Of a DNA stretch of 64,000 nucleotides, positions 1-64,000 are shown one piece after another. Under the pieces are notes generated by a model. That model did no database searches. It worked only from the letters and a program-made list of their open reading frames with translations, and was not told the DNA's origin. A program made the translations under genes and the position numbers. This DNA is from Polychytrium aggregatum (taxonomy: Eukaryota > Chytridiomycota > Chytridiomycetes > Polychytriales). The stretch lies in NCBI RefSeq assembly GCF_025602895.1, contig NW_026516206.1, positions 558,001-622,000 of the forward strand, given 5' to 3'. Every line of letters starts with the position of its first letter. Positions within the stretch are counted from its first letter, which is position 1.

Positions 1-415
1 TCAAGATGGCCATGGGGCACTTTGGCGAGATTTCCCAGTGAATGTCCTTTGGATCGTCAAAGAAGCCCAGGGGCTTGGAGGTGGCCTCGTGGCAGAAGAA
101 GCACTCGCATCGATCGGGTAGGTCGGGGGTTGGACTGAAGTAGAACCCGCAGCGCGAAAGCTGTAATGAGGATAGCCAGCGATCAGTTTCGCTTGCAACG
201 GCTGTCTGCGGGCGAGAGCAAGGATCTGGAAAGCAAGAGCGTGCGCAGATGGGATGCGGCAGCTGCAGCTACAGGAAGGTGCCGGGGGTGGGAGCAGGGC
301 TTACGGATTGGGGAGTGAGCAGGGCGCCGGCGGGGGCCTTCTTGGTGATGCGGTGAGGCCAAGTCGGCTTCTTGGTCCGCCGGAAGGACTTTTCTCTCAG
401 CTCCTGGAACCGCAT
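1..415 (-). CDS. BIR-domain protein (Bir1/survivin-like), 3' end outside window
   Basis: Two visible exons, 415-305 and 160-1, joined in phase 0 (donor gtaagc, acceptor ttacag). The protein starts MRFQELREKSF and continues through a TKKPTWPH segment, then CGFYFSP, CECFFCHEA, GFFDDPKDIHWE and SPKCPM. This is the order of a BIR zinc-binding domain: R-x4-SF near the start, AGFYF-like strand, C-x2-C, then a Dx5H-type spacing and a final Cys. BIR proteins in fungi are chromosomal-passenger (Bir1) type rather than caspase inhibitors, so a role in chromosome segregation is the family expectation. The exon runs off position 1, so the rest of the protein is not seen. The ATG at 415 was chosen because it lies just before the BIR R-x4-SF motif; an upstream in-frame ATG at 532 is also possible. 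The assignment rests on the motif pattern only. Confidence 0.7.
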
Positions 416-882
416 CGCTGGGAAAGGACTTGGTGTGCGGTGCGTTGGAGAAACACGGGCGTCGATTCGAGGCCAGAGCGAGGGAGAGGAGACCGAGGCA
501 CCCGTTTTCGCCAACGATCCAAGACAGGCCAAATTGAACCAAGGTCACGTGGACGGCTGTGGATTGGCTGTCTGCGGACCATGGAGCTGATGGCAGATGG
601 AAGGAAGCATGGCAACGGGAGCATATCTATTGATGCCATGGAGAGACTGGTTTGCAGCCCGCTCATGGTGGAGCCGGATGCATCGCGGCTCTGAGTGTCC
701 GCAGCCTGGACAGACTACTCGGAGACAGCGATGGCCTCGCAGACGACATGTGAACAGGAGCCAAGCGTCTGGCTGACCCAGTTTTGGTCCAGCAGCAGCA
801 GCCGATTCTCACTGCCAGGTGGATAGCTTCGCGGCAATTTCTGGTTCGGAGGGCAGCAGGAGACACACGGATGAATACAACA
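416..882. other. Intergenic spacer
   Basis: Spacer between the start of the BIR gene and the 3' end of TIP41, both on the minus strand. It should hold the BIR promoter and TIP41 3' UTR. I see no TATA box, RNA gene or repeat in it. Confidence 0.5.
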
Positions 883-2486
883 TCAGCCACGGACCATGCT
901 GGATATCCATACTTGGGCAAACTCGACGATCGGCAGCAGTTGCTGGGCTGTGGTTGCAGAGCGATTGAACCCAGCTATTCCACACACACACACACCCAAA
1001 TCTTAAGGCCTGGTCACCACGAAAATAGAGCATAGCCGGCTGGCTCTCGGCTCTCGGCTCTCGGCTCTCGGCTCTCGGCTCTCGGCTCTCGGCTCTCGGC
1101 TCTCGCAGTGCGCTGGGTATTACCTTGGTCACCTCTGAGTACGTGGCCGCTCGCGAGGTGTATTCCCTGACGAGAATGCTCTTTCCGAATTCGTGATAGA
1201 TGCGGGTCTCGTTGATGCGGAACGTGACGTTGTCGACTCGCAAGAAGAATCGCAGCAGCACCAGGAAGCACGAGGGCATGACTCGCTGGGTATGGAGAGG
1301 CGGTACAGAGTGTCAACATGCCGAAGAACTGCAAGGACGAGGTGGGTCCCTCTTCTGGCAAGCACCGAGCTGCAAGTGAATAACAAGACTTACAATCCGG
1401 GCCGTCATACAGGAGATGCCATTGTCATGCAGTTCGTCTTCATACAAGACCAGCTCGTCATAGAATAATATGGGCTCTGGGAGCCGCAGACGGTCGAGGT
1501 CAACCCCGACCAATGACGGTTCGAACTGGAGAGGGCAATGCAACAAGTGAGCAACACTCTGGCCACGTAGTTCCGGCGCCGCTGCTGCAGGACACGGGGG
1601 GTACCTTAGCGCCAAGCGAGGAAGAGAGAGTGCCCGAGTACGACGACAAGTAGATCCAGTTGTAGGGCTTGACGACATCCTTGATCTGATCGTTGGCTTC
1701 GAGGCTGGGATCGATGGCTGGTTGTCAGCAGTCGGCGATGAGCCATGCGTCGAGATCGACAAACAGATCCGGCAGCCAAGATGCAGCCCGGCCCCTCCCC
1801 GGGTCGGAGCAATTGCCGACATAGCACCACATCGACCCCAACGGCATCGGCGTTGTGGAAGTGGAGGCGATACCTCATCTTGGTCCAGTGCTCGGCGTGA
1901 GCGACCTGGACAGACTTGTGTTCGGACTCGGGAATGCTGGCGACGTTGCGAAGGGCATCGAGGGCGCTGATGGAGTACTGGAAACCCGACGAGTGCTTGA
2001 GTTCGATAGCATTGTTTCCAAAGAACATTTCTGGAAACGGCATCTGGATCTCCTTTGAGGCACTAGAGAGGAACGAGGATTCCCCGGGATGAGGAGGTGG
2101 GTGATGGTGAGCTGCGGCTTTGAGTCTGCTTGGTAAATGGTGGTGGTGACTGTGGCAGGAAATGCCATCGCAACGATAGGAAACGAAGGGCGATGCTTGA
2201 CGAGCAGATGCGGACACTGAGGATATGCGACAAGCACGTGTGATGGTCGAGCGGCTCGATCGGCAAACAGGAACGTAGGGTACTTGTCGATCTCGGCAGA
2301 GTTGAATATGGGGTGCTTCTTTGTGGTGATGGTCCAGCCAGCATGTGCGATGGAGTTGACGGCGCCGGAGGAGAATGTGGTGTGCGGGACAGGATGGCTG
2401 TGGTGGATGGTGGTGCCGGCCTTGGGCTCTGCCGGAGCAGCCGAGACGATCGAGACCGAGGCAGGCGGGAGGGTGCGGTTGAGCAT
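883..2486 (-). CDS. TIP41: TIP41-family protein (TOR/PP2A pathway regulator)
   Basis: Six exons, all phases closing: 2486-2284, 2062-1874, 1704-1605, 1525-1394, 1285-1124, 942-883, giving 281 aa. Diagnostic family blocks appear in order: WTITTKKHPIFNS, the PEMFFGNNAIELKH block, VKPYNWIYLSSYSGTL (family VKPFDWT...YKGTL), LPEPILFYDELVLYEDELHDNG, MPSCFLVLLRFFLRVDNV and a terminal QLLPIVE. TIP41 binds the PP2A-like phosphatase system (Tap42/PP2Ac) downstream of TOR and acts in cytosol and nucleus. The length is typical of the family. The last exon is only 60 bp and was placed by the LLPIVE match plus the cccag acceptor in phase 0. Intron 5 contains a heptamer minisatellite ending about 20 bp from the donor. 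Start ATG at 2486 is the first in-frame Met before the conserved block; a further upstream exon cannot be excluded. Confidence 0.9.
1042..1106. repeat. Heptamer minisatellite (GGCTCTC)n in TIP41 intron 5
   Basis: About nine consecutive copies of a 7-bp unit lie inside the last TIP41 intron, just downstream (on the minus strand) of its splice donor at 1123. Seven-bp units would shift frame if retained in mRNA. Confidence 0.85.
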
Positions 2487-3342
2487 GGAGCGAGTGTCGG
2501 GGACTGGGAGAAGAGCGATATCTAGGGCCGGGGTCTGGCCTCGTCTCAGCGCGGACGGCTTTGATGGAGGTGATCGGGACGAAACAGGATGCCCTTGGCT
2601 CGGAGCCGCTTTTCTTGGCCCAGAACGCACATGCCCAGCCAACGCACCCGACAACTCCAAAGCCCACAGACTCGATATCCGCGCCGCCGTGCTGCGATGC
2701 GAACGCTTCGTCCAGAGGCCCCTACAATCCTTCCCTCCACCATCGCCGGCATGTTCAAGGACGCCATGTGCGGTCGCTGGCTCGTCTCGCGGCAATCTGG
2801 ACGACACATTCGAGTCTGCGCTGTGTATTCGTCCTCGCTCGAGCTGCGACTCATGCATGGGAATCAGACGACGGCGCTCGGCGTGCTGCAAACGGCTCTC
2901 TCCTCCGCAGATGGCTCTCTCCTCCGCAGGCCGCGGGCGAAGCCGTCTGATTTCTCATGTGCTGCGGGCGATGCGGGCGATGGTTGAACCCAAAAGTGAC
3001 GACTTGCTCATCCGCCCCCAGTGCCGCGTTCCACAACGGCGCAATCGCGCTGCGCACACTGTGCGAGTGTTTGTGCAGCTGTGCTGTCGCGACTCACCAT
3101 TGGTCAGCGCCCGGTTGATAGCCTGCGTTTTTTGGGGGGGGGTTGCTTCGTTTTCTTGCTGGCTTTGGCTCATCGCAGGCACCCGCCCTCATCAGCCGCT
3201 ATCTCGCATCGCTCCTGCTGTCCCATCTGCTCCTGCCTGCCTGCCTGCCTGCTCCGTGCTTGCCATTTCCTTAAAGCCAGCAAGTGCAGCCTGATTGCAC
3301 CCTCGCTCCACTGGCTCTCGTGCTTGCTCGCATCTCCGCAAA
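2487..3342. other. Divergent promoter region TIP41 / IDO
   Basis: An 856-bp spacer between the start codons of divergently transcribed TIP41 (minus) and the dioxygenase gene (plus). It contains a G-run near 3132-3140 and a CCTG tandem near 3236-3251 and is pyrimidine-rich just before the IDO start. ORFs across it are GC-driven shadows. No clear TATA box was found. Confidence 0.4.
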
Positions 3343-5584
3343 ATGCAGTCCGCCGTGCCCTCGACATGGACTCCTCCCAGGCTGGAGGACTACCTGATAG
3401 ATGCCGTCTACGGATTCCTGCCGGTCAACCCGCCGCCCCTTCGCCGCCTCCCGGAGTACTTTGAGCCTTGGGAGTTGCTCCTGGACGACATCTCGGCTCT
3501 CCTTCTTGTTGGTGCCCTCCGCACCCGCATCGAAAAGGTCCGTGTCGCTGTGAATCTGCCGCACGAATTCCTCGCTCTCTGGGCAGCCACGACTCCGGCT
3601 CCAACCCCGGCTCAATGCAGCCGGCATGGAGCCATCGCCATTCATTCGCCAGTGCTGCAACAGAGCGCCGCATATTCATGCGGTCGCCGGCCAAGCGGTA
3701 TCTCTTACCCTCCCCCCTCTGCTTGTTGTACTCTCCACCGACAGCTGCCGGTCATGGATACCTCCAAGCTTTCGAATCTGCGGGAGACACAGCGGGCATA
3801 CCTCGTGCTCTCATACTTGGCTCATGGCTATGTCTGGCAGGACAAGACCAATGTCGCGCAGGTAGGGAGTCGGCCAGGCTGCTGTGGCTGTCCTCGTCCA
3901 AGTGCCAAGCGGATCGGCACGAGTGCCTCTCATTCTCCCGCCTTCTTTTTGGTCTTCTTGAGGACGTGAATCGGGCTGCACCCAATCTCCTGTGATATGC
4001 TTTGGTGCATTGTCTGACATTGTCTGACATTGTCGCCGCGGACTCGGGGGGCCTCCGTCTCGTGCCCTGGACTCGCAGATCCTTCCCAAGAACATTGCCG
4101 TCCCTTGGAACGAGGTCTCCACAAACCTGGGCCACAAGCCCGTGCTGTCCTATGCCGCTGTCGAGCTCTACAACTACAAGCTTCTGGATCCCGAAGGACC
4201 GTGTGACCTCAGGTAGCGGAAATGCGAGAGCACACAGCAGTCCGAGACTCGAACCGAGAGAACCTCGGCTCTGAGGGTGCTGCTCGAGGATGCATGCTCA
4301 CCCTTTCTGTTCGCGGCGACACAGCAACATGGCAACGCTGCACACCTTCACCGGCGGCACGGACGAGTCCTGGTTCTTCCTGGTCAGCTTGGGCATGGAG
4401 GCGGTGGGCGCCCACGCCCTGCCTGCCATTGTTGCCGCACAGTCGGCCATTGCCCGCCATGATCTCCCGGTGCTGTCGCAGTCGCTGTCTACCATCGCTG
4501 ACGCCATCAAGAAGATGGAGGACGTCCTGGTGCGGATGTACGAGAAGGTAAGCGCACCCGTGTACCCGAGCGCAGATGGACGGGTGATGGAGAGCAACTA
4601 TGTGTTGGAGGAAGGTGTGTCAATCGGCGCGGATATCCGTCCGGGTGAAAGCACATTCCCTTCAAGGACGTGCTCGCTGATACTGCCCTTGCTTCCTGCA
4701 GAACGACCCGCACATCTTCTACTACCGCATCCGGCCATTCGTCGCTGGATGGGAGGGCTCCGACGACCTGCCCAAGGGTCTGTTTTATGAGGGCATCCCC
4801 GACGAGAACGGCTCGTGGTCGACGGCAGATGGATCGTATCGCAAGTATGCCGGCGGTAGTGCTGGCCAGAGTGCTCTCATCCACAGCATCGATGCCGCCC
4901 TCGGAATCGAGCACTTTCCGACCCGCAACCGGGCGCTCATGAACATCAGCAGCGCCACCAATTCGCCGTCGGCATCCAACCCGGCCCTGCACGGTTCCCC
5001 AGCCGTGCCCAAGCCTGCTGCCGGTACAGCCGAAGCGGCAGACGCCCCCCGCAAGAACGTCATGCTGGAGATGCGCAACTACATGCCCGGCCCCCACCGA
5101 GCCTTTGTCGAAGCCATCGCCAGCGGTCCGTCGATCAAGGAGTTTGTGCGCACTCTCTCGGACGTTGTCAAGTGCCAGCCGACCGAGACCAGCGAGCAGA
5201 TGCGGCAGGTGTGCGCTGAATTCAATGTGTGTGTCGATGCCCTCAAGAGCTTCCGCGATAGCCACATGAAGATGGTGGCTCTCTACATTGTCTCGCAGTC
5301 GCGGAAGCGGACGCAGACTCAGACCGACGCCAACTCGCCAGACTCCCGCAGTCGCCAGATACCCAACGTAAGTGTGCGCGAATGCCAGGGTGTCTGGCTG
5401 GGCAGCAGGGGCGACAGCAGCGTGGCGGCATGATCGATTCTGCGAGACTAACGCCGAGTCGCTTCCTCTCTTGCTTGCCGACACCCAGTCCCTGGCTGCC
5501 CGTGGAACAGGCGGCACCAACCTGATTCCTTTCCTGAAGCAGTCACGGCAGGAAACCGTGGATGTGCGTGTCGATCTCGAATAG
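3343..5584 (+). CDS. IDO/BNA2: Indoleamine 2,3-dioxygenase (tryptophan to N-formylkynurenine)
   Basis: Six exons with consistent phases: 3343-3537, 3745-3861, 4079-4212, 4325-4547, 4702-5367, 5489-5584; 476 aa. It is a haem dioxygenase of the kynurenine/NAD+ pathway (fungal BNA2). Family blocks: GFLP near the N-terminus, LSYLAHGYVW, IAVPWNEVSTNLGHKPVLSY, ELYNYKLLDPEGP, FTGGTDESWFFLV, FYYRIRPFVAGW, YMPGPHRAFVEAI, FRDSHMKMVALYI and GTGGTNLIPFLKQSR. By analogy with human IDO1 His346, the His in FRDSH (about residue 411) is the proximal haem ligand. Residues about 300-340 form an Ala/Pro/Ser-rich insertion typical of the variable linker between small and large domains. Length is in the range of fungal IDOs. 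The product is expected to be cytosolic. A Fanzor-derived element begins about 150 bp after the stop. Confidence 0.95.
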
Positions 5585-5731
5585 ACGGGTCGCTGGCCAA
5601 TCTCGAGCCAACGTGTCCAGCGATCCCGCAGCGGCGTTTGATCAGCCAAAGAACCTGTATTCCTCTTCAATTTTGTCCACAGTCAGGAGCGCAGAAACGA
5701 GTCGCCGCCAATCGGCGCTGGTGACTTTTTA

Positions 5732-6038
5732 CAGGCAATCCAATAAAAAACGGGACACCCGGGATTTTGACCATTCATCGAATATTTTGTTACCCAATGC
5801 TATCGCGCGCTGGCCATGACCATTCGCCGGACAGTGTGGAATCGCGACGTCAATGCGGCGCGCAACATGATCACAGTGTGCAGGTCGATTGTGGAGACCG
5901 GAGAGCGACGTGAGGTCTTCACTCGGAGGCTGCCAAAGTGATCTGATCTATTTATTGTGGCTTTGCTTGACGCAAGCACAGCACATACTACATGTTCATG
6001 GAAACGGCTGTGGTGTCCCGTTTTTTCTGAATAAAGTG
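5732..6038 (+). mobile_element. Short non-autonomous Fanzor-derived element (copy 1)
   Basis: A 307-bp element flanked by TA on both sides (5730-5731 and 6039-6040). It begins CAGGCAATCCAAT and ends CTGAATAAAGTG; just inside are complementary arms (AAAAAACGGGACACC at the left, GGTGTCCCGTTTTTT at the right). Between them is a short 5' part, an open 41-codon ORF (5816-5941) encoding the Fanzor RuvC-III tail (VWNRDVNAARNM to TRRLPK), and a 97-bp non-coding tail. The same internal junction occurs in the copy at 46155-46462, so both descend from one deleted master copy. It lies in the 3' flank of the IDO gene in the same orientation and carries an AATAAA at its right end. Confidence 0.85.
5942..6038 (+). 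ncRNA. Candidate Fanzor guide-RNA scaffold (copy 1)
   Basis: Non-coding segment between the Fanzor-tail stop codon and the element end. It contains a potential stem (GGCTT at 5959-5963 with AAGC at 5974-5977) and the 22-nt core CTACATGTTCATGGAAACGG(CT) that is unchanged in all four copies with intact ends. In TnpB and Fanzor systems the guide RNA is encoded at the 3' end of the nuclease gene and runs into the flank, so this is the expected place. Expression and function are inference. Confidence 0.4.
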
Positions 6039-6337
6039 TAAATGCATGCATCGATTCTCCAGCGTTGCCCCCTGGCCTTCCAGGTCAATGTCGTGTGGGA
6101 GGTGTTTCCTGGCATAGATCCGGCCGCCGATCGAGCCCCAGGATAGCCACAGCGGATAAGGCGGTGTGGTGTGGTGTGGTGAAGCTGGTCTTCCAGCGCC
6201 AGTGGCTGTGCGAGTGCGACAAATCGGCAGAGGCATCCAGACACGGCCCTGGTGCTGTTTGCCAACATCTCGACCACACACCAACACTGCCATATTCGCG
6301 ACCACCCAACAGCTTCACGATCAGCAACGTCGAGACA

Positions 6338-6916
6338 ATGATTCGCAAGCCTGTCGCCGAGCCCACCAGCATGGAGGTGCGGACGAGAGCGAGGGACTTG
6401 GGTTGGGTGTTTCGGCGACACTCTGCGCTTGTGTCCGGCAGTTTTCGCCGACGAGATTCTCATTCGGGTTGCCTCTGCCTCTGGCCTCGCTCTTTGTCTC
6501 CACCCGACAGGATTACTCTGAATACGATGAGGCCATGGAAATCGACAACAGTGGGCCCGTCGGTCTGGTTTACGGACGCATGGGCTCTGGTGTCTTCCCG
6601 GAGGAATATGCAGGACCCGCCAAGCAGCGAGGAGCCCTTCGATCAGACGATGCCATCGTCGACAGAGACTTTTTCAACAGTGGGTATCCAGCGCTACGGC
6701 CAGCGAAGATGGGGGCAGCCCAGAGGCCAGCAACAGGGAGGGCTTTTGCCAAAGGATCGACGAGCCAGATACCTGCATTCCGGTCGATGGCCCAAGACAG
6801 TCGACCAAAGCACTGACGATGCCCCGCTCTAACGTGGTATCATACGTTTCTCTGTCTCTGCAGAGTTTGATGACGATTTTGATGACAAGGATATGACTGT
6901 GCCCAAGAAGGCTTGA
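6338..6916 (+). CDS. Small acidic protein, COP9 signalosome subunit 9-like
   Basis: Three short exons with matching phases: 6338-6376, 6511-6679, 6864-6916; 86 aa. The C-terminus contains DRDFFN followed by the acidic run FDDDFDDKD, resembling the DFFNDFEDLFDDDD tail of COPS9/CSNAP, the small subunit of the COP9 signalosome, and the middle has a GPVGLVYG segment comparable to the Gly/Leu stretch that precedes it. The family is short (about 57 aa in animals), so this would be a longer version with a 13-residue first exon. The second donor is gtgggt. The acidic DFFN motif is all that supports the name, so the call is tentative; a generic short acidic protein is the alternative. It starts 300 bp after the Fanzor-derived element. 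Confidence 0.5.
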
Positions 6917-8103
6917 ATCGGCGGAGGACGGCTCGCATTCTGCAGATGAGCAGGATTGGATTTGGAGTTTGCCGCAATGGCCTTGGCCGGGGACACCGAG
7001 ACGCTCGATGACGGAAACAACGCATTTGGCTGAGCAACACCGAGCGATCGATCGACGGATCTGGTCCTGGGACTCGCTAATCGCTCAAATGACGGTGCGG
7101 TCGGGGACCCTTCAGCAACTCAATTCTCCTGCCCTCCCCAGGCAACCGTCACGAGGAAACCGAGGCAGGAAATAATACATCACGTTCTCAGCACGCAACG
7201 AGCGGCCGATGGAGGGGGTGAGCCGAGCGCCGGAGCGAGCTGACGAACGTGGGACGCTGGTCTGCAAAATGCGGGTGGAAAATGGGGGGGGGAGAAGGGA
7301 GCCACCTGCAGAATGCGGGTGATGACGGTTGCAGGATGGACGACGACCGACAACGTGCTGCTGCCCAGAGCGGGGACGGTCCTGGTGTGAGCTCGATGGT
7401 GTCGATGTCGATGCTGCCGTGCTGGATGGCCGACGGTTCAGCACATCGACGCATCGGCACATCGGCATATGCCCGACACAAGGCCCTCTCCCCTCCCCTG
7501 GCAGGACATGCCGAGGCACAGGCGATTGCGCTGCTGTCGCCGGCTCGCCCATCCTGCAGGCCAGCGGACATGGTCCCTTGCTGGGCGGAAGCCTTCTGGC
7601 CCCCGACGGACGGCCAACCGATCTGGCGGGTGCGTTGGTCGGCTGCTGCGACCGGAAGCCGTGCAGTCCCTGTGGACGGCGGCAGCACACAGGCCCGGGT
7701 GCGACCCGGCGTGGCTTGGCTGCAAGGAGCCCTGCCCGAGCTGGCTTCCAGGGCTGCGACCCCAGCGCGGCGACGATTGGCTGCCGGGCGGCTGCCTCGT
7801 TTCGCACGACAAGCTGGGGAGTGCTGTCTTGTGGGTTTCGTCTGGGGATGGGCGGCTTGTGGGCTTCGTCTGGGGATTGGCGACGTCGCAATGGCCTGCC
7901 TCGCAATGCGTCGTAATGCGCTGGCTGCCAGACGGGTGCGCAAGAGTACTTGGCGAGCGTGCTGTGGAGGCACTCGGCGATGGCGATGGCGATGGCGATG
8001 GCGGAGCAGAGTGCCGCTGTTGGGCCGTCCGTGCTGGCCAGGGAGTCTGATTGACCGTGCTGCCGAGTACTAGTGCTTGGTGCAGGAAGCAGATCCCATG
8101 GCC

Positions 8104-8178
8104 TGCACCAGCATTTGCACTAGCATTTGCACCAGCATTTGCACCAGCATTTGCACCAGCATTTACACCAGCATTCGC
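8104..8178. repeat. 12-bp minisatellite (CACCAGCATTTG)n
   Basis: About six slightly diverged tandem copies of a 12-bp unit upstream of the NAD-GDH core promoter. Encodes repeating peptides in shadow frames but no gene is visible. Confidence 0.85.
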
Positions 8179-8510
8179 ATCTCCCGTGCCTTGCATGGCA
8201 TGGCATGCACGCCCTCCTCCTGCCCCCCCCCGAGATCGGCTGGCATCGCCGCGGTGGCGATCTTCCAAAATAAGGACGGCGGTCGGAGCGACAAGGCCGT
8301 CGCTCTCGCCACGCTCTCGCCGTTCTCTCGCCGCGCTCTCGTCCCCGCATACCACCCGGCGAGAGCGCCCTCGCCGGCGTCGCTGCCGTTCGCCTCCTCG
8401 GTCGTTCCCGTCCCTTGCCCAGCGGCCGCCTGGCTCTTCCGGCTCCGCGTCCTGCGGGTCCTCTGCTTTCCCGCGTTCCCGCACTGCTGCGACTACTCGC
8501 CCGGCCCGCA

Positions 8511-8516
8511 TATAAA
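8511..8516 (+). promoter_or_regulatory. Probable TATA box of the NAD-GDH gene
   Basis: TATAAA in a GC-rich context, followed by a pyrimidine-rich leader. A leader intron from 8691 (AAAG then gtagga) to 9113 (cttctccag) would join a 5' UTR exon to the coding exon starting at 9173. Confidence 0.55.
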
Positions 8517-9172
8517 TACCTCGGCGGCCTCCCCCGCTTCCACCGTCGCTGTCAAGTCTTTCCATTGCCTGCCCGCCTCGCTTTTGGTTCCCCCACCACC
8601 AGCCACATCCTCCGGCTGCCCGATCACTCTATACTCGTCCTCCATCCACACGATCGTGCATCGTCCCGCTTTCGCTCTCCCTCATCAAAGGTAGGATCAG
8701 CCACAGTCGCAGGCAGATCGGCCTCTCTTCCGACCTGGCCATCGATCCGCCACGGCGTCTGCTGCATCGCTGGTTTCCGCTTGTTCTTCCTTCTGCATCG
8801 GCCATTGCATTCGGCTCGTATGTTTGCGACAAAGTGCGCGTTTGCCATGATTGTTGCTCGCTCGTGTGCTGTGGTCCGATGGGCTGTCTGTATTTTCTCG
8901 CATGTTTTTGTTCTTGGAAGACTGTTTCATCTTTCGCCTTCGCGGGCGGCTGCCCATGCCATTCTGCCCATACCAATCCGCCTATGTGGTATCGGCAGTT
9001 GTGTCGGCAGCACTGGCAGCAAACGGCACATCGACGGTCGTCCTTCCTTTGGCCATTTTTGCGTTTGCACACAGATCCGCGTCTACCAGCCTCTCCCTCC
9101 TTTCCTTCTCCAGGCTGATCTGATTAACTCTCCCGTCCGCGCTCTAATTACCATGCAGAATCTCACGTCACA

Positions 9173-12100
9173 ATGACCTCCAAGGCCGATGATTACAATT
9201 CCACCGTCTTTGTTGGCAAGGCCGAACAGCTGAAGCAGGTCTGCGCCCACATCGAAGAGAAGGGCTTCATTCCCAAGGAGCTCGTCCAGAACGAGGTTAC
9301 CTGGTTCTACGGGTAAGCCTGGACTGTCTGTGTGTCGCCGATCACACCCTGATCCGCACCCTGATCGATGATTGATTGTGCATCACGCTTTGCGGCTTAC
9401 TGCATGCGAATACCGGCGCTTCCATGCCGGCAGCGGCTGCTACTGCTACTGTTGCTGCAGCTTGCCCTCGTCATTGCATTGCGCCCCAGCCATGTTTGAC
9501 CGGCCTGGCCCTGGACTGGCGTGGTCTGGTCTGGTCGCCTCCCCCAATCATCGGGTCTGTCGAGCTCCATCCTGACGTTTGATCTCTGGTTTCCGACTCT
9601 ATCTGTCACCCAACAGCAACCTCGGTATCGACGACATGTACTTCTCCGGCGAGACTGTCGAGACTGTCGCCCAGCACATCATGGCCCTCTACGGCTCCAA
9701 GCTCTTGGCCTACATCAAGAACGACACCGTTCTCGACATCAACCTGGTCCGCGAGACCGACGACGGCGCCGTCTACATCCACACCTCCAGCCCCGGTGTC
9801 TCCAACCTGACTGGCCCCCAGCACGAAGCCCGCATCGACTCCAAGTTCCTGGACCAGAGCGCCACCAGCCACACTGCCTTCCGCCTCGAGACCTACCGCT
9901 CCTCAGGCACGGTCTCGTCGTCGTTTGCCACCCAGCTCCGCACCTACTTTGTGCGCAAGTGCCATTTTGTCAAGGACGACCCCACCCCCGAGGAGTTCAC
10001 CGACATCCGCAAGATCTCGGACGTCACCTTCCTCGAGAAGGCCACCGAGAACACCCTCGTGACCTACTCCAAGATCATCAAGGAGGTCCTCAACCGCCAC
10101 GGCCCTGTCATTGAGATGTTTGATGTCCCCAACAGCCGCGAGAAGCGTGTCGTGATCGGCTACCGCCAAAAGACCACCCAGTCGTTCTTCTCGGCCCTGT
10201 CGGATCTCTACCACTACTACGATCTCTACTCGACCCGCAAGTACGTCGAGCAGTTCTCCAACGGCGTCACCGTCATGTCGCTGTACCTCAACCAGCTGCC
10301 CAACAGCAAGGCGCCCCCGATCGAGAGCTCCGTCTTCCAGGTCATCAAGGAGGCCAGTTTGATCTACTGCATTCCCACCGCTCCCCTCCGCCTCTTCTTC
10401 CAGACCGGCCAGCTCAGCGTCCAGGAGGCCATGTACGGCCAAGTCGGATGGATCTTTGCCCAGCACTTCCTCAACCGCCTCGGCAACGAGTACGCTGCCC
10501 TGTCCTCGATCCTGGACCTGCAGAACTCTGCCCACGTCGAGGTCCTCACCAAGATGAAGAAGCGTCTCCGCTCCGACACCTTCACCCGCGAGTACATCCT
10601 CGACATCATCAAGCTCTACCCCGAGCTCATCAAGGCCTGCTACGTCAACTTTGCCATGACTCACTACATCAACCCCGCCAAGAACACCCTCAACCCCTCC
10701 ATCTCGTACCAGCGCCTGCAGAGCGTCCCTGCCCTCTCGGAGGAGGCCCTCCTCGAGAAGATCCGCAAGACCGTCACCAACAACCACGAGTACATGATCT
10801 TCGAGTCGTACGTGGCCTTCAACAAGCACGTCCTCAAGACCAACTTTTACCAGCCCACCAAGGTTGCCCTGTCCTTCCGCCTGGACCCCTCGTTCTTGCC
10901 GAGCCTCGAGTACCCCATCAAGCCCTTTGCCCTCTTCCTGGTGATTGGCAGCGAGTTCCGCGGCTTCCACATCCGCTTCCGCGACATTGCCCGCGGCGGC
11001 ATCCGCATCGTCCGCTCCCGCAACAAGGAGAACTACAGTATCAACCTGCGCTCGCTCGTCGACGAGAACTACGGTCTTGCCTCGACCCAGCAGCGCAAGA
11101 ACAAGGATATCCCCGAAGGCGGCTCCAAGGGCACCATCCTGCTGGACATTAACCAGCAGGACAAGCCCCGAGAGGCCTTTGAAAAGTACGTTGACTCGAT
11201 CCTCGATCTCCTCATCCCCGGCCAGTCGCCCGGCATCAAGGAGAAGATCATTGACCTGTACGGCAAGAACGAGATCCTCTTCTTTGGCCCCGACGAAGGC
11301 ACTGCCGACTACATGGACTGGGCCTCCCAGCACGCCCGCAAGCGCGGCGCCTCTTTCTGGAAGGCCTTCACCACCGGCAAGAGCCAGTCGATCGGCGGTA
11401 TCCCCCACGACACCTTTGGCATGACCACGCGCTCCGTCCACCAGTACGTCCTCGGCATCTACCGCAAGAAGGGCCTCAAGGAGGAGGAGATCCGCAAGCT
11501 CCAGACTGGCGGCCCCGACGGCGATCTCGGCTCCAACGAAATCAAGATCTCCAAGGACAAGACCATCGCCATTGTCGATGGCAGCGGTGTCCTCTACGAC
11601 ACCGACGGTATCCACCGCGAGGAGCTCCTGCGCCTGGCCTCGAAGCGCCAGATGATCAGCCACTTTGACGTCAGCAAGCTGTCGCCCAAGGGCTTCCGCG
11701 TCCTGGTTGACGAGACCAACGTCAAGCTGCCCGACGGCACCATCGTCGAGAGCGGCTTCAAGTTCCGCAACGAGTTCCACCTGCACCCCCTTGCCGGCGC
11801 CGACATCTTTGTCCCGTGCGGTGGCCGCCCCGAGTCCGTCGACCTCAACAACATCAACGCCCTCTTTGACGAGAACGGCAGCGCCCGCTTCAAGTACGTT
11901 GTCGAGGGCGCCAACCTGTTCTTCACCCAGGAGGCCCGTGTCCGCCTCGAGAACGCCGGCGTCGTTGTCTTCAAGGATGCCTCGGCCAACAAGGGTGGCG
12001 TCACTTCGTCCTCGCTCGAGGTCCTGGCCGCTCTGTCCTTCAGCGACGACGAGTTCAAGCAGCACATGCAAGTCCTGGACGGCGTCGCGCCGGCCTTCTA

Positions 12101-12633
12101 CACCCAGTACATCAAGGCCGTCCACCAGTTCATCGAGAACAATGCTGCCCTCGAGTTTGAGTGCCTGTGGAAGGAGAACCAGCGCACCAAGAAGCCCATC
12201 TCGATCCTGTCGGACGAGCTGTCGTTTGCGATCGTGCGTCTGAACGAGGAGCTGCAGCACACCACCCTGTGGGACAACGTCCCGCTCCGCCGCATTGTGC
12301 TCCAGGAGGCCTTCCCCAAGATCCTGATCGACACCCTGGGTCTCGATACCCTCATGAAGCGCGTCCCTGAGAGCTACGTCAAGGCCATCTTTGGCAGCTA
12401 CCTGGCCTCCCGATTCGGTAAGCATCGCGCATGTGGGTTTTGGGTTTTGGGTTTTGAGCACACTTGGATCCTGGGTATGCATGAGTGACAGCAACAGCAA
12501 TAGCGACTGACAACTGACCCATCTCCTGCCGCCTTGCTCCTCTGCTTCTCCAGTCTACAAGTACGGCATCGAGCCCAGCCAGTTTGCCTTCTTCGAGTTC
12601 ATGGCCCCCTACTTCTCCAAGATCGAGCAGTAA
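9173..12633 (+). CDS. GDH2: NAD-specific glutamate dehydrogenase, large (GDH2, ~115 kDa) type
   Basis: Three exons, 9173-9312, 9617-12417, 12554-12633, phases 2 and 1 closing; 1006 aa, normal for the fungal 115-kDa class. It oxidises glutamate to 2-oxoglutarate and ammonium with NAD+, feeding carbon from amino acids into the TCA cycle. Recognisable blocks include RDIARGGIRIVRSRN, PEGGSKGTILLDINQ, FFGPDEGTADYMDWASQHA, SIGGIPHDTFGMTTRSVHQYV, VPCGGRPESVD, YVVEGANLFFTQEAR and NKGGVTSSSLEVLAAL (dinucleotide-binding and catalytic parts of the family). Codon use is strongly biased to C/G third positions, as expected of a highly expressed gene; this creates an 865-codon open frame on the opposite strand, which I treat as a shadow. 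The ATG at 9173 follows a long pyrimidine-rich leader. Confidence 0.96.
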
Positions 12634-12980
12634 ACGCAGCGCACACCCTCTTTCTCTTTCTCGCTTTCTGATTTTGCACGTCTCCTGCTCGCACCTCTTT
12701 GAGCGAATGAAACGTGGCACTCTGTTTTCATAACCGATAGCCGCGCTCTTTTTCTGGATCCTTCAATACACACACACTACTCATCTAAAGACCCAGCGAG
12801 ATCTACCAGAGGAATAGAGGGATCACCCCGGAGTTGTCCCCCCCCCACGCCGGGAAAGGATGCGCCTCCCGCCTGTGCGCACCTCTGGTCCTGCCATGCC
12901 GGACAGGTGGTCGTCCCCGTGACGGACCCAGCAGGCCAGAGCAGGACAGGACCGCAACGAGCAGGACATGGCATCGGCCA

Positions 12981-13032
12981 GCAGGACAGCAGGACAGCAG
13001 GACAGCAGGACAGCAGGACAGCAGGACAGCAG
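12981..13032. repeat. 8-bp minisatellite (GCAGGACA)n
   Basis: About six and a half perfect tandem copies in the GDH2 3' flank. Confidence 0.9.
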
Positions 13033-13500
13033 AATGGAGTCAAAGGGCGTCGCCGATTGCCCTATCTGCCTGTTCATTCTGCCACGCTCCTTCTGTCCCT
13101 CGCTCTCTGTGCATCGGACATGTTGCCAGCATGCACGGCGCCCCAAGCACAAGCTGCACATCGCCAGCCCCGCACAGCAAAGGCCGCAGCGCGCAAACGC
13201 AAGAGCCTTTGCCCCTCTGGCCTCCACCCGGCCACGCTCTGGCTGGCCTCAGCCGCCCTGTGTCGCGGCCTTGCCTCTTCGTGCTCGCACCAGCGCCCTG
13301 CTTGCCCAAGGGCCGTGCGACCGACCTCGAAGGAAACTCTAATATTCTCAGAGTCGTGAAGGCGTCCTGAAAGTGTCTTGGTGCCCTTTGACGGCCGGTC
13401 TATATATACGCCTCGGGTCTTCCTGATGCCGCCGCGGCCTGCGATCGCCTCTGCTCGAAACGATCTCTGCTCGAAACGATCTCTGTCCATCGGCCGTGCC

Positions 13501-13554
13501 CGACCCCGTCTCGACCCCGTCTCGACCCCGTCTCGACCCCGTCTCGACCCCGTT
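13501..13554. repeat. 11-bp minisatellite (CGACCCCGTCT)n
   Basis: Five tandem copies, preceded at 13453-13484 by a 16-bp direct duplication. Confidence 0.9.
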
Positions 13555-13786
13555 CCGCCTGCTTGCCGTGGGGAGGAAAAGTCTCGCGCACCAACTCCAG
13601 CCCCCTCGACGCCGCTATCTGTCGCCATCCGCCCTTCCTCTTGGGTGACGTTCCCGCAATTCAGGTGGCCGCCGGTCTCGGATATTGCGGCTGTCAGCTG
13701 AGACACACACCCCGCCGATCGTCGTTTGGGCAAGCCGGGAATCGCCTTCCCTCCCTTTCCGTGCCCCGTCCCCGCTTCCCTCTCCC

Positions 13787-13792
13787 TATATA
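13787..13792 (+). promoter_or_regulatory. Probable TATA box
   Basis: TATATA 170 bp upstream of the start codon at 13962, in otherwise GC-rich DNA. Confidence 0.5.
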
Positions 13793-13961
13793 GCCGCCTC
13801 GAGCAGCCCGGGGAGCCTTGAAGACCGGCCCTGCTCTTTCTTTCCTCATCGGACCCAACACCCGTCTCCTGTTGTGTCTCCCGGACACCTCGCGGTCATC
13901 GACGAATATCAGACCCGCCAAGCTTTTCCACCTTTCCACCTTTCCATCTTTCCACTCTGCA

Positions 13962-15320
13962 ATGAGCTCTTCCAAGTTCCTCCAGCCTTTGCTGTACGCC
14001 CTCCTGGCGTCGTCCGCGGCCGTCCAGGCCCTCCCCAACACCTTCCCCATCTGGAAAACAAACGGCACCACCAGCTGCGACTCGGCCGTCCAGAGCTTTC
14101 TCGATGCCAAGTGGCAGACCTGCGAGTACCCATCCACGACTGATGGCGGCGACATATACCTCGAGCTCGACGTGCCCATGAACAAGGAATGCTCGGGTGA
14201 GTCGTCGTCGGTGCTTGCTTTCTGCTGCTGCTACCCAGCCCGGTTCCTCGGGTGTCAGGGTCCATTGGTTTCGAGCAGCCCAGTCCCCGCCGATCATCGT
14301 TACCTTCGCGGCTGGCAGCAAACCACAGCGGGCCTGTTGCTGCTTTCAAACCCGTCGGCCCCATTCCCAGGCCCAGGCTTTCGACCATGCCGGGTGCCTG
14401 TCCCGTGTGTCGTCTATCCGTGTCATGCGTCCTCGCCACATTCGCTGCAACCGCTCACCCGCTCTCCCCTCCTTCCTGCATGCTGCTATTCAGACTATGC
14501 CTGTGCAAACGTCGGCCCCCAGTTCAAGACCCAGATCCAGTCGGCCTGCGGCGACACCGAGATTCTGCTGCTGTCAGATAGCAGCGGCAACTCCAAGAAC
14601 TTCAACATCTCGCAGATTCGCTTTGATGTCACCACGGCTCTCCCAAGCCACAGGCCATACTGTCTCCGCGATATCGATACCGGAACGGTAAGATTCTCCC
14701 CCCCCCCTGTGTCCATGTTTACCGGGAAGGGGTAGTGACCATCGCCTAGCCCATATTCCAACCGCACTCATCGTATGCGTCGCCTCGACTAACCACCTCG
14801 CTTTGGCACCGTTGACCTGCAGAACTGCATCGCCAGGTTCCTGCGCGACTGGCGCGGCGTGACCAAGACCGCCGACAACTCGACAGACGACGGATTCCTC
14901 CAGTACCAGCTGGCATACTGCACCCAGTGCGCCCGCGACCTCTACTTTTACTCGCTCAACAACAGCACCGACAGCAACGCTGACACATCCTTCAGGATCG
15001 CCGAGACCGTGCTCTTCACCTTCAACATCACCAACACCAACAACTCCTTGGTGACCTTTTGCGGGCCCGATTTCGTTGCCGTTCCCCCGGACACCCAAGA
15101 CAACCCGCCGATGCAAATCACTGACCGCCTGCAGGACGTCACTCCCGTCATGGTGACCCTCAGAAATGGCACCGCCACCCAGGTCAATCCCAATTTTGAG
15201 GTCTACTTTGAGTTCCCGTCCGCCTGGGTCTTCCCAGCCATCATTGCCGGCACCAGTGTTGGCGGTGTCTATGTCTTTATCTTTATCGTCTGGATTGCCA
15301 GCCGGGTTAGCTACGGCTAA
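13962..15320 (+). CDS. Predicted secreted/type I membrane glycoprotein, unknown function
   Basis: Three exons, 13962-14196, 14494-14687, 14823-15320, all phases closing; 308 aa. N-terminus MSSSKFLQPLLYALLASSAAVQA is a signal peptide (cleavage near AVQA). The ectodomain has scattered cysteines (about ten) and many N-x-S/T sites (for example NGTT, NNST, NITN, NGTA). Near the C-terminus is one membrane helix (VFPAIIAGTSVGGVYVFIFI) with a very short basic tail ending SRVSYG. No family was recognised. The layout suggests a cell-surface or endomembrane receptor-like protein. It converges on the phosphodiesterase gene. Confidence 0.75.
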
Positions 15321-16117
15321 GCGCCTCCGACACCCGACCCAACCCAGCGAGCGCTGTTGTTGATCGATCTGCTCGCTGGCTCCCCAGCTCTCTTTTGGCT
15401 CCTTGGCAGCCACTATGCGTCTTCCCTTGCCCCTTGCGTCGGTTTCTATATTCCCCTTTCTCGTCCCTCTCCTCCCTTCGTGGGTCACCCTGCGTTCTTG
15501 GTCTGTGGCTGCTCTTGCTCTCGCCATTACCGCCGATTGCCTATCAGTTTCGTCGGGGTTCTGTTCCCCGATTCCGTTGCATCACATTCTCACCGGCATT
15601 GGCGACTTTTGAACCTCGCCCCTTTCTGATATGGTGTGTGGCCAAAGGCGCTTTGTCGCCTCTAATGTGGCATTGTTCCCGACCAGCTCTGGGCATTGTT
15701 CTCGACCAGCTTATGTGGGCTTGGGGGTCGTCCTGGCTTGGGTCGTCCCGCCTCCCTTCCTGATCTCGACCATAGTCTGATCCAACCGTAGACCTAATAT
15801 ATTTCCCAAGCCCGAGCCCCAAACCAACTCTGACCAAACGTCTCCCCCCGCCTCCCCCCTTCCTCTCCGTTCACATTCCAGAGCTTATTCGGCGGAGCCT
15901 GGGGGCTATGAACATGAACATGAACATGGGCATGAGCATGAGCATGGACATGAGCACGAACGTGTGTCAGCATGCGCCAGCATCAGCATGCCCCGCTCAC
16001 AGCCATCGGGCCCATACAGTTGATATGTAGTTCCATCGTGTTCGTTCGTTCCATCCCTTCTCCGCCTCCGTCTGCCAGGACCGCCTCTCGCCACCGCATT
16101 CGCATTCACATTCGCAT
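15321..16117. other. Convergent intergenic region
   Basis: 3' flanks of two convergent genes. Contains a 6-bp imperfect repeat (AACATG/AGCATG) at about 15908-15960. No gene seen. Confidence 0.5.
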
Positions 16118-16758
16118 TCATGACCCAAGCGGAAACTCAGCCACCAGAGCCCAGTCCTTGATTTCGCCCTCCATCGACCATATCTGGACGCTCGAGATCT
16201 CAAACTCGATGCCGACGACTGTGCTCTGGCGCTTGATCTCGTCGGCCACACGCTGCTTGACAGAGTGCTCGAGGTCGCCGTATACCAGGGACAGGTGTGG
16301 CCAGTATTCCGGTGCCCCGATCTGGCCAAAGCCCTCGCGGGCTGCCTCGTTGAGCCGAACCAGAGCGTCGCTTGGCCCGGGCACCGCCATGACGCACTGG
16401 AAGAACATGTCCTTGATGGCGATTGCCTCGAGCTTGACCCGGAACGGAGGAACGGCCTTGGCTACCTGTGCTGTCAGATCACGCACTCGCTCGGGCTTGG
16501 AGGCGATCCCGCCAAGCAGGGTGATGTGGGGCGACCACTGATGGTGTTTGAGATGGGTGGGTGACGAGAAAAAAAAAATGAGCGGTGGACGGCGGAAACG
16601 GTGCACCATTGGATCGAACGGCTGGGACTCACCAGCGGGGTGTCGAGCTCTCTGGAATAGTGGCCGATGATCGACCCCAGCCGGGCGGCAATGGCAGGGT
16701 CGCTGGGGACGAGCCACAGCGAGTAGGCCTTGAGATCGGTGCGCTCATAGTACGACAT
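16118..16758 (-). CDS. CPD1: 2H-type cyclic nucleotide phosphodiesterase (Cpd1-like)
   Basis: Two exons, 16758-16633 and 16537-16118, phase 0 junction; 181 aa. It contains SLWLVP at the start and the two H-x-T/S-x motifs of the 2H phosphoesterase fold: PHITLLGG (His about residue 46) and PHLSLVYGD (His about 123). The ending DWALVAEFPL also fits the plant/fungal cyclic phosphodiesterase family. These enzymes open ADP-ribose 1'',2''-cyclic phosphate or 2',3'-cyclic nucleotides, a clean-up step after tRNA splicing. The length is slightly under that of yeast Cpd1 (239 aa) and close to the plant enzymes. No targeting signal is seen. Confidence 0.9.
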
Positions 16759-17211
16759 GGCTGGGGCGAGAGAGCAGCAGCAGTAGGGTGGGGTGTTAGA
16801 CCGGGACTGGATCGGATCGGCGGCTCGAGGGAAGCTGGGCCGATGGTTGATGGGAGGAAGAGGCTGGTGCAAGTCCCTGGCCAAGAGCCGCAGCCGCCGC
16901 GTCGCTCCAGGGCGTCAATCATGCCTTGGTGCCTCCAAGCAGCCCTCGATTCTGCCCCCTCGCCCCGCTCCCACAGTCGTCTCGGAGACAGCGGCAATCA
17001 CAACTGCTTGGCCCCGCAATCGACGTCCGTCGCTGCCCCTGCTATAGCCTGAGTCTCACTTGTCCTCGCCCCGCTCCCGCTAGCACTGCGATTTGCTCTC
17101 TCGCCGCCAGAAGCCTCTCGCCAGCAGACCTCTGATATCACCACTACCAGATACTTGCACCGACCAGCGCGGTCGTCGATATATTCTCCTGACTTCCTTT
17201 GATACCTGGCT

Positions 17212-20200
17212 ATGGCAGAACAGGAGCTCCGGAGCTCGCAGGCCGCCCTTGATAAGGTACCGCTCCGCGCTGCAGTTCGCATCTCTGGCATAGGCATCCG
17301 CTCGACGCGAACCTTGATCTCTCCCACACTGTGACGCTGGGCCGACTGCGACAGGGCGAGGAACGAGTGGATGCGGCGAGGAACGAGTGGATGCGGCGCC
17401 GAACGAGTGGATGTGGCATCGAACGAGTGGCACACTCGTTTCCTCCCGCTTTTTTTTCTCCTTGACGGGCTCTATGCTCTGACGAGACCAACGGTGGCAT
17501 TTCCATTCAATGGCTTCTGGTTGTAGGCGCTCTCACGCGGTGGATCAAAGCAGGCACTGACGTCGAGCAAACGAGGGAGCAAAGCCTCGCTGCGGAATCT
17601 CGGTAAGCAGCGATTCCAGTCCCGGGAAATTACTGTGCCCGGATGGCTTGGACGGCCGCGCACCGATGCTGTTAGCCGAGACATGACAAGACCGCCAGCA
17701 ATTCTCACGACCAAGCATCGCCGCACTATCCTGTCATCTCAACACCCACTCTTCCAGGAAGCAAGAGCCAAATCGGATCCAAGACCAACTTATCTCAACC
17801 CGCAGCTACAGCCGATCCCTCCAAAACTGGCACTGCCGAGCCGCCTGCAGAGAGCTGTGATGCCTCCGACAACAAGCCCGCAGATTCCCAGGCCCCACCG
17901 CCGTCCGAGGGAGCAGCTACTTCCGGCACACCTGGTGACGCCAAAGCCGCCGAGGCAGGCTCATCTGGAGGAGCAGGAACAGAGGCTCCGGATGCGAGTC
18001 AGCCCGAAGCCAGTGGCGAGCAGCCGTTGCCCGAGGACGAGCGACCTGGTACTCGCGGCTCCCTCGTAGATCTGGCCCGGATCGATGGTCTGGGCCAAAG
18101 CAACGACATGATATACGAAGACATCTCCGAGGCCGAGATCGCAGTCGATGACCAGGAGCAGGAGATGGAGGTGGTTGCCTCGGTCTCGCGCACCCTGGTC
18201 TCGCCGGCGCCCATGGACTACCAGGGCTTCACATTCATGAACGTCAACTACGAGCTGGATCCGGACACACCCCTCGTCGACTTGGTGACGCCTCTCTCGA
18301 GAGCCGACTCGATGCGGTCCTCTCCCGACGACGAAGCCCGAGCAGCATCTCCGCAGCGAACACAATCGCTGCAGGAGAACATCCCCATCATTCGCCCCAG
18401 CACCCCCACCGAAGACGCCGGCACCAGCGACGCCATCAAGGCTGTGGTCGGCGACGTCGTCATCCCAGAGCTTACCAAGGCCAACGAAATCATTCTGGAA
18501 GCTATCGACCGCGATGAGGTGATTTCGAACATCAAGGCTATCTTGGAGGTCAAGGAGAAGCTGCGGCTAAAGAACGAGGTTCTCCAGAATAAGCTCGCCG
18601 AGCACTTCAAGCGCAAGCGGGTACGAGGCCTGGCCGGCTGCATGTCTATACTTTGCTGGCCCGAGTCGTCGATTCCTGGTTCATCCAGTCTGCATGGAGC
18701 CTCAGCCCAAGCTTTTCACTTTGGCTCATCGATCCGCAGCATGACGGACTGCCGATGGCTTGGGAAGGACGGCGCTGCGCTGTGGATTCACTGAAGGGGA
18801 AGAGGGAGGATGACACAGCCGATGCTGGGTGAGTTCTTTGCAACTGACACTCCCGCTGTTGTGTCCAGAGCGACGACACCCGAGATACCGAGAAATCGGT
18901 GGCCGACCAAGAACAACGCTATGCAAACTGCATGGCTTCCCTCGTCGAGCTCCGCAAGGAGTACGAAAACATCAACACGAGCAACTCGCGCATCGTCAAC
19001 GACTACAAAATCAAACTCGAGGAGAGGCTGGGCGAGGCCGAGGCTCGGGCGAACGAGTTTGCTGGCTTCAAGCGCTCGACCGCCCTCAGCTCCGAGAACT
19101 CGCGCACGGGCAAGTCCATTCCGATCAAGGTGCTGGACCAGCTCGAGGCCACGGAGCAGCGCAAGGAGAGCGAGGTTGTTGCCGTTCGTCTGGAAAACAT
19201 CAAGCTGCGGAACAAGCTGCGCCGCCACGAACAGCTCTTGAGGCAGAAGGAGGAGCTGGCGGACGGGCTGCATCTGATCGACTTTGAACAACTCAAGATT
19301 GAGAACCAAACCTACAATGAGAAGATCGAGGAGCGCAACGAGGTCCGTGGGTTGAGAGGAAGTCGGCGGTCGAGGAATCGGCTTGCCGGGAGAGGAGCGA
19401 GAGCAGCGAGAGCAGCGAGCAAGAGTCCGAGCGAGTGTGAATGCGATTTGCGGTCGCTGGCTGGCACAGATGAATGCGGGTGTTTGCGAGTACTACCACT
19501 TGGGGGGGCCATCGGTGCTGACCCACGCCCCAAGAGCGGATCGGGATCCTCGCAGCTTCCGGATGTATCTGACAGCCACGCCAATCGATTTGTGCGTCGG
19601 GGTGGCATTGCAGGAGTTGCTCAAGCTGCGCAAGAAGATCACCAACATTGTCCAGGTGCTGACACATGTCAAGGAGAAGCTACAGTTTGTCCAGGTTGTA
19701 ATCGCTGCCGCAGATTGCTGTTTCAGTGCTGGGAAGGAGAGAGGGAAGGGGGAGGAGGGTGAAGGTCAGCGAGCCGGATGGCCTTGATCCACAGATCATT
19801 GTACTTGCTGGGTGTTTTGCACAGTCTTTGGCTGTTCCAGCAGCCCTGGCTGATGGTGCTGCCGATCGTTCATTGCGCGCGACTGCTTGCCCTTGTGCAG
19901 TGTTCCCTGGCATCGAGATGTCGCTCGATTCGCCGTGGGACGGTCCTCGGAGCCATGATCGCTGTCCTTGACTTTCGGGGACCGATCGAGATCCCGGCTG
20001 CATGGCCAAAAGCTGGTCCCCTGCGGTCACCACTGTCACTGCTGTCACTGCTGTCACTGCTGTCACTGCTGTCACTGCTGTCAAGGCCCCCACGTTTGAT
20101 CGCTCCTGGATCACACCCGCCCTCGACTGTCTCCTTCACAATCAACTGACCTCGATCTGCCTGTTTGATGCGTTTCTTCTCTCCTCGGTAATCAATCCTG

Positions 20201-21105
20201 CAGGGTGAAAACAGTGAGCTCAAGAAACAGCTGCGCCGGCTGGACGATGAGGTCTCGACCGAGCGGGACTGCCTGCCAACCGCCAAGCAGGAGCGAGACG
20301 GCCTGCGTTCCGAGAACCTGTCGCTGCGCCAGCACAACGGACTGCTGGGCAATGTCCCGCTGCTGCGAGACTTTGAGGGCAAAGTGGTGAGTCAGTCACC
20401 CCATCCCTGATGGGCGCCAGAATGGGAGCGGACCAGGACGGGAACGGAGGATTGGGCCGAGAGCGAATGGGCTTGGTCGAGGACAGGCACTGTTCGTTGT
20501 TCGCTGTTTGTCGTTCGCTCGTCGTTCTGGGGCCAGATCGGGCTGGCTCGGGTCGGGCTTGGAAGGAAGGAAGGACGAGTGTTTGTGTGCAGTTGGTGGA
20601 TCCGATGCATTCGAGATCGCCCGATGCACTCGTTTCCACGGGCGCGCTCTTGACCTTGCATCCAGCGGGAGGAGTTGGTGCGATATTTGGGCAGCACCGT
20701 AGTTTCCATGTTTGCTGCCGGGGGTTACTTTGACGACCTGGCGTGCCTCATAACGGGCAGCGGGCAGCCTGGTGATGTTGTGAATCCAGGCCATATTGAT
20801 TTTGAGGCGGTGTGTGGCGCCTTGGGGGAGGACGATGTTGATGAGGGCCGATCAGGTACGAGGCCTGGGCAAGCCAGGTTGAGCCAAAGCCAACCCACAA
20901 CGAGCCACTGACAGTCCGCGATTTCGTTTTGGCCTCTGTCCTGGCTGCTTTTTGGGTTTGTGTTGTGCACATTCCTCCTCGTTAGGACGAGACAGAAGGG
21001 CTGAAGAACAAGATTGCCGAGCTTCGGTCGCAGCATGCCGAGCTGTCGGCAGAGATCCTGGTCGTCAAGCGCAAGATCCAGCGGGCACAGATGACGGCCT
21101 TGTAG
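17212..21105 (+). CDS. DUF4201 coiled-coil axonemal protein (CFAP184/CCDC96-like)
   Basis: Six exons: 17212-17256, 17676-18620, 18869-19342, 19614-19694, 20204-20386, 20986-21105; every junction is phase 0; 615 aa. The first ~180 residues are low-complexity and acidic. The remainder is almost continuous coiled coil with the DUF4201 hallmark LADGLHLIDFEQLKIEN followed by EKIEERNEELLKLRKK, VQVLTHVKEKLQFVQ and HNGLLGNVPLLRDFE. Members (CCDC96, CCDC113) are components of motile-cilium axonemes, so the gene implies a flagellated zoospore. Exon 1 (MAEQELRSSQAALDK) is inferred from the lack of an ATG at the start of exon 2 and from a good donor/acceptor pair. Introns 1 and 4 hold minisatellites. CCDC113 is the main alternative identity; the acidic N-terminus favours CCDC96. 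Confidence 0.8.
17361..17430. repeat. 20-bp minisatellite in CFAP184 intron 1
   Basis: Three and a half copies of a unit starting GAACGAGTGGATG, inside the first intron. Confidence 0.85.
20028..20084. repeat. 9-bp minisatellite (GCTGTCACT)n in CFAP184 intron 4
   Basis: About six tandem copies within the long fourth intron (19695-20203). Confidence 0.85.
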
Positions 21106-22361
21106 CGACGATCCGACCCACCCCTCGGCTCTGCCCCCATTTCCCGCTGTCGCTCTTGTACTGCTGCCAGTCCTGTCCTGCTGCCAGTCTTGTCTTGTCT
21201 TGTCTTGTCTTGCTTTTGTTGTCTTGTCTTGACCTGTCCTGCCGTGGTGGCGCCTGTGCAGTGGGGCGAGATGATCCCGGGTCCGTGTGCACGTTTCGTT
21301 TCTCCTGGATCGCCTTGAGTGGTGCTGTGACCCAGCAAGGATGCGGAGACGGAACAAAACACATGTCCACCCACATCACCCGCAACCGCACCGGACCGGT
21401 CTGCAAAGAGTCCACGAGGGGAGAGAGAAGCGGACGAGTGGTTCGTTTTGGGAGAGAGATCTGTGAAACTTTACTTTTTTTTTGGGGGGGGGGAAGGAGA
21501 GAGGAGTTGTGTTCCAAGCAAAGTGTACTCAGTGAGAGAGGAAGAAAAAAAGAGAGAGAGAGAGAGAGACAGCAGCTTCAGGCGAGACTGGAGGAGAGGT
21601 TGGGGAGACGAGATGGCGGCCGAAAACGAGGGGTGTGAGAAAGCATGGATATGAGGCTTGTAGCAGCCGCCACCAGGAAGAGAGAGGAAGGAAGTGGGTG
21701 CTTCGAGAGCAAAAGGAAAGATTTGGTGGACTCCGTCGTGGGAGCCGGGAAGAGGGACGGGGGCCATGCTGCCAGGCCGGGTCCAGTCGGGATCAACGAT
21801 CAGTGCGTCCTGCTGCCTGGTTCTTGCCAGGGAAGGATCACGCAAAGCATCGCTCCTGGCAGGACCCAGCTGTGGTTGGCCTGGCCCAACCCAATCTGGG
21901 ATGTATCAGAAAACCAGGAAGCTTGTCTAGAGAATGAAATGGAGGAAGGGGTGATATAAGAAAGAGTGGAAGAAAAAGAAGGGGGTGGTGAAAGAAATAA
22001 CCCGAGGAGGCAAGTAGTGAGCCCATTTAGGGGGTAGAGAGAAATCGACGACGCCGAGGCTACGCGATGATAAAGGGTGAAGAGGAAGGAAAAAAAGTGT
22101 CCGAAACGAAGCAGCACAGGATGCTGTTCCTGAGCAGCTCCATCGCCAAGTGGTGTGCACGGTGGTATTTTGATGACTCGCTTCAATATTTCGCCACGTT
22201 ATTGGGAAGAGGAGTTCATTTCAGAAAGAGGGGAGGGGAGAGGGGAAGGGAAGGGGGGGGAGAGCTTTCAGGCTGATGCAACTGAGGGAGCTGTAGAGAA
22301 GGGTGTGGGGTCGCCACCAGCAAGCCGAGCGAGCAGTTGTCGTGAGAGCCATCGAGGAGCA
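21106..22361. other. Convergent intergenic region, simple-repeat rich
   Basis: Between the 3' ends of the CFAP184-like gene and the APSES gene. Holds (TGTCT)n near 21190-21240, a T-run plus G-run at 21474-21491 and (AG)n at 21551-21569. No gene recognised. Confidence 0.5.
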
Positions 22362-23956
22362 TCACCGCTTGACGTACTTCTCAGGATTGCCGCTGAAGAG
22401 CACATCCAAATAAGGCTTGAGGCATGGGTTCTCGGCGAGGATGTATCGCAGAAAGCCCACAGCTTTGCTTATTGGAATCCTGGGGGGGGGGCGGGAGTGT
22501 AAGACAAGGAGATAAGGAAGGATATATGCATCAGGAACACGCAGCATACAGCACAATTGAGAGAGACGGAGGCCGTTTGGCTCGCAATTACATTGGCTTT
22601 ATCCTGCAAGCGCAGACACAGCAGCCCGTTTCCCCCTGTCTTCACACTGTCTGGGGCAGTAGTAAAGTGGGAGACCGGCAGCACATCGACGTGTGCTTAC
22701 CATACACCTTGGTGGCTCGCTGAGCCATGTCGAATGACTTGACGGTCTTCGATTTTCTTCAAGGCCGAATCTCGCTTTCCACGACTAAAGTGCTGATTTC
22801 CAAACGAGATGGATCGATGGGGGTTGGTTGGTTGGTGGCAGAGATGGCCGGAGAAGAAGATGAAGCCAAACAAGAAGCCAAACAAGAAGCCAAAGAAGAG
22901 GAAGCAAAAGCGAGATGGGCGGAGAAGAAACCAAACGAGAAACTAGGAGTGAGCGAGGGTTACAAGCGTCACAATGTCTATGAGGTCCAGGCAGATCCTC
23001 TGCTTGTCAAAGATACCGCCTCCCCTCTGACGAGACATCGGGACAACAACGGCCAACTGCGCGATCGAGAGCCGTACCAGTTTTGCTAGGTTCAGGAGCT
23101 TTGTCCCATTGATGTAGTCATTTTCCATCATTCTTCCGACCGGATTCCAGGCCGTCGATGTTCCTTCAAACATTTGCAGATACATATTAAAGTAGCTTGG
23201 ATCGGTGATGCCGGCTTCGAGGAATTTACTCATGGTGAGAAAGGTGCAATCGTGTGGGATATTACTTTGTGGAGACGAGACTGGAGTGGTGAGGGATGCC
23301 ATCGGAAGAGGCAAGGGGAAGATCGTTGGTGTGGGAGCGCTGTGCAGACTGGGAGAGGGCGGATAGTAGTCCGGGGCCGGTTCATCGTCGGGGTACGGAG
23401 GAGACTGCGATAGCGTCTGGGACGAGCACGAGGGGTAGAGAGGTGGGACTGATGGAGGGTCTTCGGGGTACGGCGGCGGCGGCTCGTAAGAAATAGAAGG
23501 CCGGAATGGATCGCGCGTGTAGACAATGTTTAGCTCGTAATTGGCGGAGGTCAAGCCCAGCTGGCTGATGAGACTGGCGACGGTTGCGCCGGCGAATGAT
23601 GGCGTGGTTTGGAGGTGGGTTCTGTTGCCCAGCACCGAATAGAACCAGGCAGGGTCAATCGACTGGTGGTTGATGGCCAAGCAGGCCTCGACCCAGTACT
23701 TGTGGATCAGGTACTCCTGGAGGGTCCATCGCTGCGGAATGCGGCGATGCGCCTCCCTGGGCGAATGGTGGCTGAAGGACTCTGCCAACTTGTCGCGGTC
23801 ATGATCGAGGACCTCGATGCACGATGAGTACTGGCTGTCCGCGGCCGTGGCCGTGGCGATGGAAAGGGATCCTTGAGGGCTCTGGTCGTCCATATCAGGA
23901 CAGGAAGAGTCTATGGCCATATCTTCATCTGGAGACTTGGTGAGGGCCATTTGCAT

Positions 23957-23996
<40 letters not shown>

Positions 23997-24868
23997 TCGT
24001 CGCCATCGTCGTAGAACGACCAAATCCGACTCTCCATGTTCTGTTGCTCATCCTGGAGATCGCCTGGGGCGGGTGCGACCGAGGCATTCGCATTGGCATG
24101 GGCATGGGCATGGGCATGAGTGTGGGTGTGGGTACGGGTATGGACGTAGGTACTGATCTGTGAGTAGGCCGGAGGAGATATCTCGGAGGGGACATAGGGG
24201 ACACAGGGGTCGGGCTGGGCATTGGGCTGGGCATTGGGTTGGGAGATGGGTTCGGAGTCGAGCTGAAGGACAAAACGCGAGTCGAGCGACTGGCGGGATC
24301 GCTGGTACGACTCTGAACGGGGGTATTTCCAGCGCGTGGTATTGATACGGAAGGGAGGACCCAGCGGGCCGGTACAGAGAATATGAGAATAGGCTCGCGG
24401 ACCATTGGCGCATCTCGATCAAGACCATCAGGGACGGGGCGGGGTCAAAGAGCGAGCTGGAAGGCGGGGGTCTGGTGAGGGTGATTGGGGGAGCATGGGA
24501 CGCGCAGGAGCGGGATCCGGCGAAGGGCGAGGCGAGTTCCCCTCAGCCCCGAAAAGCGAGGCGGAAGAGCACGCGGTTGATGGATATGAGAGTGATATGG
24601 GCGGGCTCGGGACGGATGTACAGGACGGCAGTAAGGACGTACCGGCGGCGCTGATGGCAGATAATTCAGCGATATCGTCGTCGTCGCTGTCGGACTGGGT
24701 ATCGTCCTCGTCGAGCTCCTGGTGCCAGGACGAGGGGGTGTAAGGGGTCTTTGAATCCAAAAGCGAATGCTGCAGAGCAGACACGGGGATTTTGCGACGG
24801 GAAATGGATATGGAGACTGTAAAGTCGAACTTGGAGCGTTGCGAGGACGCTTTGCAGAATTTGGGCAT
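22362..24868 (-). CDS. APSES-type DNA-binding protein with C-terminal APSES domain
   Basis: Four exons with matching phases (1, 0, 2): 24868-24643, 24312-23078, 22792-22701, 22479-22362; 556 aa. The APSES/KilA-N fold is assembled across three exons: ENDYINGTKLLNLAKL, then SRGKRDSALKKIEDRQVI with RHGSASHQGVW, then IPISKAVGFLRY. These match the family NGTKLLNVAG, RGRRDGILK, and LKGVWIPFERA blocks. APSES proteins are fungal transcription regulators of development and cell cycle. Here the domain is C-terminal, after a ~390-residue disordered region with a Gln/Asn-Pro repeat, a His/Ala-rich run (HAHAHAHANANA), a run of about 12 Asp coded by GTC/GAC repeats (23957-23993) and a Pro/Tyr-rich stretch. 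Most APSES factors have the domain near the N-terminus; a C-terminal position recalls Xbp1-like proteins. No ankyrin repeats are present. The ATG at 24868 opens a Ser-rich exon; it is the first Met in that frame. Confidence 0.85.
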
Positions 24869-27431
24869 TTTTTGGAGCAGGACCGAGGGGGGGTGAGGCG
24901 AGCCGGGAGGCTAGAGAAGCAGCCAGGCGGCACTGGGCGGCGCCGGGAGGAGGCGGGAAAGGCGGAGGGAGGGAAGAGGAAGGGATGGTGTGGCGATCAG
25001 AGACCACGGGCGGGTATGATGGAGACAGAGGCACCGCAGAGACAGGCGCTGGATCGAACGAGAGCGCCTGGGAGGACACGACTGCTTGGACCGAACGAGC
25101 AAGTCTGAGAGAGCACGGCCACTCAGCAGCAGCAGTTTGCCTTTGGAGCCGCGGATCAGAAGCCTGGCCAGAGCCTGGGGGGGAGCAACAAGCGACGAGG
25201 AGCAAAGTGCACACGGGCGAGCAGGCGCTGAGTGTGGCTGCCTTTTCAGCGCTTGTTTGCGCAGGTGAGACGAAGATAATTCTTATGCATGTCCTTCTCG
25301 GGCGGGGCTTGTTCGGCAGCGCCGATGCACCAGGGGAGGACGAGTGCTGCGCGAGGGATGCAGCCGCCGATTGGTGGGCAAAGGACAAGATGCCGCCGGG
25401 CGGGGGTTGGAGATGCAGCCAGGGCGAGAGGCAGGTTGATGATGAGGGGGGCAGTGGTGCAGCCGGGCGTGGTGCCAAGCAGGCTCTCAGCAGACATCCA
25501 CCTGCGCTGGCGATACAAGACACAGTAGGCCGGCCGCGCTGTTTCTATGCTTCCCCCCCTGTCTTTCTCGTTTGTCCTGGCGCCAAGGGGAGCCATGCAG
25601 CAGATGTGGCAGGTGTGGCAAATGGAGCAAATGCAGCAAATGCAGCAAATGCAACAAGCGCGGATGCACAGCGGGCGAGTGGGTGTCGGGCGTGCAACGC
25701 GACCGGGCGAGAAAATGCATTAGGTTGTGTCGCAATGGCCGGGCAATGACCATGGGTGCGGCGCAGGGCGCTGGTGCGTGGTGGCATATCGGGAGTGCAT
25801 GTCGAGAGTGCATGTCGAGAGTGCATCGAGACCACGGCGGTGGCGGCGACCAGAGCCACCGATGATCGATACCCTGGAGATGGCAAAAGCCGTCGCGGTC
25901 CTGCCGAGGGGGAGGGAAGGGGCAGGTCGCTGCAGACGGCGCTGGTATCGTGTCGGGTGACCATCGGGCGACTGTGGTGCTGGTGCTGGCAAGCAAATGG
26001 TTGGCGGATGGCAGGCGGATGGCAAACGAATGGCAGGCGAATGGCTGGTGTCGTCGATCGGCATTGGTGGTTTTGGTGGTGGACGGTCGCATCGGCATTG
26101 GTGTTGGGGTGTTGTCCATGCCACGATGGTACCGCAACGGCGCTGGCCGCCCACCATGCACGTTCGCAGCGAGACTTGGGCGGTGTCGCCTACTGGCGGC
26201 CGCATGCCGGCACAAGTCTCGTTGGTGCTGCTGCTGGTGCTGCTGCTGGTGCTGCTGCTGCAGGAGGTCGCTGCAGCAATGCGGTGCAAGCGCTGGCTGT
26301 CCGATCGGCTTTGTCGATGCATTAACGACTTGACTGGCCAGCGCATCGACACGCCCTTGTCAGGCCCGATCGAAACTGCTGACTCTGCGTCGTCTCGGCG
26401 GCTGCGGCGCGGCCTTTCCCGTCTCCTGCCTCCCCCTCCCTCTCTTCTTGGGGCTGTGCGGGTCGGGTGGAACGGCAGGGCGATCCGCGTCCATGTTTGG
26501 TCCCGCTGGGTGGGGGTGCCGGCCGCCATGGTGTCGTCGCGGCTGTGTCCAGATTCGCCCCTTGGTGCTCGGCCTGCCCGGATGAATTCCCTCTGCGGTG
26601 ACTCACATTCGAGGCCGTGTCTGCGGCTGCCCGTTGTCGCCTCCGTTCCTGTTCTTGTTCCTGTTCCTGTTCCTGTTCCTGTCGGTCTCGTTGCAGGGAT
26701 GCTGGCTTGTGGCTCTGGCTCATGCCGGCCCTGTGGGTCTGCCACTGCCACTGCTGCTGCTGCTGCTGCTGCTGGTGCCGGTGCTGGCCCTGATCTTGTG
26801 AGTCCTGTGGATGCTGTTGGCCATGACGCCCCATGCGATTCCCTGGTCTCTGGCGTCTCGATTCTGTTGCCACCAGATCTGCCCAGTATCCTCAGCGCCA
26901 CATTCCACATGTCCAGCAGCCTCCCGACGGTCCTGCTCTATCCTGCCTCGATGGCGGGCGCTGTCGGGGGCTCACTTCCACGAGGACTCCGTATCCGGCG
27001 CCGCTCTCTGACGGGCGGAATGGCCATTGTCCCCGTGCTGTTCCAGCATCGGCGACCCAACTCCATGCCATTCTGGCACCGGCGACTCAGATCCGTGGCA
27101 TCGCCATGCAGCCTCCTGGCATCGGGCACTGGCATCGGGCACGTCGCTGGCTCGCAGACTCGGCGCTGCTTTCGTATTGGGTCCATTTGCATGTGAATGC
27201 TCCTCATGAGCGGATGGTTGGTCCGGGTATTCTCCACGGCCATTTCTCCAGCCGCCTTTCCTCCAATCCGGCGCCGCGTTGCCCTGCCCACCAACATCCT
27301 CCTGATCTTCCCTCCCCCCCCCGGCCAGCATCGTCGTGCATCCCGCTCCGACTCTCTCAGCTCCGACCTCACTGGCAATCTCTCTGGCCGTTCTGTCTCG
27401 CTCCCACCTGCTGCCATTCCTGCCTGCTGCA
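24869..27431. other. Long divergent intergenic region, no confident gene
   Basis: A 2.5-kb spacer between the start codons of the APSES gene (minus) and PEX5 (plus). It is packed with short repeats: GCAAAT-type at 25619-25662, CTGCTGGTG at 26225-26262, GTTCCT at 26645-26683, CTG at 26748-26775. Long ORFs exist on both strands (for example 25720-26910 minus, 25997-27196 plus), but their translations are low-complexity and show no family resemblance. A poly-Gln-containing frame at 26322-26873 (minus) is the only one that might be real. Confidence 0.45.
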
Positions 27432-30232
27432 ATGTCGTTTCGCGATATGATCGGCGCCGGTGGCGAGTGCTCTGCCAATGGCAACTCGCTCGCAAAGCTG
27501 TCCAACCATCTTCAGGCTCCCAGCAGCAGTGTAAGATTGAGACTCTTGCGAAGGACCGCCAACGACGATGGGCTAAGCTTGGTTGAGCCGAATTGAGTGA
27601 TGTGGGTCTGTGGCTCTGGCTCTGGCTCTGGCTCTGGCTAAAACTAAAATGGCTGTCGTCCTCGATTCCTCGTCCGCAGTCCTTTCGTGCACCTCCGAGT
27701 CTCATCAACGCCGAAGAATATCTCCAAGTGAGTTCCTTTCCTATCCCCCATCGTACCCTCCATGATCGCCGATGCCATCCAAGCATCCCACTATCCAAGC
27801 ATCCCACTATCCAAGCATCCCACTATCCAAGCATCCCATCACCCATTCCCATCACCATTCCCATCACTGGCATTCCTGCACTCCAATTCGTCCTGCGGCC
27901 CCTTCTGTACTGTCCCATGGCACCTAATGGTATTCGACTCTCTGCCGGCTCCACGCCTGCTGCTGCCGGATCTTTCCGATCAAACAGAATCCTCTGAACA
28001 GACCCCCGCGTGAAGGTGTCTTCGATCCAGCCGAGGTAGAGCCACCGAATCTATCTGCGCATTTGCCTATGGGAGCCTCACTCGATTGCGCTGCTGCATC
28101 ACCGTTTGCCCATGCGTTCTGAAAACTGCCTCGACTGAAATGCTCCTGCTCATGTCCGCCGCCCTCGCTCTCATGTCGTAGTTTACTCGGGATTTTCTCG
28201 GCTCCTCCCGCCCTGGTGCCCCGCGGCTCGCAGGTCCCAGAGAGCCCTTCCAGCTCGACGCCGTCCATCGAGAGCTGGAGCGCACTCTGGACCGAGAGCG
28301 ACCAGTGGAACCCTCTGGTACGATCGATTTGACTCGCAGCCGCCAGCATGCTGCCCCCATATGCGCCGCTCAGGCTCTCTGTCGTCGTGGCTGCTGACAT
28401 GTAGGCTCCTCGGACCGCTTTCAATGTCCTATCTAGCCTCTGGCTGGGCCTCCGAATTCAACCGCTTCAAGGGCAAGCACGTTCCAGCTGCATCCCAGTT
28501 CGATCCACATTTCGAAACAGCCTTCCAGCAGGCTGCCCTCGCCTCTTCGAGTATTCAGGTCCGCGAGTCGCAATCCGGGCCGATCGTGGACGATGCCGCC
28601 CAGAGGGCCTTTGACCAGGTTTTCGAGCAAGTCTCGCAGCAGCACGCCGTCGACTGGACCCAGGAGTTCCAGGCCGCGCATTCGACTGCTGCTTTGCTGC
28701 AGAACGAGTCGAGCGTGGCGTGGGCCGACGAGTTTGCAGCGCACACAAGCCAACCCTTTGCCGGCTCTGCGGACGAGCAGCAGCTCAACGAATCTTTCGA
28801 AAAGGTCTGGCAGAATATCAAGGACCAGATGCCGCTCCGAGGCGACGGCCTGGGCACAGACTTTGTCGATCCGTCGTGGGAGGACGAGTTTCTCGGAAAC
28901 AACTCGACGTGGCCGGTGCAAGACTTTAACGACGTCAAGTCGATACCATATCAGTTTGAGAGCGACAACCCTTTCCTCAACCACCCGGATCCGTTCTCGG
29001 AGGCTCTGCGGCTCTACAACGAAGGCGGAAATCTGTCGGATGCCGTCCTGGCGCTCGAGGCTGTCGTCCAGAAGCAGATCGACCACAGCGAAGCGTGGAT
29101 GCTGCTTGGTCAGATCCAGGCCGAGACTGAGCGGGAGATTCCTGCGATCGCAGCGCTGCAAAAGTGTCTCGAAATCGATCCCAGCAATGCCGATGCCCTG
29201 CTGGTAAGTGCTGGTGCAGTGTGCGGGCGGGACGGCGCCTGTTTATCCGTGCCTATGCACTATCGGATCGGCATCCTGAGTAGTAGCGAAGCGCCGACAG
29301 GCTGGAGCAATCCGTCAGACACTATTCCTGTCGACCGGGGCACTGCTGGGGAGCATGTCCGTTAGCCAGATCGGGCCGCCCTACTGCCTGAGACGCTCGG
29401 TCCTCGTAGTGGGCTCGTGCATTGAACTCGTACCATGGATGGGAGCCACAGATTGCGTGATGTTGGTCTGTATTCCTGCTCGAGAAAGCGCGTATTCAAC
29501 TGCCATTGCCGTTTTCCACCCCCTCCCTCCAAGGCTCTGGCTGTCAACTACACCAACGAAGGCATGAACAACGAATCGTATCTGACCCTCGAGCGTTGGG
29601 TCCAGACAGCATATCCAACGCTGGCGTCCTGGCGTGAGTCTCGGCTGTCGCCATTCTTCTCCGAGAACGATGTGCGCCAGCACGTCATGACGCTCTACCT
29701 CGAGGCAGCACAAAAGGGCCCGTCGGCGGGCATGCAGCGCGACGGCAAGACGAGCACCAACGGACAGATCGATGCCGATGTGCAGGTCGGGCTCGGGGTG
29801 CTCTGCTACAACCTCGGCGAGTTTGACAAGGCCATCGACTGCTTCACGTCCGCGCTGTCGGTGCAGCCAGACAACTACCGGCTCTGGAACCGGCTGGGCG
29901 CCACGCTGGCCAACTCGGGAAAGAGCGAGCAGGCAATCGAGGCCTACCACCGGGCGCTTCAGATCAAGCCGACGTTTGTGCGGGCGCACTACAACCTCGG
30001 CATCAGCTGCATCAACATTGGCTGCTACAAGGAGGCCGCAGAGCACCTGCTGGGAGTGTTGCATATGCAGCACTCGGGCGTGCTCCAGGGCCGGCATGCC
30101 GACGACTGGGGAGGGCAGAGCGTCTGGGAGACGTTGCGCCGCGTCTTTACGTTGATGCACCGGGAGGATCTGGTCCAGAAGGCATTTGACCAGCCCGACC
30201 TGGCGCTGTTCCGCGGCGAGTTTGAGTTTTAG
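27432..30232 (+). CDS. PEX5: PEX5, peroxisomal targeting signal 1 receptor
   Basis: Exons: 27432-27530, 27680-27727, 27988 onward (3' end uncertain, up to about 28110), about 28233-28317, 28437-29203, 29534-30232. It begins MSFRDMIGAGGECS, with the conserved N-terminal Cys used for monoubiquitination and receptor recycling, then NSLAKLSNH. Four W-x3-F motifs, which bind PEX14/PEX13, are visible: WASEF, WTQEF, WADEF, WEDEF. From about 29000 the TPR domain follows (AWMLLGQIQAETE, LWNRLGATLANSGK, VRAHYNLGISCINIG), which binds PTS1 SKL-type C-termini. The receptor shuttles between cytosol and peroxisome. The ending LFRGEFEF is typical. The exon 3/4 junction has several phase-compatible solutions, so about 30-50 residues before the first W-x3-F motif are not settled. 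Introns 1 and 2 contain minisatellites (27606-27638, 27779-27840). Confidence 0.93.
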
Positions 30233-31215
30233 GCTCCGGCGTCGTGGGCGATCAGCGTGATGAGCACCTTGTAGTTGCCGAGTTTTGCTTCTTTTATTTT
30301 ATTTTATTTTATTTTATTTTTGAAACATGCTGAACTAAGTTCGGGAGCCCAGTCGAATCTGTTGAATCGGTCCGGCAGCAGCGGTCGCAGACACAAAACG
30401 GAATGTCGGCCCACGCCGACCCAGACACCCGTGAGGCTCGGTCGGCACCAATGCGTGGCGCAGGATCGGAATCACGTGTCAGAGTTCCGCCTGGCGAGAC
30501 GCGCGTGCTCGTGAAGGGCAGCGCGAGTCGACACAAACAATGCTGCGGACAGCGCGATTGGTGCTATGAATAGGAAGCCTGGTGCGACGGCGGTGTGACG
30601 GCGGGAGCAGGATTGTGTGGACGGCAAGGGGGCAGCAAGGGCCGCGTTGTGTGGTGTGTCCGGTGTGCGTTGAGCTGTGCTGCACTGTGTCGGAGCGTGC
30701 CGTCGCACTGTGTGAATTGCACTACCTTACAGCCACATACTGTCGCTCGTGCCGAGTGGCGTGTCCCACCCGCGCGCCTCCACAAGCAGACACACAGCAC
30801 ACAGTCGCAAGCTGTAGCTCAGTCGCACCCAAGCGCTGTCCCACACTTGCGCCAGTCCCGTGCGACACTGGTGCGACACGTCCGGCGCCCGTGTTACCGC
30901 CGCATGCTGTATGTCCCGCCGCAGTGTGCGTGTGTGCGCGCACAGAACTGCCGCACAGAACCCCCCACACCTGCCCTGCCCACAGGCCTTGGCCAGGCGC
31001 TTGCACCCATCCTCGCCGACACCCGCCAGCCAGCCCATCTCCTCCTTTGCCTCCGTCTCCTCTCCCGGGGAAGCCGACCGACGACCGACGACGATATCGA
31101 CGGCGCCTGCCTGGCCCTCTGCCCTCCAGCCAGTCGCCCGCTTCTGCCTCCTGCTGCCCGTCGCCCGATCGCCTTGCCCGGCCACCACGTCCCTGCCGCC
31201 TTCCACCCGCCGGCC
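30233..31215. other. Spacer PEX5 / DYRK kinase
   Basis: Contains the PEX5 3' flank with a TTTTA pentamer repeat (30292-30320), then a GTG/CAC-rich GC region leading to the kinase. No gene or TATA box recognised. Confidence 0.45.
30292..30320. repeat. Pentamer repeat (TTTTA)n
   Basis: About five and a half perfect copies; striking in a GC-rich genome and 60 bp after the PEX5 stop. Confidence 0.9.
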
Positions 31216-36413
<5,198 letters not shown>

Positions 36414-37576
36414 GGCTCGCCAGGATCGGAGATCATTCCATTCGCCTTCGAAACAGCGGCATGGGCCCGGGCGCCATCTGCTCCTCAACTTTCCGCCCCC
36501 CCCCCTTCCCATCGCTCCGCTCATCGCACTCCTCCTCTCCTGCCGTTTCTTTCAAGCCCTGCTTTGAATCCCTCTTCATTCTCGACTTCTGATCTGTTAA
36601 CTCACACGCACCTCTCTCTCTCCGACTTTAGACAGTAACTCCTAGTTTTGACTCCTACTTTCTTCCTCTCCTGGGCCTGTGACGGCGAAAGACCCCCCTG
36701 GACTGCCTTTTTTTCCCCCCATGTTCACCAGGCTACAAAACAGAGCTGTCTTTCTCGCCCTCTCGCATCCGAATAGTTGCTGGCTCCTTCCTCTCTCCCT
36801 CCTCTCTTTGTTTTCCTCCAGGTCTCTCCGTCGCCGCCTCTGCCCATGCCGCCGTCTCGAGTGGATGCGAGCCGCTTCGGAAGCTAACGGGAGAGGCACA
36901 CAGCCTCGACGGCCCCATCCAGTAGCTATCTGGAGACAGACTACTCCCCTCAACCAAGCTTGACTCCAAGGGCTTCATACTGCTTCCCACCCACCCCGGA
37001 ACCTTAAACCAACCATTTCTCTCTCTCTGCCTCCCTTTCGCTGCTTGCTCCTCTGCCCCACACCATCACCAAGCATCTGCCGCGACTGCACCTGTTGCCC
37101 ACCACCCAAATGACTTCATGAATTCGTAACCAGATCGACGGCGCTCCACCAGAAATGAAGTGCGCAATCCCCCCCTCGCTCTGGATACGCCGTTCCCGAA
37201 ACTGAACCGGGATGCTCTGTATTTGAGGCCAATGGCCGCTTTGTTTTCTGGACCTTGAAATAGCACCCTCAATGCTCAATGCGATTCTGTGCTTGGTAGA
37301 GTGCCGAGTTCATGGCCGCTCGTGGTCATCTGCAAAATCACACTCGCTTCATCGGTTCCATCCCAACCAGGACTCCCGATAGTTCTTCAGCCTGCGTCGT
37401 CGGAGGAGTGTTGTGTTGAGGCACTGTCGTGAGTGTCGGCTCGACGCTATACACATACCATGCGGGATCCGGCGCTCCTCTCGGATCGATCTGCTCCAAT
37501 ATGCCTCCGTTCATCTTTTCGACATCCATTCCCCCCCCCATTTTCTTTCAAATTCCATTCACATAACGGCTACAAC
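36414..37576. other. Convergent intergenic region DYRK / rhodanese
   Basis: Pyrimidine-rich after the DYRK stop, containing C-runs at 36499-36506 and 37532-37540. A frame on the minus strand at 37338-37541 includes NGGILEQIDPRGAPDP, which resembles the GGIL-W end of rhodanese domains (see findings). Otherwise no gene seen. Confidence 0.45.
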
Positions 37577-38473
37577 TTACAACTGGTATCCGTGCTCTTT
37601 GGCGATGCCCACAGCGGCGGTAGACCGCACCCCGCTGCGACAGTAAAACACGACGAGCTGGTCCTTCTCAGGCTTGTTGAAACCATAGAGGGTATGGAAG
37701 GTCTGGGCCGGCATCTCCAGGGCCTCGTTCAAATCACCGACTGCGGAAACCGTCCGGGTTGTTGGGAGAGGAGATTCGTCAGAGGGCAAAGGCGTCGTTC
37801 GTGCCAAAGAGCAGGATATGACGATGGCTCGCAAAGTCGAGACAGATCTTGCCACCAGCCCGCGGCAGAACGACCAGGAACTCTGTCGTTGCCGCGTGGG
37901 GCTCAATAGGAATTGCAGGTGCCGCTTACCAGGGATGTGCATTGCAGTCGGGATTCGTCCCTCGATGACCTCATAGGGCTCGCGAACATCGATCAAGATA
38001 TAGTTCTGCGATTCGCACGGAGCAGATGTTGTGTTGCCGCCGAAGTCGGCATCGGCATCGGCATCGGCATCGGCATCGGCATCGGCATCGGCATCGGCAT
38101 CGGCATCGGCATCGACATCGACATCGAAGGACAGGATCCAAGAGGTTAAAACCCTTGCAGACGCAGTCTTCATTTGCAAAACCCGCTACGATTGCCTGTC
38201 GGCTGCCCTGACCTGCTTTCCAGACTTTTCGGCGTCGGCGATGAGCCCTTCAAGCTCGTGTGTGGTGATGATCCCGGCATCTTGGCCGGATTTTGTGGAG
38301 AGGAGCCGGGTGGACGCACTGGCCGCCCAGCGATTCGGGGTGGCCGTCCTGAAAAAGACAGCAAGCTGCTGCCCGTAGCAACCGCAGCAGTTACGGAGCT
38401 GGGATGGCAGCAGCCGGGGCTGGGCGATGGACGAAGCCGATGCAAGGGCCAGACGGCCGTGGCGCACGGCCAT
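37577..38473 (-). CDS. Mitochondrial rhodanese-domain sulfurtransferase
   Basis: Three exons, 38473-38213, 38005-37930, 37740-37577, phases 0 and 1 closing; 166 aa. Residues 1-60 are rich in Arg/Ala/Ser with no acids, a good mitochondrial presequence. The rhodanese domain follows: ITTHELEGLIA, NYILIDVREPYEVIEGRIPTA, and the active-site loop FYCRSGVRSTAA with the catalytic Cys at about residue 146. These enzymes carry sulfane sulfur as a Cys persulfide (thiosulfate sulfurtransferase or related). The open frame stops at GYQL, right after the helix that follows the active loop, so the usual last ~20 residues (Y-x-GG/GS-W) are missing or lie in another exon. Intron 1 is largely filled by a hexamer repeat. 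Confidence 0.85.
38048..38126. repeat. Hexamer minisatellite (GGCATC)n in rhodanese intron 1
   Basis: About twelve nearly perfect copies with the last two drifting to GACATC. Because the unit is 6 bp it leaves a frame open across it, producing Asp-Ala repeats in silico, but it sits between a good donor (38212) and acceptor (38006). Confidence 0.9.
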
Positions 38474-39217
38474 TGCTCTGGAGGATCTGATCATTTTGAA
38501 TGGAAGCGGGAGGCAAAAGCAGGGTCGATGGACAGCGGTTGTTTGAACGATATCTGCGACAGCGCCGTGAGCCCTCCAGTGTTGATGGCTCGGCGGAACT
38601 GGGCTTGTGCGTTGCGATCGCTGTTGACGCCCGGATGATGCCGATGATGCCGAGTGCGCGGTGCCGACAAGCCCCGAACAGGAGCAACAGCGCAACAATC
38701 GCCAGGGCAAGCCACCCGGTCTGATCCCCGGCCGCATCGATAGCGACGTCAACGGGGCGGATCCATCGCCGTCCGGAGCAGCCGCAACAGGGAACCAGGA
38801 TGCTCAGCGCTCTTTCAAGAGCAGTGATATCAGGGAACTCCAGCGGTTGGTATGTGCGAATTGAATGGTGTTCTGGCTTAATACTGTCAACTGATCTGGC
38901 TGAGTGCTGTTATCGGCATCCGAGCCCCAACACACCATCCGTTCACTGGGCCCTCCAGCAATATCGCCCTTTGCCCTGCGTCCTGCTCCCTGACTCCAGG
39001 TGTGTCCTCTTGCCCCGATATGCAGCGACAGCATCCGCAGCGACTCGTCATGCCCACTCACTCCGTGCATCTCCATGTTCACACGGAACATACCCAGGGG
39101 GATGACGACCTACTCGATCGTTGTTGACCGAGTATGATAGAGCACGCTGATATATAGGCTAGCTGCCCTCAGTCCTCAGTCCTCAGTCCTCAGTCCTCAG
39201 TCCTCAGTCCTCAGTCC
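38474..39217. other. Spacer between two minus-strand genes
   Basis: Rhodanese promoter region and 3' flank of the upstream unknown gene. Shadow ORFs only. Its end is filled by the heptamer repeat below. Confidence 0.4.
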
Positions 39218-39233
39218 TCAGTCCTCAGTCCTC
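39167..39233. repeat. Heptamer minisatellite (CCTCAGT)n spanning a stop codon
   Basis: About nine and a half perfect copies. The predicted stop codon of the 39218-40554 gene lies inside the array, so the last residues (RTED) are coded by repeat units. Confidence 0.9.
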
Positions 39234-40554
39234 GTCACTCTGTCGACGATGCCGACCTTCCGCCGCTTTCGCCACAGAGTGCACCAGGCCCAGCAGCCGT
39301 AGTGCCCGGCTTCTTGCGGAGGGACCTTGCCCTCGACCGGCGCTGTCGTTCCGGCATCCTCTGGGGCCACCTTTTTCAGGTTGGCCTTGAACCGTTGGGC
39401 CTGTTGCAGCCGCATGCTTAGCGAGCGGTGAACCTCCAGGATGTCTTGCTTGGGCGGAACAGCCGACAGATTTATGGCGCTCGACACGGGCGAGAGCTGG
39501 CTGTCGGCGAGGTCCTGCTGGAGTGTCATGAGCTTTTCAAGCAGCGCCTGTTCGATCTCGCTTTGGTTCATGTTCTTGCTCCGCGAGGAGGTCGAGTGGT
39601 GGGGCAGCGTGAAGCTGTCGGGAATATTGATGAGCGGAGTGACCGAATCCAGGAGTTCGTCTGGATGCAGGCCCGGCCAGAACAGCAGCGAGATGAGTGG
39701 TACTGCGATACGGTGTGCCGATAGAATACGGCATGGAGTTGCTTCTCGATCCCGGTCGCCAGGAGTCAGGAGCACCCGCAAGCACTGTCATCAGCACAGG
39801 CACCCCATGCAGCAGTTGCCCAGGTACCTGAGAATGTTGGCGACATGACCCGGTCTGGTGGTGGTGGTACTTTACATGCCAAATCCTGCTCGATCTTGAG
39901 CGGAACATCGAACGACTCGCGAGACACATTGATGCAGGCCTCCGAGGCCATTGGAGTGTCGAGCGACCCGGTTGAGGTACTTGACATCCGGCGACTCTCG
40001 GGAGTGAGATACTTGCTTTCGGCCGGGCTGCTTTGAGAGGGACTGGACGGGCCCACGATCCCAGAGTTGTTCGCACTCTTTGGACGCCGCTTCTGCGATT
40101 CAGGAAACAGGAGAGACTGTCGCCTGGTGGTATCCGAGGCTCGCCGCGTCACAATACGTTCGTCCGTCGGTGGTGTCCCTGGATCGCTGCTGTTGCTTGC
40201 GAAGCTCGTCTGACTCGCCAGCGGACTCGAGCCTCTCCGGGGTGTCCTTTCGCTTGACACAGAAAGCAATCGGGACGACTGTGCCTTTTGCAGATTCTCA
40301 TCATAGCTCCGCGAGTGCCTTGGCGAGTCTGCTCCTCCAGCAGACGGCGGAGCTGGCGGCATCGACACCCGGTTCTGCGCCGGATATCCTTCCGCCGAGT
40401 TTTTGCGCGGCCGATGTGGGGCATCGACGCTCGCTTTTGGCAGTGACTCGTTGCTGGATGGAAGCGGCGGGGATGACTTGACCGATTTCGGCGCCCCATA
40501 TGTCCCCGATGTTGCGAATGCGCCTCGTTGCCTTGCAGAAATGGGTCGGTCCAT
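39218..40554 (-). CDS. Ser-rich protein of unknown function
   Basis: Two exons, 40554-39876 (donor gtaaag, phase 1) and 39660-39218; 373 aa. The first exon codes for a Ser/Pro/Arg-rich, probably disordered region (MDRPISARQRG onward). The second has an ordered-looking amphipathic part, NQSEIEQALLEKLMTLQQDL and QDILEVHRSLSMRLQQAQRF, likely helical or coiled coil, ending with a basic C-terminus. No family recognised. The stop codon falls in a heptamer repeat. It shares a ~970-bp divergent promoter with the gene at 41524. Confidence 0.6.
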
Positions 40555-41523
40555 CTATTGGCATTACTCTCCAGAGAGAAAGTAGCGGGGCTGAAAGAAA
40601 GAATGAGGGAGCCCGCAATGCAGCTGGATATAGAAGCCAACAGTGGCTCTGCGTCAGTTTGAATGTTTTGTAGATTGCTCTCGAGGACTGCGTCTGCCTC
40701 GGTGCTTGGCTACAGCCTGGGGCTTGCAGAATCCAGCTCGGGTGCTGGATTCGTCCGAGCGTGGTGGAAAGAATAGGGCTATGCGAGCTGGAACCGACCT
40801 GGCCGATGCTCGATGCCCAATCTGCGAGGAATATAGCGGTACCCCCACGCCCTGCTCCACTCGCTGGCTGCTTGGATTCAACCAGATTCAATTCTGCTGG
40901 CTCGGAGTGCATATTGGGGCCTCCGTCAGTGTTGGTCTGTTCAGTTCAGCGAGTTGGCCAGGTCGCAATCGGAACACACTGCGCTGAATAGCACTGGCAG
41001 AGCGGCGATGAATCGGACCGAGCTGGACCGGGCTGGACCGAGGTCAATGGGACTGACTCGATTGGCTCACTTCTCAGACCGCTTGCCTGTTGCTGTCACT
41101 GCGCCAGCGAGACAAGTCCTGATCCGAATCGTGTGATTGATTCTGGGTCGCACTGGTCATTATCCACATTTGATCGGGCAATAGAGTGAATGGCCGGGGT
41201 CGGCCTAGCTGCGGAAAGTATCCGCTTGGGCTACTCCGTCCTCCCCATTCCCCGTCGAAAGCCTCCTCTCTCGGCATCTTGCCTGCCTGTCCGCTCCACA
41301 CCTTCACGGAGCCATCACCTTCGCCGATTAGTTTCTATTTCACCCGGAGCCGCCCGTCTTCGGACCCTCAGCATCAGTGCAGCTCAAGCTTGCTCCGTAC
41401 CACCCACCGACAAGTGCCCAAGTTATCAAGTCCCTGCTTACTCGCAGCATCCCTCCTCAGCCTGGCTGTTCGATTCCCATTTCCAATACCCCCCCTATCA
41501 GTAGACGCTCCGCTCTACCCACG
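40555..41523. other. Divergent promoter region
   Basis: Between start codons of two unrecognised genes. No TATA box or repeat; a pyrimidine-rich stretch precedes the plus-strand gene. Confidence 0.4.
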
Positions 41524-42979
41524 ATGCAGGACAACGAGTGCACCCATCCCTCCTCACTACCGCAAGAGTCTGAACATGAGTTCCGACCCCGATTCTACTC
41601 GAGTCCAGCTGGCCTTGGCATTAAAAAGTCACTTGCATCGGTACTCGAGGAAGACGAAGAAGGCGACTTTGACAGCAGCGGCGAGTTTCGGCCATGTTCG
41701 CTCTCCGGCTCTATAGTGGCCAAGCCCGACACATCCTTGGAGCTCAAGTATCTGGCTCGCAAGTACAAAATGGAGCGAAGATCCCTGGACCTGTGGGCTG
41801 CTTCCCACGCTCTCGGCAGCGGCACTCAGGGACCCGAAACGGACGACGCCGGTCCCAGTAAAAACGAGCCTCTCTGCTCCGAGGGCGATGGGGACGACGA
41901 CTCGGAGGACTTGAGGCAGCTGAACCAGCGGCTGAAGGAGTGCTCCGATGGCTTCGAGCTTGAAGACGAAAGTCCCCTCTGGAAGAAGAAGAGCGCGTTT
42001 GAAGAGGGCTTTGGGGTCGATTTCGCCGCCCTGGACCATCCCCACCGACAACAGCGACTGGTGGATGGCGACATCTTCCCATTCCCTGAGACAATCATTC
42101 GCGAGCCCATCGAAGTACGTTGTGTCTGCCGCTGTGTCGTTGTGTCGTTGTGTCATCGATGGCAATTCTGGCTGCTGCGACTTGGCGATTGGTTCTCACG
42201 AACACCAGCATCTTGTACAGCTTGATACTGGTCGTGGCTGCATCAGCCAGCCCAGTGCACTGTGCTCTATGGATTGCTCACCAATGCTCATCAATGCTCA
42301 CCAATGCTCACCAATGCTCCTTCCATAACAGAATGTGAACAAGCGCTGGATGGAGAGCATGGAAGACATCCCTCAAAGCGAGCGCGATGTCCCCGAGACC
42401 GCCGCCCATGCTCACCATGTTTCGTTTGCCGAGCGAGTGTCGGCCGAATGCAAGGGCACCATCCTCAGCGAGAAAGCGACTCTTATCCAAAGCCCTGGCG
42501 CGCCCGATCCTCAGTCGCTGCCGGACGAATCAGCGGTCCCTGTAAAGTACTCGGTGGATCTATCGCACCTGAGCCTGGATAGCGGATATGAGTCCCGGCG
42601 TGAGTCGCTCATGAAGCAGATCCGACTCTCGTCCGGCCGGCCGTCAATGGCATCGACCGTCAACCGATCCATGTCGGTGGCCACGGCCTGCAACGAGAAG
42701 TCGCCGTGTGTCATCAAACTGGCCCCTCCCAGTGTCCTTCCCACAGACACATGGGCAAAGAACCAACAGGCTCTCGGCGAGATTAGCGAGACTCGCGCGC
42801 GGCTGGAGCGCCTTGGAATGTATCCCCCGAAAGTCTCTACGACCGATTCGTGGGTCGTCCGTGCGCTCGAGCGAGTCGTGGGTCGGCTCTCCAGAAAGAG
42901 GCTGTTCTTGGACTTTTCAGTCAACAACCCGACAAACCGCAAGAAAAGCCACGAGGATGTCGATATCTCCGCGGCCTAG
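41524..42979 (+). CDS. Acidic protein of unknown function
   Basis: Two exons, 41524-42114 and 42332-42979, phase 0 (donor gtacgt, acceptor taacag); 412 aa. The N-terminal half is strongly acidic (VLEEDEEGDFDSS, EGDGDDDSEDLRQLNQRLKE) with a hydrophobic/charged LELKYLARKYKMERRSLDLW segment. The second half has HHVSFAERVS, DLSHLSLDSGYESRRESL and TRARLERLGMYPPK. The C-terminus is basic (RKRLFLDFSVN, NRKKSHEDVD). The motif VSFAERV resembles an RVxF-type PP1-docking site, but this is only a short match. No family recognised. The intron holds four near-copies of TCACCAATGC (42280-42318). Confidence 0.65.
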
Positions 42980-44466
42980 GTGGGTGCCCCCTATGGACTC
43001 TTGTGGGCTGGGTCGTGGGTCCGCACTGGATGATGCAAGTACAGACGGGCACTTTGGGTTGGGCCACGACAGCAGCGACCAGCATGGCGCGCAAAGGTGG
43101 CTTTAGCCGGCTGCCGAGGCCGCCATGCGGTACTGGCCAAGTCACCCATGTCGCCCATGTCGCCCTGGTCGAGAGTGCCGTTAGAGCAGAAGCCAGAGGC
43201 TCATGTTTTGGTTTCAACAACGGCAGTTGCTTCAGACGCATGCGACTCGTCTCGCCGCCATGAGTCTCACCGTGCTGCTCGTTTCCACTCCCACCAGACA
43301 CACCAACGGTGTTCCGACAAGCGCTATCCTGCGCCGCTGCGCTTCTGTTGTTCTGCTTCACCCCGTATCTGTCTTGAACCAAGACTATGAATATCACCAC
43401 TAGCTCCGCCCATTTGCGCCTCAGCATTTCTGATCGGTGAGCGGGGGATTCAGCAAGCTTCGGTCATCGTGGTTGAATCAGGATTGTCGGGCGCTCAAGC
43501 TGTCTGCCGCATGGTCCGAGCGGATTGACCGGGACCAAACCTTCCCGTTCCCGCTCTCCTGCTCAGCACTGGATCCGAGCGGTGCTCGTGCAGCAGAGCC
43601 CGCGCGAATCCCTGCGTTCTCAGTGGCAAGCATGCCGCCTCTGATTCGGCAATTGCCTCCCCACCCCAACTGCTGAGGTCATCCACGAGGCTGCCAGCTC
43701 AACGACATTGTCGACATACCCGCGCATTCAATCAGGCCACTTGCACGGATCGGCAGCCCTGCACGACATCCTGTGTTTTCCCGATACTCCCGCCAATTTG
43801 CAGTAAAGGGAACTACGCGCTGGCGAATTGTTGCTCATAGATAGATCCGACGGCGAGTCATCCCCTGACGGCGGGGCTCGGCCCGGCCGTGCTCTCTCCA
43901 ATCACAAGTGGCCCCGCTCAGTTTCGCCGATTCGTATTGCCCAGAGCAATTTTCCCTGGCCACCGCGGAGAGTCGGTCCTTGCCTTCGAAATACTGATCG
44001 AGTACGGTTGAAAAGCCGCGTCCAGGCTCCGGTTGGCTTTCCAGACCCCTTTGCGCATCGGACGACAAGAGCACCAGAAGCGACGTCTCTCCTCCAGCCT
44101 CGTGCACCAACCTTGCTCCTGTTTCACATCCGCAGCTCGATCCCTGCGCGGTGTGTATCTGCATCAGATCCCAATCGTCGGCGCAGGTGTTTCTGTGGAG
44201 AGTGTCGGAGGAGGGGAGCAAAGGGAACGGCTGTGGATGATGCTGTGGGAATGGAGGATGACCAGAGCGACGACGGCACGGTAGTCGCCAGACCAATTGC
44301 ATGTGCACATGTTGAATTGCATTCAGCGATTCTGACCCACTTTCTCTCGCTGGCTATTGTCCCAATGGCGTGGTGTCGCTGTTGCCCAAATAGACTTCTC
44401 CGCGGTCATTACCTGCAGCACCTCCGTCAAGATCCAGCCCGACGGGACAACCGGGCCCCACAAAAG
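42980..44466. other. Intergenic region
   Basis: 1.5 kb with only short shadow ORFs and a small GTCGCCCAT-type repeat near 43142-43165. It should contain the promoter of the Zn2Cys6 gene. Nothing else recognised. Confidence 0.4.
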
Positions 44467-45887
44467 ATGGCCACATTCAATCCCGACGATGACCTCCGGC
44501 TCTATCCTCTCGCCGGCGATACATACTCCAAAAACATTCGGCCAACCCTTCCGCCATTATCGATCCTCTTGAGCCGTGTTCCCCCGCCACCGGCCCGGCG
44601 GCCATCCACAGCGCCGTCGCTGCTTCATACCTTGAGCGATCAATCTCTACCGCGGCCACGCCCGTCGAGCGAGCAGAAATCCTACCTCATCCACAGCGCA
44701 AGCGCATACAATGCAAGTTTCCCATCATAGCCCTCGCCGATATCCGCTGTCGACTTGGTTTGGCTGGTCTTTGCTCTACCGTTCGTTTCCATGGCTTGCT
44801 TTCCGCGGAGCCACCTGATAACACGGCCCCGAATCACGAAACTCGGAATCCCATTCTGACCCGAGGTGGGTGGTGTTCAGGGTCCTGGCTTCTCATACAG
44901 GCACCGAAACGACTTTGATTCCGAGTCTTCATCATCTTCTCGCGAAGATCCGTTCTACCCTAGCACACAGCACCGTGAGACTCTGGTACGGAGCCTCGCT
45001 TTCGTCGCGCCGTTATGGACGAGGAGCAAACCGAATCTGGCGCAAATTTCTGTGAACACCTGCGCTTGCGGGTGTGCCAGATATCCCTCTGCATACTTAT
45101 GCCCCAAGCATCTCCATGCATATGATGATCACAGCGCCGGTACAGCGCCGACTGCGAGCCAATTTCGCATGGCGGCCTCAGCGGTCCATCACGCGGAGAC
45201 ACCAGAAACGGTCCTCCTTCCGACCATTGCGACGATAAAGCCCGCGATTCCCCGAGAGGAGAACCACCTCAAACGGGACTCAGCCCGAGTGTAGCCATCA
45301 AGCGAACTCGCAAGCTTGTGCGCTCGAAGCTCTATGTGCATCGGGCATGTGTGAGCTGCAAAAACTCACACGTGGCTTGCGATATTGAACGGCCTTGCCA
45401 TGTAAGCCAGAGCGATTCGCCGCGCCGATCCACAGATCCAGCCGGCTCGCATGCAGAGGAGCCGCTGGCGGGATGGACGGAAGGCTATGTCGTCGTGGGA
45501 GTACTCAGTCTATCGGGTATATCAGCCGCAACGGCTCACGATGGCGGACTGGAGGTCGAAATCTGGCTCACCACGGCGACGTCTCCATCGTTCTCTTAGC
45601 GATGCATCCGGCTGGGAAAGGCCGACAGCTGCGTTGATGCCGAACGCAAGAAACGGGGCCGCCCAACGACAATTGCACTCAAGTCACAGATGGCCACATC
45701 GCTCAGCCGCATCGGCTCCTCTGCCGAAACTCGCTCTACTGGTGGCGCTCGGCCATTTGTCGGGATGCAGCGCGTCCCCAACATCGGGGCTGGCCCATAT
45801 CCGATGGTCGGTGGTGCGCATGCATCGGGGCGGATAAGTGGTGCAGCGCCACATGGACCAGCACAGAGGTACCCGCTATATGAATAG
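44467..45887 (+). CDS. Zn2Cys6 (GAL4-type) transcription factor; 5' exons uncertain
   Basis: The DNA-binding domain is certain: an exon ending at 45401 and one from 45600-45887 join in phase 0 to give C-x2-C-x6-C-x5-C-x2-C-x8-C (RACVSCKNSHVAC, DIERPC, HRC, ADSC), followed by VDAERKKRGRP, a common basic extension. Upstream of the cluster is KRTRKLVRSKL. The protein ends PAQRYPLYE; it is short and lacks the usual middle homology region, so it may be a small regulator. Upstream, 44467-44712 (MATFNPDDDLRLYPL onward) and 44881-44974 look like coding exons; the first junction fits only with a GC donor (AAT then gcaagt). The join between 44974 and the zinc-cluster exon (which may start at 45135) is not resolved. 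Confidence 0.7.
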
Positions 45888-46154
45888 TGTTGTGTCTGTC
45901 GCAAGCCTTTTCAAAGATTCAACAGGTTCTCCGGCACAGTTCCACCAAGCAACCGTGCCACGCCGGGCTTGCTCGACGTTGCTGCTGTTGCCACTCAATC
46001 GAATAAACCCGCAGTTCATCTACTCAACTGGCTGTTGTGTTCGACAGGGCAGAGTGGCGCTGAGTAGCCTGTCGAGCGGCATTGGTGTGGTAGTTCAATA
46101 AAGCGTTTTGTTTGATCGTCGGCGATATGCTGCCTGTCAGGTGCATGTGTATTA

Positions 46155-46462
46155 CAGGCAATCCAATAAAAAACGGGACACCCGGGTTTTTGACCATTCA
46201 TCGAATATTTTGTTACCCAATGCTATCGCGCGCTGGCCATGACCATTCGCCGGACAGTGTGGAATCGCGACGGCAATGCGGCGCGCAACATGATCACAGT
46301 ATGCAGGTCGATTGTGGAGACCGGAGGGCGACCGGTGGTCTTCACTCGGAGGCTGCCAAAGTGATCTGTTTTATTTCTTATGGCTTTGCTTGACGCAAGC
46401 ATACCACATACTACATGTTCATGGAAACGGCTATATTGTCCCGTTTTTTTCTGAATAAAGTG
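46155..46462 (+). mobile_element. Short non-autonomous Fanzor-derived element (copy 2)
   Basis: 308 bp between TA dinucleotides (46153-46154, 46463-46464). Same ends and same internal deletion junction as copy 1, with only scattered substitutions (for example GAC to GGC at the RuvC-III Asp codon in the tail ORF). The 41-codon tail ORF (46239-46364) is still open. It lies about 270 bp after the stop of the Zn2Cys6 gene, in the same orientation. Confidence 0.85.
46365..46462 (+). ncRNA. Candidate Fanzor guide-RNA scaffold (copy 2)
   Basis: Counterpart of 5942-6038: the same stem GGCTT/AAGC and the same 22-nt core next to the right end. Confidence 0.35.
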
Positions 46463-46594
46463 TACACAGACACAGAGTGTATGCGACTGACATGTACGAG
46501 TGCGGGTGCGGGGAAAGTCGGCAATCTCTATATCATAGGTGGAAACGGTGGATGTTGGCCGGGCTGGCAGCGGCGGCGGCGGTAGTGGTGGTGC

Positions 46595-49060
46595 TCAGAG
46601 CGTTTCCTGTGTGGACTTGGCTGCCTCCTCTGTTCTCTTGACTTTGCATTTGCTCGCGGCCAACCCAAGGACAAGGACTGTGGCGATGGACATGCAGGCT
46701 CCGCCAAAGAGCATGGCAGGAATAAAGTTGATCGTGGTGGAGCCATCCGAGTTGTGCGTGGTGCAGCGATCGATGATGAGGCCGGCCAAAGGAGATCCGA
46801 TCAGGTTTCCAACCATGAAGCTCTACACAACAGAATAGACAAGCAATATGAGCATTCAGTGCAATATGGGCACTTGGTGCAACCTGCATCCGGGCTGTAT
46901 CCAGTCGGATTCTCAAAGCAAACCGGCCACGCTGCTTACGGAATAGAGCATGCCGTTGATGGAGGCAATGTTCTTTGTCTTGAAGAGCTCGGCGATGACT
47001 GGGAGGAGAGGAAGCATTGATCGGGGGCGAGTCAGTGGATGCAAAGGTGCGAGTCTGTGACTGTGGATCGCGTTGGTTTCAATACTTACCAGTTGGGAAC
47101 AAGCTGATGAAGCCGCCGATGAAGCCTGGAGTGGAAGGAAGGAGATTGAGGCAGCCATTGTCAGAGAAGCACCCAGAGTGCATTGTAACTGCCACCTGCC
47201 AGTACTCGCAGTCCACGATCCACAGAATTGAGGCAGCAACAGCAACAGCAGCATATCGATCATACGTACTGCCAAAGATGATCGCGAATACCATCAGGGA
47301 CCAGAAGGCGGTCGAGAACGGCCATATCAACAGCACCGACAGCGACGCGGCGGTGATGGTCAGGGCCAGGGTGTTCATGTGGCCGAAACGATCAGCCAAG
47401 TATCCCCAGAGGAGGCGACCGACAGCCGAGGCACCGTTCAAGATGCCGACAAGCAGGGCAGCATTGTCGGTCGAGATGCCGTAGTACACAGCATAGGCTG
47501 TAGAGTGCAACGAGATGGCATCAGCACAGGCATGAGATATGTACGATCCGGACGGCGATATGCTGGCAGTCGACACAGATGGAGTCGCTCAGCCACGATA
47601 CTTACACGACAGGAAGAAGAACGGGATGAAGTAGCCAAAGGTGTTGAAGAAGGCGATGACATAGAGACAAGTAAAGTCCCAGATCCTGAACATGCCAAAG
47701 TCGATCGCGGCTGCACGCTGATGGGAGTGGAAGAGGGAGATCGATCAGAGCCCATGGCAGGCTGAACAAGCGCCGAGAATGCGACCAGTGCCATTCGCAA
47801 CAGGGCTCTGGATGCAAACATACCTTGGATGCCACACGAGTCTTGTAGAACAACGCTGCGACAACCGTGGCTGCCAGATGCAAAGTGGCCGAGTCAGCAA
47901 GGTCGGCGAAGAGCCATGTCAGTGTCAGTGTCAAATGGAAACAGGATGGACCTGTCTCAGGCTCCAGCCCATCGAACGGCAGCATGTATCACTCATACAT
48001 ACCGACGAGACACACAATGCCGTTGATGCGGAGAGCCCAGCGCCACTCCAAGAGTCGGATGAGCAGGCGGATCAGGGGACTCAGGGCCAGGCCGCCGACG
48101 CCGCTGCCGGCGACAGCGATGCCAACGGCGATTCCACGCTTCTTTGCGAACCAGTGGGAAATGATGCTGACGGCGGGCATGTACGCAAACGAACTTCCGA
48201 TACTCGAGAGAACGGCCTGGGTCAGCCACATGTGCCATGTCTCTGTCGCAAAGGACGAAACAATGTAGCCCAGGCCGGCCATGACGCCGCCAATGACGGC
48301 GATGGGGCGATATCCGTACTTGTCAGCCAGTCTATAGACGATGGGGGTCGAGATGCAAGGTTAGGTCGACTTGACATGCGACAGGGCAGTGTCCGGAAGA
48401 GGCTCGTCTCCGCCATGGCTAGCTGTGTCAAGACTGCCATCGACCATGAACATCATGGCGCAGGTCCGACACCTGTGGACGGACATGGATGCAGACTGGA
48501 GACCTCACTCTGGTCAAAGAACCAGTTCACTCAGCCCAAGGCTGCTTGCACAGGAATCCAACATACCTTCCGGCTGGGATTGCAAAGAGAGAGAGGCCAC
48601 AGGCGCTGATCGAGCCGATAAAGGCGATCGACAGGTTGGAGGCATCTGGTTGGAAGTAGATGGTTGGTTAGATGAGCTTGGCTGGTGCAGCATCGGCCGA
48701 TTCCAGAGTCCAGGCGAGACGACCTGGAGTGCATGGTTCGCAGCTTGTTGAACCAGCCGGACAGAGCAGCCGCGCCATGCAAGACTCACTTGGAAAGATT
48801 TGCCCAGCGGTAAAGTGCTGCAGATACACGCCAAAGGCCGAGGCGCCGCCGACGATAAAGAAATGGACCCAGAAGCTGGCAATGACAGCGACCCAGCCGT
48901 ATCCGCCTTCGGGGTGTGGCTCGGGGGCCGAGACCGGGTCTACGGCGTCGACGATGACGATTTCCTCGCCGAGCTTTGGAGACTGATCGTCGTCATGCGT
49001 TTGCGTCGGCGGGTGATCGATCGTATCGATCGTTTGCGAGCTGTCGGTTGGATGAGCCAT
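46595..49060 (-). CDS. MFS monocarboxylate-type (MCT/MCH) transporter
   Basis: Nine exons, all phases closing: 49060-48790, 48645-48567, 48331-48003, 47870-47824, 47717-47606, 47497-47270, 47125-47090, 46998-46940, 46822-46595; 462 aa. After a soluble acidic N-terminus comes PEGGYGWVAVIASFWVHF, the MCT signature near TM1 (family [D/E]GGWGW). Further blocks: GVYLQHF, AGRLADKYGYRPIAVIGG (MFS A-motif region), WFAKKRGIAVGIAVAGSGVGG, TFGYFIPFFFL, GRLLWGYLADRFG (second MFS motif) and GNLIGSPLAGLIID. Fungal members (Mch) carry monocarboxylates, riboflavin or unknown substrates, so the substrate is not assigned. Twelve helices are expected, in the plasma or an internal membrane. Exons of 36-59 bp make this an easy gene to mis-annotate. 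Confidence 0.92.
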
Positions 49061-50551
49061 TGAGGCGAGACGGGCCGTCGATCAATGTGCTCCGATGCCG
49101 CTCGGGTTCTTCGGAGCTGCCGATGGTGGGTCCATAGATGCCGATCGGGACAAGTTATAAGCCCATTTCGATCGATCGATCCCGGCCATGGGAACCCTTG
49201 TGGAACCAACGTGGCTGTTGATGATCGCTGAACGACAGCAGCGCTGCGCCTGGAAGTGATGTCAACGGCAGCCCCGAGAGCGCCATGACCAAACCATGCC
49301 GATCCTGCCCGAGCCAGCTGTGTTCTGGCTATTTCATGGGCGCGTGGGGGCTTGGCTGCTGCATTGCAATGGCTGGGAAGCTGCGCGGGCGCCAGTAGAA
49401 TATGTATGAGTCTGCGACTGCCACCGGCCAGCTGCGGACAGCGCATCAACGATGACAGTGGGCGGGCTCGGCAGAGGAATATCAGCACCAACGACGGTGT
49501 CCAAGACGACATAGCCAGCCGCAGCACCCGATAAGCCGACCGAGTTGGCGCAAAGACACTCGCAGCAGCGATATGCCAAGAGCGACTGCGGTGATTCCCA
49601 ACTTGGTCATCGCCGGCGCTTCCCGGCCCAGTTGACCAAGCGCAGCGGCGATCCAGCCGCAGCACACCAGCAACTCGGTCGCTGGAGCGATTCAAGCAGT
49701 CAAGGCCGGGGAAATGGCGCCTTCCGGCTTCTGGCGCCCATTGCAGATTGCATTGCAGATCGCATTGCAGATCGCAGCATCATCAGAAGCCAGCATACCT
49801 ATCCGCATCGACGCAGATCACCTGCAACCGCATCGGTGCAGATCGTGGTCAACGCCTGCACCCATGATTCGGCGGACGGATACTGTGACCGACAGTCCGT
49901 GACCCGTCCGCCGCAGCGACGATGGCCGTCAGAGATGCGCCGCAGGAAAGCAGCAAGAGCAGAGACAAGAGCAAGAGCCCGCCAGGGCCTCGTCGACGGG
50001 CGTCGTCAGCCCCGCATGGGCTTCGGGCCAGCAATCACAGACGACATTCACCGGCGGGGTCCCCGAACACAACACAGCCGAGCATCGCATGCATACCCTT
50101 GATATCCAAACGGCTAGCGCCCGAGTAGTTAGCATCCAAACGGCTAGCGCCCATCTCGCTGTCCGAGCTGCAGTATCTCGCCGCTGCTGCTGGTACTTGG
50201 ACCGGCGGCGAGTCTTGCACTTTGCTCTCCCCTGCTCCCACCCAGCGGCCTTCCTGAGATACTGCCGTTCATCCGTTCCATGCCCTCTCCCTCCTTTTTC
50301 CCCCCGGATCCACTGACCGGGGTACCCTCCGTTGCGCCCTGCCGCCAGTATATATATCGGCGACGGTGTGCCTCCGCTCGCTCCGTTGCCTGTCGCCCCA
50401 TCGTTCTGTCGATCTGCCCTTCATCTCCACCGAGCCCTCAAAGCCTGCTCTTCCCGGTCGCTCTCGACCAGTTCTCTGCTTTCTTGATCGATCGACATAT
50501 ATAACCTGTAGTCTTTGCTTCTGGCCCTCCCAAACCCCTGATCAGCTCGGC
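49061..50551. other. Divergent intergenic region
   Basis: 1.5 kb between the MFS gene (minus) and the SH3 gene (plus). Contains GCATTGCAGATC tandem copies (49740-49782), a duplicated AACGGCTAGCGCC block (about 50108-50121 and 50137-50150) and a TATATATAT at 50349-50357. No gene recognised. Confidence 0.45.
50349..50357 (+). promoter_or_regulatory. Probable TATA box of the SH3 gene
   Basis: TATATATAT about 195 bp before the start codon at 50552. Confidence 0.5.
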
Positions 50552-52171
50552 ATGGGTGCCAATGATGCAGTCCCAGCTAATTCCTGCATATCTTCATCGC
50601 ACACTCGTGCCAATGGGCTCCATGGTCGAGCAGCACGCAAAGCCTGTTCAAGCGTCCTCACAGATGGCCACCGCCCAGCCCGCCGCAGACTCCGTCGCCG
50701 AGTCAGGGCCAAGTTTCGAAGTACCCAGGCGGCCCCGGTCGTATCAGCATCTTCAACGGCATTGCTCCCTGGCATGAACGATGCTGCTGCCAGTGCTTCA
50801 TCCGAAGGCACTACGAGATCGGCTGGATCGGACTTGGCTGCAACGTCCTTGGCATCGAATATCGCACCGGCACCAGCGTCCATCGCCAGTATCCAAGGCA
50901 CAACGACCGGCAGCTCGACAGGGACCCGGAGCACCTCGACAGCAAGCACCGATGCAGGCCCGCATGGTGCTTCGTCCAGCTCCGCGCCTCTGGCCGTTCC
51001 CACGGCCTCCGACTCCGTCTCTGTTTCCATCTCCGTCGCCAATTCCTCTGCTACCACCCCCGCTGTGCTGCAGACAACCGTTACCTCGCTCCAGACCTCG
51101 CCGATCGAGACATTAGCAAATATCTCGGTGTCCACTGACACTGCCGCATCGACTGCCGCCTCATCGCTCGCTGTCCCGATACCGACTCCGACGGCGCTGA
51201 ACTCTGGTCTGCTGTCGACCACGGCCATCATTGGCATTGTCGCAGGCTCGGTGGCCTTTGTGGTGATCGCAGGCCTCTTTTTCATCGCCTGGACTTCCTA
51301 CAACACCAAGCGTCGGTTTGCCCACCCAAAGGCATCGGGATTCCGCCGGTTTTCGGCCCAGGCAGCCTCCAACAAGCTGCCGACCAACGCCCCGGCACCC
51401 TCGCCCACCCGATTCCTGTCGACCGAGGTCCGTGGTCATGAGAATCCCTCGCCATACCATCCATCCAACTCCCGGGCAAGTCCTGCTCAGTCCCGGTCAC
51501 CCTATCAGCAGCCGCCGCCGGCTGTCAGCATCGCTCTGAAGCCCCTGCCGGATCGCCTGGCGCATCCCGGCCCGCTGCTCACGCCCGTCTCGCCACACGC
51601 CCCAGCTCGGGAGCTGCCGTCGCCGAGCCATGCTTTGCCCTTCCATCTGTCCGCTGCAAGTCAGCCTCATCGCTCCCCAATGAGAAAGCTCTCGATCCAC
51701 AGCCTCTACACACTCGGCAAGCCCAGTCTGCCCCGTCGCAACGACACCGGCTCGACTGTTCCCTCTATCGGGCGACTGCATCCTGCGCGTCTGGATACCG
51801 ACAGCGCGCAAAAGGCCCTGGCAGATTCAACGCTGATACGCGAACTACCCGTTCGCAATCCCAGTCTGTTTTCGGCCATGGAGCAGCTCGGCTCCGAATA
51901 CCGGGAGCGACGCTCAATCTTGGATCTGGTCGATCGGTTCTCGTTCCAAGGCGAGCCACCCCAGGATAACTCATTCCTGGCAGTGACAGAGCACCACCCC
52001 GAGCAGCCTGACGAGATCTTTGTGCAGATTGGCGACACCATCGTTGTCGAGCGTGTGTTTGAGGACGGCTGGGCTGTCGCTGCAAACTGGACGAGATCCA
52101 CCAAGGGCGTCTTTCCGCTGAATTGCTTGGACCCAAAAGCAAAGGACAGGCTTCTGCAGATGGCAACGTGA
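50552..52171 (+). CDS. Single-pass membrane protein with C-terminal SH3 domain
   Basis: One continuous frame of 539 codons from ATG 50552. A Ser/Thr-rich, probably O-glycosylated N-terminal half leads to one membrane helix (AIIGIVAGSVAFVVIAGLFF) followed by basic NTKRRF. Then comes a ~200-residue Pro/Ser-rich cytoplasmic region and a C-terminal SH3 domain: SFLAVTEHHPEQPDEIFVQIG (ALYDY-like start), DTIVVERVFEDGWAVAAN, and GVFPLNCLD. The architecture (mucin-like ectodomain, one TM, SH3) resembles fungal cell-surface/sensor proteins such as Fus1-type; function unknown. No signal peptide is obvious, and the first ~70 residues (Arg-rich) read poorly, so a different start or an unseen intron there is possible. 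A decayed Fanzor remnant begins less than 100 bp after the stop. Confidence 0.75.
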   Translation: MGANDAVPANSCISSSHTRANGLHGRAARKACSSVLTDGHRPARRRLRRRVRAKFRSTQAAPVVSASSTALLPGMNDAAASASSEGTTRSAGSDLAATSLASNIAPAPASIASIQGTTTGSSTGTRSTSTASTDAGPHGASSSSAPLAVPTASDSVSVSISVANSSATTPAVLQTTVTSLQTSPIETLANISVSTDTAASTAASSLAVPIPTPTALNSGLLSTTAIIGIVAGSVAFVVIAGLFFIAWTSYNTKRRFAHPKASGFRRFSAQAASNKLPTNAPAPSPTRFLSTEVRGHENPSPYHPSNSRASPAQSRSPYQQPPPAVSIALKPLPDRLAHPGPLLTPVSPHAPARELPSPSHALPFHLSAASQPHRSPMRKLSIHSLYTLGKPSLPRRNDTGSTVPSIGRLHPARLDTDSAQKALADSTLIRELPVRNPSLFSAMEQLGSEYRERRSILDLVDRFSFQGEPPQDNSFLAVTEHHPEQPDEIFVQIGDTIVVERVFEDGWAVAANWTRSTKGVFPLNCLDPKAKDRLLQMAT

Positions 52172-52257
52172 AACGGAATGCACCCGCCGCCGAGGTCGAT
52201 GAGTCCGGCTGATTTCTTTCTGGAGGCTGAATCCACACGTCCAACTATGCCATAAGG

Positions 52258-52405
52258 AATATAACAGATCACTTTGGCAGCCTCCGAGTGAAGGCCACCG
52301 GTCGCTCTCCGGTCTCCACAATCGGAGTGCACACTGGTCTCGGAGTGCCAGTGGCGAATGGTCATGGCCAGCGCGCGATAGTGTCGAGTAACAAATTGCA
52401 CCACA
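52258..52405 (-). mobile_element. Decayed Fanzor-element remnant (copy 3)
   Basis: Minus-strand similarity to the short elements: from a TTTGTTACTC...TATCGCGCGCTGG part through GACCGGAGAGCGACC and CACTCGGAGGCTGCCAAAG to a degraded 3' tail. Both ends are lost. Like the copy at 61320 it has the variant middle CACTCCGAGACCAGTGTGCA instead of the copy 1/2 junction, so it belongs to a second subfamily. Confidence 0.75.
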
Positions 52406-52785
52406 CTACATCACATCACATCGCATCACATCACATCACATCATGTCGCTGCATTGTGTTGTGTGGTCTTCACGTGTCCCGACCGCAGCCAGGGCCGCCG
52501 CATGCGCAGCCACCTCTGCGCCCTCCGATTGGCCGCACGCCGCCGATGTCCTTTTGCGGCGTGAAAATTTTCGCTTTTTCGCATCCGCCATCGCCGTTAT
52601 TTCGACGCGCACGCCGGCTCCGGCTCTCGACCCTCGTCCGTTCCTCAGCACAGGTATGCGGATGGCAGGACATATGCGTTTCGCCGAATGGCCGTGCCAG
52701 ACGACAAGCTCCATGGCCTTTGAGATAATGCCGATGCTAATGCTAATGCTAATGCGTCCCCGGCTCCCACAGGATTTCGCCCGTC

Positions 52786-55055
52786 ATGCTTCGTGCTCTT
52801 CAGTCCGTCCGAGTCGCCTCCTCCCGCTACCCTTCGTCCATGCGTTGGATGTCGGCATGGGCTCACGTCCAGCAGGGTACGTCGGGGCAGTGCTCGTAGT
52901 GTCCGCTGGCTATCTCTGCGGTGCCGGCCAGTGTATGCAGATCTGTGAGGCAGATCTGGATTGCCCAGGGAACTTGGGCATACACACTTTGTCACCCCAT
53001 CTGTCGTCGGCCATTTGTCGTCGTCGTCGAGCGAGGGTGGCCAGATCCCGCCTGCTGACTGCCTGTGCTGTATTTCGCACAGGTCCTCCTGATCCGATCC
53101 TGGGTGTCACCGAGGCCTTCAAGGCTGACTCCAACCCCAAGAAGATGAACCTGGGTGTCGGTGCCTATCGCGATGACAACGGCAAGCCCTATGTCCTGCG
53201 CTGTGTCCGCAAGGTGCGTTGTCGTCCCGACCATCCAGTCTCGGCATAAAGGGGCTTCCTGGCCGTTGGCGCGATATCGCCCCGGACGGCATGCTGGCTC
53301 CTGATATCGGAACGGTCTTTCTGTGTGAAAGGATGCCTTTGACCACTCTGCATTTATCCAATTATTGATCGGTGCAATCGCCATCCACACAGGCCGAGAA
53401 GGTCCTGAACGACCTCGCTCTGGACAAGGAATACCTCGGTATCACTGGTCTGGCTGGCTACACCAAGCTCGCTGCCGAACTTGCCTATGGCGCTGACTCT
53501 GCTCCCCTCAAGAACGGCCAGGCAAGTGAGCCAAATCTCGTCCGTGACCCCCGGTTCTCGAAAGAAAGGGTGTCTGCATTTGCACTTGCATTTCGGTAGC
53601 TGATACAGGCCAAAGCTAATTCCCACGTGGTGATTGCAGATCGTTACCTCGCAGTCTCTCTCCGGTACCGGTGCCCTCCGCATCGGCGGCGAGTTCCTGA
53701 ACCGCTTCTACAAGGGTGCTGGTGGCAAGACCATCTACCTCCCCACCCCCAGGTATGTCTGGGATGTGGAGCTATCGCCCGATGCGAGACTGTACATGGC
53801 CCAATATTCTGCCCCCGTTCAGTGCAAGCTTTGTGGAGATGCTGGTGTCTGCCTTCTGCCAGCTTTGTCGTTACTCGACGGCTACTGCTACAGGGTTGGA
53901 ATACAGCGACGCTTGGTGCTTTTGTTATTCGATCTACCGGAGGAGGTCGTTTCGATTTACATCGCCGGCCGTCTAATGTCCTCTGTCTCTTTCGCGCGCC
54001 AGCTGGGGCAACCACGGCAACATCTTCCGCGATGCCGGCCTTGAGGTCAAGCAGTATCGCTACTACGACAAGGCCACCAAGGGCCTTGATTTCGACGGAT
54101 TGGTCGAGGATCTCAAGGTACAGCCCCTCGCCGCTTGCTAGCACGCTGGGCCGTCTGTCGCGCAGGGCCGTTGCTGGGATTGAGCGCCGCTGAACCGTGA
54201 ACGTCTTGACATTCGCTGGATTCTAGACCATCCCTGCCGAGTCGATCGTCCTCCTGCACGCCTGTGCCCACAACCCCACCGGCGTCGACCCCACCCAGGA
54301 GCAGTGGAAGAAGATCTCGACCGTCTGCAAGGAGAAGGGCCACTTTGTCTTCTTCGACATGGCCTACCAGGGCTTTGCCTCTGGCGATCCCACCAAGGAT
54401 GCCTTTGCCCTTCGTCATTTTGTCGAGCAGGGCCACCGTGTCATGCTCGCCCAGAGCTTTGCCAAGAACCTCGGTCTCTACGGCGAGCGTGTCGGTCTCT
54501 TCTCCATCGTCACCGACAGCGCCGAGGAGGCCAAGCGCGTTGACAGCCAGGTCAAGATCCTGGTCCGTCCCATGTACTCCAACCCCCCTCTGAGTGGACC
54601 TCGTATTGTCAAGGAAGTCTTGGGACTCGAAGAACTTCGCAAGGAATGGTCAGTACCCCTCGCCGGATGGAGGCATCTGTGCATGTGTCTGCATCTGTGT
54701 GTGCGTCTGCATCTGTGTGTGCGACTGCATCTGTGTGTGCGTCTGCATCCTAACTCGTAGCCACTGTCCTGTCAACAGGGAGGACGAAGTCCGATTCATG
54801 GCCAACCGCATCATTTCTATGAGACAGCAGCTCCGCGACCACCTGGTCAACACCTACAAGAGCACTCACAACTGGGACCACATCACCTCGCAGATCGGCA
54901 TGTTCTGCTTCACCGGCCTCAAGCCCGAGCAGGTCGACCGCCTCCGCAGCGAGTTCTCGATCTACCTCACCCGCGACGGCCGCATCTCCATCGCCGGCAT
55001 CACCAGCAAGAACGTGCAGTATCTCGCCGAGGGCATCCACACCGTCACCAAGTAG
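52786..55055 (+). CDS. AAT1: Aspartate aminotransferase, mitochondrial
   Basis: Seven exons with closing phases: 52786-52876, 53083-53213, 53393-53521, 53640-53752, 54003-54117, 54227-54648, 54779-55055; 425 aa, the usual precursor length. The N-terminus [20 protein letters not shown] is an Arg-rich mitochondrial presequence ending in MSAWAHVQ. Family blocks: [84 protein letters not shown], and [16 protein letters not shown] with the PLP-binding Lys near residue 273. The C-terminus has [11 protein letters not shown] and [13 protein letters not shown]. It is a PLP enzyme of the malate-aspartate shuttle. Intron 3 uses a GC donor (CAG then gcaagt) and intron 6 is filled by a TGTGTGCGTCTGCATC repeat. 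The promoter region carries a CACAT repeat at about 52404-52441. Confidence 0.95.
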
Positions 55056-55710
55056 AGCACGACCGACGCCTCACATGTCTAGACTCATCGACACAGCACA
55101 ACCCAACCATCATGCATGCTGTCCCTCCTCCTCCTCCTTTCTTCTATTCGTTTTTCTCTAAGTTATCGGCGACTCTATTTTGTATCCATCACTCGAGTAC
55201 CTTGCTTTACAGCCGGGCAGGAAGCACGTTGTGTCGTCGGTCGGATTAAGTGTGTCCTTTGGAATCCTTTGGAATCCTTTGGGTCCGCTTGTGCCGGTCC
55301 GCCGGTTGACCTTGTGCATCGAATCGGGCGCCTTTCGTTGTTCATGCCTGTAAAAAAAAATAAACGAATCTCTTGCAGAACTGCCGTGCCTCAGGCTTGG
55401 TAAATGGAGTGTGCGGTGTTCTGCGAATGAATCGGTGAGGCCGGACCTCGGAGTGCAGGGTCATAGACTCCCCAGCAGCGGGGGTGTTGTATTCGTCATT
55501 AGAGATAGACACGCCGGTGTTCTGGGCAAAGACAGTAGGTAATGGGAGGGGGCGACGGCTGTGTGAAAGCTTGAGTGCTCTCGCAAAGGGCTGACATAGC
55601 TAGGTTTTAGTACATGGACAGATAGGAGGGGAGGGGGGAGGAGAGATTGATAGACAAGGTGGACGGGGAAGGAGGGGGAGGGAAGGAACAGCGCGAGAAG
55701 ACCGGGATAT
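55056..55710. other. Convergent intergenic region
   Basis: 3' flanks of AAT and the membrane-protein gene. Contains a TTTGGAATCC duplication at 55257-55277 and an A-run (55351-55359). No gene seen. Confidence 0.45.
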
Positions 55711-57331
55711 CTATTGTGGGAAAAAGTCGGAAGGCAGGGAGTGCCGTCGAGGAACTTGCGAACCAGAGAGTTGGTCGGACTCGGGTGACTCGTCGCCCGT
55801 CAGAATGCCGGCAGGATCCCGAGGCAGCACAAGCGACAGCGTGCTTCGGCGGTCGGTCGATCGGATCGATGCCGCCGAGCTTTGAAGCGACGACCGCATC
55901 GTCGAAATGGACTCGCAGTCCGACGCCGTAAAGTACGTCTGTCCCAGGGGAGATGTAAGCGGCTCCTTCCGGTTCAGGATGTTCTGGCGAGTGAGGGGCC
56001 GCTCGTTCCCTTGCGATAGCAGCTTGAGCGGCAGTGGTATCTGCACGATGGGCCGCATGGGCGGAAGCTTGGCGACACTTTCAGGATCGGGTACGATGGA
56101 TGAGGACCGCCGCTCGGGGAAAGCAGGTCTCGGCAGCGACAGCAGCGCTGGAGGATACGAAAGCGGGATGCTGGCGCCGATGAAGCTGGGGACTGGAAGC
56201 TGAGGATGAGGGCCGAGCAGCTCGATTGAGGTCGCGTTGGACATCATGGATGCATGCAGATTCGTCGTCGATGGGCTGCGATGCAACTTTGCTCGGGTGA
56301 CCCCAAGAACAACGGCACCCACGACGGCACCGGCAAGCAGCAATGCCCCGACGACGACCAGCGGGATGTTCTTGGTTGGGCTGTCTGCAGAGCGGTAAAA
56401 CGGTAAATCAGAGGGACGGTGAAAACGGTGCACATGATGGACATGATGGACACGATGAGCATGATGAGCCTGATGGACAAGTGAAGGGAAGGCGTGGGAT
56501 ATTGGCCACAGCACAGATGAATTTGCGATGGCGATGGGAGAGTGTCCGGAGGACACGCACCTTTGAGAGAGTTGGGGTCGGTGGGGTCGTTGGTGGGCGA
56601 TGCTGCCGTGGCATTGGTTTTGATGGCCGTGATGGCCGCATCTGCAGTCGAATCGAGCAACAGTAGATTAGAACCCCTGGGCCACACATCGAGTCAGTTG
56701 CGGGTGGCAGACAGCGACAAGACGGAGGAGACGAACCGGTGTTGTGGAGCGACGGGCGGTTGGGCATCACCGGCCCTGAATCGACTTCGGTGCCGGTTGG
56801 AGCTGGCCCCGGGTTGTCAGTGGTCGTCGCTCTTGGAGCCGCCGACTGGGACTGCGGGGACAAAGTCCGTCCCGATGCAGTGGCAGCGGTCGCTGTCGAG
56901 GGTCGGGTCGAGGTAGACAGATCGGGGACAATCGGAGGAGGAGCAGCGCTGGAGATGGGATCGACGGATGCGGTGGGATGCCCGCCGTTGTTCTGGGACG
57001 AGACCGAGGTGTGCGGGAGCTGGCAGTTGGAGGGTGTGCGGTCCTCGCCGGTCATGTCGTAGCAGCCGCATCGGCAGTTGCATCCGCTGACTTCGAAGGG
57101 GCATCCGCTATGCGCCGGATAGGCACACCAGAAGCCAAAGTTGAGCGACGTGCAGAGGGGGAAGTCGAGCACGGCACTGCACTCGAACTCGCAGTCGGAG
57201 GTGTTTTCCATCCCGAGCTGGAGCGAGACAGGGACGAAGGCGAGCACGGCGAGGAGCAGCAGCAGCAGCAGCGACGGCCCTGCTCCCGAACGACGAGACG
57301 GCGCTACCGAGGCAGATGATCGGCCTGCCAT
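55711..57331 (-). CDS. Type I membrane protein with Cys-rich, Ser/Thr-rich ectodomain
   Basis: Three exons, 57331-56737, 56641-56561, 56384-55711, both junctions phase 1; 449 aa. MAGRSSASVAPSRRS then LLLLLLLAVLAFVPVSLQ is a signal peptide. Next is a compact Cys cluster (about ten Cys, including CEFECSAVLDFPLC and GCNCRCGCYD), then a ~100-residue Ser/Thr/Pro-rich stalk. The membrane helix (IPLVVVGALLLAGAVVGAVV) is followed by a ~190-residue cytoplasmic tail with basic and Ser-rich stretches. No family recognised. The cysteine cluster at the mature N-terminus suggests a ligand-binding or wall-binding module. It would be the first gene next to the Fanzor block, which starts 927 bp upstream of its ATG. 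Confidence 0.75.
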
Positions 57332-58255
57332 GGGGGGGGGAAGAAGCAGGCCAGGAGAGGGCCGATGGGAGAGGAGGAGGAGGAGACCAGCAGCCGAGCA
57401 GGGCGATGGAGTTGCCGAGACAGAAGACAGGCCGCCACGACAGGATGCAGGAGCAAGAAGGACGGTGGCGGCGAGGGGCGCTGCTTGGCGAGCGCGGCGA
57501 CAGGAGCGACTGCTCAGCGCTGTCGATTCTGCTGTCGATTCTGCTGTTGCTGTCGATAGTCCTGTTAATGCCGTTGATGATACTGCTGTCGATGCTGTTG
57601 CTGTTGCTGTTGCTGTTGCCGTTTGTGCAATTAACACTGTCGGTGCTCCTGCTGTGCCAGGTGCAGTCGCACATTCAGCGCGCACATTCAGCTGCACCGG
57701 CGGCCCACTCCGTGCTGCTGGCATCAGCCTTGACTCGCACACGGCCGTCTGTGTCTGCAGGTGGCCCACCCCCTCCCGAGCGTTGTCCCTCGGCAGCATC
57801 CCCTTGATGATGCGATCCACCTCCCCAGCAATGCCACCTCCCCAGCAGCTCCATCCCCAGCAGCTCCATCCCCAGCAGCTCCATCCCCAGCAGCTCCATC
57901 CCCAGCAGCTCCATCTCCAGCAATGCCGTCGCAGGGAACATCGTCTCTCCAGCCCGCCAGCGTGCTTTGGTGCACCCAAGCGTCCGCGGCCGCCTCTCTC
58001 CTCGGCCCCGCCTCGACCTGGCCCAGCCGCTCTTGGTCGCACGACTTCCCCACCCATCTGCTCGGCAGCACACCAAGTGGGCTGCCATGGAAACCCGCGC
58101 CTGGTCACAGGGCTGTGTTGCTGCGCACACACACACACTCGTATGCTTACTGTGGCGCAGCACAAGCCGGCCTGGTTTCTCCACCGTGGGAACGCAGCCG
58201 CCCTCGGACTGCCTCGACTCGCTTGCATGCCCTGGTTGGCCTTGGCTCTCCACAC
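57332..58255. other. Upstream region of the membrane-protein gene
   Basis: Contains CTGTTG-type repeats (about 57530-57615) and a 15-bp minisatellite. The frame of the 55711 gene stays open through it, but the region reads as low complexity and the signal peptide places the start at 57331. Confidence 0.5.
57838..57925. repeat. 15-bp minisatellite (CCCAGCAGCTCCATC)n
   Basis: Five near-perfect copies flanked by diverged ones, between the membrane-protein gene and the Fanzor transposon. Confidence 0.9.
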
Positions 58256-58257
58256 TA

Positions 58258-58355
58258 CACTTTATTCAGAAAAAAACGGGACAATATAGCCGTTTCCATG
58301 AACATGTAGTATGTGCTGTGCTTGCGTCAAGCAAAGCCACAAGAAATAAAACAGA
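58258..58355 (-). ncRNA. Candidate guide RNA (omega/fRNA) of the Fanzor gene
   Basis: The 98 bp between the Fanzor stop codon and the element end. Contains the GGCTT/AAGC stem, the 22-nt conserved core and an AATAAA within 9 bp of the end, so a transcript ending at that signal would extend into flanking DNA, as expected for a guide-bearing RNA. Position follows known TnpB/Fanzor practice; transcription is not shown. Confidence 0.45.
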
Positions 58356-60727
58356 TCACTTTGGCAGCCTCCGAGTGAAGACCGCCGGTCGCTCTCCGGT
58401 CTCCACAATCGGAGTGCACACTGTGATCATGTTGCGCGCCGCATTGACGTCGCGATTCCACACTGCCCGGCAGCTGGGATTCTTGCAGCTCCTGACAAAG
58501 TGGGAATTCGCAACACTGGGCGCATCGAGTCCTTCCAACCGAACTGGCTCCAGGCACTTGGAGCACACCTGCGAGGTGTTGAACTCGTTCGTCGAGGCCA
58601 CCTTGACACTTCCATGATGGTGATTGGGACGGCGTCGGTGGTGCTCGAACTGCTCAAAGTACTGAGCAAACCGCTGCCTCCGAGGGCTGGATGCATAGCC
58701 CTTGCCTTGTCGCCATGACGCATTGCCAAAGGCGATCACCACATCGGTCCGTATCGGGGCGTGCTTCAGGACGGCCTTGCACATCTTGTCGACGGCCACT
58801 TGGCGCCTCTTGTGGCCCGTGAAGCGATGGTGACGGGCCTTCTTGCCAAGGTGGAAGTCGAGCTGCACTCGCAGCTCCGGTCGCAGGACATGGGTGAGAT
58901 GGACCTTGAAGGCTTCCGAGACGACACCTTGGGCGAGGGAGTGGTCGACATCCAGGTCTCGATGCCGAGTCGATACTTCATGATATTGTGCCACTTGGTG
59001 TTGGACGTATGGCCACACATTTGCTGGTAGTGGCCATTGGAGAATGAGACCACCTCGTCTTGGTGGCCCGGTGCTTGGATGACCGCCGTGAAGATGGAGC
59101 CGACGCCTGGGTCGATTCCAATCCAAGTGGTGCGGTTGGGGTCTGGGTCTCCGATGTGGGCCTGGATACGCTGCTCGGAAGTCGGAGGAGGCTCGATGGT
59201 CTCGGTGTGATCGGTTCGAGGCAGAAACTTAACGAGGCCGATGGTGCATCCAATGCCATCGGTGCTGATCTCGTAGTTGAACAGCTTGTGATTGATATCC
59301 CGGTCACGGAAGAGGGAACTACGCAGCTTGAAGCAACTGCGCCAGAGACGATCCTGGTTGTTGACACCGTCCTCACCTTCTTCCTTGAGCATGTCCCGGG
59401 TGAGTCCAAGACGATGTTCGGTGTCAAGGAGTTGCCAGAGAGTGACGGTGTCAATCTTGACATACTTGGCCTTTGTAGTGCACAGAGGAACCATCGTGCA
59501 CACGGCCGGAGGAGTGTCGACGGCGAGCTGCTTGAGGGCCCACTTGATCCTGGCGGCCAGCTTGTTGATCTTGGACTTGGTGGTGCCGAGCTCAGACTTG
59601 GCCGTGGTGAACCTCTTGTCGTCGGAGGGAATGCCTTGGGCAGTGAGCTCGTCCAGCTTGGTCTGGCGCTGCAACTCGGTGACTCGGAGGGCGGGCATGT
59701 CACAGTCGATCCACTTGTGGACATTGTCGACCATCTTGTCCCGGGCGAGGATTCCCACATGGTGTGAGAGGCGATGGAGGGCCCGGAAGCGGTCCTGGTC
59801 GTTGCTGTACCGAAACTCGTCCAGGACGTGACCAAACTCGGGATAGAGGAACTCGAGATCGGCCTTGGGTGGTGTCTGCCCTGGTTTCTCGAAGAGCTCG
59901 AGACAGGCCTCGATGGCTTCGTGCTTATGCTTGTTGGCTGGGAAGACGGCAGCGCAGAAGCGGCGAAGGAGTCGCCAGTAGGCCAGATTGAGGTGGGTGG
60001 TGCAGTTGGTGGCATAGGCATTGACAGCCAGGGTGAGAAGCTGACTGTGAGCACCATCAGGCAGACGAGGGGCCGGAGGCAGGTCTGCGTGCCGAGTGGT
60101 CTGGTAGTCGCGAAAGGAAGCGACCAGATGCTCGTTGTATTTCTTGGTATCCCTGGCCGTCGAGAGGGCATCGGCCTCGACAATCGTGAAGCATTGGCGG
60201 ATGAATGCAGGGGTGGACTTGGAGATGACGGGGACGGGAAGATCCTGCTCGATGCACCGGAGGATGTGCAGGTTGAGCAGCCTGGATGCCTCGAACTGGA
60301 TCTGGGTCATGGCCTCGACGGTGGCCTGGATCTTGTCGCGGAGAGCGGGATTGAGACAACAGCCATCCATCGTCTGCTTGAAGCAGCTGAACTGAGGGGC
60401 GGATGACCTTCCATCCACGAGAGGGACGACAGAACTCTTGAGGGGCCGGTATTTGGGACATTTGCTGGTGTTGCTTCGCTGATGATCGGTGCCATCGCAC
60501 TGGCGACATCGCTTGCCAGTACTCGAGGAAGTAGATGGACCAGGCTCGGTGGGATCGACATCCATTGGATCTGCAGAAGCAGTGGTGGTGAGCGACGGAG
60601 CAACAGACGACCAAGCATGCGTGGGGTCAGAATACGAACCAGAGACAGGCTCCGACTGTGACTTGGCTTTCTTGGGCCTGGGTGGCCGAGGCTGGCCATC
60701 ACCGGTACCCTTACGCTTCGGAGGCAT
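58356..60727 (-). pseudogene. Fanzor (eukaryotic TnpB homologue), one frameshift
   Basis: ATG 60727 opens a frame that runs to 58766; the second half continues in another frame to TGA at 58356-58358. The shift lies near 58918-58928 (net -1). Read together they give about 790 aa. N-terminus: MPPKRK and PRPPRPKKAK, NLS-like; a zinc-knuckle-like C-x2-C-x4-H-x7-C at residues 74-90. Central helical region about 110-510. RuvC-I: WIGIDPGVGSIF, Asp codon 59113-59111 (residue 539). After the shift: VVIAFGNASW, then NEFNTSQVCSKC with the Glu (58586-58584) that Fanzors use in place of the canonical RuvC-II Glu, then a second Cys pair (SCKNPSC), and RuvC-III WNRDVNAARNM (Asp 58451-58449). End: TRRLPK. 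Fanzors are RNA-guided DNA endonucleases carried by transposons. The TATA box at 60858-60863 argues against the in-frame ATG at 60916. The frameshift may be real decay or an assembly error. Confidence 0.9.
58918..58928 (-). other. Frameshift site in the Fanzor gene
   Basis: Upstream frame makes sense up to the TPSPKV segment; downstream frame from EAFKVHLTHVL. Both frames overlap for 360 bp, but each reads as protein only on its own side of this point. No plausible intron is available (gap would be 2 nt) and there is no slippery heptamer. Confidence 0.7.
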
Positions 60728-60857
60728 GGGGGCAGAGGATGCTGGATGCCTGCCAGTGGTACTGGTCAGAGCAGAGACTTTTTTTTTATCGTACAATAGC
60801 GCGATGATCAGATCAAGGCGAGATGAGGGAAGAAAGCAGCAGGACGAAGGTGTGGCA

Positions 60858-60863
60858 TTTATA
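60858..60863 (-). promoter_or_regulatory. TATA box of the Fanzor gene
   Basis: TATAAA (minus strand) within GGGTATAAATGCC, about 130 bp upstream of ATG 60727; the element seems to carry its own promoter. Confidence 0.6.
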
Positions 60864-60979
60864 CCCGAGAGCAGGAGCCCGTCTTTGCGGGCTGGTTGGG
60901 GAAGCGACCTGTTCAAAAATCGCCGAGAGGTTCAAGCCAGGGATGTGAACGTGAGAACGGCGGCTTGATTGGAGGGAAC

Positions 60980-61318
60980 TCAACCCCAGAAGCGCATCGC
61001 TCGCTCAATCAGCCGTGGGAAGACATCTGGAAGCACCCTCCGAACGGCAGACTCAAACAGGGTCACCATCCCGACCCTGAACCCCTCAGACGCATTCAGC
61101 GCTCCTGCCTTCCTGTACTGATGCTTCACAACCCCAAAGAAGTTCTCGATGGGATTGAAGTCGGGCGAGGCAGGTGGGGTGAAGATCACTGACCATCCTC
61201 GGCGCTCGATGCAGTCCAGGACAGCCATTGTCTTGTGCATGCTGACATTGTCCATCACAATCACAGAGTCGTCTGGGAAGCTCGCTCGCTCAAAGAACTC
61301 GACCATCGAGTGTGTCTT
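60980..61318 (-). pseudogene. DD34E transposase (Tc1/mariner-IS630 type), 5'-truncated
   Basis: C-terminal part of a DDE transposase: SVIVMDNVSMHK carries the second Asp, PPASPDFNPIENFFGVVK the final Glu, spaced D-x34-E as in Tc1/IS630 families; the reading frame ends with RFWG at a stop (60980-60982). The first catalytic Asp and the DNA-binding N-terminus are missing because the sequence breaks at 61319-61320 into a short Fanzor-derived element; nothing similar resumes beyond 61623. It lies just upstream of the Fanzor TATA box on the same strand, an order consistent with one mobile unit encoding both proteins. Non-functional as it stands. Confidence 0.85.
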
Positions 61319-61319
61319 G

Positions 61320-61621
61320 CAGTTAATCCAATTAAAAGCGGGACACCCGGGTTTTTGACCATTCATCGAATATTTTGTTCCCCAATGTTATCGCGCGCTG
61401 GCCATGACCATTCACAAGTGTGTCCAAAAGCATCATTCACCGCCCGCACTCCGAGACCAGTGTGCAGGTCGATTGTGGAGACCGGAGAGCGACCGGTGAT
61501 ATTCACTCGGAGGCTGCCAAAGTGATCTGTTTTATTTTTATGGCATAGCTAGACGCATGCCATCACAAACTACATGTTCATGGAAACGGCTGTGCTGTCC
61601 CGTATTTTTCTGAATAAAGTG
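61320..61621 (+). mobile_element. Short Fanzor-derived element (copy 4, variant subfamily)
   Basis: 302 bp starting CAGTTAATCCAATT and ending CTGAATAAAGTG before TA (61622-61623); the left side lacks TA. Its middle differs from copies 1 and 2 and lacks the RuvC-III codons, keeping only the last ~20 Fanzor codons. The 3' tail has changed at several sites but keeps the 22-nt core; the stem becomes GGCAT (61542-61546) with ATGCC (61557-61561). It ends 190 bp from the stop of the NHE gene. Confidence 0.8.
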
Positions 61622-61810
61622 TAACCGATCACAGGACGAAGCGCATCCCCGAGCGACCAGCCCACAATCTATGTTTGCTGGTGCAGGCACAGCGGTGCGG
61701 AATGGGGAGGAGCAGAAGTAGAAGCAAAGGAACAAATAATGTGTGGGCCTTTGCTCTGAGGAAATGCGAGAGCATGAACACGCCGAATGCAACCGTGGCT
61801 GCCCCTTGCG

Positions 61811-64000
61811 CTAGACCTTTTCGGACTGCTCAGGGACAGCACTGATCTCGACATCGCTGAATCCGCCGGTGGTGCTTCGAGCCACCGATGCCTTGCGGTT
61901 GTTGCTCAGCGACGCCCTGGTGAGCGAGGCCTTCCGAGTGAGCGAGTATCTCGATGTGGCGTTCTCGTCCTCGGGAGCCTTGGCCTTTTCCTCGGTCTCG
62001 CTCTTGGGCATGGTAAAGAGAGGTCGGATATACCTGGTCGGCAAGAGCAGTGGCGACGGTAACAGCATTAATATTTGAAATGGGGCAGTAGCAGTCGACG
62101 ATATGGGTTAGTGTTGCTTGCGATTGCAGACCACTCAACATGTGGCAGGGGCTACTGTGCAGGGCATGCATAGAATCGGTGTCGGGGTTGGGAGGCAACG
62201 TCAATCAATGCAATCTCGAAGACGTACTTCATGTCCAAGCTCTGCAGCCAACCATAAACCACGCGATCGCCTGAACCAGGATCGTCGTCGTGCTCGTCCC
62301 CATCAGCGAGCATCTTGTATTCTTCGCCGTTTTCGCGCTTGGTAATCTCCTTGGTCGAGGTATGCTGCTCGGCCACAGCACCAGCAGCACCAGCAGCAAC
62401 GTCGCCAGCGTCAGGGCTGCTAATCTTGAGCCACTTGAGCATGTACGGCGTGAGACCTCCCAAGATGATCACCGTGATGACCACCACCATGACAGTTGTT
62501 CCAAAGATCATGCCCTTGACATCGGCATCAAAGACGGGATGCTCCAAGAATGTGACGCCAAGGGCAAAGGCCACGGCGCCGCGGAGCCCAGAGAACCACA
62601 TGAGAACCTGCTGATTGAAAGGGATGGCGGTCTCGGGATTGCGACGGTGGATGAGATTGCTGGAGCCCAAGATAAGAAATATATGCGTTCTAGACACCAG
62701 GATCGAGATCTGGCACGCGCAACCAGCGAGAGAATGTCAGATCTCGTTCAGCAACGTTATCGAAGCGTGTGGTGGGCGAAGGTGGGTCGAGACAACGTGG
62801 GCACCAACATGGGCTCCAATGAAACCACCGGGCATGGCCATGCGACTTACACAGGCAAACAGAATCATCAAGGGACTGTATGTGGTCTTGCCGCCAAAGG
62901 ACAAGAGCCCGAGACCCAAGTAGATGAAGATGAAGGACTCGCACATATGTCCAATGACTCGAAGAAACACCTGGCGGTCGTGTTGTTGCATGGCAGTTGG
63001 GTTGAGTAGAGGTTCAGTGGAGTGGACGTGGTAGCGGTGTTGGGACAGGGAATCAGATAAACACAACCCGGTCGTTTAGGATGGCTGCGAGCGACATACA
63101 TCGGCGAATGACTGGCACAGAAAGATTCGACGGTTGCGATAGCAGCGAGGCCCAAAGCATGTACAGGGGCCCACAAGATCAAACAGGCGCCATCTTGCGT
63201 CCTGACACACATAAGCCGCCAGAGCCGATGATGGGCACACTCACCTTGATGAAGCTCGCCGATTCGGGCGACAAGTTGGGGTAGGCGTAATGGGCCATGG
63301 CAATGCCGCAGAAGAAGATCGAGATGATGCCCGTGAGTCCGAGCACATCGGCCAAGAGATAGGACGTGTACGCAAAGACGATAAGCATCACGCTTTCATA
63401 AGTGGTGGCCTCATCTTCGTGGACACGGATGTGCTTGGTAATCTTGGCAAAGATCAGGCCGAGGATGATGCCGATGGCAAAGGAGCCCAGAAACACCCAC
63501 GCCGACTGCAACACGCTGAGGACGAGCGACGTGGCCGACAGCCTCATCTTGGGGTCGGCAATGTCCGTGAAGAAGCGGTACAGGATGATGGCCACGGCAT
63601 CGTTCAGAGCAGACTCGCCAAAGATCAGGATGTAGAGGCGCTTGTCGACCGTGGGCGGGAGAAGTGACAGAACCGTCACCGGGTCCGTGCTGCTGATGAG
63701 CGATCCAAACACGAGCGACTCGACAAAGCTCCAGGGGGAAATGAGCTTGCTGAAAAAGTACATCAGGCCCGATGTCACGAATGTGGAATACAGCGCGCCG
63801 AGAAAAGCCAGCGCGATGATCAGCAGGACATTCTTGAAGAACGTGAGGCGCTTCAGGCTGAATCCACCCTGTCGATCCGACGGGAAGATACCATCAGAGA
63901 GAGATCAGTCCCGATGGCAACATGGACGAGCGCGAGGTATCGGTGGAGCGCTGGGATCTGTGATGACGAGAGTCTGGCGAGCCGCACCACAGTCCGAGCG
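61811..64000 (-). CDS. NHX1: Na+/H+ exchanger, endosomal NHE/NHX type; 5' end outside window
   Basis: Visible exons, minus strand: 63868-63245, 62970-62851, 62709-62228, 62033-61811, phases 0, 0 and 2 closing; 482 codons seen. Blocks: GGFSLKRLTFFKN, LVFGSLISSTDPVTVLSL (FGSLxSATDPV), LYILIFGESALNDAVAIIL (the GESxLNDAV motif with the paired Asn-Asp), YTSYLLADVLGLTGIISIFFCGI, ESFIFIYLGLGLLSF and MWFSGLRGAVAFAL. These are CPA1 signatures closest to endosomal NHE6/7/9 and yeast Nhx1. The exchanger moves luminal H+ against Na+/K+ in endosome and vacuole membranes. The tail is soluble and Ser-rich (RYSLTRKASLTRASL, possible kinase sites). Sequence upstream of 63868 is probably intron up to the window edge. 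Confidence 0.93.

Follow-up and report, generated by a model that had tools for sequence, protein, structure and literature searches.

A frameshifted Fanzor1 gene and the probable high-copy Tc1/mariner transposon family that carries it in Polychytrium aggregatum

Introduction

A gene on contig NW_026516206.1 of Polychytrium aggregatum carries the motifs of a Fanzor RNA-guided nuclease and is interrupted by a change of frame. It lies in the window, the whole stretch of 64,000 nucleotides analysed here, and raises the question of whether it belongs to a working system or a dead one, and of what kind of element carries it. What Fanzors do biologically is said to be little understood (PMC10711439). 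Our answer is that positions 58256-61319, minus strand, very probably hold a damaged member of an abundant Tc1/mariner transposon family, in which complete elements encode a DDE transposase as well as a Fanzor1. Elements of this kind are already known; the preference for T, or (W)T, in the left flank is new here.

The nuclease gene and its frameshift

The gene (58356..60727, minus strand) starts with an ATG at 60727 and ends with a stop at 58358-58356; its intact relatives encode 787-790 residues. The frame opening at this ATG extends beyond the RuvC-I motif GIDPG (59105..59119, minus strand), which is identical in loci L003 and L082. A second frame holds RuvC-II, NEFNTSQVC (58563..58589, minus strand), with the alternative Fanzor-type glutamate at 58584-58586, six residues ahead of the first zinc-finger Cys, and RuvC-III, WNRD (58449..58460, minus strand); both of these were also read by pattern check on L003. 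The NLS-like basic stretches and the TATA box listed along with these motifs by the initial annotation can be read as well, the former as an N-terminus MPPKRKG..PRPKKAK, the latter as a TATAAA-like box, a putative promoter element, at about 60855-60866. That annotation is accurate in what it describes; the minus strand and the Tc1/mariner surroundings were not given there.

The downstream piece matches Pfam model PF07282 (Cas12f1-like TNB) at 1.1e-9. When the genome that contains the window (64.7 Mb, 418 contigs) was searched at the protein level, 68 places were scored of 753 first-look candidates; the upstream piece matches the 67 of them other than the window with 92-96% identity over its in-frame part, and most of these have open frames near 800 residues. 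Because of the model match and these 67 places together, chance is excluded as the source of the window gene. Aligned with 20 intact copies, the coding region lacks a single base at about 58921 (minus strand) that is present in 20 of 20, and has no other change of frame, just as the single net -1 shift near 58921 had originally been called. The deletion is private to the window copy among 51 loci, being absent from the 50 other copies examined. One of these, L002, was considered as sharing it and was ruled out, its own one-base deletion lying 21 bases further upstream in the gene. These comparisons support reading the window gene as a probable Fanzor1 with one net -1 shift.

Assignment to Fanzor1

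Bao and Jurka give the Fanzor motif as D-X(125,275)-[TS]-[TS]-X-X-[C4]-X(5,50)-RD (PMC3627910), and L003 contains it, with D539, TS at 718, 178 residues between them, four Cys, and NRD with D760. The fingerprint given for Fanzor1, DPG in RuvC-I plus a glutamate six residues before the zinc finger (PMC10711439), is present as GIDPG and NEFNTSQVC (E-x6-C). The TDG motif of the WED region, also said to mark Fanzor1 (PMC10711439), occurs as STDGIG in the window's family and as TTDGVG in L082, in a stretch that would correspond to the WED region. The Fanzor of L003 further matches the TNB domain at 1.7e-9 and the guided_TnpB model at 1.9e-6 (27 bits, under its 100-bit cut-off).

A TnpB-like or Fanzor2-type nuclease, or a relative that is not a nuclease, might be imagined in place of a Fanzor1. 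The strict search expression published in PMC10711439 does not match L003, whose second Cys pair is CxxxxC with a spacing of 22, where the expression has CxxC and 12-18; in L082 the second pair is CxxC. Single-sequence searches of solved structures returned no Fanzor at E up to 1, nor up to 10, the best matches of the latter search being two LaTranC chains (E 0.28 and 0.38). Against this, when a profile of four sequences, drawn from the window's family and that of L082, was run on 177,635 PDB sequences, the first two hits were both Fanzor1 proteins: SpuFz1 of Spizellomyces punctatus (E 0.0019, weak), whose alignment begins in the TDG region and extends to the C terminus, and GtFz1 of Guillardia theta (E 0.062, weak), aligned in the zinc-finger region only. 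The DPG, the alternative glutamate and the Fanzor1 TDG motif are all present, and the carrier is a Tc1/mariner element, not IS607. We regard the alternative as very improbable and keep the assignment to Fanzor1, as the comparison with known Fanzor1 proteins proposed at the outset bears out.

The transposon family

A pattern for the left end of the element, allowing at most two mismatches, has 368 matches genome-wide, and the reversed control has none. Since several of the listed left flanks recur on two contigs (20 of 100 rows repeat another), independent insertions are fewer than match counts. Element ends are sharp across copies, the longest copies measuring about 3745 bp, and the full element encodes a 310-residue DDE transposase followed, downstream and in the same direction, by a Fanzor of about 790 residues. 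The transposase of L003 matches DDE_3 at 2.1e-20 and the IS630 family model at 8e-32 (110.9 bits against a cut-off of 100). In most loci read, both ends are bordered by TA: 26 of 30 have it at the right end, and 25 of the 28 that possess a left end have TTA there. Both ends carry a run like AAAAAACGGGAC in inverted orientation and are otherwise asymmetric. A DDE transposase, TA at the ends and terminal inverted repeats are thus all found, as expected of Tc1/mariner (IS630) elements. Three diverged stretches (76-83%) run across one element junction.

A second Fanzor1 family is represented by L082 (G000:C402:39800-44300, 717-3512, plus strand), which has 42% identity to the window's family, a long intact frame of about 930 residues and the same motifs. 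Further matches to the PF07282 zinc finger occur at G000:C124:405504-405698, C279:35225-35422 and C235:472213-472338, in open frames of 477, 447 and 127 residues, respectively. By these sequence matches, several Fanzor or TnpB-like families seem to be present in the genome. No relatives were found in a set of 5.8 billion proteins, with 8000 candidates scored, or among viral contigs.

Structure of the window copy

The interval 58256-61319 (minus strand) corresponds to the family reference from position 680 to the right end, with a 96% match. The right end (58256..58423, minus strand), with its TA at 58256-58257, is the region of the predicted guide-RNA scaffold and overlaps the 3' end of the Fanzor gene. 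At the other side, 60980..61319 (minus strand) encodes the C-terminal part of a Tc1/IS630-type (DDE_3) transposase, the family of which was assigned from an intact gene. Adjoining it is a non-autonomous mini-element in inverted orientation (61320..61623, plus strand), with its left end at 61325-61413 and its right end at 61458-61623. The Fanzor gene is flanked by inverted repeats of 63 and 80 bases, because the mini-element and the right end of the main element stand in opposite orientations.

The main copy has no left end and no N-terminal part of the transposase, so it would be dead as a transposon even if the frameshift were absent. Judged from its sequence, it is broken in more than one way and is a relic, a dead member of a Fanzor1-Tc1/mariner family of about 3.75 kb. 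The suggestion of a candidate active system accordingly suits the family, as a candidate only, and not the window copy. A genome search with 1.76 kb of adjoining DNA matched only the window's own place and so gave no second allele of this site. Pieces of a Na+/H+ exchanger adjoin the element (62152-63778, minus strand), and the window also contains an NAD-dependent glutamate dehydrogenase gene (9579-12488, plus strand).

The right-end fold can pair the terminal TA inside a stem, a feature described for Fanzor1 guide RNAs (PMC10711439). The fold is not more stable than those of shuffled sequences (z = 1.04), and covariation found too little to work with, the right ends being so alike that only six rows fell under 93% identity.

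Intactness and selection among copies

The sample consisted of the 30 left-end matches that come first in contig order, each of them exact. Twenty-four are full-length, four are internally deleted (L032, L038, L044 and L060), and in two (L051 and L054) the right end was not found. The 24 full-length copies include L036, which occupies the same site as L017. The intact relatives suspected from the window alone are thus plentiful: the Fanzor gene is intact in 15 of the 24, the transposase gene in 7, and both in 5; 10 copies have a broken transposase and an intact Fanzor, 2 the reverse, and 7 have both genes broken. The Fanzor gene is more often intact although it is 2.5 times longer than the transposase gene; this suggests that lineages with a defective transposase and an intact nuclease have multiplied. 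The transposase lesions in copies of this type are of several kinds. The commonest two transposase frame sizes are 325 and 283 residues, and the short transposases of L026 and L033 end in PIENFFGVESPPIWG, just past the presumed last catalytic residue.

For the Fanzor codons, with L001 and L002 left out, pN/pS was 0.33 both for the 35 intact copies and for the 14 broken ones; for transposase codons 1-261 it was 0.20 (12 intact copies) and 0.21 (38 broken copies). These ratios show constraint on the source elements. The Fanzor ratio, equal in broken and intact copies, gave no sign of continuing selection on Fanzor in transposase-dead lineages.

Flanking motifs

The matches listed number 100 of 153 for left flanks, 80 of these unique, and 100 of 219 for right flanks, 89 unique; the outermost column of each flank pattern excluded G by design. 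Among the unique left flanks listed, T precedes the TA in 78 of 80, and A or T precedes that T in 66 of 80. Further out on the left side these 80 flanks show background composition only, as do the 89 unique right flanks listed after the right-end TA. Genome-wide, eight exact left ends follow a base other than T (C, A or G), a number that includes sites represented on two contigs; one is a mini-element on C61/C101.

In S. punctatus, the conserved CA before the left repeat, together with TA, equals the measured TAM, CATA (PMC10432273). Because the left-flank bases of SpuFz1 proved to be part of its TAM, our analysis predicts 5'-(W)TTA-3' as the cleavage motif, or TAM, of the present family, with the right flank serving as guide.

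The T preference could instead belong to the transposase, the asymmetry at the left end being a target preference of that enzyme alone, with Fanzor irrelevant to where copies persist. One transposase type is common to the copies read, and all four mini-elements without a complete Fanzor gene (L032, L038, L044 and L060) also follow TTA, as this reading would have it. Such mini-elements, however, retain a right end that includes the presumed guide-RNA region, and might rely on Fanzor supplied in trans. A target preference of the transposase also fits poorly with the lack of a comparable signal beside the right-end TA, although TA itself is symmetric, and the few left ends after C, A or G, one of them a mini-element, imply that insertion there is possible. 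In a similar terminal repeat, TACAGTCAATCCAGAAA(A/G)AAACGGG (100 of 134 matches listed), 8 of the 49 unique flanks have T before TA. Six strings of a flank type that recurs (ACAAGATACT and kin), each with T, are left out of this count, which rises to 14 of 55 when they are included; the repeat is an imperfect control, being of right-end type wherever it could be placed beside a Fanzor, and not the left end of a relative that lacks Fanzor. We consider transposase preference alone a serious contender with the odds leaning moderately against it, and retain (W)TTA as the predicted TAM.

Among the unique right flanks listed, 11 of 89 begin with CAG directly after the TA, where about 1.6 are expected. 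At L002, the CAG right flank comes from the end of a decayed related element. The flank ACAAGATACT recurs beside TACAGTC-type ends on many contigs, as if the end were embedded in a larger repeat.

Variation at paired sites and linkage between copies

Four locus pairs have both flanks in common (L017/L036, L083/L041, L004/L015 and L013/L016). Within the element these pairs differ at 388 of 14427 positions (2.7%), and in the flanks at 2 of 3081 (0.07%); three of the four also show internal indels of at least five bases. A fifth pair, L012/L056, has only the right flank in common: the right flank of L012 is identical to that of L056/L078 over 105 of 105 aligned bases, and the left flanks are unrelated, reflecting either a rearrangement through the element or a misjoin.

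A probe for empty alleles covered 11 sites, of which six had a second assembled copy and five had one copy only. No empty allele was found at the six sites with a second copy; in each the flanks lie 3.5-3.7 kb apart and the site is occupied, and the two copies of a site differ in this spacing by 1 to 123 bases. The lack of empty alleles was set aside as support for homing, since near-identical haplotigs may be assembly duplicates; a haplotig pair, judged from bit scores, has about one mismatch in 1480 bp of flanking unique DNA.

Linkage was measured at 286 informative sites among 46 copies, for which the r2 expected by chance is 1/46 = 0.022. Mean r2 fell from 0.40 for sites no more than 10 bp apart to 0.08 (10-30 bp), 0.026 (30-100 bp) and 0.023 (greater distances); transversions alone gave 0.03 at 30-120 bp and 0.02 beyond. 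A common deletion, 870-1011, carried by 21 of the 46 copies, has a single strong association between positions 500 and 1600, to a site at 4 bp distance (r2 0.67), the next-highest r2 being 0.26. Three internal deletions, of about 243, 126 and 141 bp, whose breakpoints coincide at the resolution of BLAST, are found in every one of the four pairwise combinations. No other repeat family that might have served as a linkage control was found in the fetched flanks.

Low linkage could arise from copy-to-copy repair or from assembly scrambling, and given so unusual a pattern inside the copies, base-level accuracy within the repeat is not to be taken for granted. The frameshift in the window, together with part of the differences between copies, may therefore be an artefact of assembly or polishing in a high-copy repeat. 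Linkage between variants of the 46 copies is almost gone at distances above about 30 bp, a scale nearer to that of k-mers than to usual conversion tracts; same-site pairs that differ strongly inside the element and hardly at all in the flanks, the half-shared pair L012/L056, a frameshift private to one locus of 51, and haplotig flanks nearly identical over 1480 bp all fit such an origin. Base polishing, on the other hand, would not produce three deletions in all four pairwise combinations, and long open frames are kept in most copies listed. The chances of an artefact seem to us close to even, falling slightly on the lesser side.

A retention model and comparison with known systems

In the reading favoured here, the element would work as follows. 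The transposase would excise it and reinsert it at a TA. A guide RNA would be transcribed from the right end together with the Fanzor gene's 3' end, and the DNA directly to the right of the insertion would serve as its guide. With this RNA, Fanzor would recognise and cut a site that lacks the element, 5'-(W)TTA plus the right flank, and an occupied sister or homologue would then provide the template from which repair copies the element back. Template switching during such repair, after excision or after Fanzor cutting, is one way in which variants could be exchanged between copies. A further reading, which we offer as unlikely and speculative, is that Fanzor enforces copy-back repair at empty sites and that, with hundreds of templates to switch between, the family turns into a freely recombining population, in which second alleles are occupied, interiors differ inside identical flanks, and variants and deletions are reshuffled over short range; if true, it would be the first population-level footprint in a eukaryote of the benefit of a Fanzor to its transposon. 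Abundance, two-gene elements and a clean flank motif make the family a useful test bed for the roles of Fanzors: hundreds of ends, intact nucleases, transposase-broken copies and tiny derivatives allow the retention model to be examined in one genome, and with the cleavage motif readable from genome flanks, the (W)TTA prediction is directly testable.

Among solved structures the best profile match is to SpuFz1 (PDB 8gkh), encoded by SPu-1 of Spizellomyces punctatus, a Fanzor1 element. The present family shares with SPu-1 the duplication of TA, conservation of the bases ahead of the left TA, deletion derivatives ("ghost" elements) retaining both ends, and a right-end guide RNA, which is predicted here (PMC3627910, PMC10432273). 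SPu-1 encodes only a Fanzor, of 633 residues; the present element encodes a Fanzor of about 790 residues and, in 7 of 24 copies, an intact transposase. SPu-1 is credited with 17 full-length copies in one study and with 19 full-length copies among 42 loci in the other (PMC3627910, PMC10432273), compared with 368 left ends here, and its TAM is CATA in place of the TTA predicted here. PUl-1 and PGv-1 combine, as here, a mariner-type transposase and a Fanzor1 in one element with TA duplications (PMC3627910); PGv-1 is described there as single copy, whereas the window's family is high-copy, with many intact members and derivatives of about 300 bp. GtFz1 (PDB 9cer), the second-best profile match, has a measured TAM, TTAAN, that starts with TTA (PMC10432273), as does the motif predicted here apart from its leading W.
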